Source: Carnobacterium iners (lineage in GTDB: Bacteria; Bacillota; Bacilli; Lactobacillales; Carnobacteriaceae). From it: DNA of 64,000 bases. The position numbers were made by a program, and so were the translations under genes. The stretch lies in NCBI RefSeq assembly GCF_900177385.1, contig NZ_FXBJ01000002.1, positions 686,001-750,000 on the forward strand, written 5' to 3'. The notes beneath the pieces were generated by a model that saw nothing but the letters and a program-made list of their open reading frames with translations, did not search any database and was not told the DNA's origin. Every line of letters begins with the position of its first letter. The first letter of the stretch is position 1. Shown here piece by piece: positions 1 through 64,000 of this stretch.

Positions 1-48
1 ATGGTTGTTGACTTCGGAATTGATTCTATTCTTGATTTAATTTTATAA
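1..48 (+). CDS. secE: SecE C-terminus (partial)
   Basis: The first 15 codons read MVVDFGIDSILDLIL followed by TAA. A short hydrophobic C-terminus of this kind directly before nusG fits SecE, the small single-span subunit of the SecYEG translocon, which precedes nusG in Firmicutes. Only the tail is inside the window, so the call rests mainly on position and hydrophobic character. Confidence 0.7.
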   Translation: MVVDFGIDSILDLIL

Positions 49-63
49 AACGGCCAAAATTAC

Positions 64-92
64 TGGTGAGTTCACCTGAAAGATGGTATACT
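64..92 (+). promoter_or_regulatory. possible extended -10 promoter for nusG
   Basis: TATACT at 87-92 is preceded by TG and one base (84-86), an extended -10 element; the -35 position reads TGGTGA, a weak match. It would start transcription before the hairpin at 115-146, so a nusG message from here would have to read through that terminator. Confidence 0.4.
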
Positions 93-114
93 TGCTGCAA
101 ATAAAGGGCTTGCC

Positions 115-146
115 AAAACCTTCCTAGTCTTAACGAAGGTTTTTTT
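115..146 (+). terminator. hairpin with T-run between secE and nusG
   Basis: AAAACCTTC (115-123) pairs perfectly with GAAGGTTTT (135-143) and runs into a T-tract. It looks like an intrinsic terminator after secE, or an attenuator in the nusG leader given the promoter-like element upstream. Confidence 0.65.
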
Positions 147-218
147 GTATGACTTAAACTAATGACAAGTTTTGACAATAAAAACGAATAAGGTAACGAA
201 TAGATAGGAGAGATAATA

Positions 219-767
219 GTGGAACAAGTTGAAATTGAAAAACACTGGTATGTTTTACATACCTATTCAGGCTACGAAAATAAAGTGAAACAAAATATTG
301 AGTCACGTGCGAATAGTATGGGAATGGAAGATTATATCTTCCGCGTTGTTATCCCTGAGGAAGAAGAAACAGAAAAGAAAAATGGGAAAGATAAAGTAAC
401 AATGAAAAAAACATTCCCCGGGTATGTACTAGTAGAAATGATTATGTCTGATGATTCTTGGTATGTGGTTCGTAATACTCCAGGTGTAACAGGTTTTGTC
501 GGTTCTCACGGAGCTGGGAGTAAGCCAGCTCCGCTACTAAAAGAAGAAATTGAAGTTATCTTACGTCGTTTAGGAATCAGTTCACGCCATAAAGAAGTTG
601 AATTCGAAGTAGGCGAGTCTGTTACTATTATCGAAGGTGCTTTCAGTGGAATGGTCGGTAAAATTACTGAAATTGAACGAGAAAAAGCTAAATTAAAAGT
701 AAATGTAGAGATGTTTGGTCGCGAAACAAGTACAGAACTTGATTTTGAACAAGCAGATAAACTTTAA
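219..767 (+). CDS. nusG: transcription termination/antitermination factor NusG
   Basis: NusG binds elongating RNA polymerase and modulates pausing and termination. The 182-residue protein has the normal bacterial length. The N-terminal NGN domain (about residues 9-110) shows the typical WYVLHTYSGYENKV start and FPGYVLVEM and RNTPGVTGFVG segments; the C-terminal KOW domain (about 127-180) contains VGESVTIIEGAFSGMVGKI. The start is GTG at 219, 8 nt behind GGAG. It lies between secE and the ribosomal rplK-rplA genes, as in other Firmicutes, although here it is separated from rplK by a membrane-protein gene and two insertion sequences. Identity is secure. Confidence 0.97.
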   Translation: MEQVEIEKHWYVLHTYSGYENKVKQNIESRANSMGMEDYIFRVVIPEEEETEKKNGKDKVTMKKTFPGYVLVEMIMSDDSWYVVRNTPGVTGFVGSHGAGSKPAPLLKEEIEVILRRLGISSRHKEVEFEVGESVTIIEGAFSGMVGKITEIEREKAKLKVNVEMFGRETSTELDFEQADKL

Positions 768-780
768 AAAAGACTACTAG

Positions 781-846
781 CCTTTTGTGAAAAGTGATAA
801 AACCAGAATGAAATGGTTTCTTCTCATTTTGCAAAAGGTTTTTGTT
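781..846 (+). terminator. long imperfect hairpin terminator after nusG
   Basis: CCTTTTG at 781-787 pairs with CAAAAGG at 832-838 and the arms continue inwards imperfectly to AAACCA/TGGTTT, giving a stem of about 25 positions followed by a T-rich stretch. It ends the secE-nusG transcript. Confidence 0.75.
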
Positions 847-912
847 GTCATCCTGATAGAGTAGTTGGCTTTGATCTGAAGGATAAAGACGAGTTAGAAG
901 CGGAGGAACTTT

Positions 913-1362
913 ATGAAGGCTCTTATTTTATGGTTGGCTAGTTTAGTTAATGAAATACATGATCAAATTTCTTTGCGGGTCGGAATACAAATGACAGATA
1001 AAGAATTGCATTTTTGGGTAATCGGACTAGTAGGTATTGCATTCTTTCTATTAGTTTATCCTATTTTTAAGTGGATTGATAAGTTTAAATTTAAAACGAC
1101 GATACTAGCATTTATCTACACATTTACTGTAATGATTGTTTTAGTTTTTGCGATTGAAATCCAACAAGCTATTACTGATCGAGGACAGATGGAGTTTAGT
1201 GACGCTGTAGTAGGGCTTTGGGGATTTATAGTACTCTTTTTTATCTATAGCATAGTTGCGGGGATTGTCTACGGCTTCGTTCAATTCCTAAAAAGACCAA
1301 AAAATAAAAAGACTACTAGCGAATCAACAACACCTTTGAAAAAATTTCGTTCAAAAAAATAA
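913..1362 (+). CDS. small membrane protein, VanZ-like pattern
   Basis: A 149-residue protein with three clear hydrophobic segments (about residues 33-54, 64-85 and 98-124) and a lysine-rich tail that should be cytoplasmic. The pattern DKELHFW near residue 29, then IEIQQ with a following R and D, resembles the layout of VanZ-like membrane proteins (DK..HF ... IE..Q...R...D...G), but this is a weak motif match and no activity is implied. The start ATG has GGAGG 8 nt upstream. It is transcribed apart from nusG, behind that gene's terminator. Its stop codon region supplies the first A of the target sequence used by the insertion elements that follow. Confidence 0.7.
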   Translation: MKALILWLASLVNEIHDQISLRVGIQMTDKELHFWVIGLVGIAFFLLVYPIFKWIDKFKFKTTILAFIYTFTVMIVLVFAIEIQQAITDRGQMEFSDAVVGLWGFIVLFFIYSIVAGIVYGFVQFLKRPKNKKTTSESTTPLKKFRSKK

Positions 1363-1379
1363 AAAAGGTGAATTAAGAC
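1353..1379 (+). repeat. 27-bp target-site duplication, copy 1
   Basis: Seven A, T, six A, then GGTGAATTAAGAC. The same 27 bases recur at 3074-3100 and 4680-4706, so the three copies bracket two consecutive insertion elements. IS1202 of Streptococcus pneumoniae is known to make a 27-bp duplication. The boundaries are uncertain by one base because of the A-run. Confidence 0.9.
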
Positions 1380-3073
1380 TGTCAATGATAAATGAAAATG
1401 TCCCGTTTTTATATAATAATGAGTTTGGATTATCAACCCTTTTTACTCGCTTTCGCAGATTAACGACCGCGCTTCGCTTGCTAAAGTTGTTCAGGATAAT
1501 TCCTTCAAAAACCATGAAGCAACCATCCTAAACAACTGCTATAAAAAAGCTATACAAAATTGGTTCGCTACTTTATTTGAGTAAAGCACCTTTTTTTATA
1601 GCTTCTTTTTGTTTTTTATTTCTAAGATAACGATCATAGGATGGTTTTTTCCAAGGATGAGATAAGGCCGGTATTACTAATTGAGTCTTTCTCGCTCTTA
1701 CAGGTTCATCTAATTCTTTCGATACTTCTTCATGTAATAAAATTTCTTGTAAGGAAAACACCGAATTATCAACGCTAGCGTATAACTCATTTCCCTTTGT
1801 ATGGATAATCATGACGCTTGTTTTTGGAGTAAGTAAAACCTGCTGGTTTTGATCATGCAAGCGATAAAGCTTATTTTGATACTTCACGCCATGACCTTTT
1901 TGGATAATTCGTTGCGAAAATCGAGCGAGTATATGATCCAAAATGACTGTTTTTGGTAGCTTTTCAAAAGCACTTTTGCTATCCTTGAGCTGTAAAGCAA
2001 ATTTGGCATTATATGTAGGAATGTAATGCTTCAAAAATAGATTTGCTTCATCGATTGATTGGATAGAACATAAGGCCATTTCTTGAAGGAGACGATCTTG
2101 GAGTGTATTCCAAAGCCGTTCTATTTTTCCTTTTGCTTGAGGGATACTAGTTGTACGTAAGTTTATTCCTAAAGTATGGCAGGCATATCCAAATTGTGTA
2201 AAAGTATCCTTTTCTTCAGAAGGGTGCTTTTCTTGTTTATAGATAAAAACCGTACGGTTATCTGTTAAAATTTCGTAAGGAATACCGTAGTTGGTCAAAA
2301 ATTGCTCCGTCACTTCATAATAAGCGTCTAGCGTCTCCTCCTTATCAAAACGGGCTCCTACTATAATCCCAGTTGCGTCATCGATTGCAGCGTGTAAATG
2401 AGCATATGACCCGTTTTTAAACCAATCATGAGAGGAAGCGTCCATTTGAAGCTGTTCGCCAAAGTATTTCTTGCGAGAACGACTTGGATGAGCCTTCAAT
2501 GTATCTACATAATCTAATTCATTTAATACCTGACATTTTTTTTTTGTTAGTACTTGTTTATGTTGTTCCTTTTCTTGCAATTCCTTATGTTTTTTTCTTT
2601 TTGTTTGTCGAAAAGCACGTGGGGATAAGAGATTTTTTTCATACAATAAGTTTCGTACCGTTGTGTATGAGACTTGGATATTTTCTACTTCAACTAATTT
2701 CTCAGTAAAGTGTGTAAGATTGAACGCTTCATATTTCTTGTTGTAAAGCGTAATAATTTTTTTCTTAGTTTCAGGTGTTAAACCAGTAGAAGGTTTCCGA
2801 TTCTGATTCCCATGTCTAAAGCCGCTTTTACCTTCTGTCTGATAAACCCGAATTAATCGATTGATTTGTCTACGAGATAGAGCTAACTCGACTCCTGCAC
2901 GAGCTTTGGAAATTTGTCCATTGTTTATTTTTTTTATGGTCTTATATTTTTGTTCTTCAAACATCTTTAGGTGAACTCCCATCAAATCACTCCAATCCTT
3001 CTAGATTAGAGTAACGTAGTTACGGGACATTTTCATTTGTTAACTATTAAGACATTATCATTTGTTAATGACA
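1380..3073 (-). mobile_element. IS1202-like insertion sequence A
   Basis: The element lies between 27-bp repeat copies 1 and 2. The left end reads TGTCAATGATAAATGAAAAT and the right end, read inward, TGTCATTAACAAATGATAAT, giving imperfect terminal inverted repeats of about 24 bp. It holds one transposase gene on the minus strand. Length (about 1.69 kb), end sequence TGTCA, long duplication and transposase type agree with the IS1202 group. All parts look intact, so it may be mobile. Confidence 0.88.
1573..2982 (-). CDS. IS1202-family DDE transposase (element A)
   Basis: Transposase that should cut and join the ends of element A. The N-terminal part (about residues 20-60) is a helix-turn-helix region (SRRQINRLIRVYQ), followed by a lysine-rich linker and an integrase-like catalytic core. 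Candidate catalytic residues are Asp in QMDASS (about residue 181), Asp in LTDNRTVF (about 241) and Glu in KGKIERLW (about 288). I place the start at ATG 2982, 7 nt behind GGAG; a TTG one codon earlier and an ATG seven codons later are alternatives. The gene is full length with no frameshift. It is related to, but clearly different from, the transposase of element B, so the two elements are not recent duplicates. Confidence 0.9.
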   Translation of the reverse strand: MGVHLKMFEEQKYKTIKKINNGQISKARAGVELALSRRQINRLIRVYQTEGKSGFRHGNQNRKPSTGLTPETKKKIITLYNKKYEAFNLTHFTEKLVEVENIQVSYTTVRNLLYEKNLLSPRAFRQTKRKKHKELQEKEQHKQVLTKKKCQVLNELDYVDTLKAHPSRSRKKYFGEQLQMDASSHDWFKNGSYAHLHAAIDDATGIIVGARFDKEETLDAYYEVTEQFLTNYGIPYEILTDNRTVFIYKQEKHPSEEKDTFTQFGYACHTLGINLRTTSIPQAKGKIERLWNTLQDRLLQEMALCSIQSIDEANLFLKHYIPTYNAKFALQLKDSKSAFEKLPKTVILDHILARFSQRIIQKGHGVKYQNKLYRLHDQNQQVLLTPKTSVMIIHTKGNELYASVDNSVFSLQEILLHEEVSKELDEPVRARKTQLVIPALSHPWKKPSYDRYLRNKKQKEAIKKGALLK

Positions 3074-3100
3074 AAAAAAATAAAAAAGGTGAATTAAGAC
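3074..3100 (+). repeat. 27-bp target-site duplication, copy 2
   Basis: Same sequence as 1353-1379 and 4680-4706. It is shared between the two elements, serving as the right flank of A and the left flank of B, which shows that the second element entered exactly at the edge of the duplication made by the first. Confidence 0.9.
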
Positions 3101-3134
3101 TGTCAAGCGAAAGAGAAAATGTCCTAAAACCAAG

Positions 3135-3185
3135 GGTCACATTAATGCAAGCTTTTACTTCGCAAAAGCTTGCATTAATGTGACC
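3135..3185 (-). repeat. 22-bp perfect inverted repeat downstream of transposase B
   Basis: Arms 3135-3156 and 3164-3185 are perfectly complementary (GGTCACATTAATGCAAGCTT start) with a 7-nt spacer. It is located behind the transposase stop codon and inside the left end of the element. It could end the transposase transcript or block outside transcripts from entering the gene. There is no strong T-run, so it is not a standard terminator. Confidence 0.8.
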
Positions 3186-3204
3186 AAATTTGTTAAAATT
3201 AGTC

Positions 3205-4590
3205 TTAAGCTGTTTGTTCAGCTTCATACTCTTCGAGTGTTTTTTCGACACTACGAAGATATCTTTTGAAAGACTCTAGTTTCCACGGGTGAGATTGTAG
3301 GGGAATATACTGGCGTCTTTCTTTTTTTTGCTCTGGAATCGAATCAAATTCTTGTGAGTAGTAGTCATGTTCTTTCAGTCTCCTTGTTGTGTATATTTTT
3401 TCAGCTATATTTACATAGATATTTCCATTAAACGCTTCGATAATTAGCACCTTTGATCTTCGCGTAAAGTATCTATCTTCACTACCTTCCGTAGGCAGGT
3501 AATAGTTATTTTGATAACGAATATGATGCCCACTATCCACTTTTCTATTAGCTACTCGTGCTAATAATAAATTGATTTCTGATTTAGTTGGTGTATTTTC
3601 ATAGATGGATTCCTTCGTTTTATTACCAAACTTCTTATTAAAAGTTCTAACCCATTTTATTAAAAAGTGATTGGCTTCCTCCATAGACTGTATTCCAGCT
3701 AATTCTAAATCTACAGGAAGTCGCGATTGAACAGTCCCGTTTAAACGCTCTACACGGCCCTTAGCTTGTGGTATAGACGTGGTATTAACCTCAATACCGA
3801 GTTGATGACAGGCAAAACCAAACTGGGTAAATGTATCTTCTTCAACCGCTCTCATGGCTTTTGATGTGTATTCAAAAACAGTTCGTTTATCTGTTAAAAA
3901 AGCTAAGGGGATGCCTTGTTTCGTTAGGATTTGATTGAGCACATGATAATAGCCCTTGAGTGTTTCTTGCGTATCGAAATAAGCCCCAACGATGTTACCA
4001 GAAGCGTCATCAATAGCTAAATAAAGATGTGCCACATCTTTACCAAACCAGTTATAGGAGCTGGCATCCATTTGAATAAGCTCCCCCTGATATTTCTTTC
4101 TAGGACGGCTAGGATGGCTTTTTTCGGGTAACTCCATTTGATCTTCTGCTCTTGGAACCAGTGGGTTCTCAACCTCTTTTTTTCCTTTCATTGATTTAGC
4201 TTTGATTCGAGCTTTTATTTTCTTACGCGTTTTTCTTTGAGTTTTAGGTGATAGAATATGAGCTTGATATAAAATACGGCGAATAGTCGTATCAGTGTAA
4301 CAGATGTCATGATCTTCCTTCAAAATTTCAGTAAAATGCTTCACGTTAGGTTTTATCTTAAAACTTTGATAGAGCTCAATTACTTGTTTTTTTGTTTCCT
4401 TAGGCACGGCGTGCTTAGCTATTTTTCCTCTATTACCGTGTGAAAAAACACCTTTTCCTCCTTCTTGATATTCTTGAATTAATCTGTTGACTTGCCTCAT
4501 CGAGAGCCCAAGTTCAATACAAGCTCTCTTTTTGTCCTTTCTTTTTTCTGCCACAGCTTTTATTGCTTTATATTTCTTATCTTCATTCAT
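3205..4590 (-). CDS. IS1202-family DDE transposase (element B)
   Basis: The 461-residue transposase has the same layout as that of element A: N-terminal helix-turn-helix (SMRQVNRLIQEYQ, about 30-42), a basic linker (118-138), and an integrase-type core with Asp175 (IQMDASS), Asp234 (LTDKRTVF) and Glu281 (KGRVERLNG). ATG at 4590 is preceded by AAAGGA. The gene is intact. The DNA between its start and the right end holds two tandem copies of the terminal motif, where transposase binding could also repress its own promoter; that is inference. Confidence 0.9.
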   Translation of the reverse strand: MNEDKKYKAIKAVAEKRKDKKRACIELGLSMRQVNRLIQEYQEGGKGVFSHGNRGKIAKHAVPKETKKQVIELYQSFKIKPNVKHFTEILKEDHDICYTDTTIRRILYQAHILSPKTQRKTRKKIKARIKAKSMKGKKEVENPLVPRAEDQMELPEKSHPSRPRKKYQGELIQMDASSYNWFGKDVAHLYLAIDDASGNIVGAYFDTQETLKGYYHVLNQILTKQGIPLAFLTDKRTVFEYTSKAMRAVEEDTFTQFGFACHQLGIEVNTTSIPQAKGRVERLNGTVQSRLPVDLELAGIQSMEEANHFLIKWVRTFNKKFGNKTKESIYENTPTKSEINLLLARVANRKVDSGHHIRYQNNYYLPTEGSEDRYFTRRSKVLIIEAFNGNIYVNIAEKIYTTRRLKEHDYYSQEFDSIPEQKKERRQYIPLQSHPWKLESFKRYLRSVEKTLEEYEAEQTA

Positions 4591-4679
4591 CGTTAGTAGG
4601 ATCCTTTCATTAGTTTATTTTATCATTTTGGGACATTTTATGCTTCGACCTACTTAGGACATTATCACGTTCGAACGAT

Positions 4680-4706
4680 AAAAAAATAAAAAAGGTGAAT
4701 TAAGAC
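4680..4706 (+). repeat. 27-bp target-site duplication, copy 3
   Basis: Third copy of the sequence at 1353-1379 and 3074-3100. Its last base is directly followed by TTGTTC, the -35 box of the rplK promoter, so both insertions left that promoter intact. Confidence 0.9.
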
Positions 4707-4735
4707 TTGTTCTATGGCATTAAAGATGCTATAGT
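4707..4735 (+). promoter_or_regulatory. rplK-rplA promoter
   Basis: TTGTTC (4707-4712), 17-nt spacer, TATAGT (4730-4735). It is the only good promoter between the insertion elements and rplK, and would give a leader of roughly 85 nt containing the L1-operator-like hairpin. Confidence 0.75.
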
Positions 4736-4765
4736 CAATTAGTACGTTTTTACGTATGAAAAAAT

Positions 4766-4797
4766 GTGGGAGGGGAAATCTTAGCCCCATTAACCAC
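4766..4797 (+). promoter_or_regulatory. L1-operator-like hairpin before rplK
   Basis: GTGGGAGGGG (4766-4775) can pair with CCCC...TAACCAC (4785-4797). GTGGGAGG with a distal AACCAC resembles the L1-binding site of 23S rRNA (GGUGGGAGG ... ACCAC). L1 is known to repress the L11-L1 operon by binding an rRNA-like mRNA site, so this is probably its translational operator. Confidence 0.65.
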
Positions 4798-4827
4798 ATC
4801 GCGGACTCATTCAAGGAGGTATGTCAC

Positions 4828-5253
4828 GTGGCCAAAAAAGTTGTTAAGTTAGTTAAATTGCAGATTCCTGCAGGAAAAGCAAGTCCAGCTCCACCAGTAG
4901 GTCCAGCTTTAGGTCAAGCGCAAGTGAACATCATGGGATTCTGTAAAGAATTCAATGCACGTACGCAAGATTTAGGTGGATTACTGACACCAGTTGTTAT
5001 TTCTGTATATGAAGATCGTTCATTTACATTTATTACAAAAACACCGCCTGCGGCTGTTTTGCTTAAAAAAGCTGCTGGTATTGAAAAAGCATCCGGTGAA
5101 CCAAACAAGAAAAAAGTTGCAACCGTTACAAGTGCACAAGTACAAGAAATCGCTGAAACAAAAATGCCTGACCTAAATGCTGCAACTGTTGAAGCTGCTA
5201 TGCAAATGGTAGAAGGTACTGCACGAAGCATGGGAATTACTGTCGAAGGTTAA
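4828..5253 (+). CDS. rplK: 50S ribosomal protein L11
   Basis: L11 forms the GTPase-associated centre with 23S rRNA and the L10-L12 stalk. The GTG at 4828, behind AAGGAGG (4813-4819), gives the standard 141 residues; the open frame extends 24 codons further upstream but those codons cover the leader hairpin and are not L11-like. The N-terminal domain has the proline-rich [18 protein letters not shown] segment and the C-terminal RNA-binding domain the GSAGIEK-type and ARSMGI segments. It is followed by rplA after a 97-nt gap with a second L1-operator-like hairpin. Confidence 0.97.
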
Positions 5254-5304
5254 TCCCGAAATACGCTTCTCAGTGTCTCTCGTCTAGAATAAGACGAGGA
5301 TCAA

Positions 5305-5330
5305 GTGGGAGGTAAAACCGTTATAACCAC
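5305..5330 (+). promoter_or_regulatory. second L1-operator-like hairpin before rplA
   Basis: GTGGGAGGTAAAACC...TATAACCAC repeats the motif found before rplK, ending just ahead of the rplA ribosome-binding site AAGGAGG. Just upstream, CTCGTCT/AGACGAG can form another short stem. Two such sites in one operon suggest that L1 regulates both its own and L11 translation. Confidence 0.6.
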
Positions 5331-5350
5331 AATCAAGGAGGAATAAAAAC

Positions 5351-6043
5351 ATGGCTAAAAAAGGTAAACAATATTTAGCAGCTTTAGAAAAAGTAGATGT
5401 TGAAAAACTTTATACTGTAGAAGAAGCTGTAGCTTTGATAAAAGAAACTAGCTTTGCTAAATTTGATGAAACTATTGAAGTAGCATATAGACTTGGTGTA
5501 GATCCTAAGAAAGCTGACCAACAAATTCGTGGTGCAGTTGTTCTTCCAAACGGAACGGGTAAAACACAAAAAGTTCTAGTTTTCGCTAAAGGCGACAAAG
5601 CAAAAGAAGCAGAAGCAGCTGGAGCAGACTATGTCGGCGAAGCTGAATTAGTTCAAAAAATCAATGGTGGATGGTTTGATTTTGACGTTGTTGTAGCAAC
5701 ACCAGACATGATGGCTGAAGTTGGCCGTTTAGGACGCGTTTTAGGACCCAAAGGTTTAATGCCTAACCCTAAAACAGGTACTGTTACAATGGATGTTACA
5801 AAAGCAATCAATGAAATTAAAGCTGGTAAAGTTACTTACCGCGTAGACAAAGCAGGAAACGTTCATGCTCCTATCGGAAAAGTATCATTTGATACAGCTA
5901 AATTAATTGAAAACTTTGGTACAATCAATGACACAATGCTTAAAGTAAAACCTTCAACTGCTAAAGGTCAATATATCAAAAATATATCAATCACTAGCAC
6001 ATTTGGACCTGGCGTTAAAGTTGACGCTAATACATTTGCATAA
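5351..6043 (+). CDS. rplA: 50S ribosomal protein L1
   Basis: L1 forms the mobile stalk near the E site and represses its own operon. The 230-residue protein has normal length, with the two-domain L1 layout and conserved segments [21 protein letters not shown] (about 125-145, split domain) and [19 protein letters not shown] at 5351 follows AAGGAGG. It is the second gene of the rplKA operon. Confidence 0.98.
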
Positions 6044-6058
6044 AAAATAATAAATGTC

Positions 6059-6087
6059 TTGACCTAGGCGATTTGTCTTGTTAAAAT
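6059..6087 (+). promoter_or_regulatory. rplJ-rplL promoter
   Basis: TTGACC (6059-6064), 17-nt spacer, TAAAAT (6082-6087). It sits 15 nt behind rplA and opens a leader of about 180 nt before rplJ. Confidence 0.8.
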
Positions 6088-6097
6088 CGTCTAAGTT

Positions 6098-6206
6098 AAG
6101 TACTATTACCGAAGACAGTAGGTGGCCTTGTGCCTTAAATTCCTGCCGAGGATGATATGTGAAAGCATACAACACTCCCTCTATGTCTACGGTGACATGG
6201 AGTTTT
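6098..6206 (+). promoter_or_regulatory. L10-type ribosomal leader with terminator
   Basis: The leader contains the segments CCGAAGACAGTAGGTGGC (6110-6126) and CCTGCCGAGGATGATATGTG typical of the L10 leader that binds the L10-(L12)4 complex. It ends in a hairpin with arms around ACTCC (6174-6178) and GGAGT (6199-6203) followed by TTTTT, an intrinsic terminator. L10 complex binding is expected to favour termination and so lower rplJL expression. Confidence 0.8.
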
Positions 6207-6276
6207 TGCGTTGTGCAGACTGTTTAAGTTGGCTACACGAAAAGATTCCATCAATCGATCGGGAGGTGAAAATTTA

Positions 6277-6780
6277 ATGAGTCAAGCAGCAATCGCAGAA
6301 AAACAATTGCTTGTTGAAACAGCAATGACACAATTCCAAAATGCAGCATCAGTTGTAGTAATGGATTACCGTGGATTAACTGTTCAAGAAGTAACTGAAT
6401 TACGTAAACAATTACGTGATGCAGGTGTTGTAATGCAAGTAATCAAAAATTCTGTTTTAAGTCGTGCAGCGCAAGCAGCAGGTTTAGAAGGAATGGACGA
6501 TGTTTTCAAAGGACCTACAGCTATTGCTTTTAGTAATGAAGATGTTATTGCACCTGCAAAAATTATTGCAGAATTCGCTAAGGTGGCATCAGCTTTAGAA
6601 ATTAAAGGTGGCGTAATCGAAGGCAAAGTATCATCAGTAGAAGAAATGAACGCTCTTGCAACATTACCAAATCGCGATGGTTTACTATCAATGTTACTAT
6701 CTGTACTTCAAGCTCCAATTCGCAATACTGCTCTTATTATCAAAGCAGTTGCAGAATCAAAAGAAGAAGAAGTAGCTTAA
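6277..6780 (+). CDS. rplJ: 50S ribosomal protein L10
   Basis: L10 anchors L12 dimers to the ribosome. ATG at 6277, behind GGGAGGTG (6261-6268), gives 167 residues beginning MSQAAIAEK; upstream codons in the same frame lie in the leader and are not coding. The RNA-binding half carries the conserved [19 protein letters not shown] segment (about 27-45), and the C-terminal helix that holds L12 is present. It is the first gene of the rplJL pair and is regulated by the leader upstream. Confidence 0.97.
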
Positions 6781-6856
6781 TAAAAAAAACCGTTCTTTTG
6801 GCAATATGAAAAGAAAAAGTACAAAAAAAACTAACCAATAATGGAGGAATATAACA

Positions 6857-7222
6857 ATGTCATTAAACATTGAACAAATCATTGCTGATTTGAAAGAATC
6901 AACAGTATTAGAATTAAACGACTTAGTAAAAGCTATCGAAGAAGAATTTGGCGTAACTGCTGCAGCTCCTGTAGCTGCTGCTGGTGGAGCAGAATCTGCT
7001 GCTGCTGAGCAAACAGAATTCACAGTTGAATTAACAGCTGTTGGAGACGCAAAAATTAAAGTAATCAAAGCAGTTCGCGAAGCAACTGGCTTAGGTTTGA
7101 AAGAAGCTAAAGCTTTAGTTGACGGCGCACCTGCAGCAATTAAAGAAGATATTTCTAAAGAAGACGCTGAAGCAATGAAAGAAGCTCTTGAAGCTGCTGG
7201 CGCAACTGTAACAGTTAAATAA
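6857..7222 (+). CDS. rplL: 50S ribosomal protein L7/L12
   Basis: The 121-residue stalk protein recruits translation GTPases. It has the N-terminal dimerisation part (about 1-33), an alanine-rich hinge (34-50) and the C-terminal factor-binding domain with [23 protein letters not shown] at 6857 follows TGGAGGA. It is the last gene of the unit and is closed by a strong terminator. Confidence 0.98.
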
Positions 7223-7250
7223 TTCAACCACTTATGTTGAAAATTTTTGA

Positions 7251-7278
7251 GACACGCAGTTCGCTGCGTGTCTTTTTT
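7251..7278 (+). terminator. intrinsic terminator after rplL
   Basis: GACACGCAG, TTCG tetraloop, CTGCGTGTC, then six T: a perfect 9-bp stem with a stable loop and T-run. Confidence 0.95.
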
Positions 7279-7312
7279 AATCATAAAAAGTAGAATAAGG
7301 AGTTTTTTTAAA

Positions 7313-7918
7313 ATGGCAGATCATTACTTTACAAACAAACCTAATACTGAAAGTGAACAGTCAGCTTGGACATACAAATTACGCGGACATACGTTTAAAT
7401 TTGTAACAGATTTAGGTGTTTTTTCTAAAAAAACCGTTGATTTTGGCTCTCGTTTGTTAATTGAAACAATTGACTTAGATAACATGGTGGAAGGTGACAT
7501 TCTAGATATAGGCTGTGGATATGGACCGATGGGACTTTCTTTAGCTAAAGAAGCTTCTGAAAGAATGGTCGAGATGGTAGATGTTAATGAACGTGCGTTA
7601 GGGTTAGCGAAACAAAATGCTTCTAACAATCGGATTAGCAATGCGAAAATTCATCCTTCTAATATTTATCAACAAGTAAAAGGCGATTCTTTTGCTGCAA
7701 TTATCAGCAATCCGCCCATTCGTGCAGGGAAAAAAGTTGTTCACGAAATATTGACAGGGTCTTTCGATCGCTTAAGAACGCAAGGAACATTAACTATCGT
7801 CATTCAAAAGAAGCAAGGAGCGCCTAGCGCAAAAGAAAAGATGATAGAGACCTTTGGAAATGCAGAAATTTTAATAAAAGATAAAGGATATTGGATTATT
7901 CAAAGCATAAAGAATTAA
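7313..7918 (+). CDS. ybxB: class I SAM-dependent methyltransferase, RsmC/YbxB type
   Basis: The 201-residue protein starts at ATG 7313 behind AAGGAG; longer readings run into the terminator. The SAM-binding glycine motif DIGCGYGPMG lies at about 82-91 and the catalytic NPPIRAGK motif at about 141-148; NPP(F/I) is typical of N-specific rRNA methyltransferases of the RsmC type. The same gene sits between rplL and rpoB in Bacillus (ybxB). The substrate, probably a guanine of 16S rRNA, is inferred from the family. The small distance from the rplL terminator means it probably depends on readthrough or a weak local promoter. Confidence 0.88.
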   Translation: MADHYFTNKPNTESEQSAWTYKLRGHTFKFVTDLGVFSKKTVDFGSRLLIETIDLDNMVEGDILDIGCGYGPMGLSLAKEASERMVEMVDVNERALGLAKQNASNNRISNAKIHPSNIYQQVKGDSFAAIISNPPIRAGKKVVHEILTGSFDRLRTQGTLTIVIQKKQGAPSAKEKMIETFGNAEILIKDKGYWIIQSIKN

Positions 7919-7948
7919 AATAGAGAACAAGGCAATTTTAATTTCGTC

Positions 7949-7977
7949 TTGACTGTTTGATTTATTTGATGTAAAAT
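7949..7977 (+). promoter_or_regulatory. rpoBC promoter
   Basis: TTGACT (7949-7954), 17-nt spacer, TAAAAT (7972-7977). It gives a leader of about 250 nt before rpoB. Confidence 0.8.
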
Positions 7978-8012
7978 AATCTAATGCAATCAGTGTGTAG
8001 ATTAGAGTAAGA

Positions 8013-8045
8013 GTGTTCTGAAATATTGTCCAGAACACGCTTTTT
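8013..8045 (+). terminator. hairpin in the rpoB leader
   Basis: GTGTTCTG (8013-8020) and CAGAACAC (8031-8038) form an 8-bp stem followed by GCTTTTT. It lies between the promoter and rpoB, so it may attenuate rpoBC transcription. The rest of the 7919-8237 gap is AT-rich with no gene. Confidence 0.6.
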
Positions 8046-8237
8046 AACGAAAACAAAAGAAAATGTGATTTTTATTTTAAAGTTCACGACTCTTTTGGTT
8101 TTTTTTTGTCAAAAAATAGGTTAATTTATGCGATGTTACGCAATGTTAATATTTGACATTTAAATGTAATATAAGCGAATGAACTAATTTTGATTTTCTG
8201 AAAAGCACATTCAAAACAATTTTAAGGGGTGAATAGG

Positions 8238-11200
8238 TTGGCAGGCCACTTAGTAAATTACGGAAAACACCGTACACGTAAAAGTTTTGCGCGAATCAGC
8301 GAAGTTTTAGAACTTCCAAATTTGATTGAAATTCAAACCAATTCCTACCAATGGTTCTTAGACGAAGGCTTACGCGAGATGTTTAAAGACATTTCTCCGA
8401 TAGAAGACTTCGCAGGAAACCTTTCATTAGAGTTCTTGGACTATCAATTACAAGAGTCAAAATATACAGTTGAAGAAGCTCGTTCTCATGATGCTAATTA
8501 CTCAGCGCCTATTTATGTAAAGTTACGTCTAATTAATAAAGTAACAGGAGAAGTTAAAGATCAAGAAGTTTTCTTTGGCGACTTCCCACTGATGACAGAT
8601 ATGGGTACTTTTGTTATCAACGGAGCTGAACGAGTCATTGTTTCTCAATTGGTTCGTTCACCAGGTGTTTACTTTAATAGTAAATTAGATAAGAATGGTA
8701 AAGAAAATTTTGGAACAACTTTGATTCCAAACCGTGGAGCATGGTTAGAATATGAAACAGATGCAAAAGATATTTCTTATGTCCGCATTGACCGTACTCG
8801 TAAAATTCCTTTATCTGTTCTAGTTCGTGCATTAGGCTTTGGCTCAGATGACCAAATTTTTGAAATCTTTGGTGATAATGAAAGTCTTCGCTTAACAATA
8901 GAAAAAGATTTGCACAAAAATGCAAGTGATTCACGTACAGAAGAAGCCTTAAAAGATGTGTATGAGCGTCTACGTCCAGGCGAACCAAAAACAGCAGATA
9001 GCTCAAGAAGTTTATTAACTGCTCGTTTCTTTGATCCAAAACGTTATGACTTAGCTAATGTAGGCCGTTACAAAGTAAACAAAAAGTTGAATTTAAAAAC
9101 ACGCCTATTCAATCTGACATTAGCTGAAACGCTAATTGATCCAGAAACTGGCGAAATATTAATCGAACAAGGAACACTTTTAGATCGCGATCATATGGAT
9201 ATTTTAGATCCTTACCTTGATGCTGGTTTAAACAGTGTAACTTACTATCCATCAGAGGACGCGGTAGTAAAAGATCCAATTTTATTACAAGTTGTAAAAG
9301 TAGTCTCTCCAAAAGATCCTGAGCGCGTAGTTAATGTTATCGGGAACAGTGTGATTTCAACAGAGATAAAAAATGCTACACCTGCTGATATTATTGCTTC
9401 AATGAACTACTTCTTTAATTTGCAAGAAGGAATTGGCCACGTAGATGATATTGACCATTTAGGCAATCGTCGTATTCGTTCAGTTGGTGAGTTATTACAA
9501 AACCAATATCGTATTGGCTTGTCTCGTATGGAACGTGTGGTTCGTGAAAGAATGTCTATTCAAGATATGGCAACTGTTACACCACAACAATTAATCAACA
9601 TTCGTCCAGTAGTTGCAGCAATTAAAGAGTTCTTCGGTTCTTCTCAATTGTCACAATTTATGGATCAAACCAATCCTTTAGGCGAGTTAACACACAAACG
9701 TCGTTTATCGGCCCTAGGACCCGGTGGTTTAACTAGAGACCGTGCCGGTTATGAAGTTCGAGACGTGCATTACTCGCATTATGGCCGTATGTGCCCGATT
9801 GAAACTCCTGAAGGACCAAACATTGGATTAATTAACAGTCTATCAAGTTACGCTAAAATAAATAAATTTGGTTTTATTGAAACACCTTATCGTCGTGTAG
9901 ACCGTGAAACGGGTAAAGTAACCAATCAAATTGATTATTTAACAGCCGATGAAGAAGATGCTTATGTAGTAGCTCAAGCAAATGCAAAATTAAATGATGA
10001 TGGCACATTTGCGAATGAAAATGTTCTTGCTCGTTATGTTGAAGAAAACTTGGAAGTCCCTATTAGCCGAGTGGACTACATGGACGTATCACCTAAGCAA
10101 GTAGTAGCAGTCGCAACAGCTTGTATTCCTTTCTTGGAAAATGATGATAGTAACCGTGCCCTAATGGGAGCCAACATGCAACGTCAAGCGGTTCCTTTGG
10201 TCAATCCGCAAGCTCCTTTAGTAGGAACAGGTATGGAATACGTAGCCGCAAAAGACTCAGGTGCTGCAATTATCTGTCAAAATGATGGAATAGTTGAGTA
10301 CGTAGATGCTAAACAAATTCGCATCCGTCAAAGCAATGGTGCATTAGATAAGTACGCTGTCACAAAATTTCGTCGTTCAAATGCTGGAACTTGTTACAAC
10401 CAACGCCCAATTGTTGCTAAAGGTGATCGCGTAGATAAAGGCGAAATTTTAGCAGATGGATCTTCAATGGAAAATGGGGAAATGGCATTAGGTCAAAACC
10501 CACTAGTAGCCTTCATGACTTGGGAAGGGTATAACTACGAAGATGCGATTATCATGAGTGAACGTTTGGTTAAAGATGATGTGTACACTTCTATCCATAT
10601 TGAAGAATATGAATCAGAAGCTCGTGATACAAAACTTGGACCTGAAGAAATCACTCGCGAAATTCCAAACGTTGGAGAAGACGCATTAAAAGATTTAGAT
10701 GAAATGGGTATCATTCGTATTGGTGCTGAGGTACGCGATGGCGATTTATTAGTTGGTAAAGTAACACCTAAGGGAGTAACTGAACTATCTGCTGAAGAAC
10801 GCTTATTGCATGCTATTTTTGGAGAAAAAGCTCGTGAAGTACGTGATACTTCTTTACGTGTACCACATGGTGGAGGCGGAACGGTTCATGATGTGAAAAT
10901 CTTTACACGTGAAGCTGGCGATGAATTATCTCCAGGAGTAAATATGCTTGCTCGTGTGTATATTGTTCAAAAACGTAAAATCAATGAAGGAGATAAAATG
11001 GCTGGACGTCATGGTAATAAAGGGGTTGTCTCTTTAATCATGCCAGAAGAAGATATGCCATTTATGCCTGATGGAACACCAGTAGATATCATGCTGAACC
11101 CATTAGGAGTTCCTTCACGGATGAACATTGGACAAGTGCTAGAGTTGCATATCGGTATGGCTGCTCGTCAATTGGGTATTCATATCGCTACACCAGTATT

Positions 11201-11801
11201 TGATGGAGCGAACGACCAAGATGTCTGGGAAACCGTTAAAGAAGCAGGAATGGCTGCAGACGCTAAGACTGTTTTATACGATGGAAGAACAGGACAACCG
11301 TTTGATAACCGTATTTCTGTTGGAGTTATGTATATGATTAAGTTAGCCCACATGGTTGACGATAAATTACATGCACGTTCAACTGGACCTTACTCATTAG
11401 TTACACAACAACCATTGGGTGGTAAAGCTCAATTTGGTGGACAACGTTTTGGAGAGATGGAAGTTTGGGCGCTTGAAGCATATGGGGCAGCTTATACGTT
11501 ACAAGAAATCCTTACCTACAAATCAGATGATGTCGTTGGTCGTGTGAAAACTTATGAAGCTATCGTTAAAGGCGAACCGATTCCGAAACCAGGAGTTCCT
11601 GAATCATTCCGTGTACTAGTTAAAGAATTACAGGCATTAGGATTAGATATGAAAGTATTAAATGCTGATGATGAGGAAATCGAACTACGTGACATGGATG
11701 ATGACGATGACATTGTAAACATTGATGCTTTAAGTAAATACGCTGAAGAACAAGAAAAAGTTCGTGCAGCTGCAGCTGAAGTAGAAAGACTAAAAGATTA
11801 A
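8238..11801 (+). CDS. rpoB: RNA polymerase beta subunit
   Basis: Catalytic core subunit of RNA polymerase. I choose TTG at 8238, 6-7 nt behind AAGGGGTGA, giving [20 protein letters not shown]; the GTG three codons earlier overlaps the ribosome-binding site. At 1187 residues the protein is complete, from the N-terminal lobe to the conserved C-terminal switch/clamp region ([20 protein letters not shown]). The rifampicin pocket is wild type: Asp476, His486 and Ser491 stand at the positions whose change commonly gives resistance. It is followed by rpoC with a large hairpin between them. Confidence 0.98.
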
Positions 11802-11821
11802 GACGCTGAACGCTCTATCAA

Positions 11822-11896
11822 GCTCTGAGAGAAAAATGGAAAAATACCTTAAGAGGCAACTGCTTCGAGGATAGTTTTTCATTTTTCTCTTAGAGC
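11822..11896 (+). other. long rpoB-rpoC intercistronic hairpin
   Basis: GCTCTGAGAGAAAAATGGAA (from 11822) pairs with the strand ending CATTTTTCTCTTAGAGC (to 11896), an imperfect stem of about 24 bp with a 25-nt loop. There is no T-run after it, so a processing site (RNase III type) or stability element is more likely than a terminator. Confidence 0.75.
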
Positions 11897-11982
11897 AAGA
11901 GTGTGAAGTTTAATTTAAAAATAATCCAGAAAAAAGAGAGCAAGATAGGGCAGCTCGAAAAAAATAAAGGGAGGTAGGCCCC

Positions 11983-14900
11983 TTGATAGACGTTAATAAT
12001 TTTAATAGTATGCAAATAGGCTTGGCTTCTCCAGATAAGATCCGCAGTTGGTCTTATGGAGAAGTAAAAAAACCAGAAACCATTAACTATCGCACATTAA
12101 AACCTGAACGTGATGGACTATTCTGTGAACGTATTTTTGGACCTTCAAAGGACTGGGAATGTGCTTGTGGAAAGTACAAACGGATTCGTTACAAAGGGAT
12201 TGTTTGTGATCGCTGTGGGGTTGAAGTTACTCGCTCAAAAGTACGTCGTGAGCGTATGGGACACATCGAATTAGCAGCGCCAGTTACTCATATCTGGTAT
12301 TTCAAAGGAATTCCAAGTCGAATGGGACTTGTCTTAGACATGAGCCCGCGTGCACTTGAAGAAGTTATTTATTTTGCTTCTTACGTGGTTACTGAACCTG
12401 GAAACACTCCAATGGAAAGAAAACAGTTGTTAACCGAAAGAGAATACCGTGAACGCCGTGAACAATACGGAAATGAATTCCAAGCTGCAATGGGAGCAGA
12501 AGCTATCAAGCAATTGCTAGATGACGTAAACGTAGAAAAAGAAGTTGGCGAGCTAAAAGAAGAACTAAAAACAGCTCAAGGACAAAAACGAACACGTGCT
12601 ATTCGTCGTTTAGATATCTTAGAAGCATTCCGTAACTCAGGAAATCATCCTTCATGGATGGTTATGGACGTTATTCCAATTATCCCTCCAGAAATCCGCC
12701 CAATGGTTCAATTAGAAGGCGGACGTTTCGCAACAAGTGATTTAAATGACTTGTATCGTCGTGTTATCAATCGTAATAACCGTCTAAAACGTCTATTAGA
12801 CTTAATGGCTCCAAATATTATTGTTCAAAATGAAAAACGTATGTTACAAGAAGCCGTTGATGCTTTGATTGATAATGGTCGCCGTGGTCGCCCTGTTACT
12901 GGACCAGGAAACCGTCCTTTAAAATCGTTATCTCATATGTTAAAAGGGAAACAAGGGCGTTTTCGTCAAAACTTACTAGGAAAACGTGTCGACTATTCTG
13001 GCCGTTCAGTTATCGTAGTTGGTCCAACTTTGAAAATGTATCAATGTGGCTTGCCTAAACAAATGGCTATTGAACTATTCAAACCATTTGTTATGCGTGA
13101 ATTAGTTGCCCGCGATATTGCTAGCAATATTAAGAATGCTAAACGCAAAATTGATCGTCAAGATGACGCTATCTGGCCTGTTTTAGAAGAAGTTATCCGT
13201 GAACATCCAGTACTATTAAACCGAGCACCGACACTTCATAGATTAGGTATCCAAGCATTTGAGCCTATCTTAGTTGAAGGTAAAGCGATTCGTCTTCACC
13301 CACTAGTTTGTGAAGCTTATAATGCCGATTTCGATGGTGATCAAATGGCTGTCCATGTACCATTAAGTGACGAAGCACAAGCTGAAGCACGTATGTTGAT
13401 GCTAGCTGCTCATAACATCTTGAACCCTAAAGATGGTAAACCAGTTGTTACTCCATCACAAGATATGGTTTTAGGTAACTACTATTTAACGATGGAAGAA
13501 GAAGAGCGCGAAGGCGAAGGTATGACATTTAGTAGTTTAAATGAAGCCTTAATCGCTTACCAAAGTGGCTATGTACATTTACATTCACGTGTTGGTATTC
13601 GTTCAATCGATATTCCAGGTAAACCATTTACTGAATGGCAAAAAGATAAAATGCTAATTACAACAGTTGGTAAATTAATTTTTAACGAAATCATGCCAAA
13701 TGAATTCCCATATTTGAATGAGCCAACACAAAGCAACCTTGAAGTTGCCACACCAGATAATTATTTTGTTGAAATGGGAACAGATATTCCAGCTCATATT
13801 AAAGAGCAAGAATTAGTTAAACCATTTAAGAAAAAAAATCTGGGTAATATCATTGCTGAAGTCTTCAAACGATTTAAAATCGCTGAAACTTCAAAAATGT
13901 TAGATAAGATGAAAGATTTAGGATACAAGTATTCTACAATTGCTGGAATCACTGTAGGTATCTCTGATATTGTTGTTTTAGAAGAAAAGCAACACATATT
14001 AGAGGAAGCTCATGGCCAAGTAGATAACATAATAAAACAATTCCGTCGTGGTCTGATTACGGATGAAGAGCGTTACGAACGTGTTATCGCTGTTTGGAAT
14101 GCTACAAAAGATCGCATCCAAGTCCGACTGATGGAAAGTTTAGATGACCGCAACCCAATCTTTATGATGAGTGACTCTGGTGCCCGTGGTAACATTTCCA
14201 ACTTTACACAGCTTGCTGGTATGCGTGGATTAATGGCAGCACCGAATGGTCAAATCATGGAGTTACCTATTACATCTAACTTCCGTGAAGGTCTCTCTGT
14301 TTTAGAAATGTTTATCTCTACTCATGGAGCCCGTAAAGGAATGACCGATACAGCTCTAAAAACGGCTGACTCAGGTTACTTGACTCGTCGTTTAGTAGAC
14401 GTAGCACAAGACGTTATTATTCGTGAAACAGATTGTGGAACGGATAGTGGACTTGAAATTATGGCAATTAAAGACGGAAATGAAGTCATTGAGCCTCTTG
14501 AAGAGCGTTTATTAGGTCGTTACACTCGTAAAACAGTTATAAATCCTAATGATGGATCAGTTATCATTAAGAGCAATGAGATTATTACAGAAGATATTGC
14601 TAAACAAATCATCGATGCTGGAATTGAATCGATTACGATTCGTTCAGTCTTCACATGTAATACTAAACATGGCGTATGTAAGTACTGTTATGGTCGTAAC
14701 TTAGCAACTGGTTCTGAAGTTGAAGTTGGTGAAGCAGTTGGAACAATCGCTGCTCAATCAATTGGTGAGCCAGGAACCCAGTTGACAATGCGTACATTCC
14801 ATACCGGTGGAGTTGCTGGAGATGATATTACTCAAGGGCTACCTCGTATCCAAGAGATATTTGAAGCTCGTCATCCTAAAGGACAATCAGTCATTACTGA

Positions 14901-15594
14901 AGTAACAGGGGAAGTTATCTCAATCGATGAAAATCCTGCAGATCGTACTAAAGAGGTAACTATTAAAGGTGAAACAGATACGCGTAGTTATCAAGTTCCG
15001 TTTATCTCACGCATGAAAGTGGCTGAAGGAGATATCATTGAACGCGGTACTCGCTTAATTGAAGGTTCAATTGATCCTAAGCAATTACTAAGCGTAAGCG
15101 ATGTTCTATCTGTTGAAAATTACTTGTTAGGTCAAGTTCAGAAAGTATACCGTATGCAAGGAGTAGAAATCGGAGATAAACATATCGAAGTAATGGTCCG
15201 TCAAATGTTACGTAAAGTTCGTATCATGGATCCAGGTGAAACAGATGTTTTACCAGGTACTTTAATCGATATTCATGACTTTACAGAAGAAAATAACAAG
15301 ACATTAATGGCCGGTGGCGTGCCAGCTACAGCTCGTCCAGTCTTATTAGGAATCACAAAAGCATCATTAGAAACAAACAGTTTCTTATCTGCTGCATCAT
15401 TCCAAGAAACGACTCGTGTCTTAACAGATGCTGCAATCCGCGGCAAGCGCGATCCGTTATTAGGATTGAAAGAAAATGTTATCATCGGTAAAATTATTCC
15501 GGCTGGTACTGGAATGGCTAAATACCGTAAAATGGAGCCTAAAGGTGTTGGCGTCGTAAGTGAAAATGTTTACAGCATCAATGATACTAAGTAA
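11983..15594 (+). CDS. rpoC: RNA polymerase beta' subunit
   Basis: The subunit holds the active-site magnesium. TTG at 11983 ([10 protein letters not shown]) follows GGGAGG, as in Bacillus rpoC. The N-terminal zinc ribbon has Cys60, Cys62, Cys75 and Cys78; the catalytic [12 protein letters not shown] motif is at 447-458 with Asp449, Asp451 and Asp453. The bridge-helix/trigger-loop region (about 910-940, [12 protein letters not shown]) and the second zinc site ([13 protein letters not shown]) are also present. Length 1203 is complete. It is the last gene of rpoBC and ends before a strong terminator. Confidence 0.98.
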
Positions 15595-15618
15595 GGCGAA
15601 ATAAATTGAATAATGATG

Positions 15619-15665
15619 AAAAGCAGTTCAACTGATTCCTAGAATCGGTTGAACTGCTTTTTTTT
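15619..15665 (+). terminator. rpoBC terminator
   Basis: AAAAGCAGTTCAAC...GATTC, CTA loop, GAATCGGTTGAACTGCTTTT: a 19-20 bp stem with one mismatch and a run of eight T. From here to 15933 the DNA is AT-rich with no gene that I can support. Confidence 0.95.
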
Positions 15666-15933
15666 GGTTCGATAAAAAAACGAACATTTAATTGTTAAGA
15701 GTCGTTTAATATTAACTAAATGTTATATTTTTTCTTAACAAAGGACATTGTTTTGATGAAAATAAGATCATTACTTTGAAAAGAAAATGCTTTCGAACAC
15801 ATGTATATATTAGTGACTTACAAATTTTTACAAGGTAGGAAACTAGAAGAATTGGACACTTATTTACATTTTTATAAAATAAATAATAAAAGTATTCCTG
15901 ATGAGATATAAAAAAGATTGGAGGGTTCTACAA

Positions 15934-17696
15934 GTGACCGATATAGTGAAATCAAGCGATTTAAAGTTTAGTAATTATCCGCAAAAATCAGATGGGGGAA
16001 GCTTGTTAATCGAGTTCTTGTAGGAGAAAAAAGATAAGAGGCACTTAAAAGAGACGAAATGCTTCCAAGAATCAGCGTTGATCTAGAAGCTGTCATTACG
16101 ACAGAAATGATTATTATTGGTGTCTTGTCTCTAAACGAAGGATTTATGAACGAGAAAGACTATAAATGAGTCTTAACAAAAGGCAGATTAGAAAATGGAA
16201 CAATTTGACCTGTTCCACTAAGTTTCGCACCAAAAGAAAAACAGAATAAAGGGATGATTCGTTCTTTAAAAGAAAATGCTTAGGTAGCTTTAATAAACAA
16301 GTATAATACGGTTATTACGCTACTACTTGTACAAGATATTTTTAACTGCGACAAAGAATTTCGTGCATTCCATCTATATTGGTACGACAAATCGTGATTA
16401 TCTTGGTGTAGATGCTGTTCATCGCCGGATGGGCAATATTGCTCTTGGAGGACCAACTCAGTTAGTGAACCGTGTCATTTGGGGACCATTCAAAGACATC
16501 CGTATGGAAACTAACGATGCATGGTATAAATTTTATGAAAAAATTTCGTTCTGTTGCTGGTCTTATTACAGGAGCCAATCCTTTACATCGTAGACATGAA
16601 TGTATTCATAAAAAATGTATTAGAAGAAGTGGATGGGCTATTGATTCAGCTACTTGTTGAAATGACAAAGAGGGAATATATATGTTATGAGCACCGTATG
16701 ATGTCTTACAAAAGTGTTCTAGAAACCCATTATCCCAAAGAACGCACAATATTATCACCTCTTCGCGTGACCTATATATTTGCATGTCCTCGCGAAACGG
16801 TATTGCATGCATTAACTATGAAAAATTAGGGTTGTACACATGCTCTAATCGGGCGTGATCATGCAGGGATTGGTGATTACTACGATAAGTATGCTAGTCA
16901 CTCAATTTTTGATTAGCATTCGCCTCAAGAGATAGGGATTAATATTCCTTTATACCATGAAGTGTTTTATTGCACTCACTGTGATAATCCAACTACAAAC
17001 CAAACGCGTCCACATAATGAAAGTTACCGCATTAATATTTCTGGAACAGTACTTTATGATCTTTTACGCCATGGAATCATGCCACCAAGAGAAATCGTGC
17101 GCCCTGAATCTGTCCGAATCGCTATCCAAGGTGTTCAATCTAATGGCTTAAATGAGATTTATGAGGCAATGGTCCCAGTAGAAAAAACTTTAAGTAAAGT
17201 ATTCCCATATTATATCGAACGTATTGGAATCGTCGGAGTAAAGCGGTATAAAAAAATAGTCATTGAAGATGTAACAAATTCAGATTTATTGCTCACGAAT
17301 ATAAATACGCGAGACCGTGCAAGTAGTGTCTATCAGGGTGTGTTTGACTAGCATAGTCATGTCTCTGATACAAATAGAAACATGCAGAATCCACGGATAG
17401 AAGAAGTGCATTTAAATATGAAATGCCAACAAGAAATTCTTATTTAAGATTTGAAAAAGAAAGCAGAACTAGCCTCAGATGTACCTTCTGATAAATTTAT
17501 GTATCAAGATAAAGAAGAAACACAGCGAGAATTGGATGCAGCTCATCAAATTTTAAATGATCTTCCGTCTCCCTTAATCAAAGAAGAAGTTAACTACCGT
17601 AAGTGTAACACCCCTTCACATGCCCGGTATCGTGGAGACGACGAACCAGATGTGTCAATAAAAAGTAAAAAAACAAAAGTTAGCATTAAAGGATAA
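15934..17696 (+). pseudogene. sat: decayed ATP sulfurylase (sulfate adenylyltransferase) gene
   Basis: Fragments in three frames add up to one ATP sulfurylase, the enzyme that makes adenylylsulfate from sulfate and ATP. In order they are: start GTG 15934 behind GGAGGG; LVNRVLVGEK (from 15999, shifted frame); a PRISVDLEAVIT segment; TTNRDYLGVDAVHRRMG (frame of 16387); VAGLITGANPLHRRHE, the nucleotide-binding HxxH region (about 16540-16600); EEVDGLLIQ (near 16625); GRDHAGIGDYY (about 16850-16880); FYCTHCDN (16963) and ISGT. At least four frameshifts and eight in-frame stops rule out function. A C-terminal extension of about 100 codons beyond the usual catalytic core continues to 17696; I cannot name it. 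No sulfate-assimilation partner genes are nearby. Confidence 0.88.
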
Positions 17697-17917
17697 ATGG
17701 AAAAAAAGTTAGCCCGATTAATTTATCTGAGAAAGGAGTGGAATTTTCACTTCGCTTCTTTCTTAGATAATTGTGAATACTAGCATGTTCAAGTACTTGA
17801 AGAAACTAATTAACTAAAGCTTGAAAAGGCAACATGCCGACGCTAAATTACTTGGTGAGGTTTACTCGTGTTAACGGTAATAAAAGCGACAATCAATTCT
17901 TTCTTTAAATCAATTAA
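17697..17917. other. non-coding remnant between sat pseudogene and comC
   Basis: The stretch contains GAAAGGAGTGGAATTT (a ribosome-binding-like site near 17731) and short interrupted frames, perhaps the remains of another gene behind sat. No product can be recognised. Confidence 0.4.
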
Positions 17918-18676
17918 TTAAAAAAGCGAGTAAAAAATAACTTGAAAATTTTCTCCGTAGAGCGCAACAATAAAAGAAGCTAAGAAGATAAATGGAGCAA
18001 ATGGGAAAGGTGTATGTTTTGAAATTTTTTTAAGAGCAAAGAGACCGAGACCGAATACTAAACTGCTTAGACAAGCAATAAATAAAATGAATAAAGTTAA
18101 CTCAAAACCAAAAAATAGACCTAAAATACCAAAAAGTTTTACATCCCCCCCTCCTATCCCTTGGCTAGTAAAGCAATAGAAAGCATAAAATAATAAGAAG
18201 AAACTAATGCCACTTATAAAGTAGTAATATAAAGGTAGAGGGTGAAACCACAAGCGCACAATTATGGTTGATGAAAAAAATAAAAGCATTAAAGAATCAG
18301 GTAATAGGAAATAATATAAATCACTGATAAAAAATATAATGCCAAAAGCAATTAAAAAAAAGAGTAATAGAATTTCTTTGGGTTGATTTATAAATCGAAA
18401 AAAAACTAAAACAAAAAGTAATCCGGTTAAAGCTTCGGTGAAAGGATATAAAAAAGAAAATTTTGTATGACAATGACGACAATGACCTTTTTGTATAACA
18501 TAAGAAAAGAAGGGAATCAGTTCAAGAGTTCCAAGATAATGAAAGCAATTAGAGCAAGTTGACCGTGGATGAATTATGGAATGGCCAATTGGGAATCTTA
18601 ATCCAATAACCATGAAAAAAGAACCGAAACAAGCTCCGATCATCCAAATAGAAAAAATAAGCAATATATGAATCAT
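17918..18676 (-). CDS. comC: prepilin peptidase (A24 family), ComC/PilD type
   Basis: Membrane aspartyl protease that removes the leader of type IV pilin-like proteins and N-methylates them; in Firmicutes it matures the competence pseudopilins. The 252-residue protein begins with a hydrophobic segment containing GACFGSFFMVIGLR, then a zinc-binding cytoplasmic loop with Cys41, Cys44, Cys66 and Cys69, followed by six or more membrane spans. Catalytic aspartates are Asp119 (FISDLYYFLLPD) and Asp178 (GGGDVK). ATG at 18676 follows GAGAGGA. It stands alone facing the str operon, as comC often does in this group; the pilin operon itself is outside the window. Confidence 0.9.
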   Translation of the reverse strand: MIHILLIFSIWMIGACFGSFFMVIGLRFPIGHSIIHPRSTCSNCFHYLGTLELIPFFSYVIQKGHCRHCHTKFSFLYPFTEALTGLLFVLVFFRFINQPKEILLLFFLIAFGIIFFISDLYYFLLPDSLMLLFFSSTIIVRLWFHPLPLYYYFISGISFFLLFYAFYCFTSQGIGGGDVKLFGILGLFFGFELTLFILFIACLSSLVFGLGLFALKKISKHTPFPFAPFIFLASFIVALYGENFQVIFYSLF

Positions 18677-18783
18677 ATTTTATTTCCTCTCCTATCTTTG
18701 AGAGTATAGTGTATCAATTTAAATATACGTTGTTGTCTTCAAGGAAATTTAAAAATTTGAAATAAAAAAAGTTGAAACATTTG

Positions 18784-18812
18784 TTGACAAAGAAAAAATG
18801 ACGTGGTATGAT
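18784..18812 (+). promoter_or_regulatory. str operon promoter
   Basis: TTGACA (18784-18789), 17-nt spacer, TATGAT (18807-18812), a near-consensus promoter. It gives a leader of about 170 nt before rpsL, in which I see no clear attenuator. The rest of the 18677-18988 gap holds the comC upstream region. Confidence 0.92.
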
Positions 18813-18988
18813 TCACAAGGTGCTTTTGTATACAGATTCCTATCTATCGGTCGTTCTGACTGGTACAATGGCCAAACGTTCCATAAGCAAAGTTGGTTGC
18901 GATTTGCAGCACTATTTTTTTGCTGGAAAAAGAACCGCCTGGATGTGTGGACTAGAAAAGATAAATACAGGAAAGGAGGAAATTACCA

Positions 18989-19402
18989 ATGCCTACTATT
19001 AATCAATTAGTTCGTAGCCCTCGCAAATCTAAAGTCGGAAAATCAGAATCTCCTGCTTTAAACAGAGGATACAACAGTAAAAGAAAAAAACAAACAATCG
19101 TAAACTCACCTCAAAAACGTGGTGTATGTACTCGTGTGGGAACTATGACTCCTAAAAAACCTAACTCAGCGTTACGTAAATATGCACGTGTTCGTTTATC
19201 TAACTTAATTGAAGTAACAGCATATATTCCGGGAGAAGGACACAACTTGCAAGAACATAGTGTTGTACTTATCCGTGGAGGACGTGTTAAAGATTTACCA
19301 GGAGTACGTTACCATATCGTTCGTGGTGCTTTAGATACATCTGGTGTTGCAGATCGTAAACAAAGTCGTTCTAAATACGGGACTAAAAAACCTAAGAAAT
19401 AA
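18989..19402 (+). CDS. rpsL: 30S ribosomal protein S12
   Basis: S12 sits at the decoding centre. The 137 residues include the KPNSALRK and [14 protein letters not shown] loops; Lys56 and Lys101, the sites of streptomycin-resistance mutations in Bacillus numbering, are both wild type. ATG at 18989 follows AAAGGAGGA. First gene of the rpsL-rpsG-fusA-tuf order. Confidence 0.98.
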
Positions 19403-19467
19403 GCTTTTTCTTAAACTAACTATAAAATATAACAAAACTAAAACTATTTTTGAAAGGAGGAATTTGG

Positions 19468-19938
19468 ATGCCTCGTAAAGGTCCTATTACTAAACGTGAT
19501 GTTTTACCAGATCCGATTTATAATTCTAAATTAGCTACTCGTCTAATCAACCGTTTAATGGTTGATGGAAAACGTGGAAAAGCTGCTACAATTCTTTACA
19601 ACGCTCTTGAAGTAGTTAAAGAACAAACTGGCAACGATCCTATTGAAGTATTTGAACAAGCAATGAAAAATATCATGCCTGTTATTGAAGTTAAAGCTCG
19701 TCGTGTTGGGGGTTCTAACTACCAAGTGCCAGTTGAAGTTCGTCCAGACCGTCGTACTGCATTAGCATTACGTTGGTTAGTAAACTATTCACGTCTACGT
19801 GGAGAAGATACTATGGAACAACGCTTAGCTAAAGAAATTATGGATGCAGCAAACAATTCAGGTGCTGCTGTTAAGAAACGTGAAGAAACACATAAAGTAG
19901 CAGAAGCTAATAAAGCTTTCGCTCATTACCGCTGGTAA
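19468..19938 (+). CDS. rpsG: 30S ribosomal protein S7
   Basis: S7 nucleates assembly of the 30S head. ATG at 19468, 8 nt behind AAAGGAGGA, gives the standard 156 residues starting [12 protein letters not shown]; an ATG six codons upstream overlaps the ribosome-binding site and is rejected. Conserved segments include the N-terminal basic tail and [12 protein letters not shown] (about 80). It is followed by a hairpin before fusA. Confidence 0.98.
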
Positions 19939-19940
19939 AA

Positions 19941-20010
19941 TTTTCCAACAAAAGGCTTGGTTTTTGTTTTTTGAAGACCATGCCTTTATTGGAAAAAATG
20001 TGTTTTTTTT
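19941..20010 (+). terminator. rpsG-fusA intercistronic hairpin with T-run
   Basis: TTTTCCAA...AGGCTTGGT pairs with ACCATGCCT...TTGGAAAA (to about 19997), an imperfect stem of about 20 bp followed by ATGTG and eight T. It looks like a partial terminator that lowers fusA transcription relative to rpsLG. Confidence 0.65.
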
Positions 20011-20052
20011 AATACAATAAAAATCTAAAAGAAAAAGGGGTGTTAGTGCAAA

Positions 20053-22137
20053 ATGGCAAAAAGAGAGTTTACTCTAGAAAATACCCGTAATATTGGAATC
20101 ATGGCCCATATCGATGCTGGTAAAACAACAACGACTGAGCGTGTCCTTTATTATACTGGCCGTATCCATAAGATTGGTGAAACCCATGAAGGGGCTTCAC
20201 AAATGGACTGGATGGCACAAGAACAAGAACGTGGTATTACAATTACTTCTGCAGCTACAACTGCAGCTTGGAAAGGTCACCGTGTAAACATTATTGATAC
20301 TCCAGGTCACGTTGACTTCACTGTTGAAGTTGAACGTTCTCTTCGCGTATTAGATGGTGCTGTTGCTTTACTAGATGCTCAATCAGGTGTTGAACCTCAA
20401 ACTGAAACAGTTTGGCGTCAAGCAACAACTTACGGTGTACCTCGTATTGTTTTCATTAATAAAATGGATAAAACTGGAGCTGACTTCTTATATTCTGTAG
20501 GAACGATTCATGACCGTTTACAAGCTAACGCTCATCCAATCCAATTACCCATTGGTGCTGAAGATAACTTCACAGGGATCATTGATTTAGTGAAAATGAA
20601 GGCTGAAATCTATGAAGATGATTTAGGGATTAATATTCGTGAGGAAGAAATTCCTGCTGAATATCTAGAATTAGCTGAAGAATGGCGTTTGAAATTAGTT
20701 GAAGCGGTTGCTGAAACTGACGAAGACTTGATGGAAAGATACCTTGATGGGGAAGAAATTTCTCAAGAAGAATTGAAAAAAGCTATTCGCGTTGCAACGA
20801 TAAAAGTTGATTTTTATCCAGTACTTTGTGGATCAGCATTTAAAAATAAGGGTGTTCAATTAATGCTTGATGCAGTTATTGATTACCTACCATCACCACT
20901 TGATGTTGAAGCTATTGAAGGTGTACTTGTTGGAGATGAAGAGCGTGTTTTACGTCATGCAGATGACAGCGAGCCTTTCTCAGCTCTTGCGTTTAAAGTT
21001 ATGACAGATCCATTTGTTGGACGTTTGACTTTCTTCCGCGTATACTCAGGTACTTTACAAGCTGGTTCATATGTTCAAAACTCATCTAAAGGTAAACGTG
21101 AACGTGTTGGCCGTATCTTACAGATGCACGCTAACTCACGTAGCGAAATTCCTGAAGTGTTTGCTGGCGATATCGCTGCAGCTGTTGGATTGAAAAATAC
21201 AACAACTGGTGACACTTTATGTGATGAAAAAGATCAAGTTATCTTAGAGTCAATGGAGTTCCCAGAACCCGTTATTCAAGTAGCTATCGAACCTAGATCT
21301 AAAGCTGATCAAGATAAAATGGGTGTTGCGTTACAAAAACTTGCTGAAGAAGATCCAACTTTCCGCGCTGAAACTGACCACGAAACTGGCGAAACAATTA
21401 TTGCTGGTATGGGTGAGTTACACTTGGATATCATTGTAGACCGTATGAGACGTGAATTTAACGTTGACGCTACTGTTGGTGCTCCACAAGTTTCTTATCG
21501 TGAGACATTCCGTGGTTCTACTAAAGCCGAGGGTAAATTCGTTCGCCAATCTGGTGGTAAAGGTCAATACGGTCACGTATGGATTGAATTCTCACCAAAT
21601 GATGAAGGAAAAGGTTTTGAGTTTGAAGATGCAATCGTTGGTGGTGTGGTTCCTCGTGAGTACATCCCAGCAGTTAAAGCAGGATTAGAAGCTTCATTAG
21701 ATAACGGTGTTCTTGCTGGGTATCCATTAGTCGATATCAAAGCAAAACTTTATGATGGTTCATACCATGACGTTGACTCAAATGAGACAGCCTTTAAAGT
21801 TGCTGCATCAATGGCACTTAAGAACGCTTCTAAAAAAGCAAGCCCAGTAATTCTAGAACCAATGATGGCTGTTGAAATTACAGTTCCTGAAGAATATTTA
21901 GGGGATGTAATGGGACATATTTCTGCACGTCGCGGACGTATCGAAGGTTCTGAAGCACGTGGAAACACAACAATTGTTAAAGGAACAATTCCTTTGGCTG
22001 AGATGTTTGGCTATGCTACTTCTTTACGTTCTTCAACACAAGGTCGCGGAACTTTCTCTATGACATTTGATCATTACGAAGATGTTCCTAAATCTATTTC
22101 TGAAGAAATTATCAAGAAAAATGGTGGAGAAGCGTAA
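20053..22137 (+). CDS. fusA: elongation factor G
   Basis: GTPase that drives ribosomal translocation. The 694 residues cover the G domain ([13 protein letters not shown] at about 17-29, DTPGHVDF at about 82-89, NKMD at about 136-139) and domains II-V ending [24 protein letters not shown] at 20053 follows AAAAGGGGTG. Third gene of the str operon. Confidence 0.98.
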
Positions 22138-22160
22138 GCTTCTTTATCGATTGTTAAGTA

Positions 22161-22189
22161 TTGCTTTTATTAGGAATACTAGGTATACT
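22161..22189 (+). promoter_or_regulatory. tuf promoter
   Basis: TTGCTT (22161-22166), 17-nt spacer, TATACT (22184-22189). It lies in the fusA-tuf gap and would let tuf be transcribed on its own at higher level. Confidence 0.75.
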
Positions 22190-22264
22190 TTTTACGACTG
22201 ATGAGATAAATTCAATTTTATTCATCAAAAAATTAAAACTCAATTCGAGGAGGAAATTACTAAA

Positions 22265-23455
22265 ATGGCAAAAGAAAAATATGATCGCTCAAAACCACAC
22301 GTTAACGTTGGAACTATCGGACACGTCGACCATGGTAAAACAACTTTAACAGCTGCTATTACAACTGTATTAGCTAAAAAAGGATTCAAAAGTACTGCTA
22401 CAGACTACGCTTCTATTGATGGTGCTCCAGAAGAGCGCGAACGTGGAATCACAATTTCAACGTCTCACGTTGAATATGAGACTGCAGATCGTCACTACGC
22501 TCACGTAGACTGCCCAGGCCATGCTGACTATGTTAAAAACATGATCACTGGTGCTGCACAAATGGATGGAGCTATCTTAGTGGTATCTGCTGCTGATGGC
22601 CCTATGCCTCAAACACGTGAACACATTCTATTGTCTCGCCAAGTTGGTGTTCCATACATCGTTGTTTTCTTAAACAAAGTAGATATGGTTGATGACGAAG
22701 AATTACTAGAATTAGTTGAAATGGAAGTTCGTGACTTATTATCAGACTACGATTTCCCAGGAGACGACACTCCAGTTATTGCTGGTTCAGCTCTTAAAGC
22801 ATTAGAAGGCGTTGCAGAGTACGAAGATAAAATCATGGACTTGATGGCAGCTGTAGATTCTTACATCCCAACACCAGTTCGTGATACTGAAAAACCATTC
22901 ATGATGCCAGTTGAGGACGTATTCTCAATTACTGGACGTGGAACAGTTGCTACAGGTCGTGTAGAAACTGGACAAATCAAAGTCGGTGAAGAAATCGAAA
23001 TCATCGGAATCCACGAAGCAACTACTAAATCAACTGTAACCGGAGTTGAAATGTTCCGTAAATTGTTAGATTTTGCTCAAGCAGGAGATAACATTGGTGC
23101 ATTATTACGTGGAGTTGCACGTGAAGATATCCAACGTGGACAAGTATTAGCTAAACCAGGCTCAATTACTCCACATACAAAATTTACAGGTGAAGTTTAT
23201 ATCTTATCTAAAGAAGAGGGTGGACGTCATACTCCATTTTTCGCAAACTACCGCCCACAATTTTACTTCCGTACAACTGACGTAACTGGTGTTGTTGAGT
23301 TACCAGAAGGTACTGAAATGGTTATGCCAGGAGACAACGTTACAATTTCTGTTGACTTGATTGCTCCTATCGCTATTGATCCAGGTACTAAATTCACTAT
23401 TCGTGAAGGTGGACGTACTGTTGGAGCCGGCGTTGTAGCATCAATCGAAAAATAA
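22265..23455 (+). CDS. tuf: elongation factor Tu
   Basis: GTPase that delivers aminoacyl-tRNA. The 396-residue protein has [10 protein letters not shown] (about 19-28), DCPGHADY (about 81-88), NKVD (about 136-139) and the complete beta-barrel domains ending [15 protein letters not shown] at 22265 follows GAGGAGGA. It has its own promoter and a strong terminator. Confidence 0.98.
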
Positions 23456-23513
23456 TTAATTATTTTTTACAGTAATAAGGGACTTTGTCAAAAGGCAAAG
23501 CGTGATCATATGA

Positions 23514-23547
23514 AAAAAGACCGCATCGAATCTGATGCGGTCTTTTT
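23514..23547 (+). terminator. tuf terminator
   Basis: AAAAAGACCGCATC, GAATCT loop, GATGCGGTCTTTTT: a perfect stem with a T-run. Confidence 0.95.
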
Positions 23548-23639
23548 ATGTCTAATTTTAACTTAATAAATCAGCTACATAGATGAATAGTAGATAATAA
23601 AAAATGATAAATAAAATTAAATGATATTTTTTGCAAACA

Positions 23640-23648
23640 TGTTATACT
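23640..23648 (+). promoter_or_regulatory. extended -10 promoter before ilvE
   Basis: TG, one base, then TATACT (23643-23648) forms an extended -10; no good -35 is visible. It is placed 31 nt before the ilvE start. Confidence 0.55.
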
Positions 23649-23679
23649 AAAATTTATCAGAAGATGAGGAGAATATAAA

Positions 23680-24702
23680 ATGAAAAAATCTATAGAATTA
23701 GACTGGGCTAACTTAGGATTTAATTACATTAAAACAGACTATCGCTACATTTCATATTGGGGAAAAGGAGAATGGGATGGAGGAACTCTGACCGAAGATA
23801 ATACGGTGCACATAAGTGAAGGTTCAACAGCATTGCATTATGGTCAAACAGTTTTTGAAGGGATGAAAGCTTACCGAGCAAAAGATGGCAGTATTAATTT
23901 GTTTCGTCCAGAAGAAAACGCAAAACGGATGCAGCGTAGTTGTAGAAGACTGTTGATGCCTGTAATTTTAACAGATGTTTTTGTTGAAGCAATAAAAAAA
24001 GTTGTAAAAGCAAATGAAGAATATATTCCGCCATATGGCACTGGCGGTTCATTATACATTAGACCTTATATGATTGGAATCGGTGATAATATCGGTGTCA
24101 AACCTGCGGAAGGTTACTTATTTTCAATCTTTTGTATGCCAGTAGGAGCTTATTTCAAAGAAGGATTGGTTCCAACAAATTTTTTAGTTTCGGAATACGA
24201 TCGTGCTGCCGGAAATGGCACGGGGGCAGCTAAAGTTGGCGGAAATTATGGTGGAAGTTTACTTCCAGGAAGTCTAGCGCGTGAAAGAAACTTTAGTGAT
24301 GCTATTTATCTTGATCCAATTACTCACACTAAGATAGAAGAAGTAGGAGCTGCTAATTTTTTTGGTATTACAAAAGATAACCAATTTATCACACCGTTAT
24401 CTCCTTCAATTTTACCAAGTATTACGAAGTATTCTTTATTGTATCTAGCCGAGAAACGGCTAGGATTAGAAGCAAGAGAAGAAGATGTCTTCGTTAATCA
24501 ATTAGATCGATTTACAGAAGCAGGAGCTTGTGGGACCGCAGCAGTGATAACGCCTATCGGTGGAATACAATATAAAGATGATTTCCATACGTTTTATAGC
24601 GAAACAGAAACTGGACCAATTATAAAAAAATTATATAATGAATTAACCGGTATTCAATATGGTGATGTTATAGCACCAGAAGGCTGGATTATAAAAGTTT
24701 AA
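23680..24702 (+). CDS. ilvE: branched-chain amino acid aminotransferase
   Basis: PLP enzyme that interconverts leucine, isoleucine and valine with their 2-oxo acids, using 2-oxoglutarate/glutamate. The 340 residues fit the class IV family: ALHYGQTVFEGMKAYR (about 51-66), the PLP lysine in GAAKVGGNY (Lys185), and EVGAANFF and TAVITPIGGI segments. ATG at 23680 follows GATGAGGAG. It is a single-gene unit between tuf and the S10 operon, a position not typical for ribosomal gene clusters. In lactic acid bacteria the enzyme often works in catabolism and flavour formation, which is background and not shown by the sequence. Confidence 0.95.
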   Translation: MKKSIELDWANLGFNYIKTDYRYISYWGKGEWDGGTLTEDNTVHISEGSTALHYGQTVFEGMKAYRAKDGSINLFRPEENAKRMQRSCRRLLMPVILTDVFVEAIKKVVKANEEYIPPYGTGGSLYIRPYMIGIGDNIGVKPAEGYLFSIFCMPVGAYFKEGLVPTNFLVSEYDRAAGNGTGAAKVGGNYGGSLLPGSLARERNFSDAIYLDPITHTKIEEVGAANFFGITKDNQFITPLSPSILPSITKYSLLYLAEKRLGLEAREEDVFVNQLDRFTEAGACGTAAVITPIGGIQYKDDFHTFYSETETGPIIKKLYNELTGIQYGDVIAPEGWIIKV

Positions 24703-24772
24703 AGATTTCGTGCTTAGTAAAAAAATAAGAAAAATAAGATTGTTTAAGTAGACAAATAAAGTATTGTGAGTT

Positions 24773-24812
24773 ACGATAAGAGGCGTTGGCAAAATCTTAT
24801 CGTGGCCTTTTA
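24773..24812 (+). terminator. probable ilvE terminator
   Basis: ACGATAAGA (24773-24781) pairs with TCTTATCGT (24795-24803); a short GGCC and four T follow. The weak T-run lowers confidence. Confidence 0.55.
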
Positions 24813-24911
24813 TATTTGGGAGAAAAAACTTCTTCTATAGTATAGAATGTTACAGATAATAAGATGTTTTGGCAGAACATCAAAAAAAATAGAAAAATAA
24901 TTAAAAAAGTC

Positions 24912-24940
24912 TTGAAAGATAAAGATACATCTTGTATAAT
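24912..24940 (+). promoter_or_regulatory. S10 operon promoter
   Basis: TTGAAA (24912-24917), 17-nt spacer, TATAAT (24935-24940). It drives the long ribosomal-protein operon. Confidence 0.9.
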
Positions 24941-24946
24941 TGGACA

Positions 24947-25104
24947 GGTGCAGATTTTATCGGATAAATCGTACTGGGTATTTCGAAAGAAAACCAACGG
25001 CTATGAAACGAGAAGTTGCGACACACCCGGCCGCTTTGCCACGGCGAGTGCATCGGAAAATTTTCGTGGAGCAAAGTCTAATTTCTAAGACTAGGCGAAG
25101 GAGG
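24947..25104 (+). promoter_or_regulatory. S10 operon leader
   Basis: A leader of about 165 nt, markedly more GC-rich than its surroundings, contains GTTGCGACACACCCGGCCG, CTTTGCCACGGCG and GGAAAATTTTCGTGGAGC. A GC-rich block of this kind before rpsJ recurs in related Firmicutes as I recall; in gamma-proteobacteria the leader is the L4 control site, but that regulator is not established here. Confidence 0.55.
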
Positions 25105-25111
25105 GAAAATG

Positions 25112-25420
25112 ATGGCAAAACAAAAAATTCGTATTCGTTTAAAAGCGTATGAACATCGCATTTTAGACCAAGCAGCGGAGAAGATTGTAGAAACAGCAAA
25201 AAGAACTGGTGCTAGCGTGTCTGGTCCAATTCCATTACCGACAGAAAGAAGTCTTTATACCGTGATTCGTGCGACTCATAAATATAAAGATTCTCGTGAG
25301 CAATTTGAAATGCTTACACATAAACGTGTGATTGATGTTATCAATCCAACACCTAAAACTGTTGACGCGTTAACAAAACTTGATCTACCGTCAGGCGTAG
25401 ATATCGAAATTAAACTTTAA
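25112..25420 (+). CDS. rpsJ: 30S ribosomal protein S10
   Basis: S10 (NusE) is part of the 30S head and also of transcription antitermination complexes. The second of two consecutive ATG codons (25112) is better spaced from AAGGAGGG and gives the standard 102 residues [15 protein letters not shown]; starting at 25109 adds one Met. Conserved [13 protein letters not shown] is present. First gene of the S10 operon. Confidence 0.97.
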
Positions 25421-25448
25421 TAAAAATTAAAAAAATGGAGGTGTACTC

Positions 25449-26084
25449 ATGACCAAAGGAATCTTAGGCAAAAAAGTAGGGATGACACAAGTGTTTACTG
25501 AATCAGGCGAATTAATCCCTGTAACAGTTATCGAAGCAACACCAAACGTTGTTTTACAAGTTAAAACAATGGAAAATGATGGATACGAAGCAATTCAATT
25601 GGGTTACCAAGACAAACGCGAAGTATTATCAAACAAACCTGCAAAAGGACATGTAGCAAAAGCAAATACTGCTCCTAAGCGCTTCATTCGTGAATTTGAC
25701 GATGTTGAGCTTAGTGAATACGAAGTGGGTAAAGAAATTCGTGTTGATAGTTTCAAAGCTGGAGACATCGTTAACGTTACGGGGACAACAAAAGGTAAAG
25801 GATTCCAAGGTGTTATCAAACGTCACGGACATAGTCGTGGACCAATGTCTCACGGATCCCGTCACCACCGTCGTCCTGGTTCATTGGGTGACGCTAACGC
25901 AGCGCGCGTATTTAAACAAACATTATTACCTGGACGTATGGGCGGAAACCGTATAACAATTCAAAACCTTGAAGTTGTACGTGTAGATCTAGAGAAAAAT
26001 GTTATCCTTATTAAAGGTAATGTGCCAGGAGCTAAAAAATCCTTAATCCAAATTAAATCTGCTTTTGAAAAAGTAGCTAAATAA
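25449..26084 (+). CDS. rplC: 50S ribosomal protein L3
   Basis: L3 is an early-assembly protein reaching towards the peptidyl-transferase centre. The 211 residues start [16 protein letters not shown] and contain the extended loop with [20 protein letters not shown] (about 130-150). ATG at 25449 follows ATGGAGGTG. Second gene of the S10 operon. Confidence 0.98.
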
Positions 26085-26109
26085 TTAACTAAGAGAGGAG
26101 GAACAAGGA

Positions 26110-26733
26110 ATGCCAAAATTAGCATTATACAAACAAGATGGTACTCAAAATGGTGAAGTTACTTTAAACGACGCTATCTTCGGTATCGAACCAAACGAAA
26201 ACGTTGTGTTTGATGCAATCATCATGCAACGTGCTTCATTAAGACAAGGGAATCATGCAGTTAAAAACCGTAGCGCAGTCTCCGGTGGTGGACGTAAACC
26301 ATGGCGTCAAAAAGGAACTGGTCGTGCCCGTGCAGGGTCAACTAGATCTCCTATCTGGCGTGGTGGTGGAATTGTCTTCGGACCGACTCCACGTTCATAC
26401 AGCTACAAACTTCCTAAAAAAGTTCGTCGTTTAGCAATTAAATCTGTTCTTTCTACTAAAGTAATTGATCAAGATTTAATCATTGTTGACGCGTTGAACT
26501 TTGATGCACCAAAAACTAAAGAGTTTGCACAAGTGTTAAAAAATCTAAACGTTGATACAAAAGTATTAGTAGTTGTTGAAGACGGTAATGATTTTACAAT
26601 GTTATCAGCACGTAATCTTCCAGGTGTTACAGTAGTAGCAACTGACAACATTAGTGTATTGGATGTTGTATCTCATAACAAAATGATTTTGACACAAACT
26701 GCTCTTACTAAGGTAGAGGAGGTTCTTCAATAA
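26110..26733 (+). CDS. rplD: 50S ribosomal protein L4
   Basis: L4 lines the exit tunnel through its long loop ([18 protein letters not shown], about 62-80), a site where macrolide-resistance changes occur; no insertion or deletion is seen. In some bacteria L4 also represses the operon. Length 207 is normal. ATG at 26110 follows GAGGAGGA. Its stop codon overlaps the rplW start by one base. Confidence 0.98.
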
Positions 26734-27017
26734 TGGATGCACAAGACGTAATCAAGCGCCCGGTTATCACTGAAGCTTCAATGGTAGCTCAAGAGGACAA
26801 GAAATTTACTTTTGAAGTAGATGTCCGCGCTAGCAAAACAGAAGTAAAAAAAGCAGTTGAAGAGATTTTTGACGTTAAAGTTAGAAAAGTAAATATTATG
26901 AACGTACGCGGAAAGTTAAAGCGTCAAGGTAAATTTGCTGGTTACACAAAAAAACGTCGTAAAGCAATTGTATCATTAACAGCTGATTCTAAAGAAATCC
27001 AATTTTTTGAAGCGTAA
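26733..27017 (+). CDS. rplW: 50S ribosomal protein L23
   Basis: L23 stands at the tunnel exit and docks SRP and trigger factor. The 94-residue protein has the family start ([13 protein letters not shown]) and the basic loop [20 protein letters not shown]. Its ATG overlaps the rplD stop (TAATG), indicating coupled translation; GGAGG lies inside the end of rplD. Confidence 0.97.
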
Positions 27018-27053
27018 GTAAAGCTTTAAAATAATATTCAGGAGGGAAAACAC

Positions 27054-27887
27054 GTGGCGATTAGAAAGTATAAACCTACTACAAACGGTCGTCGTAATAT
27101 GACTGGTTCAGATTTCGCTGAGATCACTTCAACAACACCTGAAAAGACTTTGTTGGAGCCGAAAAAGAGAAACGCTGGTCGTAATAACGATGGTAAAATT
27201 ACTGTCCGTCACCGCGGTGGTGGCCATAAACGCAATTACCGTGTGATCGACTTTAAACGTAACAAAGACAATGTCATGGGAATTGTTAAAACAATCGAAT
27301 ACGATCCAAACCGTTCTGCAAACATTGCATTAGTGCAATACACAGATGGAATTAAGACGTATATCATTGCACCAAAAGGAATAGAAGTTGGACAACACCT
27401 ATATTCTGGAGAAGAAGCAGATATCAAAATTGGTAATGCGTTGCCTTTAGCAAATATTCCTGTTGGTACTGTTATTCACAACATTGAGTTAAAACCTGGA
27501 AAAGGTGGACAATTAGTACGTTCAGCTGGAACTAACGCACAAGTGTTAGGTAAAGAAGGCAAATACGTGTTGGTTCGTTTAAACTCAGGCGAAGTTCGTA
27601 TGATCTTATCAACTTGTCGCGCAACGATTGGTTCAGTTGGTAATGAGCAACACGAATTAATTAATATTGGTAAAGCTGGACGTTCACGTTGGTTAGGTAA
27701 ACGCTCAACTGTTCGTGGATCAGTAATGAACCCGAATGATCACCCACACGGTGGTGGTGAAGGTAAAGCTCCAATCGGACATGCCGGTCCAATGACTCCA
27801 TGGGGCAAGCCTGCTCTTGGATTGAAAACTCGTAACAAAAAAGCTCAATCAGATAAATTCATTGTACGTAGACGCAAGAAAAAATAA
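27054..27887 (+). CDS. rplB: 50S ribosomal protein L2
   Basis: L2 is needed for subunit joining and peptidyl transfer. The 277 residues start at GTG 27054 ([17 protein letters not shown]) behind CAGGAGGG. The SH3-like and OB-like domains are followed by the conserved C-terminal [17 protein letters not shown] block containing the functionally important histidine (about residue 230). Confidence 0.98.
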
Positions 27888-27940
27888 TTTGAGTAAATCA
27901 GCGTAAGCTGGTTTACTACTAGCGGAAAGGAGGTCCAAAC

Positions 27941-28219
27941 ATGGGTCGTAGTCTTAAAAAAGGACCTTTTGTAGATGATCACTTGATGAAAAAAATGGAC
28001 GCATTAGCTAAAAGCGAAAAGAAATCAGTTGTTAAAACTTGGTCTCGTCGTTCAACAATTTTCCCGAGTTTCGTAGGATACACAATTGCTGTCTATGATG
28101 GACGCAAGCATGTTCCTGTTTATGTACAAGAAGACATGGTCGGACACAAATTAGGCGAATTCGCACCAACAAGAACATACCGCGGTCACGCTGCGGATGA
28201 TAAAAGAACTAGACGTTAA
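27941..28219 (+). CDS. rpsS: 30S ribosomal protein S19
   Basis: S19 binds the 30S head near the A site together with S13. The 92-residue protein has [18 protein letters not shown] and [19 protein letters not shown] at 27941 follows AAAGGAGGT. Confidence 0.98.
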
Positions 28220-28239
28220 TATCGAGGGGAGGTATACTC

Positions 28240-28596
28240 ATGCAAGAACAAATTACAGAAGCTACAGCTACAGCAAAAACTGTTCGTATTGCACCTCGTA
28301 AAGTTCGTCTAGTTGTCGATCTTATTAGAGGAAAAAGTGTTGGAGAAGCTATTTCGATTTTGAAATTCACTCCACGCGGGGCATCACCAGTAGTTGAAAA
28401 AGTGCTAATGTCAGCTATAGCGAATGCAGAACACAACTACGATTTAGATGTAGAAAACTTGGTAGTTAGCGAAGCTTACGTTAACGAAGGCGCAACGATG
28501 AAACGTTTCCGCCCTCGTGCAAAAGGTTCAGCAGCACCAATCTTGAAGCGTACAAGCCATATTACAGTAGTGGTATCAGAGAAAAAGGAGGGATAA
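28240..28596 (+). CDS. rplV: 50S ribosomal protein L22
   Basis: L22 lines the exit tunnel through its beta-hairpin ([18 protein letters not shown], about 86-103), the other protein site of macrolide resistance; it looks normal. The 118 residues begin with a short threonine-rich extension ahead of the usual [13 protein letters not shown] at 28240 follows GGGAGGT. Confidence 0.97.
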
Positions 28597-28599
28597 TCT

Positions 28600-29256
28600 G
28601 TGGGTCAAAAAATTAATCCAACGGGCTTACGTATAGGCATAATTCGTGATTGGGATGCTAAATGGTATGCAGAAAAAGAATATGCTAACTATTTACATGA
28701 AGATCTACGTATCCGTGAATACATTGCTAAAAAACTTAGTGACGCTTCAATTTCTCAAATTGAAATAGAACGCGCTGCTAATCGTGTAAATGTTTCACTT
28801 CATACTGCTAAACCGGGCATGGTTATCGGTAAAGGTGGTTCAGAAGTTGATTCTCTACGCAAAAAATTAAACGAGCTTACAGGCAAACGTGTCCACATCA
28901 ACATCGTGGAAATTAAAAATCCTGATTTAGATGCTAAATTAGTTGCAGAAGGTATTACTACTCAACTAGAAAGCCGTGTTGCTTTCCGTCGTGCTCAAAA
29001 ACAAGCAATCCAACGCACAATGCGTTCTGGCGCTAAAGGAATTAAAACAATGGTTTCAGGTCGTTTAAACGGTGCAGATATCGCTCGTAGCGAAACTCAC
29101 TCTGAAGGATCAGTTCCATTACACACATTGCGTGCCGATATCGACTACGCATGGGAAGAAGCAGATACTACTTATGGTAAATTGGGCGTTAAAGTCTGGA
29201 TTTATCGTGGAGAAATTCTTCCAACAAAAAAGAACGCTGAGAAAGGAGGGAAATAA
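28600..29256 (+). CDS. rpsC: 30S ribosomal protein S3
   Basis: S3 lies at the mRNA entry channel. The 218-residue protein starts at GTG 28600 ([13 protein letters not shown]), 3 nt behind the rplV stop, with AAGGAGG inside the end of rplV. The KH domain has [15 protein letters not shown] (about 73-87) with the GxxG loop; the C-terminal domain has [14 protein letters not shown]. Confidence 0.98.
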
Positions 29257-29258
29257 TC

Positions 29259-29693
29259 ATGTTAGTACCTAAACGCGTGAAATTCCGTCGTGAATTTAGA
29301 GGTAAAATGCGTGGCGAAGCTAAGGGTGGAAAAGAAGTTTCTTTTGGAGAATACGGCTTACAAGCTATCGATTCACAATGGATTACTAACCGCCAGATTG
29401 AAGCAGCACGTATAGCAATGACACGTTATATGAAACGTGGTGGGAAAGTATGGATTAAAATTTTCCCTCATAAATCATACACGTCTAAAGCAATCGGAGT
29501 ACGTATGGGTTCCGGTAAAGGAGCTCCTGAAGGATGGGTAGCACCAGTTAAACGTGGAAAAATCATGTTTGAAGTTGGTGGCGTATCTGAAGAAGTAGCT
29601 CGTGAAGCATTACGTTTAGCTTCTCACAAATTACCCGTAAAAACGAAAATTGTAAAACGTACAGAAATTGGTGGTGAATCGAATGAAGGCTAA
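29259..29693 (+). CDS. rplP: 50S ribosomal protein L16
   Basis: L16 helps position tRNA at the A and P sites. The 144 residues start [19 protein letters not shown] and contain [19 protein letters not shown]. It begins 2 nt behind rpsC, with AAAGGAGGG in that gene's last codons. Its end overlaps the rpmC start by 11 nt. Confidence 0.98.
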
Positions 29694-29877
29694 TGAACTT
29701 AAAGAGTTATCCACTGCTGAAATGGTTGAAAAAGAGAAAGAATATAAATCTGAACTGTTCAACTTGCGATTCCAATTAGCAACAGGCCAATTAGAAAACA
29801 CTTCTCGTTTAAGTGAAGTTCGCAAATCGATTGCACGCATTAAAACTGCGTTACGTCAAGCTGAGTTACAAAAATAG
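29683..29877 (+). CDS. rpmC: 50S ribosomal protein L29
   Basis: L29 is a small helical protein near the tunnel exit that contacts L23. ATG at 29683 gives 64 residues, [20 protein letters not shown], the usual length; the frame is open five codons further back without support. Overlap with rplP implies translational coupling. Confidence 0.96.
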
Positions 29878-29904
29878 TTGACTAGCAAAGGAGGTTACCA
29901 AGCA

Positions 29905-30171
29905 ATGAATGAAGAACGTAATCAACGTAAAGTTTATCAGGGCCGTGTTCTTTCAGATAAAATGGATAAGACAATTGTTGTCGTAACAGAAACTCAAAAA
30001 AGACATAGTAAATATGGTAAACGTGTTAAATACTCTAAAAAATATAAAGCACATGATGAAAACAATGTAGCCAAAATTGGCGATATCGTAAAAATTATGG
30101 AAACTCGTCCATTATCTGCTACTAAACATTTCCGTTTATTAGAAGTGGTACAAGAATCAGTTATTATCTAA
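29905..30171 (+). CDS. rpsQ: 30S ribosomal protein S17
   Basis: S17 binds 16S rRNA early in assembly and has an OB fold. ATG at 29905 follows AAAGGAGGT and gives 88 residues, [20 protein letters not shown]; the open frame upstream covers the intergenic ribosome-binding site. The conserved [20 protein letters not shown] end is present. Confidence 0.97.
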
Positions 30172-30202
30172 TTGACTTTAAAGATAAGAAGTCAATTTTT
30201 AA

Positions 30203-30592
<390 letters not shown>

Positions 30593-30628
30593 TATCCAAC
30601 CATCCACTATAAGGAGGTGCAAGAAAAC

Positions 30629-30940
30629 ATGTACATCAAATCAGGCGATAAAGTTAAAGTGATTACTGGTAAAGATAAAGGAAAAGAAGGCATTATTTTA
30701 AAAGCTTTCCCTAAAAAAGATCAAGTAATTGTTGAATCAATTAACATGGTGAAAAAACACCAAAAACCTAGTCAATTGAACCCACAAGGTGGCATTATTG
30801 AAATGGAAGCTCCAGTTCACGTTTCAAACGTTATGCTAATCGACGCTTCAACAGGCGAACCAACACGTGTTGGTTATAAAGTTGAAGATGGTAAAAAAGT
30901 ACGTATTTCTAAAAAAACTGGTGAAGTTTTAGATAAATAA
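30629..30940 (+). CDS. rplX: 50S ribosomal protein L24
   Basis: L24 initiates 50S assembly. ATG at 30629 follows AAGGAGGTG and gives 103 residues, [20 protein letters not shown], with the KOW motif in the first 30 residues; the frame is open four codons upstream over the ribosome-binding site. Confidence 0.97.
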
Positions 30941-30966
30941 ACTATAAGGAAGGAGGGACAATCCGA

Positions 30967-31506
30967 ATGAACCGCCTTAAAGAAAAATATACGAATGAAA
31001 TTACACCATCTATGATGGAAAAATTTGATTACAAATCAATTATGGAAACTCCAAAAGTTGACAAAATTATTATTAACATGGGTGTCGGTGATGCCGTATC
31101 AAACGCTAAAAACCTAGATAAAGCTGTTGAAGAATTAACCGCTATTTCTGGACAAAAACCAATGATTACTAAGGCTAAAAAATCAATCGCTGCTTTCCGT
31201 TTACGTGAAGGTATGCCAATTGGTACTAAAGTTACTTTACGTGGAGAAAGAATGTATGATTTCTTAGACAAATTAGTTACTGTTTCTCTTCCTCGTGTAC
31301 GTGACTTCCACGGCGTAAGCAAAAAAGCTTTCGACGGACGTGGGAACTACACTTTAGGAGTTAAAGAACAATTAATTTTCTTAGAAGTTGACTACGACAA
31401 AGTAGACAAAGTTCGAGGAATGGATATTGTTATTGTAACAACTGCTAAAACAGATGAAGAATCACGCGAACTTTTAACACAACTTGGAATGCCATTCCAA
31501 AAATAG
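30967..31506 (+). CDS. rplE: 50S ribosomal protein L5
   Basis: L5 binds 5S rRNA and contacts the P-site tRNA. The 179 residues start [16 protein letters not shown] and contain the conserved [21 protein letters not shown] (about 59-79). ATG at 30967 follows AAGGAGGG. Confidence 0.98.
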
Positions 31507-31524
31507 AAAAAGGAGGCGAACTAC

Positions 31525-31710
31525 GTGGCTAAAAAATCAATGATTGCTAAGAACAAACGTCCTGCAAGACACTCAACTCAAGAGTACACCCGTTGCGAAC
31601 GTTGTGGACGTCCACACTCAGTTTATCGTAAATTTAGACTTTGCCGTATTTGCTTCCGCGAACTTGCCTATAAAGGACAAATTCCCGGCGTGAAGAAAGC
31701 AAGCTGGTAA
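31525..31710 (+). CDS. rpsN: 30S ribosomal protein S14, zinc-binding form
   Basis: The 61-residue type Z form carries Cys24, Cys27, Cys40 and Cys43, a complete zinc ribbon (CERCG ... CRIC). This is the short form usual in low-GC Gram-positives; a zinc-independent paralogue may exist elsewhere. GTG at 31525 follows AAAGGAGGC. Confidence 0.97.
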
Positions 31711-31742
31711 GACGATACTTGCATAAAGGAGGCTAAAAACAA

Positions 31743-32141
31743 ATGGTCATGACAGATCCAATCGCAGATTTTCTAACTCGCATTCGTAATGCCAACATGG
31801 CACGTCACGAATCATTAGAATTGCCTGCTTCAAAAATCAAAAAAGACATTGCTGAAATTTTAAAACGTGAAGGTTTTATTAAAAATGTTGAATATATGGA
31901 AGATGACAAACAAGGTGTTATCCGCGTTTTCTTAAAATACGGAAAAAACAACGAACGTGTTATCACTGGATTGAAACGTATTTCTAAACCTGGTTTGCGT
32001 GTTTACGCTAAATCTGGTGAAGTGCCTAAAGTTCTTAACGGACTAGGTATTGCAATCGTATCAACTTCTGAAGGTGTATTCACAGATAAAGAAGCTAGAT
32101 CTAAAAATGTTGGCGGAGAAATCTTAGCTTACATTTGGTAA
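31743..32141 (+). CDS. rpsH: 30S ribosomal protein S8
   Basis: S8 binds the central domain of 16S rRNA and in Escherichia coli also represses the spc operon. The 132 residues start [22 protein letters not shown] at 31743 follows AAAGGAGGC, and the ATG two codons later is an alternative. The conserved C-terminal [18 protein letters not shown] is present. Confidence 0.97.
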
Positions 32142-32172
32142 TATAGATAAATAAACAAGGAGGTGCACAGCT

Positions 32173-32709
32173 GTGAGCCGTATCGGTAATAAAACAATCA
32201 CTGTCCCTGAAAACGTAACTGTTACTCGTAATGAGAACGAAGTTACCGTTAAAGGACCAAAAGGTGAGTTGACTCGCTCTTTCAGCCCTGTTATTACAAT
32301 GACTGTAGATGGTAACGAGATTTCTTTTTCACGTCCTAACGACTTAAAAGAAAATCGTGCGATGCACGGAACAATGCGTGCTAACCTAAACAACATGATT
32401 GTTGGTGTAACTGTAGGTTTTGAAAAAGTTTTAGAATTAATTGGTGTAGGGTACCGTGCGCAATTGCAAGGCAACAAACTTGTAATGAACGTTGGTTACT
32501 CTCATCCTGTAGAATTCGATATTGAAGAAGGAATTACTGTTGAAGTTCCTGCAAATACTAAAGTTATCATTAAAGGATCAAATAAAGAACGCGTTGGCGA
32601 ATTAGCTGCGAATATTCGCGCTATCCGTCCACCAGAACCTTACAAAGGCAAAGGAATTCGTTATGTTGGCGAAGTCGTACGTCGCAAAGAAGGTAAAACA
32701 GGTAAGTAA
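32173..32709 (+). CDS. rplF: 50S ribosomal protein L6
   Basis: L6 sits near the sarcin-ricin loop. The 178 residues start at GTG 32173 ([15 protein letters not shown]) behind AAGGAGGTG. Two repeated domains and the C-terminal [15 protein letters not shown] signature (about 155-169) are present. Confidence 0.98.
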
Positions 32710-32762
32710 TTCTTATTACTTAGCTGCTTAAAACTAACAAAAAAGAAAAAGAGGTGACAATT

Positions 32763-33122
32763 GTGATTAATAAACCAGACAAAAACAAAGTACGTTTGAA
32801 GAGACATTCACGTGTACGTTCAAAAATTTCTGGTACTGCAGAGTGCCCACGTTTAAACGTTTTTCGTTCTAATAAAAATATCTACGCTCAATTAATTGAT
32901 GACGTAGCGGGTGTAACGCTAGCAAGCGCATCTTCATTCGACAATAAAGACATATCAGGCGAAACTAAAGTGAACCAAGCGACAGTTGTTGGGGAAACAA
33001 TAGCTAAATCAGCCGTTGAAAAAGGAATTAAAAAAGTAGTCTTTGACCGTGGTGGATACCTTTACCATGGCCGTGTGCAAGCTTTAGCTGAAGCTGCTCG
33101 CGAAAATGGACTAGAATTTTAA
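32763..33122 (+). CDS. rplR: 50S ribosomal protein L18
   Basis: L18 binds 5S rRNA with L5. GTG at 32763 ([19 protein letters not shown]) lies 7 nt behind GAGGTGA and gives 119 residues; a GTG three codons upstream is part of the ribosome-binding region. The C-terminal [19 protein letters not shown] is typical. Confidence 0.96.
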
Positions 33123-33142
33123 AAAAAGGAGGAATACCACAC

Positions 33143-33643
33143 ATGGTTTACATCGATCCAACACAATTGGACTTAGAAGATCGCGTTGTTTCTATCAACC
33201 GCGTAACTAAAGTTGTAAAAGGTGGACGTCGTCTACGCTTTGCTGCATTAGTTGTTGTAGGAGATAAAAACGGACACGTAGGTTTCGGTACTGGTAAAGC
33301 TCAAGAAGTTCCAGAAGCTATCCGTAAGGCAATTGAAGACGCTAAAAAAAATCTTATTCAAGTGCCTATGGTAGACACTACGATTCCTCATCAAGTTATC
33401 GGACGCTACAGTGGCGGTAACATTTTAATGAAACCTGCTAAAGAAGGTTCTGGAGTATCTGCTGGCGGACCTGTCCGTGCAATCTTAGAACTTGCTGGAG
33501 TATCAGACATTACAAGTAAATCTTTAGGCTCAAGCACACCAATTAATATGGTTCGTGCAACAGTTGATGGTTTAATGCAATTAAAACGCGTTGAAGAAGT
33601 TGCAAGACTTCGTAATAAATCTGTAGAAGAAATTCTAGGATAA
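33143..33643 (+). CDS. rpsE: 30S ribosomal protein S5
   Basis: S5 acts in mRNA helicase activity and decoding accuracy. The 166 residues include the double-stranded RNA-binding-like N-terminal domain with [21 protein letters not shown] (about 30-50), the spectinomycin-relevant loop near residues 22-30, and the C-terminal [19 protein letters not shown] at 33143 follows AAAGGAGGA. Confidence 0.98.
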
Positions 33644-33660
33644 AAGGAGGACAATAAGAA

Positions 33661-33840
33661 ATGGCTAATTTAGAAATCACTTTAAAACGTAGCGTTATCG
33701 GACGTCCTCAAAACCAACGTGATACAGTAAAAGCTTTAGGTTTGAGAAAAACCAATAGTTCTGTAGTAAAGCCTGCTAATGAAGCTATCATTGGTATGGT
33801 AAAAACAATTTCACATTTAGTGGACGTTAAAGAAGTCTAA
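33661..33840 (+). CDS. rpmD: 50S ribosomal protein L30
   Basis: A 59-codon frame ([20 protein letters not shown] at the start, [10 protein letters not shown] at the end) directly behind rpsE, with AAAGGAGGA before the ATG. The short L30 sequence and order rpsE-rpmD-rplO are canonical for the spc operon. The gene is easily missed because of its size. Confidence 0.96.
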
Positions 33841-33881
33841 AAAAGAACGAAATCTTTTATTGAAGGAGGTGCCCAATCTAT

Positions 33882-34322
33882 ATGAAACTTCATGAATTAA
33901 AATCTGCCGAAGGTTCTCGTAAAGAACGCAATCGCGTTGGTCGTGGATCTTCATCAGGCAATGGTAAAACTTCAGGTCGTGGTCAAAAAGGACAAAACTC
34001 ACGTTCAGGTGGTGGCGTACGTCTAGGATTCGAAGGTGGACAAACACCATTGTTCCGTCGTTTACCAAAACGTGGATTTACGAACATCAACCGCAAAGAA
34101 TATGCAATTGTCAACCTTGAAACATTAAACCGTTTTGAAGATGGTACAGAAGTAACACCAGCAATGTTGGTCGAATCTGGTATCATTAAAGCTGAAAAAT
34201 CTGGGATTAAAGTTTTGGGTAACGGCCAAGTTGAACGTAAACTAACCGTTAAGGCAAGCAAATTCTCTCAAGCAGCTAAAGAAGCTATCGAAGCTGCTGG
34301 TGGTTCAATCGAGGTGATTTAA
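33882..34322 (+). CDS. rplO: 50S ribosomal protein L15
   Basis: L15 assembles late into the 50S subunit. The 146 residues begin [20 protein letters not shown], followed by the glycine-rich extended region [23 protein letters not shown] at 33882 follows AAGGAGGTG. The last base of its stop codon is the first of the secY start (TAATG). Confidence 0.98.
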
Positions 34323-35620
34323 TGTTCACACTATTGAAGGATGCTTTTCAAGCAAAGGACATTAGGAAAAAAATTCTATTTACTCTTGGTATTTTAGTTA
34401 TCTTTCGCATAGGAACTCATTTAACGGTTCCTGGCGTAGATGCGTCAGCTTTAAAAGGACTTGCTGATTCGTCAAACGGCCTTTTCAGTTTATTAAATAC
34501 CTTTGGTGGTGGAGCGCTAAGCAGCTATTCTATTTTTGCATTAGGTGTTTCTCCATATATTACGGCTTCGATCGTTATTCAACTACTACAAATGGATATT
34601 ATTCCTAAGTTTGTGGAATGGGCAAAACAAGGTGAGGTAGGACGTAGAAAATTAAATCAAGTAACGAGATATGTCACAATCGGTTTAGCTTTTGTTCAAG
34701 CGATTGGTATCTCTTTTGGGTTTAATGCTTTAACAGGTACGGGATTGATTAAAGATCCGAGTGTATCTACTTATCTTTCTATTGCACTTATCCTTACCGC
34801 TGGAACAATGTTGGTTATGTGGATGGGTGAACAAATTACGGTTAAAGGTTTTGGTAATGGAACATCAATGATCATCTTTTCAGGGATTATTGCAAAAATA
34901 CCATCAGACGTTGTAACATATTACAATACTCAAATCCGCAATGCAGGGGATGAACTTACAGTAGCCATTTTGTTTACAGTAGCTTTATTGATTGCCATTG
35001 CTGCAGTTGTAATTATCGTTATTTATATTGAAAATGCTAAACGTAAAATTCCTATACAGTACTCAAAACGAGCAACTGGTAGCAACCAAAGTTCGTTTTT
35101 GCCTTTAAAAGTTAACTCGGCTGGAGTTATTCCGGTTATCTTTGCAAGTTCGTTTATTACAACACCACAAACATTATTAGGGTTTCTTACACAGAGCAAT
35201 ATTGATGCCTCGTGGTTTAACGTTTTAAACACAGTTTTTAACTTGGAAGAACCAATTGGTGCAGCTTTGTATACATTGTTGATTGTGCTATTCACTTACT
35301 TCTATGCATTCATTCAAGTGAATCCAGAAAAAGTAGCTGAAAACTTACAAAAACAAGGTGGTTATATTCCAAGCGTGCGTCCTGGTAAACCAACACAAAA
35401 CTTTATCTCAAGAACGTTAACGAACTTGAGTACAGTGGGTGCTATTTACCTAGGAGTAATCGCATTGCTGCCGATTATCGCTTCCAATTTATGGGATTTA
35501 CCTTCTTCTCTAGCGCTAGGTGGAACCAGTCTATTAATTGTAGTTGGTGTTGCTTTAGATTCAGTTAGACAATTAGAAGGTCAAATGATTAAAAGAAGTT
35601 ACCAAGGCTTTATACAATAA
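34322..35620 (+). CDS. secY: preprotein translocase subunit SecY
   Basis: Channel-forming subunit of the Sec translocon. The 432-residue protein shows ten hydrophobic segments, the plug region and periplasmic-side loop, and conserved segments such as [16 protein letters not shown] (about 77-92) and [14 protein letters not shown] near residue 240 in a cytoplasmic loop. ATG at 34322 overlaps the rplO stop, with GAGGTG inside rplO. Its partner SecE ends at the left edge of the window. Confidence 0.97.
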
Positions 35621-35627
35621 GAAGAAC

Positions 35628-35650
35628 GTGTTGGGGATTATCCTCAACAC
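35628..35650 (+). other. secY-adk intercistronic hairpin
   Basis: GTGTTGGGGA (35628-35637), TTA loop, TCCTCAACAC (35641-35650): a 10-bp stem with one G-U pair. No T-run follows, so a processing or stability element is likelier than a terminator. Confidence 0.6.
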
Positions 35651-35679
35651 CAATTCTTACATTAGTAGGAGGGAAAATG

Positions 35680-36333
35680 ATGAATCTCATTTTAGTAGGT
35701 CTTCCTGGTGCAGGAAAAGGAACACAAGCTGAGAAAATTGTCGACACATACCATGTGCCACATATTTCAACCGGTGATATGTTTCGTGCTGCTATCAAAA
35801 ATGAAACTGCCTTAGGAATAGAAGCAAAAACATTTATGGACAAAGGTGAATTAGTTCCTGATGAAGTGACAAACGGGATTGTAAAAGAACGTTTAGCTGA
35901 AGCAGATACAAAAGACGGCTTTTTATTAGATGGTTATCCAAGAACGCTTAACCAAGCGAACGTTTTGGAAGGAATTTTAAAGGATTTAAACAAGAAATTA
36001 GATGCTGTTGTTTACATTAACGTGAACAAAGACATTTTAATGGAACGTTTGACTGGAAGGATTATCTGTCGTTCATGTGGTGCAACTTATCATAAAGTCT
36101 ACAACCCGCCAAAGGTTGAAGGTACGTGTGATCGTTGTGGTAAACATGAATTCTATCAAAGAGAAGACGATAAACCTGAAACCGTTGAAAACCGAATAAA
36201 TGTTAACCTTGAATCTACAAATACTCTTGTAGACTTTTATTCAAAGCGCAATGTCTTGCATACCGTAAATGGTGAAGATGATTTTCAAGATGTGTTCAAA
36301 GATATTCAAACAATCATTTCTGATGTTGAATAA
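35680..36333 (+). CDS. adk: adenylate kinase, zinc-binding long form
   Basis: Converts ATP + AMP to two ADP. The P-loop GLPGAGKGT is at residues 7-15; the LID domain holds Cys130, Cys133, Cys150 and Cys153, a structural zinc site of the Gram-positive type. I take the second of two consecutive ATGs (35680), 6 nt behind AGGAGGG, giving 217 residues. Location behind secY is the standard one. Confidence 0.97.
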
Positions 36334-36435
36334 ACTCAATACTAACTTGATTGAGACTAGTTTTGAGACGTTTTGAACAATATCTCGCATTAAAGTGGTT
36401 AGCAGAAATAAGCATAGCGATAGTCTGCAGCAAAC

Positions 36436-36464
36436 TTGTTACTATATTGATTTTATGGTATAAT
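36436..36464 (+). promoter_or_regulatory. promoter 1 of infA-rplQ unit
   Basis: TTGTTA (36436-36441), 17-nt spacer, TATAAT (36459-36464). It lies in the 268-nt gap after adk. Confidence 0.8.
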
Positions 36465-36499
36465 GTGCCAGATGTTGATTCCTCAATACTGTTATGTTT

Positions 36500-36508
36500 T
36501 GATATAAT
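36500..36508 (+). promoter_or_regulatory. promoter 2 of infA-rplQ unit (extended -10)
   Basis: TGA directly followed by TATAAT (36503-36508) is a consensus extended -10. Together with the promoter 40 nt upstream it would give two start sites for the alpha operon. Confidence 0.6.
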
Positions 36509-36601
36509 TAATAGGTTAAGATGAAACAGAAAAGTGAGGGCTAATGCTGCTCACTGTTTATCGCGTTTAAAATGCGAAACACTTTTAAGGAGGTACTAGG
36601 C

Positions 36602-36820
36602 GTGGCGAAAGACGATGTCATTGAAATAGAAGGAACAGTCGTTGAAACTTTGCCGAATGCAATGTTTAAAGTTGAACTTGAAAATGGCCATATTGTATTG
36701 GCTCATGTTTCAGGGAAAATTCGGATGCACTATATTAGAATTCTGCCTGGAGACAAAGTAACAGTTGAATTGTCCCCATACGATCTAACCCGTGGTCGCA
36801 TTACTTATCGCTTTAAATAA
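36602..36820 (+). CDS. infA: translation initiation factor IF-1
   Basis: IF-1 blocks the A site during initiation. GTG at 36602 follows AAGGAGGT and gives exactly 72 residues, [19 protein letters not shown], with the S1-like OB fold; ten upstream codons in frame cover the ribosome-binding site and are not coding. Confidence 0.97.
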
Positions 36821-36855
36821 TTGTACTCCGTCAATTAAAATAGGAGGTATAATTC

Positions 36856-36969
36856 ATGAAAGTAAGACCATCAGTTAAGAAAATTTGTGATAAATGTAAA
36901 ATTATCCGACGTAATGGTCGTGTTATGGTGATTTGTGAGAATCCTAAACACAAACAACGTCAAGGTTAA
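36856..36969 (+). CDS. rpmJ: 50S ribosomal protein L36, zinc form
   Basis: A 37-residue frame starting [15 protein letters not shown], with Cys11, Cys14, Cys27 and His32 as a complete zinc site. ATG at 36856 follows AGGAGGT. It lies between infA and rpsM as usual and is too short for routine ORF calling. Confidence 0.96.
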
Positions 36970-36998
36970 TCAGTTAAATTAACAGGAGGTGTAAATAA

Positions 36999-37364
36999 AT
37001 GGCTCGTATTGCTGGTGTAGATATTCCACGTGATAAACGTGTAGTAATTTCTTTAACATATATATTCGGAATCGGTAAAACAACAGCACAAAAAGTCTTA
37101 AAAGCTGCTGACGTTTCTGAAGAAATTCGTGTAATCAATTTAACAAATGATCAATTAGATGCTATTCGTGCAGAAATTGATAAATTAAAAATTGAAGGTG
37201 ACCTTCGTCGTGAAGTAAGCCAAAATATTAAACGTTTGCTTGAAATTGGTTCATACAGAGGTATGCGTCACCGTCGTGGTTTACCCGTTCGTGGACAAAA
37301 CACGAAAAATAACGCACGTACTCGTAAAGGCCCATCTAAATCAATCGCAGGTAAGAAAAAATAA
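36999..37364 (+). CDS. rpsM: 30S ribosomal protein S13
   Basis: S13 contacts the P-site tRNA and forms bridges with L5. The 121 residues start [20 protein letters not shown] and end in the basic tail [23 protein letters not shown] at 36999 follows CAGGAGGTG. Confidence 0.98.
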
Positions 37365-37389
37365 TAATTAAGTAAGGAGGTCAACCTTC

Positions 37390-37776
37390 ATGGTAAAAAA
37401 AGTTGTACGTAAACGCCGTGTGAAAAAAAATATCGAAAGTGGGGTTGCTCACATTCGTTCTACTTTTAATAACACAATTGTAATGATCACAGATGTTCAT
37501 GGTAACGCTATTGCATGGTCATCTGCTGGAGCTCTAGGTTTCCGTGGATCAAAAAAATCAACACCATTTGCAGCACAAATGGCTGCAGAAGCTGCAGCAA
37601 AAGTTTGTATGGAAAATGGTATGAAAACTGTAGAAGTAGCCGTTAAAGGTCCTGGTTCAGGTCGTGAAGCAGCTATCCGTTCTCTACAAGCAACTGGTTT
37701 AGAAGTTACTGCTATTCGTGACGTAACACCTATTCCTCATAATGGATGCCGCCCTCCTAAACGCCGTCGTGTATAA
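37390..37776 (+). CDS. rpsK: 30S ribosomal protein S11
   Basis: S11 forms the platform near the Shine-Dalgarno helix. The 128-residue protein contains [39 protein letters not shown] and the C-terminal [16 protein letters not shown] at 37390 follows AAGGAGGT. Confidence 0.98.
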
Positions 37777-37849
37777 TTGAGAGCTAGTTCGTTTTTTAGT
37801 TTTGCACTCGGTAACATGAACTTCACGTTTTGAAAGGGGTATAGATAGA

Positions 37850-38794
37850 ATGATCGAAATTGAAAAGCCAAGAATCGAAACGATTGAGATCAGCGATGAT
37901 GCTAAATTCGGCAAATTCGTTGTAGAGCCACTTGAACGCGGTTATGGAACTACGTTAGGAAATTCTCTACGTCGTATCTTGTTGTCTTCACTACCGGGAG
38001 CAGCAGTAACCACTATTCAAATCGATGGTATCTTACATGAATTTTCAGCTATTGATGGTGTTCTTGAAGATGTAACGTCAATTATTTTGAACGTGAAAAA
38101 ACTTGCACTCAAGTTATATTCTGGTGAAGATAAAACGATTGAAATCGATGTAAATGGTCCAGCAATTGTAACAGCAGCCGATATCATTTATGATAGCGAT
38201 GTTGAAATACTAAACCCTGATTTGTATATTTGTACAGTAGCAGAAGGTGCACGTTTCCACGTACGCATGACCGCTAAAACAGGTAGAGGTTACGCAAGAG
38301 CTGAACACAATAAACAAGATGATATGCCTATTGGTGTATTACCTGTCGATTCGATTTACACCCCAGTTAGTCGTGTAAACTACCAAGTAGAAAACGCACG
38401 AGTGGGTCAGAAAGATATTTTTGACAAATTAACACTTGATGTTTGGGCAGATGGTTCAATCAGTCCTGAAGAAGCTGTCAGTCTTGCAGCTAAAATTATG
38501 ACAGAACACTTGAATATCTTTGTAAATCTAACTGACGAAGCTCGTAAGGCTGAAATCATGGTAGAAAAAGAAGAGACTCATAAAGAAAAAATGCTTGAAA
38601 TGACAATAGAAGAACTAGATTTATCTGTACGTTCATACAATTGTTTGAAACGTGCTGGTATTAATTCTGTTCAAGAGTTGACTGACAAGTCTGAAGCTGA
38701 AATGATTAAAGTACGCAATCTAGGACGTAAATCACTTGAAGAAGTTAAGTATAAATTAGCTGAACTCAATTTAAATCTACGCCAAGACGATTAG
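37850..38794 (+). CDS. rpoA: RNA polymerase alpha subunit
   Basis: Alpha dimerises to start polymerase assembly and its C-terminal domain contacts UP elements and activators. The 314 residues comprise the N-terminal assembly domain ([20 protein letters not shown], about 34-53) and the C-terminal domain (about 245-310, [17 protein letters not shown] and [11 protein letters not shown]). ATG at 37850 follows AAAGGGGT. Confidence 0.98.
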
Positions 38795-38820
38795 TACTGT
38801 AACAAGGGAGGAAAATCAAA

Positions 38821-39201
38821 ATGGGTTACCGTAAATTAGGCCGTACAAGCTCACAACGTAAAGCAATGTTACGTGATTTAACATCTGATTTAATCATTAA
38901 CGAACGTATTGTAACAACTGAAGCTCGCGCTAAAGAAGTTCGCAAAACAACTGAAAAAATGATTACTTTAGGCAAAAAAGGCGACTTGCACGCACGTCGT
39001 CAAGCAGCAGCTTACATTCGTAATGAAGTAGCAGCTATTAAAGAAGAAGACGATGCAGTTGTCATCCAATCTGCTTTACAAAAATTATTTAGTGATATCG
39101 CACCTCGTTACGCTGAGCGTCAAGGCGGATACACGCGTATTATGAAAACAGAACCACGTCGCGGCGATGCTGCACCAATGGTTATTATTGAATTAGTTTA
39201 A
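38821..39201 (+). CDS. rplQ: 50S ribosomal protein L17
   Basis: L17 lies near the tunnel exit. The 126 residues start [20 protein letters not shown] and end [23 protein letters not shown] at 38821 follows GGGAGGA. It closes the alpha operon. Confidence 0.98.
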
Positions 39202-39348
39202 TTTCAGACATCGTTTTGTGACTTCAGTCAATAGAAACAATGCTTCTTAATTACACAACATTCAAACAAGTTTACTTTTTTGATGTATGTAAAGAGTGTT
39301 ACGATGATGGAAAGCCATTTAGGTTTCTCCAAGTCTAGCTCGAAACTT

Positions 39349-39379
39349 CTCTTAGATGAAAATGGGTTTCATCTAAGAG
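39349..39379 (+). terminator. perfect hairpin, 39.35 kb
   Basis: CTCTTAGATGAAA and TTTCATCTAAGAG are perfect 13-bp arms around ATGGG. There is no T-run on either side, so it may be a processing site or a bidirectional stem. The stretch 39202-39348 before it shows nothing else. Confidence 0.55.
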
Positions 39380-39416
39380 AGGTAAATTCATCGAGGAAAG
39401 TGATTTTTTTTGTCTT

Positions 39417-39466
39417 AAAACAGGCAACAAATAAATGGGTTTGTCCCTTTATTTGTTGCCTGTTTT
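39417..39466 (+). terminator. alpha operon terminator
   Basis: AAAACAGGCAACAAATAAA and its exact complement TTTATTTGTTGCCTGTTTT form a 19-bp perfect stem with a 12-nt loop. It ends in four T; the A-tract on the other arm makes it potentially bidirectional. Confidence 0.85.
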
Positions 39467-39596
39467 AGTATATAAAAATAAAAGAGTATACTATACTGAT
39501 GAAGATAAAACGGGACAATATGATTTATTGCATGAAAGTTACTTTTTTGATAGTCTTATAGAGAACCGAAATTAATAAGAACGTGAGGAATGTTCA

Positions 39597-40436
39597 ATGG
39601 ATAAAGTTATAACGTTAAAAAACATTTCGTATCAATACCATACAACAGACACTAAGCCTGCTTTAAATAACATCTCACTCTCTATTGAGGCGGGAGAATG
39701 GGTAGCTATTATTGGCCATAATGGCTCTGGGAAGTCTACTTTAGCTAAAACAATTAACGGGTTAATTGCCCCTAACCAAGGTGAAGTAACGGTTGGTGGA
39801 TTAATCTTGAGTGAACAAAACATTTGGGAAATCAGAAAATTAGTTGGGATGGTTTTCCAAAATCCTGATAATCAATTTGTTGGCTCTACCGTGCAAGATG
39901 ATGTCGCATTTGGATTAGAAAATCAAGGTATTCCAAGAGATGAGATGATTGATCGTGTCATCGATGCAATTGAACGTGTAAAAATGACTGAATTTATAGA
40001 AAAAGAACCTGCTAGACTTTCTGGAGGACAAAAACAACGTGTAGCCATTGCTGGCGTAGTTGCTTTGCGTCCAGCTATTATTATTTTAGATGAAGCTACA
40101 AGTATGCTAGACCCACAAGGACGTCAAGAAGTTTTAACTACAGTCAAGGCCATTAAAGAAAAAGCAAACTTAACCGTTATTTCGATTACTCATGACATTG
40201 ATGAAGCAGCTAATGCTAATCGAATTATGGTTATTAAAGATGGAGAATTAATCCAAGAAGGTACACCAGAGGAGATTTTTATGTCTGGTGAAAAATTAAT
40301 TGAAATGGGATTAGATTTACCTTTTCCCGAAAAATTAAAATTATCTTTAAAGGAACGTGGCATTGATGTACCAGCAAATTATCTGACAGAAGAAGGGATG
40401 GTGGACTGGCTATGGACATTATTTTCGACAAAGTAG
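39597..40436 (+). CDS. ecfA1: ECF transporter ATPase EcfA1
   Basis: One of two ATPases of the energy-coupling factor module, which powers vitamin and metal uptake through exchangeable S-components. The 279 residues show Walker [10 protein letters not shown] (40-48), the signature LSGGQKQR (about 142), Walker [14 protein letters not shown] and the H-loop Thr-His-Asp. ATG at 39597 follows GTGAGGAA. Its last 25 nt overlap ecfA2. The genes stand behind rplQ as in most Firmicutes. Which vitamin is carried cannot be told because the S-components are elsewhere. Confidence 0.96.
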
Positions 40437-41290
40437 GCTACACGTACCAAAAAGGTACACCTTTTGAAAATCGTGCCTTATATGATATTGATATGATTAT
40501 AAAAGAAGGCAGTTTTACTGCTTTAGTTGGTCATACAGGTAGTGGGAAATCGACTGTTTTACAACACTTGAATGCATTAATGAAACCTTCAGAAGGTACG
40601 GTAACAATAGGGGACCGAGTAATTACAACAGAAACGAACAATAAGAATCTTAAATCTATCCGTAAACAAGTGGGTATTGTTTTTCAATTTCCAGAAGCAC
40701 AACTCTTTGAAGAAACGGTTGCAAAGGATATTGCTTTTGGTCCAAAAAACTTTGGTGCCCCCGATGAAGAAGCAACAGAACTAGCTAGAAAGATGCTTCC
40801 TTTAGTCGGCTTGGACGAAAGTTTCATGGAACGTTCACCGTTTGATTTATCTGGTGGACAGATGCGTCGAGTTGCGATTGCAGGTGTTTTAGCAATGGAG
40901 CCAACTATACTTGTTTTAGATGAACCAACTGCCGGTTTAGATCCACAAGGCCGCAGAGAAATGATGGATATGTTCTATCGTTTGCATAAAGAAAAAGGAT
41001 TAACGATTGTTTTAGTGACACATTTAATGGATGACGTTGCAGATTATGCAGATCATATGATTATTTTAGAAAAAGGCACTGTCATTAAAGAAGGCACGCC
41101 ACGCGAAATTTTCCAAGAAGAAGCATGGTTAAAATCAAAACAATTAGGTGTGCCGGCTGCAGTGTCCTTTAGCAATCGATTAGATGCCAAACTAGGCTTC
41201 TTGAACACTCAGTCTGCACTAACAGCTACAGAATTAGCTGATCTAATTGCTGAGCGCGTAAAGGCCTTAAAAGCAGGTGAAACTAAATGA
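40412..41290 (+). CDS. ecfA2: ECF transporter ATPase EcfA2
   Basis: Second ATPase of the ECF module, 292 residues, pairing with EcfA1. Walker A is GHTGSGKST (about 37-45), the signature LSGGQMRR, Walker [14 protein letters not shown], and a C-terminal extension that follows the nucleotide-binding domain. It starts inside the end of ecfA1 and its TGA overlaps the ATG of ecfT by 4 nt (ATGA), so the three genes are translationally coupled. Confidence 0.96.
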
Positions 41291-42084
41291 TGGGAAAATT
41301 GATTTTTGGCCGTTATATCCCTGGGGACTCGCTAATTCATAAATTGGACCCGAGAGCTAAGTTAATGGGCAGTATGTTTTTTATCGGGATTATCTTTTTA
41401 GCTAATAATTGGCAATCATATGGGTTATTATTTCTTTTTACCGTAGCTGTGATTTATCTCTCTAAAATAAAATTGAGCTTTTTTATTAACGGTGTTAAAC
41501 CACTAATTTGGTTGATTTTATTTACGGTTATTTTACAAGTTTTATTTACAGGCGGCGGAACGATTTACTTTTCATGGGGCCCAATCACGGTATCTCAAGA
41601 AGGCATTTTAAACGGCGTATACATCTTTTGTCGTTTCGTGTTAATCATATTCATGTCGACGTTACTAACGCTAACAACGATGCCTCTTTCGCTTACAGAT
41701 GCTATTGAGTTCTTGTTGCGTCCTTTGTTAGCAGTAAAAGTACCTGTTTATGAAATTGCGCTGATGCTATCTATTGCTTTGCGTTTTGTTCCAACATTAA
41801 TGGACGAAACAGAAAAAATAATGAATGCGCAGCGTGCACGAGGAGTAGATTTTGGTGAAGGCAACATTTTTCAACAAATGAAAGCAATTGTACCGTTACT
41901 AATTCCTTTATTTGTGAGTTCGTTTAACCGAGCGGAAGAACTTGCAACAGCCATGGAAGCTCGTGGGTATCAAGGTGGCGAAGGTCGAAGCAAATACCGC
42001 TTGTTAAAATGGGAACCGCGTGACACATTTGTTATCATCGCCTATGCTCTTTTAACTATTGGGTTAATTATTTTAAGAAAATAA
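41287..42084 (+). CDS. ecfT: ECF transporter transmembrane subunit EcfT
   Basis: EcfT links S-components to the ATPases. The 265 residues contain several hydrophobic segments and the two Ala-Arg-Gly coupling motifs ([11 protein letters not shown] and [10 protein letters not shown]) in the cytoplasmic helices that touch the ATPases. It begins on the ATGA overlap with ecfA2; a second ATG follows at once. Confidence 0.95.
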
Positions 42085-42092
42085 AGTAGGAT

Positions 42093-42128
42093 AAAGACTT
42101 GTTCAATAATCAATCGAACAGTCTTTTT
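42093..42128 (+). terminator. terminator after ecfT
   Basis: AAAGACTTGTTC (42093-42104) pairs with GAACAGTCTTT (42116-42126) with one bulge, followed by further T. Confidence 0.8.
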
Positions 42129-42169
42129 CTGTTTTGAAACGAAAACTAAATCTCTAGGAGTCAGATAAA

Positions 42170-43018
42170 ATGAAAAAAAAACGTTATAAGATTATAATCC
42201 AATATGATGGAACGAATTTTAATGGTTTTCAAATTCAAGCTAAAGGCCGAACGGTTCAAGGTGAAATTCAAAGAGTTTTAAAAATCATGTCTAAAGGAAT
42301 AGATATCAAAATACATGGTTCGGGTAGAACCGATTCAGGTGTACATGCGTTAGGACAAGTAATTCATTTTGATTACCCCTTTCCTATGCCAGTCGAAAAT
42401 ATGCAACGAGCGATGAATAGTCTAACAACCGATGAAATTGAAGTCTACCATGTTGAAATGGTCGATTCAGATTTTCACGCAAGGTATCTGGCAAAGGGGA
42501 AAAAATACATTTACCGAGTAGATACAAGTGAAAATACGAATCCATTTAAACGATTATATGCAAAGCACCACGAATACCCTATTAACTTACCTGTATTAAA
42601 ACAAGCCTTAAAGGATATTGAAGGAACTCATGATTTTTCTAGTTTTTGTGCAACTAATAGTGGACGTGAAAATAAAGTCAGAACGGTTTATGAAGCAAGT
42701 GTGATAGAAGATAAAGAAAAAGGCGAATTAGTTTTTACATTTAGGGGAAATGGCTTTTTGTATAATATGGTTCGTATTTTTATTGGCACATTGCTTCAAA
42801 TAGCGAATGGCAGAAGACCTGCTGACGATATGAAGCGCTTGTTAGAAGTTAAAGATCGCCGTCAAGCTGGTCCGACGGCCTCACCACAGGGACTGTATTT
42901 AGTTGAAGTTTTTTATGATAATAAAAAAGCAACGAAAGGTACAATTTTTGAAACGTTAGTAGCCGACAGAACGGAGAGATCTGATGACAATCCAAATACG
43001 ACCAAGTCAGTGGTCTGA
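42170..43018 (+). CDS. truA: tRNA pseudouridine(38-40) synthase
   Basis: Modifies uridines 38-40 in the tRNA anticodon arm. The catalytic Asp55 lies in GSGRTDSGVHALGQ, with YDGTNFNGFQ at the N-terminus and GNGFLYNMVRIFIGTLL further on. The 282-residue length is about 30 longer than the usual core; the extra C-terminal residues arise where the gene runs 35 nt into the next one. ATG at 42170 follows CTAGGAG. Confidence 0.95.
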   Translation: MKKKRYKIIIQYDGTNFNGFQIQAKGRTVQGEIQRVLKIMSKGIDIKIHGSGRTDSGVHALGQVIHFDYPFPMPVENMQRAMNSLTTDEIEVYHVEMVDSDFHARYLAKGKKYIYRVDTSENTNPFKRLYAKHHEYPINLPVLKQALKDIEGTHDFSSFCATNSGRENKVRTVYEASVIEDKEKGELVFTFRGNGFLYNMVRIFIGTLLQIANGRRPADDMKRLLEVKDRRQAGPTASPQGLYLVEVFYDNKKATKGTIFETLVADRTERSDDNPNTTKSVV

Positions 43019-43490
43019 TTATCCTGATTTGATTGCGATTGAAAATCAATTGTGGAATGAAAGCAATACACCACAGGTAGTTACGTATTCTTCACCAGAG
43101 GCTTATAAAGTACAGTACCCTGTTGGGACGCATTTAGTAGCCTTTAGCGAATCTGAAGAAAAAGTTGTTGGATTTATAGGCTTTCATCCTCCATCGCACT
43201 TAAAGGCCCATGAACGGACGTGGATAATTGATATAGGTGTAGATCCAACACTACAAAGCAGTGGAGTGGGTAAAAAGCTAGTAGATGCTGTTAAAGAAGC
43301 AGCAGCAAAAAAAGATATTCATAAATTAAGCCTACGCGTTTTAGGAACCAATCAACGGGCTGTTCAATTTTATCAAAAAAACGGTTTTGTTATTGAAGGA
43401 ATCTTAAAAGAAGAATTTTGGTTAAATAATCGATTTGTAGACGATATTCTGATGAGTTTTACTTTGAAAAGTAAACTTAATTTGTTGTAA
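42984..43490 (+). CDS. GNAT-family N-acetyltransferase
   Basis: A 168-residue protein of the GNAT fold. The N-terminal IQIRPSQWSDYPDLIAIENQLW is the usual first strand and helix; the acetyl-CoA pyrophosphate loop is QSSGVGKKLVDAV (about 92-104), and NQRAVQFYQKNGFVIEG (about 123-139) is the typical C-terminal part. The substrate is unknown. ATG at 42984 follows CGGAGAG and lies inside truA, so translation is coupled to it. This gene and the next are not part of the usual truA-rplM-rpsI arrangement. Confidence 0.88.
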   Translation: MTIQIRPSQWSDYPDLIAIENQLWNESNTPQVVTYSSPEAYKVQYPVGTHLVAFSESEEKVVGFIGFHPPSHLKAHERTWIIDIGVDPTLQSSGVGKKLVDAVKEAAAKKDIHKLSLRVLGTNQRAVQFYQKNGFVIEGILKEEFWLNNRFVDDILMSFTLKSKLNLL

Positions 43491-43556
43491 TGCCGAAATG
43501 AGTACAAAGGTTCATCGAATAGAAACAGAAAAATAAATAAGAGAAAAGAATAAAAA

Positions 43557-44011
43557 ATGAATAAGAAAATAATGGTCTTTTTTATCACAGTATTTATTTT
43601 AGGCGGTTGCAGCACACAAGCAGCTGAGGAATCAGTGGTAGAATCTTCTAATTCGGCTACTCAATCTAGTGAAGAAATTATGGCAGAAAGTGTAGCTGTT
43701 GAGAGTTCAGTAGTCACTGAATCTTTTACTCAAGAAGATGAAGATACGGCTCCGGTTAGTGAAGAAGCAGCAGCAATAGCTGAAAAGTAACGGACACAAC
43801 TCAATATGAAGAGTCAGCCTATGCTAAAGATACAATTGAGTTGTCTCGTTATGAAAGTCGCTTACTAACAGATAACCAAGGAACACGCGTGATGCTGTTT
43901 TCAAAAAATAACGAGCAACTTTACAAAACAGTTCTTGTAAAAAATAATAACTGGTTAAAAGTAATCGATTTGAAAGCAGATAACCTAGTACTAGATGGAA
44001 AAATAAAGTAA
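43557..44011 (+). pseudogene. frameshifted small lipoprotein gene
   Basis: The first frame (43557-43790, 77 residues) has a signal peptide with lipobox ILGGC (Cys18), then a serine/glutamate-rich linker, and stops at 43788-43790. A second frame continues from about 43785 (VTDTTQYEESAYAKDT) to TAA at 44009-44011 with the look of a folded C-terminal part (RVMLFSKNNEQLYKTVLVKN). The whole is 455 nt, one base short of a multiple of three, and adding one A to the AAAA run at 43783-43786 joins the frames into about 151 residues. It is either a recent mutation or a sequencing error. The function is unknown. Confidence 0.8.
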
Positions 44012-44046
44012 GCTAAAAATAAAATAAAATAAAGCATTTAGAAACA

Positions 44047-44075
44047 TTGACATTTATCTTTTAAAACGGTAAAAT
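44047..44075 (+). promoter_or_regulatory. rplM-rpsI promoter
   Basis: TTGACA (44047-44052), 17-nt spacer, TAAAAT (44070-44075). Confidence 0.9.
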
Positions 44076-44079
44076 GTTA

Positions 44080-44160
44080 GATGGTATTGTTTGCCACCAC
44101 ATAATGAGCCCCGGAAACTTATATTGTGCTTCAAACAAACAGATAAGAATATGGAGGAAT
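44080..44160 (+). promoter_or_regulatory. L13-type ribosomal leader
   Basis: A leader of about 85 nt with GTTTG...CAAAC and complementary blocks GCCACCACATAAT/ATATTGTGC precedes rplM. Firmicute rplM genes carry an autoregulatory L13 leader, and position and size fit; I did not fold it or match it to a model. Confidence 0.5.
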
Positions 44161-44165
44161 AAATC

Positions 44166-44609
44166 GTGCGTACAACTTATATGGCTAAACCTAGCGAAGT
44201 AGAACGTAAATGGTATGTGGTAGACGCAACCGATATCCCAATGGGACGTTTGTCTACTGTAGTAGCATCTATTCTACGCGGTAAAAATAAACCAACTTTC
44301 ACACCCCACATTGACACTGGTGACTTTGTGATTGTTATTAATGCAGAAAAAATCAAATTAACTGGTAAAAAAGCAACGGACAAAATTTATTATCACCACA
44401 CGGGTTTCATTGGTGGCATAAAGCAAGTCTCAGCTGGAGAATTACGTTCTAATAACCCACGTAAATTGATTGAAATGTCAGTTAAAGGCATGTTACCTAA
44501 AAACACTTTAGGCCGTGCACAAGGCATGAAATTACATGTTTACGCTGGTACAGAACATACTCACCAAGCACAACAACCAGAAGTATTAGACATTACTAAC
44601 CTAATTTAA
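44166..44609 (+). CDS. rplM: 50S ribosomal protein L13
   Basis: L13 acts early in 50S assembly. The 147 residues start at GTG 44166 ([20 protein letters not shown]) behind TGGAGGA and contain [19 protein letters not shown] and [11 protein letters not shown]. It is paired with rpsI, 13 nt downstream. Confidence 0.97.
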
Positions 44610-44622
44610 GGAGGGAAATTCT

Positions 44623-45015
44623 TTGGCACAAGTACAATATACCGGCACAGGCCGTCGTAAAAACTCAACAGCTCGCGTACGTTTAGTACCCGGAACTGGT
44701 AAAATTATCATGAACAAAAAAGACATTACTGAATACATGCCTTTCCCATATCTTTATGTAATCGTTAAACAACCTTTAGCAGTTACAGAAACAATGGAAA
44801 ACTATGACATTCACGTAAATGTAAATGGCGGTGGATATACTGGACAAGCTGGCGCTACACGTCACGGTATCGCTCGCGCGTTACTACAAGTAGATCCAGA
44901 TTTCCGTGCTCCTTTAAAAGCTGCAGGCCTATTAACACGTGACCCACGTATGGTTGAACGTAAGAAACCAGGTCTTAAAAAAGCTCGTAAAGCTTCACAA
45001 TTCTCAAAACGTTAA
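44623..45015 (+). CDS. rpsI: 30S ribosomal protein S9
   Basis: S9 reaches the P-site tRNA with its C-terminal tail, here ending [12 protein letters not shown]. The 130-residue protein starts at TTG 44623 ([19 protein letters not shown]) behind AAGGAGGG. It ends before a terminator that has been used as the target of a group II intron. Confidence 0.97.
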
Positions 45016-45041
45016 TTCGTTATTATATCAACGTTTCAAGA

Positions 45042-45071
45042 CATCTTCCATTTATTTGGAGGATGTTTTTT
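45042..45071 (+). terminator. rpsI terminator and intron target
   Basis: CATCTTCCA (45042-45050) pairs with TGGAGGATG (45057-45065), followed by six T. The group IIC intron begins at the next base, as expected for a family that recognises terminator hairpins. Confidence 0.9.
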
Positions 45072-46929
45072 GTTCGCCCAGCATGGGCAAACTCTAACAG
45101 GTGAAAGTCCTGAGTGCGACCGATTAGCGGTAAGCATGTAGCTAAAAGCAAGGGTGTCCACCGTGAGGTGGAATCTGAAGGAAGCTCGAGGCAAATCTCT
45201 GGTCTGACGAACAGAAATCATATAGGAGGCAGTGCACGAGGATAAGGTTGCAAAAGAAGCTGAAGTCCAATAGCTAATGTATCAATCGTGTGATGTAGAT
45301 ATGGCAGATAGATGGAGAGAAAGAGTTCGCACCTTAACTGGGGAGGTCTTCTGTTCTTATTTCAAAAACTTGTAGTGATACAAGCCTGAGACAGGAGAAG
45401 TCAGCAGAAGCCGTAGTAGTGAAGACAGCTAGTGAAAGTTAGACAGAGCGAAGGGCTGAACCGTTTTATCGTTATGGAAATCAATATTGGAAGAGGAAAT
45501 AGACCGCTGGTCAAAAGACGAGAAAGTGGATACCGACTTCACGAGAAGGAAAGGAAATAACAAACATGTATGAAAGAAAAATCCTTGAGCGTATCTTAGA
45601 TAAAGAGAATTTGACTGTAGCATTCGAACAAGTAAGACGAAATAAAGGTGTCGCAGGTGTGGATGGCATGACAATTGACGAGCTAGGAATATATTTTCTT
45701 CGAAACAAAGAAGAAGTTATGGCTCAGATTCGTCAAAGAAACTACCAAACCTCACCCGTTCTTCGAGTGGAGATTCCTAAACCAAATGGTGGTGTTCGTT
45801 TACTAGGAATCCCGACAGTTAAAGACCGTATGATTCAACAAGCCATTGCACAAGTATTGACTCCCTTATTCGATAAAGGTTTTAGTAACTATAGTTACGG
45901 TTTTCGACCAAACCGGCAAGCTGAAATGGCGATTAATCAGGCGTTAGTGTACTTCAATGAAGGATATGACTGGATTGTTGATATCGATCTTGAACGTTTC
46001 TTTGATACGGTGCAATATGACCGATTGATGAATTTAGTCTCTAGAACAATCTCCGATGGAGATGTAATTTCGCTGATTCGTAAATTTCTTGTCAGTGGAG
46101 TACAAGTTAATGGGATTATTCAAGATACTAGCATTGGAACTCCGCAAGGAGGGAACCTTTCACCGCTATTGAGCAATATCATGCTTAATGAACTTGATAA
46201 GGAACTGGAAAAACGAAACCTCCGTTTCGTTCGTTACGCTGATGATTGTATCATTATGGTTAAGAGTGAAATGTCAGCGAGAAGAGTGATGCGTTCCGTT
46301 ACAAAATTTATCGAAGAAAAGTTAGGATTGATTGTTAATAGTACAAAATCTAAGATTACGAAGCCAAATAATCCAGAAATGAAATTTTTAGGATTCGGTT
46401 TTTACCGAGATTTTAATAAGAAAACCTATCAAGCGAAACCACATAAAATCTCAGTAGAAAACTTTCGATATAAACTTAAAGTACTTACACGTAAGAATTG
46501 GAGTATTGATACGAAATATCAAGTGGAACGACTGAATCAAGTGATTCGAGGGTGGATAAACTACTATAAAATAGGTTCAATGAAAAGCATTTTAAAGAAA
46601 ATTGACTCTCATTTGAGAGTCCGTCTCAGAATGTGTATTTGGCATAAATGGAAAACAGCTAAGAATCGGCGAAAGAACTTAATAAAATTAGGGATGGACA
46701 AATACAGTGCCTATAAAAATAGTCACACTAGTAAGGGTGTCGTACGTATTGCCTATTCTTGGATTTTAACAACGACTATCACAAACAAGAGACTTGCCCA
46801 ATTTGGCCTAGTCTCTTGTGTAGAGCATTACGATAAAATACATGTTTAGTATAAAATGGAACCGCCGTATACCGAACGGTACGTACGGTGGTGTGAGAGG
46901 TCGGAGCCGTGAGGCTCCTCCTACTCGAT
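45072..46929 (+). mobile_element. group IIC intron, complete
   Basis: The 5' part begins GTTCGCCCAGCATGGGC and holds the domain I segments GTGAAAGTCCTGAG, AGCAAGGGTGTCC, GGAATCTGAAGGAAGC and GGTCTGA typical of class IIC ribozymes. A reverse transcriptase lies in domain IV. Domain V (46862-46891) forms CCGCCGTA/TACGGTGG with a CG bulge, an upper stem TACC/GGTA and the triad CGC; it matches the Oceanobacillus iheyensis IIC intron as I remember it. Domain VI ends CCTACTCGAT at 46929. The 5' terminus GTTCG departs from the usual GTGYG by one base, which could affect splicing. All domains look complete. Confidence 0.92.
45566..46849 (+). CDS. ltrA: group IIC intron reverse transcriptase/maturase
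   Basis: The intron-encoded protein reverse transcribes intron RNA into the target and helps splicing. The 427 residues comprise the RT fingers/palm (RVEIPKPNGGVRLLGIPTVKD, about 67-87; IVDIDLERFFDTV with the first catalytic Asp, about 137-149; TPQGGNLSPLLSN; YADD at 224-227), and a thumb/maturase domain with LNQVIRGWINYYKIGSM and MCIWHKWKTAKNR. No endonuclease domain is present, as in class C. It resembles in length and sequence the Eubacterium rectale IIC enzyme. ATG at 45566 follows AGAAGGAAAGG. Confidence 0.95.
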   Translation: MYERKILERILDKENLTVAFEQVRRNKGVAGVDGMTIDELGIYFLRNKEEVMAQIRQRNYQTSPVLRVEIPKPNGGVRLLGIPTVKDRMIQQAIAQVLTPLFDKGFSNYSYGFRPNRQAEMAINQALVYFNEGYDWIVDIDLERFFDTVQYDRLMNLVSRTISDGDVISLIRKFLVSGVQVNGIIQDTSIGTPQGGNLSPLLSNIMLNELDKELEKRNLRFVRYADDCIIMVKSEMSARRVMRSVTKFIEEKLGLIVNSTKSKITKPNNPEMKFLGFGFYRDFNKKTYQAKPHKISVENFRYKLKVLTRKNWSIDTKYQVERLNQVIRGWINYYKIGSMKSILKKIDSHLRVRLRMCIWHKWKTAKNRRKNLIKLGMDKYSAYKNSHTSKGVVRIAYSWILTTTITNKRLAQFGLVSCVEHYDKIHV

Positions 46930-46949
46930 TTGTTTTTTAGAATATATTA

Positions 46950-47470
46950 TTGAGATTATACTTTTTTGTAAACCTGATTAAAATTATTATATATATCTCA
47001 GTACTTGAGTGATTCATATTTTTTAGAAAATCTAGTATAGTTTGTCCTTTATCATTTATTTCAAAAAATTTCCTGTTAAACCATCAAAAGCTACCACTGG
47101 ATGATAGCCATTCATTTGACAGTGAAGATTATAATTCGGATTTTGTCAATTAAAGCTTAAGAGGTGATTTCTCTTTGCCTAAAATACTTTGGCAAATTAG
47201 ATTTTTTGATAAGATATCAGCAGAATAATCCGCCTTACATCCTACAATTAATTTTGATAAATAATTATTGTGCTCATAATATAAGCGACTATCTTTAACA
47301 ATTAGTTTTTCTTTCAGTACTTTTATGAAATTAGTTGTGTGCATAAACTCTTTAGTCAATATTAATTTAGAATCAGTTGGAAAAATTTTATCATTTGTTG
47401 AAATGGATAGTTTAAAATTGCAAAGCAAATGATATTCGTTTAATGCAACTATTAGAAGAATCTCTTTCAT
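46950..47470 (-). pseudogene. deleted IS1380-type transposase remnant
   Basis: On the minus strand, 47470-47150 encodes a 106-residue frame whose FKLSISTNDK..., TKEFMHTTNFIKVLKEKLIV, YYEHNNYLSKLIVGCKADYS and LGKEKSPLK follow the N-terminal pattern of IS1380-family transposases. After a stop, another minus-strand frame (about 47150-47065) reads NLHCQMNGYHPVVAFDGLTG, the family's central VAFDGLTG region, with DFLK-like sequence beyond. About 60-70 expected residues between the two parts are missing, and stops follow, so it is a dead fragment. No terminal inverted repeats were found. Confidence 0.7.
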
Positions 47471-47751
47471 GATTTAGTGTAGTCATTTCAACTACAACAA
47501 ATTTTTTTCTTTTGTTACAATAAGAGATGTAACGAAATTAAATATAAAGTAGGAATACAGTACATATCGAGTAGCTATTGAAAAATTATATAAAAATGAA
47601 AAAACGATTGTAATATGTCTTGTATAAAGATATTATTGAGCTAATTAATAGATAACAGATAACTTACTTATAGTTAAATAAAGTAGATAACTCTTAAAGA
47701 TATTAGTCAAAATAAAACATAAAACTAAATATAATAAAGGAGGTATTATGA
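47471..47751. other. AT-rich gap before the two-gene module
   Basis: Very AT-rich DNA with no coding frame. TATAAT at 47730-47735 is too close to the next ribosome-binding site to be a convincing promoter, and I could not fix the promoter of the following operon. Confidence 0.4.
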
Positions 47752-48297
47752 ATGGGAGAATATGTTAAGTCTAAGAAAAATATGAATTTTCAAAGTCAAG
47801 ATTCACTAAAAACAGTACAAAATGTTATTTCTGATGCTGATGAGGCACTTAAAGAAAAAACTAGAAGGATAAAAGACTCTCCAATAGGGGAAGCAGTAGC
47901 AGGAGCGATTGGAGTTAGTACCGGAGCAGGTGTTGGATTTGCAAGTCTTTATCTAGGCGGTTCAGTTGTCGGACTAAGTGCAGCTGGAATTACGAGTGGT
48001 TTAGCAGCAGCAGGTTCATTAATTGGTGGTGGAATGGTTGCTGGAATTGCTGTATTAGCCGCTCCTGCTGTTATATTAGGTGGTGCTAGTATGGGGATGG
48101 CATCGCATTTTAAGAATAAAAAATTACGTGAAGCAAAAGAATTAATATATAAAAATGCTATCGCTAAGCAAAGTGCTATTCTTAGAGCATTAGATGCAGA
48201 AAAAAATGCGGATAAAGATAGAATCGATTATTTAACTGGATTAAATATTCTATTACAATCTGCTATCAAAGATTTGAAGCAAGACTTAGGCGTTTAA
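47752..48297 (+). CDS. glycine-zipper membrane protein of unknown function (gene 1 of module)
   Basis: A 181-residue protein I cannot assign to a named family. Residues 1-43 are polar and likely helical; residues about 46-117 are a long glycine/alanine-rich hydrophobic stretch (GAIGVSTGAGVGFASLYLGG, then SAAGITSGLAAAGSLIGGG, then AVLAAPAVILGGASMG) with GxxxG spacing, fitting two or three tightly packed membrane helices or a pore-like hairpin; residues 118-181 are charged and probably coiled coil. ATG at 47752 lies 8 nt behind AAGGAGG. It is followed after 20 nt by the second gene, so the two are surely co-transcribed. Membrane insertion as an effector is a possibility only. Confidence 0.75.
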   Translation: MGEYVKSKKNMNFQSQDSLKTVQNVISDADEALKEKTRRIKDSPIGEAVAGAIGVSTGAGVGFASLYLGGSVVGLSAAGITSGLAAAGSLIGGGMVAGIAVLAAPAVILGGASMGMASHFKNKKLREAKELIYKNAIAKQSAILRALDAEKNADKDRIDYLTGLNILLQSAIKDLKQDLGV

Positions 48298-48317
48298 TAT
48301 GAGGGGAGAGAGTTGAA

Positions 48318-49709
48318 GTGAGTAGGTTCAAATATTCTGGTGAAGAAATGGATTTAAATAAAGTTTTGAAAATGAATCAAGATATATCTAAATCATTTCT
48401 TAAGGATTCAGATATTTTTTTGACTAAAAAGAAAGCAGATATGAATATATCTGCTTCTATGGAGTTATTATACTCGCTTGGAGAGGGTGCTTCTATTGAA
48501 GAGTTATCCCTAGAAATCACAACAAAAGATAAAAAACTAAAAAATCGACCTATTTTGGAGGAGTGGGATAAGGTTGTAAATCAGGCAAATGAGTGTATCT
48601 CAACAGCAGTAGTTATAGAAGATATCGTATCCGAAAGTGAGATTAAAGAAGCATTTCAAGAATTAGATGAGATTAACCAGATGTTTTCTAGAAAGACAAC
48701 TATTACTAATAAGACGGATTTATCTTTTCTTGCTATTGCTGTAGCAATACAAGTCTTAAAAAGTTTAATTTTCCCTCATGTTGCAGAGAAATTTCATTAT
48801 GGAGAAAGTTTTGATGAATCTGGGAGATTAAAACATAATGATAAATCTATTGAGCAAGCACATCGGAAATCTAATTCTGATTTTCGTGATAAGAAATTAA
48901 AAAAACATGAAGCAGGTCATTGGATTAATATTTTATATCAAACTCCTGCATACGATATAACAAAAGGATCAAAAGGTTTAAATATTAATATGGGGGGTGC
49001 ATATCATAGAATGTATACTCTCGGACACGATCCTGTTTTAGGATGGGTCTTTGGTACAATGAATATTTTAACTGATATTATTACTCTTAATACCTTTAAA
49101 TCGTATAGGATAATGAGAAATCCTATGAAAATTACAAATGAAGTTGTTCCTATGGGATTACTGTTTAAAGAAAGTTATGAATGGAAAAAAGATGACCCCT
49201 TAAATTTACCAGCAGCAATATTTGCTCAAGCACAACATCTGAAATCTGATGAGTATACAAAACTTGGCCTCCCGATTCCTATATTATCAAGTGTTAACGA
49301 GATGCTCGCTAGTAAACTTTATAAGAAAAATTACGATGCAATATGTTTAGCTAGAGATTTGAAGGTTGTAGGATCTTCATTGATGGTATCGAGAATTTTT
49401 GATACAATAATTTCTTTAGTCCATGGTTTTTTCCGTAAAGAAGACGAACTAAAAGATTTATATGAAGTTAGAACAAGGAAAATTTTATTGATTTCAAACT
49501 CAATTGCATCTACTAGTACAATATTAAACGCAAAAATTACATCAAATCCTAAAAATCTTGATATTGGTATGTTACTTAACACAGTTACACATTTGTTTAT
49601 GGATATCAGATTTATTGAAAAAATAAAACAAGAATTTATTGAAAGTGAGATATCTGATAGATTAAAAAAAGAACTTGATGAGATTGATAGATTATACGAA
49701 GAGATATAA
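48318..49709 (+). CDS. 463-residue protein with HEAGH motif, unknown function (gene 2 of module)
   Basis: I do not recognise the family with certainty. The N-terminal 130 residues are acidic and helical; about 135-153 is a hydrophobic segment (DLSFLAIAVAIQVLKSLIF). HEAGH at 197-201 fits the zinc-protease pattern HExxH, and His230 and His237 lie in the well-formed block GGAYHRMYTLGHDPVLGWVFG, which looks conserved and functional, but a third metal ligand cannot be named. The C-terminal part has further hydrophobic helices and ends in a charged coil (FIEKIKQEFIESEISDRLKK). GTG at 48318 follows GGGGAGAGAG. Composition is more AT-rich than neighbouring core genes, suggesting transfer. Confidence 0.72.
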   Translation: MSRFKYSGEEMDLNKVLKMNQDISKSFLKDSDIFLTKKKADMNISASMELLYSLGEGASIEELSLEITTKDKKLKNRPILEEWDKVVNQANECISTAVVIEDIVSESEIKEAFQELDEINQMFSRKTTITNKTDLSFLAIAVAIQVLKSLIFPHVAEKFHYGESFDESGRLKHNDKSIEQAHRKSNSDFRDKKLKKHEAGHWINILYQTPAYDITKGSKGLNINMGGAYHRMYTLGHDPVLGWVFGTMNILTDIITLNTFKSYRIMRNPMKITNEVVPMGLLFKESYEWKKDDPLNLPAAIFAQAQHLKSDEYTKLGLPIPILSSVNEMLASKLYKKNYDAICLARDLKVVGSSLMVSRIFDTIISLVHGFFRKEDELKDLYEVRTRKILLISNSIASTSTILNAKITSNPKNLDIGMLLNTVTHLFMDIRFIEKIKQEFIESEISDRLKKELDEIDRLYEEI

Positions 49710-49772
49710 TAGATAAAATTTTTTAAATTTAAATAAAGTAGTGAAAAAATGACATTATTACTTATATGTACT

Positions 49773-49806
49773 AAAGAGAATTGTTTAATGGCAATTCTCT
49801 TTTTTG
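49773..49806 (+). terminator. terminator of the two-gene module
   Basis: AAAGAGAATTG, 8-nt loop, CAATTCTCTTT followed by T-run (11-bp perfect stem). The remaining gap to 50022 is AT-rich and empty. Confidence 0.92.
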
Positions 49807-50022
49807 AATATAGCTATATTAAAAATATGATGAAGTAGTCAATACTTCTAACTTGCCTGTTTACAGATGGTAAATAAAATGTAACTATTGAAAGAGAAAA
49901 TAACAAATAGCTATTTAAAATAATTACTGTAAAGAATGAGTCTATTTATTTAAAATAGTTTTAAATAAATATTTTCTTTCGTACTAATAAAAGTTTATTT
50001 ATAAAAGAGAGGGCAAAGATTT

Positions 50023-51354
50023 ATGGCTGAAAAGAAAAAATTATTTTCCTTAACGTTTCCAATTTTTTTAGAGAGTTTATTGTTTTCTATTATCGGAAGT
50101 GTTGATACTATTATGCTCTCTCGCTACAATGACTCTGCTGTAGGAGCTGTGGGCGTGGTCAATCAAATGATATTCCTGATTCTTATTGCAGGGAACATTA
50201 TTCTTTCTGGTACAGGTATTTTACTTGCACAAGCTATTGGAGCAAAAAGGGCAAAAGATCATCTTCAAAAATTGACTTTAACAGCGATACTAATTAACCT
50301 ATTCATGGGACTTCTTTTTAGTCTAGCTTTTATGGCTTTTTCTGGAAGCGTTTTAAGTATTATGAACTTACAAGGAGAAATGCTGATTTTTGCAAAACAA
50401 TACTTGGTCATTGTGGGCGGGTTTATTTTCATGCAACTTCTAGCTATGACATTTTCTATGTTTCTTCGTTCCTTTGGTAAAACGAAAGCAACATTAATGA
50501 TTTCCATTATTACTAACTTAACCAACGTGTTATTAAATTATCTTTTGATTTACGGCCATTTAGGTTTCGCGGCCATGGGAGTAAGAGGAGCTGCTATCGC
50601 TACGATTATAAGTCGAGCTTTAGGGATGATTATTTTAGGTTATCTAGTCTATAATTTAATTTTCAAACCTAAAATGGTCTCCTTTACGATAGGTGATTTC
50701 AAAGAGAATATTCCGGCTATTTTAAAGTTTGGTCTTCCTGCAGCTGGAGAACAAATTTCTTACAATCTAGCCCGCTTTGTCATGATGCTTATGATTACGA
50801 GACTCGGAGAAGTTGCTATTACTGCTTATTCTTACAGCAATACTTTAGTTAGTTTTGTTTATATTTTTGCTGTTTCCTTAGGGCAAGGTACCTCTATTAT
50901 GATCGGTTGGCACGTTGGTGCGAAAAATTATATGAAAACCAAGGACCTAACCTCCTTTGCTTCTAAAGCTTCCTTTGTGATTAGTATGCTAGCCTGTTTG
51001 GTGCTCGTTTTGTTTAGAGTTCCCCTGCTAGGTTTACTTACTGATAACGTAGAAATTATTACTTTAGCTAGCCAAGTTTTAGTCTTTAATTTTATTTTAG
51101 AAGCAGGAAGAAGCCAGAATTTAATTTATGTAAGTGCATTAAGAGCTTCCTCAGATGTGCAGTTCCCCTTTTACGTAGGTGTTTTATCGATGTGGAGTGT
51201 TGGAGTCTTTCTTGCTTACTTATTCTCTTTCCCGCTGCAAATGGGTTTGGTAGGAATCTGGTTAGCTTTAGGATTAGATGAAATTGTTCGAGCTATTTTT
51301 ATGAGACTCAGATGGCGAAAAAACATGAAGAAAATTTTTCTTGAACGGTCTTGA
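50023..51354 (+). CDS. MATE-family multidrug efflux transporter
   Basis: A 443-residue integral membrane protein with about twelve hydrophobic helices in two similar halves, typical of MATE exporters that expel cationic compounds in exchange for sodium or protons. The start FSLTFPIFLESLLFSIIGSVDTIMLSRYND is a characteristic first-helix signature, and AAGEQISYNLARFVMMLMITRLGEVAITAYSYS is its second-half counterpart. ATG at 50023 follows AGAGAGGGC. It stands as a single gene; the substrate is unknown. Confidence 0.9.
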   Translation: MAEKKKLFSLTFPIFLESLLFSIIGSVDTIMLSRYNDSAVGAVGVVNQMIFLILIAGNIILSGTGILLAQAIGAKRAKDHLQKLTLTAILINLFMGLLFSLAFMAFSGSVLSIMNLQGEMLIFAKQYLVIVGGFIFMQLLAMTFSMFLRSFGKTKATLMISIITNLTNVLLNYLLIYGHLGFAAMGVRGAAIATIISRALGMIILGYLVYNLIFKPKMVSFTIGDFKENIPAILKFGLPAAGEQISYNLARFVMMLMITRLGEVAITAYSYSNTLVSFVYIFAVSLGQGTSIMIGWHVGAKNYMKTKDLTSFASKASFVISMLACLVLVLFRVPLLGLLTDNVEIITLASQVLVFNFILEAGRSQNLIYVSALRASSDVQFPFYVGVLSMWSVGVFLAYLFSFPLQMGLVGIWLALGLDEIVRAIFMRLRWRKNMKKIFLERS

Positions 51355-51447
51355 TAAAGTTGCATTTAACTATCTTTATAGCTCTTATTCTTAAATAGTA
51401 TGAATCAACTTTATTTTGATGGACAGATTTAAACTGAATAGTTATTT

Positions 51448-51485
51448 GAGCAGACGACTCTTTTAAGGTTGTCTGCTCTATTTGT
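51448..51485 (+). terminator. probable terminator after the MATE gene
   Basis: GAGCAGACGAC and GTTGTCTGCTC form a stem with one mismatch, followed by TATTT. The weak T-run lowers confidence. Confidence 0.65.
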
Positions 51486-51504
51486 GAATAATTTCTCATT
51501 GCTA

Positions 51505-51533
51505 TTTACTTTGATGAAAAACAATCATATAAT
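51505..51533 (+). promoter_or_regulatory. iron-uptake operon promoter
   Basis: TTTACT (51505-51510), 17-nt spacer, TATAAT (51528-51533), immediately in front of the Fur box. Confidence 0.75.
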
Positions 51534-51534
51534 T

Positions 51535-51553
51535 GATAATGAAAATCATTCTC
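51535..51553 (+). promoter_or_regulatory. Fur box
   Basis: GATAATGAAAATCATTCTC matches the 19-bp consensus GATAATGATAATCATTATC at 17 positions. It begins 1 nt after the -10 element, so Fur with iron bound would cover the transcription start and repress the operon. Confidence 0.88.
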
Positions 51554-51667
51554 AATTGAAGTGAGTGCCTTAGTGGTAAAGCTAGGTTTCTTATTTAACA
51601 ACTAAGTTCTGGATGAAATGAAAGAATCGATAAATAAAAAAAATCATTATTAGGAGAGGAAGAGAGT

Positions 51668-52711
51668 ATGGAAGTATATGATGTGACGATAATCGGTGGA
51701 GGACCTGCAGGACTTTACAGTTCTTTCTATTCGGGGCTACGCGAGATGAAGGTCCAGATAATTGAAGCTCAACCTTATTTAGGTGGTAAACTAAATCTAT
51801 ATTCTGAAAAGATTGTCTGGGATGCAGGTGGGATTCCACCGATGCCTGCAGGTCAATTTATTCAACACTTGATCAATCAAGCAAAAACCTTTCAACCAAC
51901 TATACGCACAGGCGAAAAAGTTAATGGGATTAAAAAAAAAGTAGACGGGAATTTTCAATTACAAACGACAAAAGGCAAGACATATTTAACTAAAACACTT
52001 TTACTAGCGGTTGGTAATGGTATTTTAGATCCTACTCCAACACCATTTTTTACGAATGAGGGAAGACAATTAAAAAATGTCCAGATAGCCGTTATTGATT
52101 TTGAAGCTATGAAACAAAAAAGAGTTTTCATTTCTGGTGGTGGGCAATCAGCGATTGATTGGGCGAAAACCTTAGCGCCAATTGCCAAAGAGGTTATCCT
52201 GGTCTATCGAAGAGAAGCATTTAAAGGACATGAATCAGAAATTAAAAGAGTAACAAATGGCCCAGTGAGATGTATAGTAAAAGCGGATCTAGTAGAAAAA
52301 AAGTTGACTCCAGATGGCTCAACTATTGAGGCGGTAACGATTCTTCATAAAGAGACAGATAAAGAAGAGACGATTTTAGTAGACGAAGTTATTGTGTGTC
52401 ATGGTTTTAATCAAAAAAATGAGTTATTTGAACAAAATGATATTGGCCTAGAGGTGTTCAATGACTATTACGTTCAAACGACACCACAAACTAAAACCGT
52501 AATCCCTGGCGTTTTTGCTTTAGGAGATGCAGCAAGTTATACGGGTAAAGTTCATTTGATAGCTGGGGCTTTTCACGATGCTATTAATGCTGTCAATGCT
52601 GCAAAATTATACATTGATCCAAAGGCGGATGCAATAGGAACCGTCTCAACTTATGCTGATAATCTAAAATCAAAAGTAGCGACCGTTTGGAAACAATATG
52701 CAACGGAATAA
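51668..52711 (+). CDS. ferredoxin/flavodoxin-NADP reductase-like flavoprotein (siderophore reductase type)
   Basis: A 347-residue thioredoxin-reductase-like flavoprotein: FAD motif IIGGGPAGLYSSFYSGLR (8-25), NADPH motif ISGGGQSAIDWA (about 157-168), and a C-terminal FAD contact with GVFALGDAASYTGKVHLIAGAFHDA (about 280-305). The redox CxxC of thioredoxin reductases is missing, as in the YumC/FNR type. Position as first gene of a Fur-controlled siderophore operon suggests that it supplies electrons to release iron from the imported complex, as described for Staphylococcus IruO; this is inference. ATG at 51668 follows GGAGAGGAAGAG. Confidence 0.85.
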   Translation: MEVYDVTIIGGGPAGLYSSFYSGLREMKVQIIEAQPYLGGKLNLYSEKIVWDAGGIPPMPAGQFIQHLINQAKTFQPTIRTGEKVNGIKKKVDGNFQLQTTKGKTYLTKTLLLAVGNGILDPTPTPFFTNEGRQLKNVQIAVIDFEAMKQKRVFISGGGQSAIDWAKTLAPIAKEVILVYRREAFKGHESEIKRVTNGPVRCIVKADLVEKKLTPDGSTIEAVTILHKETDKEETILVDEVIVCHGFNQKNELFEQNDIGLEVFNDYYVQTTPQTKTVIPGVFALGDAASYTGKVHLIAGAFHDAINAVNAAKLYIDPKADAIGTVSTYADNLKSKVATVWKQYATE

Positions 52712-52736
52712 AAAATAGATTAATGGAGGAATAAAA

Positions 52737-53759
52737 ATGAATGGATTAAAGAAGGTAAAATATTTAGGACTAGTGGCAGTGGCAACAGTACTGCTGGGTG
52801 CGTGCGGACAGACCGATTCTACGAACAATCAAGCTAGCACGAATAAGGATTCTGCAGCGTTTCCTTTAACGCTAGATAATTATACGGTTTCTCCAGAAGG
52901 AGCCGAGTTTTCTGCAAAAGAAATAACCTATAAGTCTCGTCCCACATCTATCGTTGCCAATAACCAAGGAACCGCAGAATTGCTTCTACAGCTTGGATTA
53001 GTAAAAGATATCACAGGTGTCGCGGCCTTATACGGCGAAGGGGATAAAACAGTAGCGGAAGATTTCTCCAAAATTCCAGTGTTATCTAAAGAATATGTCG
53101 GAAAAGAATTGGTTGTGGGTGCGGATCCAGATATCGTTGTCGGACGAGGCCAGCTGTTCGCGAGTGCTGAGTGGGGAACTGGTACGGTTGAAGAATTAAA
53201 TGAATTAGGCATTCAAACCTACATTCAAGCAACATCAACGAGTGAGGCTACTTTTGATGACTTATACGCAGATATTAAGAATCTGGGCAAATTATTTACT
53301 GTCCAAGAGAAAGCCCAGAAATTTTCGGATGAGGTACGAAAACGGATGGATAAATTAGTCGAAGCTATTCCTGATGATCAAGAAACAAGCGACTATGCGT
53401 ATATCTTTGATGCAGAAGGCACGAACGTGAACATTTATAGTGGCGCAACCGATACTTATTTAAACGATGCATTGAGTTATATGAAGTTAAACAATGCCTT
53501 TTCAGATGCAACAGGTGAAATTAGCGTAGAAGCTTTGTTAGAAGCTAATCCAGACGTTTTGTTGCTAGTCAATTATACTGGCGGACGTGATCCTAAAGAG
53601 AGTCTAGCTGATTTAAAAGCGAATGAGGTTCTTTCAAGTCTAACAGCTATTAAAGAAGACCGTATTTATACTGTCGACTACAATCAATTTTGGAGTTATG
53701 GTTATCAAATTTTAAGTGGAATGGAGCAACTCAGTACCCAAGTGTATGAAACCAATTAA
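52737..53759 (+). CDS. iron-siderophore ABC transporter substrate-binding lipoprotein
   Basis: A 340-residue lipoprotein: signal peptide with lipobox LLGAC (Cys23), a low-complexity linker, then a periplasmic-binding-protein fold of the FhuD/BtuF class with RPTSIVANNQGTAELLLQLG (start of lobe 1) and EALLEANPDVLLLVNYTGGR in lobe 2. It should capture ferric siderophore outside the membrane and hand it to the permease. ATG at 52737 follows TGGAGGA, 25 nt behind the reductase. Confidence 0.9.
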   Translation: MNGLKKVKYLGLVAVATVLLGACGQTDSTNNQASTNKDSAAFPLTLDNYTVSPEGAEFSAKEITYKSRPTSIVANNQGTAELLLQLGLVKDITGVAALYGEGDKTVAEDFSKIPVLSKEYVGKELVVGADPDIVVGRGQLFASAEWGTGTVEELNELGIQTYIQATSTSEATFDDLYADIKNLGKLFTVQEKAQKFSDEVRKRMDKLVEAIPDDQETSDYAYIFDAEGTNVNIYSGATDTYLNDALSYMKLNNAFSDATGEISVEALLEANPDVLLLVNYTGGRDPKESLADLKANEVLSSLTAIKEDRIYTVDYNQFWSYGYQILSGMEQLSTQVYETN

Positions 53760-53784
53760 TGCCTAGCCAGAAAGGAAGAAAGTG

Positions 53785-54852
53785 ATGAGCCGCATCGACA
53801 AGCAACGTCAATTATTTTATATAAGTTTACTCCTATTTACCGTATTGATTATTCTTTCGATGGGGATTGGTGTTACGGTCGGACAAGTCGCTGTCCCTCT
53901 CACAGAATCTTTTCAAATTTTAACGAATCATCTTTCAGGAGGATTAATCGGTGATTTAGCCCATCTTTCTTCTAGTGCTCATGAAAACATTATCTGGCAA
54001 ATCCGTTTTCCGAGAGTACTTTTAGCGATGCTTACAGGTATGGGGTTGTCATTAGCAGGTGCAGTTATGCAGACAACGGTCCAAAATCCACTGGCAGACC
54101 CTTATATTTTGGGAATCTCATCTGGTGCTTCTCTAGGTGCAACGTTTGCTATCATGATTGGCTTTGGTGGAACGAGTGTATTAGCTCAGTTAGGTTTATC
54201 TTTTTGGGCATTCCTAGGAGCGGTAACAGCTGCTTTTCTAGTCTTACTTTTATCAAATGTAGGCGGACAAGTTAATTCTATTAAGCTTATTTTATCTGGC
54301 ATGGTATTAAATGCTCTGTTTACCGCATTTTCAAATTTTATTATCTATATAGCCAATGATGCAGAAGGGATTCGTTCGATAACATTTTGGATGATGGGAA
54401 GTCTGGCAGGAGCGAGTTGGTCTAAGCTGCCTTTAACTGCGGCAGTCGTCCTAATTTGTTTTCTATTCTTCGTAACCCAAGAACGGGTGCTAAATATCAT
54501 GCTACTGGGCGATGAAGCAGCGATTACGCTGGGTGTTAATTTAAACTTTTACCGTAAACTGTATTTAGTTATTGCGGCAATTTTGACAGGGATTATTGTT
54601 GCAAATGCTGGAATGATAGGTTTTGTTGGATTAATTATTCCACATATCGTCCGTGGAATCGTAGGCTCTAATCATCGTTACTTTTTACCGTTATCGGTTT
54701 TTTCAGGATCTTTATTTATGGTTTGGTCAGATATTTTATCGCGTATCATCTTACCAACAATTGAATTACCTATTGGTATTTTAACTTCATTAATTGGTGC
54801 TCCATTGTTTATTTATATCTTTGTTAAAAAAGGCTACAAGTTTGGAGGGTGA
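53785..54852 (+). CDS. iron-siderophore ABC transporter permease (FecCD family)
   Basis: A 355-residue membrane protein with about nine or ten helices. FecCD-type segments are FPRVLLAMLTGMGLSLAGAV, NPLADPYILGISSGASLGA (about 95-113) and GMIGFVGLIIPHIVRGIVG (about 272-290), the latter contacting the ATPase. One permease only is encoded, so it probably works as a homodimer. ATG at 53785 lies 6 nt behind AAGGAAG; GTG one codon earlier is an alternative. It ends 3 nt before the ATPase gene. Confidence 0.93.
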   Translation: MSRIDKQRQLFYISLLLFTVLIILSMGIGVTVGQVAVPLTESFQILTNHLSGGLIGDLAHLSSSAHENIIWQIRFPRVLLAMLTGMGLSLAGAVMQTTVQNPLADPYILGISSGASLGATFAIMIGFGGTSVLAQLGLSFWAFLGAVTAAFLVLLLSNVGGQVNSIKLILSGMVLNALFTAFSNFIIYIANDAEGIRSITFWMMGSLAGASWSKLPLTAAVVLICFLFFVTQERVLNIMLLGDEAAITLGVNLNFYRKLYLVIAAILTGIIVANAGMIGFVGLIIPHIVRGIVGSNHRYFLPLSVFSGSLFMVWSDILSRIILPTIELPIGILTSLIGAPLFIYIFVKKGYKFGG

Positions 54853-54855
54853 AAA

Positions 54856-55614
54856 ATGAAATTAACGGTTGATAATGTATCGGTATCGATTACTTCTAAA
54901 AAAATTATAGAAGAGATTTCTTTGCAAGTTAGTGAGAATCAATTTGTTGGTTTGATTGGACCAAATGGGTGCGGGAAATCAACTTTATTAAAAAGTATTT
55001 CAAAAATACTCGAACCTGATATGGGAATGATCACTTTGGATAATGAAAACGTCCAAGAACTCTCAAACAAGCAACTGGCAAAAAAATTAGGTGTAGTAGG
55101 ACAATTTCATCAAGTCAACTTTGATTTTTCCGTTCGCCAAATGTTACTGCTTGGACGATCGCCACACAAAGGGTTGATGGAGAGAGACAATGCGTTAGAT
55201 TATGACATAGTTGAAAAAGTACTCCAGCAAATGGATTTACAAATACTCGCTGATAGGAGTTTTTTATCCCTCTCAGGTGGAGAAAAACAACGAGTAATTT
55301 TAGGGAGAACGTTGGTACAACAGCCTAAATTTTTAGTTTTAGATGAACCAACGAATCATTTGGATATTAAACACCAATTGAGTATTTTAAAAATAGTCAG
55401 TGCCTTGCCCATTGGTGTTTTAGCAGCGTTACATGATTTGAATTTAGCTGCTCGCTTTACCGATTACTTGTATGCTATGAAAAATGGACGGATAATCAAA
55501 CAAGGAACACCGGAAGAAGTTATAACAGAAACCGTTATTTCCGAATTGTATGAAGTCGATTGTCGGACGTATACGAATCCTATTTTAGGTAAGCAGACTA
55601 TTGAATTTCTATAA
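54856..55614 (+). CDS. iron-siderophore ABC transporter ATPase
   Basis: A 252-residue ATPase of the FecE/FhuC type: Walker A GPNGCGKST (about 36-44), signature LSLSGGEKQR (about 136-145), Walker B FLVLDEPTNHLD (about 157-168) and the switch His in ALHDLN. ATG at 54856 follows TGGAGGGTG, which overlaps the permease end. Last gene of the Fur-regulated operon. Confidence 0.94.
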   Translation: MKLTVDNVSVSITSKKIIEEISLQVSENQFVGLIGPNGCGKSTLLKSISKILEPDMGMITLDNENVQELSNKQLAKKLGVVGQFHQVNFDFSVRQMLLLGRSPHKGLMERDNALDYDIVEKVLQQMDLQILADRSFLSLSGGEKQRVILGRTLVQQPKFLVLDEPTNHLDIKHQLSILKIVSALPIGVLAALHDLNLAARFTDYLYAMKNGRIIKQGTPEEVITETVISELYEVDCRTYTNPILGKQTIEFL

Positions 55615-55650
55615 AGAGCTCTTTTAAAAGTATAAAAGAGCTCTTTTTTT
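55613..55650 (+). terminator. iron-uptake operon terminator
   Basis: AAAGAGCTCTTTTA, short loop, TAAAAGAGCTCTTT followed by more T: a 14-bp perfect stem overlapping the stop codon of the ATPase gene. Confidence 0.92.
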
Positions 55651-55697
55651 GGATTCTTTTACTCCTACGATGCATGGATCTTTGCATGTAAGAAATT

Positions 55698-55724
55698 AAA
55701 AAAACCTAGCTCACGTAATAAGGT
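55698..55724 (-). terminator. possible minus-strand terminator after the MFS gene
   Basis: Read on the minus strand, ACCTTA...TAGGT with a 10-nt loop is followed by seven T. The stem is short, so support is weak. Confidence 0.4.
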
Positions 55725-55760
55725 CAGCAATAAGATAAGTTACTGATACGAAGTGAAAAG

Positions 55761-56993
55761 TTATTTAACCCCTTTTGAGGGTGATTTTTTAAAGCCATAC
55801 AAGCTAGAAACGACAAAATAAATACCAGCTACTCCTAAAATAATAATATACCCACTAATCAAACCTGCTGTAAAATAGCCACCTAAGGTTAGTCCAACAG
55901 CTGCTAAAAGTTGAGAACCTTGAAAGGATAGGGCACCAAAACTTAAATAAGAAGCTTGTTTATCTTCTGGAATTAAATCAACTTTTCGAGCGCTTAAGAT
56001 AGGAGCTGAGGCTAGCTCTCCTAGCGTAGCTAGAATCATTAAGGGAATCAAAAAGTAAATACTATTTGCTGAAGCCATTAAACCATATCCGCTAATATAG
56101 ATAAATAAACCAATAATGACAACCGTTCGTTCTGTTTTTTTCTCCGTTATTTTTGAAACAATAAAAGTAAAACAAACGACCATGATAGTATTAATTACTT
56201 GTAAGATACTCAACATTCTGACTCCATCAATGGGGATTGAAAAAAGAGTCAGTGAGTCAAACTCTTTTGATAACTGGACGCCGGTATAATTTTGTAAAGA
56301 GATTTCAGCAGCATTATAAAGAGCAAAGCCTAAAACTAAAATCACCCAGCGTTTGTCTTTAGCTGCAATGTAATAGTTAGTAAAGAGATCATGAAAAATC
56401 GTTTTTCCTTTAATATGCGAAATAGCATTTTTATAGTTAAGATTTTTTTGAAAAAAAGCCGAAACGGCAAATTGTAAAAAAGCGGCTCCTAAAAATAAAT
56501 AAATCAAGTAGTGTTTAAATAGGAAACCACCAATAGAAGCCCCTAAAGCCATTGATAAGTTAAAGGTCCAATATTGTAGTTGGTAAACTTTTTTTCTTTC
56601 GTGTAGGACCGTTGAGTCAAGTAAGATGGCATCAGATGCAGAGCGATACAAATTATAAGCCATCCCGCAGATTAGGTAACCACCAATCAACCAAAAAGAT
56701 TGTGGCAGGATTCCTGTGAAGTTTAAGGCGATAATAAATAAGGAAATGCCGTATAAGTTTTGGAAAATAAGTAAAACTTTTTTACGCTGAAAATTATCTG
56801 CTAGGTAACCACCAACGATTCCAGCAATAAAGGATAGAATAACACTTATCATAACTAAAAATCCCAGTGTTTCTTTACTGAACAGACTGGCTAAGTAAAT
56901 AATAAGGTAAGGAATTGTACAAGCATAGACTAAGCTACTAAAAAAAGAAGCAATTAAGGTCGATTGAATATTTTTTGAAAAAGAGGATAGCAT
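55761..56993 (-). CDS. MFS transporter, probable exporter
   Basis: A 410-residue major-facilitator protein with about twelve hydrophobic helices and the conserved loop 2-3 motif GGYLADNFQRKKVLL (about 61-75). The overall pattern is that of a 12-helix drug-efflux type exporter; no substrate can be given. ATG at 56993 follows CAGGAG. Upstream lies a leader of about 60 nt and a perfect 13-bp inverted repeat that may be an operator. It converges with the iron operon and is transcribed in the same direction as the lipoprotein gene at 57.3-57.9 kb, but a terminator separates them. Confidence 0.85.
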   Translation of the reverse strand: MLSSFSKNIQSTLIASFFSSLVYACTIPYLIIYLASLFSKETLGFLVMISVILSFIAGIVGGYLADNFQRKKVLLIFQNLYGISLFIIALNFTGILPQSFWLIGGYLICGMAYNLYRSASDAILLDSTVLHERKKVYQLQYWTFNLSMALGASIGGFLFKHYLIYLFLGAAFLQFAVSAFFQKNLNYKNAISHIKGKTIFHDLFTNYYIAAKDKRWVILVLGFALYNAAEISLQNYTGVQLSKEFDSLTLFSIPIDGVRMLSILQVINTIMVVCFTFIVSKITEKKTERTVVIIGLFIYISGYGLMASANSIYFLIPLMILATLGELASAPILSARKVDLIPEDKQASYLSFGALSFQGSQLLAAVGLTLGGYFTAGLISGYIIILGVAGIYFVVSSLYGFKKSPSKGVK

Positions 56994-57054
56994 AAAAAAT
57001 CTCCTGACAAGGTAGAGGAACAGTTAATAAGGTATTGATACCTCTCCTTCATTC

Positions 57055-57087
57055 ATTTTGACTCACTAAATAACAGTGAGTCAAAAT
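57055..57087 (-). promoter_or_regulatory. perfect inverted repeat upstream of the MFS gene
   Basis: ATTTTGACTCACT (57055-57067) and AGTGAGTCAAAAT (57075-57087) are exact 13-bp arms with a 7-nt spacer. It lies 62 nt before the MFS start on the minus strand. There is no T-run beyond ATTTT, so a repressor or activator site is more likely than a terminator. Confidence 0.7.
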
Positions 57088-57241
57088 AGCTTAGCATAAT
57101 TATGAGAATATGGGAATAATAAACTAAGAAAACACTAAGAAAGATAAGTGGAAATAGCTAAACTGTTCAAGTAAGTAGGTATAAGTTTTTTATATAAAAA
57201 TTTAGATTCAATAATAAATGACTCTTTAGCCGTTAGAAAAT

Positions 57242-57288
57242 AAAGAAAGCCACAAAACAGAGAAAAATTGTTTTGTAGCTTTCTTTAT
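57242..57288 (-). terminator. terminator after the lipoprotein gene
   Basis: AAAGAAAGC-ACAAAACA and TGTTTTGT-GCTTTCTTT pair with a single mismatch, 40 nt behind the stop codon of the minus-strand lipoprotein gene. The T-tract is interrupted. Confidence 0.75.
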
Positions 57289-57327
57289 TCAAACCGTTAA
57301 TTTTAGTAAGAGTAATGAATAAAGTAA

Positions 57328-57927
57328 CTACGGATTTGACATTATTTCTTTTAATAATCCTTCATCATCATTTATATTGAGCGAGTTGATTTTTCCGTCA
57401 TCCATTTCAACTCTGCCATTTAGGACACGAGTTCCTTCGTCATTTTTTTCATCAATGTACTTCACGGTTACATCAAATTCGTAACGCTGGTCGTTTTTTT
57501 CATCTTGAATAATACTAATGTCTTCGGGCGCTAGCGTATAGTTGGCCTTATCTGCCTCATCAGAGTACCGATATCCTTCTCCACTAGTTATAAAAAACTT
57601 TTCAAACCCGTAATCAGTAAAATATTCGCCGTAGTTTTCTTCTATATACTGATCAAAATCATTTTCTTTTTCTTGAACAGAAGAAGTGCTTGATTGTTCA
57701 TCTTGGTTAATAATCGTAGCATTATCAGAATCGTAAAGTTTGGATAACAGTACCTTATCAGGTGCATTAAGAGTTTTCTCTAAAACGACTTCTATAACTT
57801 CTTTATTTTTATCGTCTTCATTATTTAAAGTTTCACCAGAACCATTTCCACAACCCAATAAAGTGAAAATAGCTAGGGTATTTAATAGAATTAATGAATA
57901 CATAGACGTTTTTTTCACATCACTCAT
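57328..57927 (-). CDS. lipoprotein of unknown function
   Basis: A 199-residue protein with a signal peptide and lipobox FTLLGC (Cys26), an acidic Asn/Asp/Glu-rich linker, and a C-terminal domain of about 100 residues (QYIEENYGEYFTDYGFEKFF to VLNGRVEMDDGKINSLNI) with alternating beta-strand character. It should be anchored to the outer face of the membrane. ATG at 57927 follows AAAGGATGAG. I recognise no family. Confidence 0.78.
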   Translation of the reverse strand: MSDVKKTSMYSLILLNTLAIFTLLGCGNGSGETLNNEDDKNKEVIEVVLEKTLNAPDKVLLSKLYDSDNATIINQDEQSSTSSVQEKENDFDQYIEENYGEYFTDYGFEKFFITSGEGYRYSDEADKANYTLAPEDISIIQDEKNDQRYEFDVTVKYIDEKNDEGTRVLNGRVEMDDGKINSLNINDDEGLLKEIMSNP

Positions 57928-58174
57928 CCTTTCTTAGTTATGTAACTCAATCTTTAACAGATTGGTTTAACGTTTTTCCTCTTTTTACTTTCCTCCTTAT
58001 CGTGATGATTTAAGTATAACCATTATAATAATAAATACTAGAACGCATTAGTTTACCTATTAGCAACCATTAGTTGCATAGATAATTCTAAAGAGATTTA
58101 TTGGAATTTAAGCTAATAGTAAAGACTTTCTTATTTAGGTATGATAAAAAAAAGCAAAAGATAAGGTGGAAACT

Positions 58175-58558
58175 ATGGAGCATGGAGAAAGATTAAAAAA
58201 AGGTAGAATGAATATAGGATTTTCGCAAGGAAATGTAGCAGATCATTTATCTATTTCAAGACAATCCATTTCAAAATGGGAAAATGGAAATAGTTACCCT
58301 GATTTGGATAATTTAGTGAAATTGAGCGAATACTATGACGTTTCAGCTGACGAATTACTAAAAGGAAATCAAGAACTAAAAAATAAAAACAAGATAAAAG
58401 AGATTGAAATAGGAAATAAATTCCAATCAGATACAAGTATAAAAGATGAACGATTAATTTTATTAGTTTTGATTTTTCTTAGTTTCTTAATAGCTCCTGT
58501 AGGCTTATTTATTTCTCCTATTTTAATAAATAGAAATAAAAAAACAAACACATCTTAA
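58175..58558 (+). CDS. XRE-family regulator with a C-terminal membrane segment
   Basis: A 127-residue protein: residues 1-60 form a Cro/C1-type helix-turn-helix (GERLKKGRMNIGFSQGNVAD and SISRQSISKWENGNSYPDLD), and residues about 93-118 form one hydrophobic stretch (LILLVLIFLSFLIAPVGLFI). ATG at 58175 follows AAGGTGGA; a GTG three codons earlier overlaps that site. Membrane-bound XRE regulators of this small type are common in Firmicutes; target genes are unknown. Confidence 0.85.
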   Translation: MEHGERLKKGRMNIGFSQGNVADHLSISRQSISKWENGNSYPDLDNLVKLSEYYDVSADELLKGNQELKNKNKIKEIEIGNKFQSDTSIKDERLILLVLIFLSFLIAPVGLFISPILINRNKKTNTS

Positions 58559-59044
58559 AAGCTAATCTACTTAGCATGTGTTTGCTGTATAGCCTTTAAT
58601 TTATTCCTTGTATATAGTTTTTTAGGAGATTTTTTTGGTTGGGGAACCACGACTGTTGAATATCTAGGATAATCAATAAGATTTACGGATTTAGATTACA
58701 TTAGAAATTGAATCTATCAATCAACAGAATCTCTTTAAGGATAGTTCTACTGAATTTACATTTTGTAAGCAAGTAAGTAAGTAGGTAGAAATAGTAAATA
58801 GACCTAAAAGTTGATGACTAATTAAGTAATTGACATATGGGTTTGAAACTAATGATGCATTCCAAGAGAGCTTAAGACTTTTACATATGAGACTTCCTAT
58901 AAAAGTAAGAAAATAAAAATTATTAGTATTAGCTAACCAAAAGATGATAGGCAAATTAATTATCTACCGCCTTTTTGTTAATTAGTTATACAGTAATAAA
59001 ACAATTTATTTAGCATCTTATTAAATGGATTATATAGAGTCACT
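58559..59044. other. gap without a supported gene
   Basis: CAAACACAT (58545-58553) and ATGTGTTTG (58576-58584) make a 9-bp stem spanning the XRE stop codon, but no T-run follows. The remaining 450 nt are AT-rich. A 77-codon minus-strand frame at 58721-58954 lacks a ribosome-binding site and family likeness and is not called. Confidence 0.5.
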
Positions 59045-59893
59045 TTATTTTTTAATTCCTGAAATTACATGACGAACTTTAGTGATAGATTTTTCTGACT
59101 TTTCTTGATTAAAAAATCTAAAGATAACATACAACGAATCTATAATGCTTAGTTGTGCAATACGAGAAGCCAATGCTTCAGAGCGAAATTCAGTTTCTTC
59201 AGAAAGCGAAAGGAAAACAACATCTCCTAGTTTAGCTAAAGGAGAGCTTGCTTGACTTGTCACAACAATAATTTTAGCACCAGACTCTTTCACAAATTTA
59301 GCGATACATATTGTTTCTTTAGATCTCCCTGTGTGGGATATTATGATTGCACAATCTTCATTCGTCATTAAAGAAACTTCCATTAGTTGAATATGGTAAT
59401 CTGTACTATGGAAGACTGGAATAGGGGAACGTAAAAATTTATGATAAGCATCTGTAGCAACAATTTCAGATCCTCCGACACCAAAAAGAAATAAACGTTT
59501 AGAACTATTAATAATATTTCCTGCTTGTTTTAAATCTTCTTCTCGTAATAATTTTCTAGTATCAGTTAATGTTGAAATATTAGAATCAAATACTTTTTGT
59601 GCCATCGTTAACTCAGTATCATCTTTTTGAATATTTTCATGGATTGAGATAGCGGATAAATCATTTTCTTGAATCAGCATGGCGATTTTAAAATCTTTGA
59701 ATCCGTTAAAACCTATTTTTTTTGTAAATTGAAAAAAAGTTGAATCAGCAATTTCTAATTCATTTGCTAAGTCACTAATAGAACTATGGCCTACTTTACC
59801 CGAATTTTCTAAAATATAATCAGCAATTGCTTGTTCTTTTATACTAAAGTCATTATACATAGTTTTGATTTGTAATCGAATAGAGACAGTCAT
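59045..59893 (-). CDS. MurR/RpiR-family transcriptional regulator
   Basis: A 282-residue regulator: N-terminal helix-turn-helix (about 1-77, SISDLANELEIADSTFFQFT and GFNGFKDFKIAM) and a C-terminal SIS sugar-phosphate-binding domain (about 120-250, LFLFGVGGSEIVATDAYHKF and AIIISHTGRSKETI). ATG at 59893 follows AAGGAGGA. It is divergent from the dehydrogenase-PTS cluster at 60.6 kb, which it most likely controls in response to a phosphorylated sugar or sugar acid. Confidence 0.93.
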   Translation of the reverse strand: MTVSIRLQIKTMYNDFSIKEQAIADYILENSGKVGHSSISDLANELEIADSTFFQFTKKIGFNGFKDFKIAMLIQENDLSAISIHENIQKDDTELTMAQKVFDSNISTLTDTRKLLREEDLKQAGNIINSSKRLFLFGVGGSEIVATDAYHKFLRSPIPVFHSTDYHIQLMEVSLMTNEDCAIIISHTGRSKETICIAKFVKESGAKIIVVTSQASSPLAKLGDVVFLSLSEETEFRSEALASRIAQLSIIDSLYVIFRFFNQEKSEKSITKVRHVISGIKK

Positions 59894-59907
59894 TATTATT
59901 CCTCCTT

Positions 59908-59924
59908 GAGATAATATTTATCTC
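59908..59924. promoter_or_regulatory. short inverted repeat at the regulator start
   Basis: GAGATAA, TAT, TTATCTC: 7-bp perfect arms just upstream of the regulator's ribosome-binding site. It could be an operator for autoregulation. Confidence 0.45.
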
Positions 59925-60308
59925 TTTTTTAGGTTAGTACAACGATACAGTAATTTTTTTGAAAAGGCAAAAAAATTTTTCCATATATTTATTAATAAAA
60001 ATATATCATTTTTATTAATAAATTGTTAGTAATAAGTAGTTCAAATAAAAAGATAGTATAAGAACAAAAATATTTAATTGTTTACAATATAAAAATTCTC
60101 ATATTTTTGAGAAATTATAAATCTAATATACGAGTAACTACCTTTTGCTGTTATTCTCTGTTTTATAGAAGAAAAAATATTTTAGTTTTATTTAAGTGGG
60201 AATAGTTTATTTATACTATTTGTTAAAATAATGAGAAGAGATTACTTTGTAGATTAAAAGTTAAAAGTAAGTAATAAAAATGTTTAAGATAGAAAGAAGC
60301 TAAAGTCT

Positions 60309-60339
60309 CCTATAAATAAAAAAAACTTTTATTTATAGG
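60309..60339 (+). promoter_or_regulatory. perfect inverted repeat before the PTS-cluster promoter
   Basis: CCTATAAATAAAA (60309-60321) and TTTTATTTATAGG (60327-60339) are exact 13-bp arms. The second arm ends 1 nt before TTGACA. A regulator bound here would touch the polymerase at the -35 box. Confidence 0.6.
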
Positions 60340-60340
60340 G

Positions 60341-60367
60341 TTGACAAAAAAATATTTTTTGTATAAT
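60341..60367 (+). promoter_or_regulatory. PTS-cluster promoter with short spacer
   Basis: TTGACA (60341-60346) and TATAAT (60362-60367) both match the consensus but are separated by only 15 nt. Such spacing is usually weak without help, suggesting an activator or DNA-twisting regulator. Confidence 0.7.
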
Positions 60368-60374
60368 TAAGTTA

Positions 60375-60587
60375 TAAAGATTGGAGGCGCTATCATTAGA
60401 GGCTAATATTATAAGCCTAGAAAAAATAAAATCTTACATTCTACCCAAAAGAGTATTTGTAAGATGTAAAAATAATAGTTAGATGATTATAAGCTTTGAA
60501 TGCTACTAAAAAAGTACATGAAGAATTTATTTTATAGGAAGATGTTTTAGGGTATTCAATAGCAAAAAAAGTGAAGGAGTATCGAAG
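60375..60587 (+). other. long 5' leader of the PTS cluster
   Basis: About 210 nt between promoter and first gene. It contains a ribosome-binding-like TTGGAGG (60381-60387) without a following frame and an 8-bp stem ATCTTACA/TGTAAGAT (60431-60438, 60458-60465). The stretch 59925-60308 is extremely AT-rich and shows nothing else. Confidence 0.45.
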
Positions 60588-61586
60588 ATGTCAAAATATA
60601 ATATCGCAATTGTTAATTCAAGTAGTTTTGGAAAAATTTTTCCAGAACATATAGAACGACTTCAAAAGCTAGGGTCGGTCAACCATTTTACTGTTGATGG
60701 AGATATTACTGGGAAAGATTTAGCAGAAATTCTTCATGGATACAATGTTATCATAGCTAGTGTTACACCATTCTTTACACAGGATTTTTTTGACCATAAA
60801 GATGAACTTATTTTAATTACTAGGCATGGAATTGGGTATAATAATATCGATATTGAAGCTGCTAAAGAACACGATACACTTGTTACAATTATTCCGGCAC
60901 TTGTAGAAAGAGATGCAGTTGCAGAAAATAATGTGACTAATTTATTAGCAACTTTACGTTGTACAGTTGAAGCAAATACAGGAGTTAAAAATGGACTTTG
61001 GGTAGATCGTGCTCAATTTGTTGGAAGAACATTATTTAATAAAACAGTAGGAGTAATTGGTGTAGGAAATACTGGAAGCGGTGTCGTAGAAATTATTCGT
61101 AATGGTTTTCGCTGCGACGTGCTAGCCTATGATCCTTATAAATCTGCAATGCATATTGAAAGTCATGGTGCAAAGAAAGTAGGGCTGGATCGATTACTAA
61201 AAACGTCAGATATTATTTGCCTATGTGCTAATTTAACAGAGGAAAATTATCATATGATATCCACAAAAGAAATTGAAAAAATGAAAAATAATGTTTATAT
61301 TTCTAATAGTGCAAGAGGTGCTTTAGTAGATGAAAAAGCAATCGTAAGTGGTTTAAATTCAGGGAAAATTGCTGGATTTGCGACAGATGTTTTAGAAGAA
61401 GAACCCGGGTATAAAAACCATCCATATCTGGCGTTTGATAATGTAGTTGTGACACCACATACTTCAGCCTATACAATGGAATGTTTAGAAGAAATGGGAA
61501 ATAAATGCGTTCGCGATGTTGAAAATATTGTTGGAAGAAAACTACCTGAGCGAGCCGTACAAGAGTATAGTAAATATCTTGTTTAA
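60588..61586 (+). CDS. D-isomer-specific 2-hydroxyacid dehydrogenase
   Basis: A 332-residue NAD-dependent dehydrogenase. The dinucleotide motif is GVIGVGNTGSGVVE (about 156-169), followed by the acidic YDPY; catalytic residues are Arg in NSARGALVDE, Glu in DVLEEEPG and His in VTPHTSAYT. It would interconvert a 2-hydroxyacid and a 2-oxoacid, possibly a sugar-acid derivative given the PTS genes downstream. ATG at 60588 follows GAAGGAG. First gene of the cluster. Confidence 0.9.
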   Translation: MSKYNIAIVNSSSFGKIFPEHIERLQKLGSVNHFTVDGDITGKDLAEILHGYNVIIASVTPFFTQDFFDHKDELILITRHGIGYNNIDIEAAKEHDTLVTIIPALVERDAVAENNVTNLLATLRCTVEANTGVKNGLWVDRAQFVGRTLFNKTVGVIGVGNTGSGVVEIIRNGFRCDVLAYDPYKSAMHIESHGAKKVGLDRLLKTSDIICLCANLTEENYHMISTKEIEKMKNNVYISNSARGALVDEKAIVSGLNSGKIAGFATDVLEEEPGYKNHPYLAFDNVVVTPHTSAYTMECLEEMGNKCVRDVENIVGRKLPERAVQEYSKYLV

Positions 61587-61603
61587 AAAAGGAAGTTGAA
61601 ATA

Positions 61604-62707
61604 ATGCTAAATGATTTGAAAGTTAAAGTAGGACCACAATTTTATCGCTATCACATTGGTGCGATTGATTTTGTACCTGATGTTTTAGTGGAGTATGATG
61701 CAAAAAACATACTGATCATTCATGGAACAGTTTCTTGGGAAAAAGCTCAACCTAAACTAAATTTTCTACAAGATAGTCGTTATACATTTTCTTACCATCA
61801 ATATACTGGTGAATGTAGTTATTATGGTACGGGTAAGATTGCTACGATAGTAAAAGAAGAAAATATTGACTTTATTATCGGTGTAGGTGGAGGAAAACTA
61901 GTAGATTTAGTTGGTTATGCAGCACATATAGTTAATATAAATTTTGGTGTGATCCCTACTTTAGCTAGTAATTGTGCTCCGTGGACACCATTGTCAGTCA
62001 TGTACAAAGAAAGTGGAGAAGCAGAGGGGAAAACAGAACACTACCTAAGGCAAGCTTCATTTTTCATCACAGATCCTGAACTTATAATAGATTCACCTGT
62101 TGAATATTTTATTGCAGGTCTAGCAGATACATTAGCTAAATGGTATGAATCAGACGCTATACTACAACAAGAATATTTACAGAATGAACCATTTTTACAA
62201 ATGGCAAGTCATACTTCACAACTTTGCAAAGATACGATTACTAGTAATGCAACTAAAGCAATTACTGATATGAAAAATTTAGAAGTGACAGAAGAGTTTG
62301 TTCATCTTTCTGAAATTATCTTTGCCGTTGCTGGCTTAGTTGGAGGTTTAGGCGATAAGTATGCAAGAAATGCTGCTGCACATGCTATGCACGACGCTAT
62401 GAGTAAATTCATACCTGATAGTCACCGTTTCCTTCATGGTGAAAAAGTTGCGTATGGTATTTTTTATCAACTAGCGATTGAAAAAAAATGGGGAATGATT
62501 GATGCATTATTACCGTTTTACCAGGAATTAAATTTACCAGTATCTTTACATCAAATGGGTATTTTTCCAAAAGATGAGGCAATTCTTAATCAATTGGTTG
62601 AATTTATTGACTCAAAAGAAAAGGTTCACCTGATACCAGTTCTCATTACGAAAGAATTACTATTGGATTCAATTTTAGAATTAGAAAAATACACTACTAA
62701 GATTTAA
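61604..62707 (+). CDS. iron-containing alcohol dehydrogenase, glycerol-dehydrogenase type
   Basis: A 367-residue group III dehydrogenase: GVGGGKLVDLVGYAA (about 93-107) binds NAD, PTLASNCAPWTPLSV follows, and metal ligands are expected at Asp in LADTLAKWYESDA (about 175), His in AAAHAMHDAM and His in HRFLHGEKVAYG. The GldA-like pattern suggests oxidation of a polyol or reduction of a sugar aldehyde or ketone; the substrate is unknown. ATG at 61604 follows AAGGAAG, 17 nt behind the previous gene. Confidence 0.9.
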   Translation: MLNDLKVKVGPQFYRYHIGAIDFVPDVLVEYDAKNILIIHGTVSWEKAQPKLNFLQDSRYTFSYHQYTGECSYYGTGKIATIVKEENIDFIIGVGGGKLVDLVGYAAHIVNINFGVIPTLASNCAPWTPLSVMYKESGEAEGKTEHYLRQASFFITDPELIIDSPVEYFIAGLADTLAKWYESDAILQQEYLQNEPFLQMASHTSQLCKDTITSNATKAITDMKNLEVTEEFVHLSEIIFAVAGLVGGLGDKYARNAAAHAMHDAMSKFIPDSHRFLHGEKVAYGIFYQLAIEKKWGMIDALLPFYQELNLPVSLHQMGIFPKDEAILNQLVEFIDSKEKVHLIPVLITKELLLDSILELEKYTTKI

Positions 62708-62718
62708 GAGGAGGACAT

Positions 62719-63555
62719 ATGGAAACTTTAAGTATAGTACAAAGTTTATTAATCGCTTTATGGACTGCAGCCGTAATGTCAAGATGGCTAGGAGGAGGGG
62801 CAACATTAACCCTGCGTTTCTCTCCATTAATGACAGGACTTGTTGTAGGTATTGTAATGGACGATGTTGCGCAAGCGATGATCGTAACAGCAGCACTACA
62901 AATGATTTACATGGGTATCTTCTCACCAGGCGGAACAATGCCTGCAGAGCCATCAATTGCTGCAGCCATTGCTGTACCAGTAGCTTTAATGGGAAACCTT
63001 ACGCCAGAAGCGGCTATTGCAGTAGCCGTTCCAGTAGGACTTTTGGGAAGTTATTTATATCAATTCCGTTTCTTTATTAATACGTTCTTAGGTAAATATA
63101 CAGACAGAGCCGTAGAAAAGCTAAATTCAAAAGGCATTTCACGTTCGATTATTCTCTATCCAACGATAGCATCATTTTTGCTATTTACACCATTAGTATT
63201 TTTTGCTCTTTATTTAGGAGCACCTATTATCGCAGATCTTATTGTAGCTCTTGAAGGAACGGTGATTATTCATATTTTAGAAGTTGTCGGTGGTGGATTG
63301 GCAGCAATCGGAATCGCAACAACTGTTTATGTCATTGGACGTAAAGATTACATGGTCTTCTTCTTTCTTGCATACTTTATGAGCGTAATTTTAATGCCAC
63401 TGGAAATTACGATGGTTGCATACGCAGTCTTTGGTGTTATATTCGCATTGATTTTTGTTCAATCCCAAAGTGGAAAAAATGGAAAAGTAGCAAGTAGCAC
63501 AGGAAATGATAGTATTTCTTTTTCTGAAGACGATGAGTATGACGATGGATTTTAA
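62719..63555 (+). CDS. PTS mannose-family EIIC component
   Basis: A 278-residue membrane protein, the sugar-translocating EIIC of the mannose/fructose/sorbose PTS family. The first half is rich in small residues (PLMTGLVVGIVMDDVAQAMI, and SPGGTMPAEPSIAAAIAVPV, about 69-88), and it has about seven hydrophobic segments and an acidic tail. ATG at 62719 follows GAGGAGGA, 11 nt behind the dehydrogenase. EIIA and EIIB are not seen in the window. The transported sugar is unknown. Confidence 0.92.
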   Translation: METLSIVQSLLIALWTAAVMSRWLGGGATLTLRFSPLMTGLVVGIVMDDVAQAMIVTAALQMIYMGIFSPGGTMPAEPSIAAAIAVPVALMGNLTPEAAIAVAVPVGLLGSYLYQFRFFINTFLGKYTDRAVEKLNSKGISRSIILYPTIASFLLFTPLVFFALYLGAPIIADLIVALEGTVIIHILEVVGGGLAAIGIATTVYVIGRKDYMVFFFLAYFMSVILMPLEITMVAYAVFGVIFALIFVQSQSGKNGKVASSTGNDSISFSEDDEYDDGF

Positions 63556-63574
63556 TCTACAAGGAGGGAATAAA

Positions 63575-64000
63575 ATGACAGAATTATCAAAAAATAAAAA
63601 TCTTACACCAGAAGAAATTACAACAAAAGATGTTACTAAAGCCTATCTTAGATGGCACTTTGCAAATGAAATACCCCATTCATTCGAGCGTTACTTGGCT
63701 CCATCGTTGCTGTATGCGATGATGCCGATATTAAAAAAATTATATAAAGACGATGATGCATTGAGAGCAGCATATAAACGTCAATTGTTATTCTTCAATA
63801 CTCAACTTAGTTGGGGGGGGGGGTTATTACCGGCCTGATGTCTTCTATGGAACAGCAACGTGCTGAAGAAGAGAGTGGGAACAAAGAGATTTTGATGCAA
63901 GATGATTTATTGTATAACACAAAGGCTGGTTTAATGGGTGCTCTTGCAGGAATTGGAGATGCGATTGATTCAGGTACTGTTCAATACATTTTTATTGCGA
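63575..64000 (+). pseudogene. PTS mannose-family EIID, out of frame at a G-tract, cut by window end
   Basis: ATG at 63575 behind AAGGAGGG starts MTELSKNKNLTPEEITTKDV and runs in the EIID pattern (AYLRWHFANEIPHSFERYLA, FFNTQLSWGG) until an 11-G run at 63813-63823. Past it the frame stops at TGA 63836-63838. One added G (or two removed) restores VITGLMSSMEQQRAEEE and then GLMGALAGIGDAIDSGTVQY, the diagnostic EIID block, up to the window end. The gene is therefore normal apart from the homopolymer; a switchable tract, a recent mutation or a sequencing error are all possible. Confidence 0.85.
63813..63823 (+). repeat. 11-G homopolymer in the EIID gene
   Basis: Eleven consecutive G in an AT-rich gene, at the point where the reading frame breaks. 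Nine or twelve G would keep the frame open. Confidence 0.9.

Follow-up and report, generated by a model that had tools for sequence, protein, structure and literature searches.

The window analyzed in this study is a 64,000-nucleotide stretch of Carnobacterium iners DNA, positions 686,001 to 750,000 of contig NZ_FXBJ01000002.1, in which two different insertion sequences, termed ISa and ISb, are stacked before an essential ribosomal operon at a single site that ends at the -35 box of rplK. The initial annotation had ascribed the reuse of exactly the same target edge to site recognition. The locus raises the question of what the transposases recognize; what the long-duplication elements of the IS1202 family aim at had been left open in print, and the present analysis offers an answer.

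Two IS1202-family elements upstream of rplK

Two complete IS1202-family elements lie between the ORF downstream of nusG and rplK, and they are bounded by three copies of the 27-bp repeat AAAAAAATAAAAAAGGTGAATTAAGAC (Table 1). From left to right, the order is repeat, ISa, repeat, ISb, repeat, TTGTTC, 17 bp, TATAGT, and rplK. The initial description of three identical copies and their coordinates was correct, each base being identical over 27 bp, and the -35 box indeed follows the last target base directly. The right end of ISb is ambiguous by 1 bp, since the A that opens the repeat could instead be the final base of the element; its duplication is accordingly 26 or 27 bp long.

Table 1. Features of the stacked insertion site (positions in the window)
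Feature	Positions	Strand	Evidence or remark
Target duplication, copy 1 (promoter-distal)	1353..1379	+	Contains the stop codon of ORF 913-1362
ISa, 1,694-bp IS1202-family element, tips TGTCA / TGACA	1380..3073	-
ISa transposase, 470 aa	1573..2985	-	NF033594, 410 bits
Target duplication, copy 2	3074..3100	+
ISb, 1,579 bp (or to 4680), left tip TGTCA, right tip ..CGAT(A)	3101..4679	-
ISb transposase, 461 aa	3205..4590	-	NF033594, 385 bits; TnsB/IstA-like model
Segment of the ISb transposase gene (about residues 121-157) with the extra linker of the 27-bp class	4120..4230	-
Target duplication, copy 3, at the UP-element position of the rplK promoter (about -36 to -62)	4680..4706	+
TTGTTC, -35 box of the rplK promoter, directly next to the duplication	4707..4712	+	Sequence; alignment of 17 genomes
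-10 box TATAGT, 17-bp spacer	4730..4735	+	Sequence; alignment
rplK, gene with the targeted promoter	4828..5253	+	Start codon picked by eye

Both transposases scored above the curated cutoff of NCBIfam NF033594 (250 bits) and share 43% identity over 456 aligned positions, which bears out the initial view of two unlike IS1202-like elements. NF033594 was equated with the IS1202 family by way of plasmid relatives annotated as "IS1202-like element ISEsa1" and "ISNCY-like element ISKpn21"; the names ISEsa1 and ISKpn21 appear in Table 7 of Harmer, Pong and Hall 2023 (PMC10132070). A glutamine seven residues past the catalytic E, given in that article as a feature of the family, is present in ISb (E281, Q288), and among the 29 aligned rows the E was invariant and the Q nearly so. 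The tips 5'-TGT / ACA-3' were found at both ends of ISa and at the left end of ISb, the right end of which reads ..CGATA, as in close relatives. The duplications of ISa (27 bp) and ISb (26 or 27 bp) are of the length of the long-duplication group (16 to 28 bp). Searches against Pfam returned rve and helix-turn-helix families only, all but one under the curated cutoff. The structural model of the ISb transposase had a mean pLDDT of 80, and in it the linker starts as a helix and continues as a segment predicted with low confidence; the best Foldseek match was TnsB (7svw; E = 6.6e-13), with a TM score of only 0.36, and a profile match to TnsB was obtained as well. According to the ORF list, ISa and ISb encode nothing but the transposase, so that the choice of target seems to reside in this protein.

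To compare the site with that of relatives, as had been proposed at the outset, the rplK upstream regions of 17 genomes of the taxonomic family were aligned with the two flanks of the window joined. A genome of the same genus (L195) is free of elements and has a single repeat copy, which matches at 26 of 27 bases and immediately precedes TTGTTCTATGGCATTAAA..TATAGT; the empty site of another one (L196) is more diverged. The TTG of the rplK -35 box was at the same place in all 17 genomes. The single element-free copy in the sister genome indicates that the repeat is host DNA. The opposite possibility, raised in the initial annotation, that the repeat forms part of the elements fails on this empty site and on the different duplications of the other four copies in the C. 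iners genome.

This genome contains six IS1202-family copies at five sites. A second ISa-type copy (G000:C2:1368855) has a transposase 99% identical to that of ISa, and there are three further copies of ISb with transposases that are 98 to 99% identical. The four copies outside the stack have unrelated duplications of 25, 27, 27, and 28 bp, and all six copies end at a -35-like hexamer. These four sites, with gene names assigned by eye from translations, are (i) upstream of rpmG-secE-nusG, just outside the window (TTGACA-17-TAAATT at the edge), (ii) inside a multicopper-oxidase gene (L008; a perfect TTGACA and a poor -10), (iii) before a permease gene (TTGACA-17-TAAAAT), and (iv) before an spx-like gene (TTGCTT-17-TATACT). 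The promoter-edge hypothesis was formed on these copies and was then tested on other genomes.

Promoter signals at the edge of 98 insertions

Matches were found in 17 of 395 genomes of the order, 11 of 398 of the class, 12 of 398 of the phylum, and 3 of 5 of the genus, and a further search of the phylum with the more distant class of element matched 30 of 348 genomes. All copies in 14 of the matched genomes and 52 named loci were added; the genome searches overlap. Duplications were called by a script that demanded a TGT start and at least 15 bp with at most one mismatch. Application of this rule to the 148 loci of the first set left 81, after removal of 50 without a duplication and 17 that repeated an insertion already represented. 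Three were then taken out of the 81, namely, window_a (right neighbor ISb; site counted once), L065 (repeat in a neighboring copy), and L059 (edge not at TGTCA), leaving 78. The second set of 60 loci provided 24, the remainder being 28 loci without duplication (9 of them plasmid controls) and 8 repeats. Merging of the two sets resulted in 98 distinct insertions, nearly all from the phylum of the window; they include L090 and L106, for which mismatches at the edge reduced the measured exact length to 0 and 2. "Near" and "far" groups were set by identity, and L135 (18 bp, short linker) was counted with "near." The tested edge was the side of the duplication toward the start of the transposase gene, other offsets in the same joined flanks served as background, and promoters were predicted from the letters only.

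The initial annotation had suggested aligning the flanks of other copies in search of a motif shared next to -35 boxes, and such an edge proved to be general. TTG was present at the edge in 75 of the 98 insertions (background, 2.0%), a -10 box with at least 5 of 6 bases was found 16 to 18 bp past the -35 box in 72 (background, 2.9%), and TTG plus a -10 of at least 4 of 6 bases at the same spacing occurred in 73 (background, 0.37%); binomial figures for these counts assume independent insertions, which copies within one genome are only partly. When ranked among offsets, the edge was in the top 1% for 75 insertions and in the top 5% for 85. Recognition of a site next to the -35 box is borne out well beyond the rplK locus. 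Among the 20 insertions added after the rule was formed, 18 had TTG and 15 a -10 box of at least 5 of 6 bases. The mean promoter score was maximal at offset 0 (9.1), whereas offsets more than 3 bp away averaged 4.6 (n = 78). An extended -10 (TG before the -10) was observed in 30 of 77. Unrelated targets at other copies had been named as an argument against recognition; the duplicated letters are indeed unrelated, but what adjoins them is not.

Distances to the -10 box differed between the two junctions. In the 27-bp class, the distance from the edge was 23 bp in 37 of 49 insertions (standard deviation, 1.2), whereas that from the far junction was spread over 46 to 54 bp, with the commonest value in at most 14 of 49 (standard deviation, 1.6). 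In the 17-bp class, the standard deviations were 1.9 for the -35-side junction and 2.1 for the far one, and the commonest value accounted for 23 of 30 and 11 of 30, respectively, the -35-side junction being exactly 23 bp before the -10 box in those 23. The -35-side junction is somewhat more fixed than the far one in the 27-bp class.

At 13 of the 98 insertions, the edge was outside the top 5% at the expected position. These comprise (i) L171, L078, and L182, in which the element is reversed, a good promoter being found at the opposite edge and on the opposite strand, (ii) L066, L067, L069, L076, L088, and L134, for which neither side fits well, and (iii) L097, L057, L074, and L081, which have weak edges. 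We also examined 27 of the 50 elements without duplication, 11 of which had a clear right end (a match of at least 15 of 16). For 10 of these 11, the promoter-like score was 8 or more out of 12, with the -35 box starting 25 to 27 bp beyond the end, as the best of 19 offsets (the 25- to 27-bp background, calculated afterwards, is 5.3%); seven of the 10 had TTG, and for L073 no promoter was found beyond the right end. The right end hence faces a promoter even where the left-side duplication is missing.

What the transposase may recognize, and the origin of the stack

Taken together, these data make it highly probable that the IS1202-family transposases studied here choose sigma-A promoters as targets. 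One junction is located at the upstream edge of the predicted -35 box and the other about 27 bp, or in the sister class about 17 bp, farther upstream, and the orientation is nearly always such that the transposase gene reads away from the predicted promoter. Since the staggered insertion copies the upstream region, the promoter retains its -35 and -10 boxes and its UP-element stretch. It is probable, with less confidence than for the choice of promoters as such, that the transposase is guided by the RNA polymerase holoenzyme on the promoter and not by the letters of the -35 box alone.

The main alternative to guidance by polymerase is that the transposase itself reads a TTGACA-like hexamer beside the cut and that polymerase is uninvolved. 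The strength of the TTG signal is in line with it, and L008, with its perfect -35 box and poor -10 box inside a coding gene, speaks for some sequence reading. Yet the information content of the -10 box roughly equals that of the -35 box although the former lies 23 bp from the edge, the spacer was 17 bp in 61 of the 75 TTG edges, and 12 of the 23 non-TTG edges still had a -10 box that matched at 5 or more of 6 bases. We regard reading of the hexamer alone as unlikely; the signals in the -10 box and at non-TTG edges suggest that the promoter is recognized as a working unit, which would most simply be the bound polymerase. Far less probable is the reading, close to the initial proposal on the A-rich target, that an A-rich, bent duplicated stretch is the recognized feature. 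The duplications vary widely, and although those of the near group are A+T rich and show slight maxima around positions -5, -17, and -28 relative to the edge, these maxima reach at most approximately 0.44 bit, compared to up to 1.37 bit in the -35 box, and A-tracts are expected in UP elements anyway. Moreover, TTG was at the edge in 24 of the 28 loci with a G+C content of at least 45%. On the basis of the much stronger signals at the edge, which also persist where the DNA is G+C rich, targeting of structure or of A-tracts was rejected as the principal rule.

Insertions might also occur anywhere and be seen only where promoters and genes were spared. The effect of an insertion on the upstream side of a promoter should be slight. 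In a crude count of 78 cases, the first downstream ORF pointed away from the element in 59 and the opposite way in 17, and none was found in 2. Selection, in turn, would not fix a junction to the base, as observed with the 23-bp distance in both classes, and the mean promoter score was down to background only 2 bp from the edge; on account of this single-base precision, survivor bias was rejected and has in our view hardly any probability. The same low standing is given to an origin of the stack by homologous recombination between elements or repeats instead of two insertions. Recombination between 27-bp repeats is possible in principle, but ISa and ISb are unlike, complete duplications bound each of them at the same edge, and each element type occurs alone at other promoters. 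The unlikeness of the elements and the empty site in the sister species led to the rejection of recombination.

A promoter that is rebuilt intact by the duplication may be struck again at the same edge, and the newcomer would land between the promoter and the older element, pushing the latter outward. Such repeat hits would explain the stack at rplK and predict that ISb, which adjoins the promoter, is younger than ISa. A second stack, L274, was found in another family: its copy by TTGGCA-17-TATAAT is open, the outer copy contains stops, and the third repeat is missing. The order of the copies in L274 fits the prediction. Insertions of this type mark promoters nearly to the base and could thus help in promoter mapping in genomes without transcript data.

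Duplication classes and relation to known systems

The duplications fall into classes of 25 to 30 bp (58 elements; mode, 27) and 16 to 21 bp (38 elements; mode, 17). We compared, for 96 of the 98 insertions, the transposase linker, defined as the residues that connect the helical N-terminal part to the catalytic domain. It was 48 to 52 residues long in 57 of the 58 elements of the long class, the exception being L071 (26 residues, frame broken), and 16 to 19 residues long in 34 of the 37 compared elements of the short class. The three long-linker elements of the latter are L080 and L100, the duplications of which extend to about 27 bp by eye when one mismatch is allowed, and L066, an exception. 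A linker of 16 was measured in each of the six aligned plasmid controls, five of the short-duplication type and one ISEsa1-like. In a tree of 29 proteins, the 14 rows labeled 27 form one clade (95/89), including L148, labeled by sequence with its own duplication unseen, and L135 (Mollicutes) is sister to this clade (100/99). The tree fits a single event in which linker and extra helical turn were gained together. The additional residues, about 33, between the DNA-binding part and the catalytic domain may widen the stagger by about one helical turn, from 17 to 27 bp, and this natural pair of classes makes duplication length testable via one linker. In a 2023 Plasmid paper, Siguier and colleagues reportedly distinguished IS1202 subgroups with duplications of about 24 to 29, 15 to 18, and 5 to 6 bp and with subgroup-specific indels.

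Four ISEsa1-like records have three different right flanks (L264; L275, equal to L276; and L277), and 15 to 16 bp separate their right end from TTGCCT or TTGCAT, after which a weak -10 box (TAnnCT, 3 of 6 bases) follows 17 bp on; no duplication was found in any of these four records. The right flanks presumably belong to a hok-type locus. The placement at a promoter is here a lead and not a result.

Transposition into promoters is known from TnGBS, ISLre2, and part of the ISKra4 group, which have Mutator-type transposases, 8- to 9-bp duplications, and insertions 15 to 17 bp upstream of the -35 box; TnGBS has been proposed to interact with one of the subunits of the polymerase initiation complex (Guerillot et al. 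2014, PMC3942029). ISa and ISb differ in the transposase family, which is not Mutator type by Pfam, in the longer duplication, and in a junction at the -35 box itself. The solved folds ranked best for the ISb model are those of the Tn7/CAST protein TnsB and of IS21 IstA. The elements described here would thus be another, unrelated case of promoter-targeted DDE transposition. Both promoter targeting and the IS1202 family are known; what we did not find in the open-licence literature searched is their joining, the junction at the -35 box, and the two linked classes.

Within the family, ISa and ISb resemble the long-duplication group (Table 7 of PMC10132070) in transposase family, left tips, element size, and duplication lengths. 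The available part of that article gives 16 to 28 bp for this group (27 to 28 bp for IS1202 and ISSeq2 and 16 to 17 bp for ISTde1, ISHahy13, and others) and reports no target; the target observed here is the edge of a predicted sigma-A promoter. Copying of the DNA upstream of the -35 box, with survival of the promoter, suggests a reason for these unusually long duplications. The dif-targeting ISAjo2 group inserts 5 bp from the XerC sites of dif/pdif (PMC10132070). We judged plasmid controls by eye and by a search for XerD sites, against the site letters given in the same source, and 5 of 8 loci were resolved (L265, L266, L267, L271, and L272, but not L268, L269, and L270): all five have an XerC-like site 5 bp past the right end, followed by an XerD site with 10 to 11 of 11 bases. 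An automatic search of the plasmid controls for 5-bp duplications found none. ISa and ISb lack the short duplication beside an XerC site, since theirs is of 27 bp and beside a promoter. The published 3- to 5-bp duplication and recombinase site of the ISAjo2 group thus contrast with 17 or 27 bp and a promoter, but the geometry is alike, with the right end, a duplication-sized gap, and the binding site of a host DNA-binding complex in succession. We tentatively propose, with somewhat less than even confidence, that IS1202-family transposons dock on host complexes bound to DNA, i.e., XerC at dif in one branch and sigma-A polymerase at promoters in the others. The same element end would face the complex across one duplication that steps by about a helical turn (5, about 17, and about 27 bp), and the linker of about 33 residues would serve as the ruler from 17 to 27 bp; it was seemingly gained once, because L135 branches just outside the 27-bp clade. 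If so, the long duplication would allow these elements to land on essential promoters without harm.

Elements at neighboring essential operons

An additional ISb-type element is found at the rpmG-secE-nusG promoter, just left of the window; together with ISa and ISb, the IS1202-family elements stacked upstream of rplK, there are thus three such elements at two adjacent essential operons in a stretch of about 7 kb. The ORF between nusG and rplK encodes a membrane-like protein of 149 residues that had no Pfam or NCBIfam matches, and its stop codon falls within the 27-bp target repeat. Among five own-genome sites, the only insertion seen within a gene interrupts a multicopper-oxidase gene, where a perfect TTGACA is accompanied by a poor -10.

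Features of the elements and of this region
Feature	Locus	Position
Membrane-like ORF	window	913-1362
Repeated GACATTnTCATTTGTTAA, ISa	window	3026-3043, 3051-3068
Inverted repeat, ISb	window	3135-3185
ISb-type element	L007	1479-3110 (G000:C2 about 684000-685600)
Interrupted oxidase gene	L008	around 3030-3057
Two-element stack	L274	1069-4207
Head-to-tail pair	L111	2893-5981

Within ISb, a 22-bp perfect inverted repeat with a 7-base loop, probably a terminator, lies shortly past the transposase stop codon. The ISa right end contains GACATTnTCATTTGTTAA twice, as expected for paired transposase binding sites.

Related elements in other genomes

Another genome (L274) holds a second such stack, in which two related elements share a single promoter; its inner copy is open, its outer copy is decayed, and the third repeat is absent. 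Elsewhere (L111), two identical 1544-bp elements lie head to tail with zero bases between them, an arrangement for which either a circular intermediate or the assembly could be responsible.

For the ISEsa1-like relatives (L264, L275, L276, and L277), no duplication was seen. Their surroundings look like a hok-type locus, and promoter-like sequence with a weak -10 is present 15-16 bp downstream of the elements, beyond the transposase right end.
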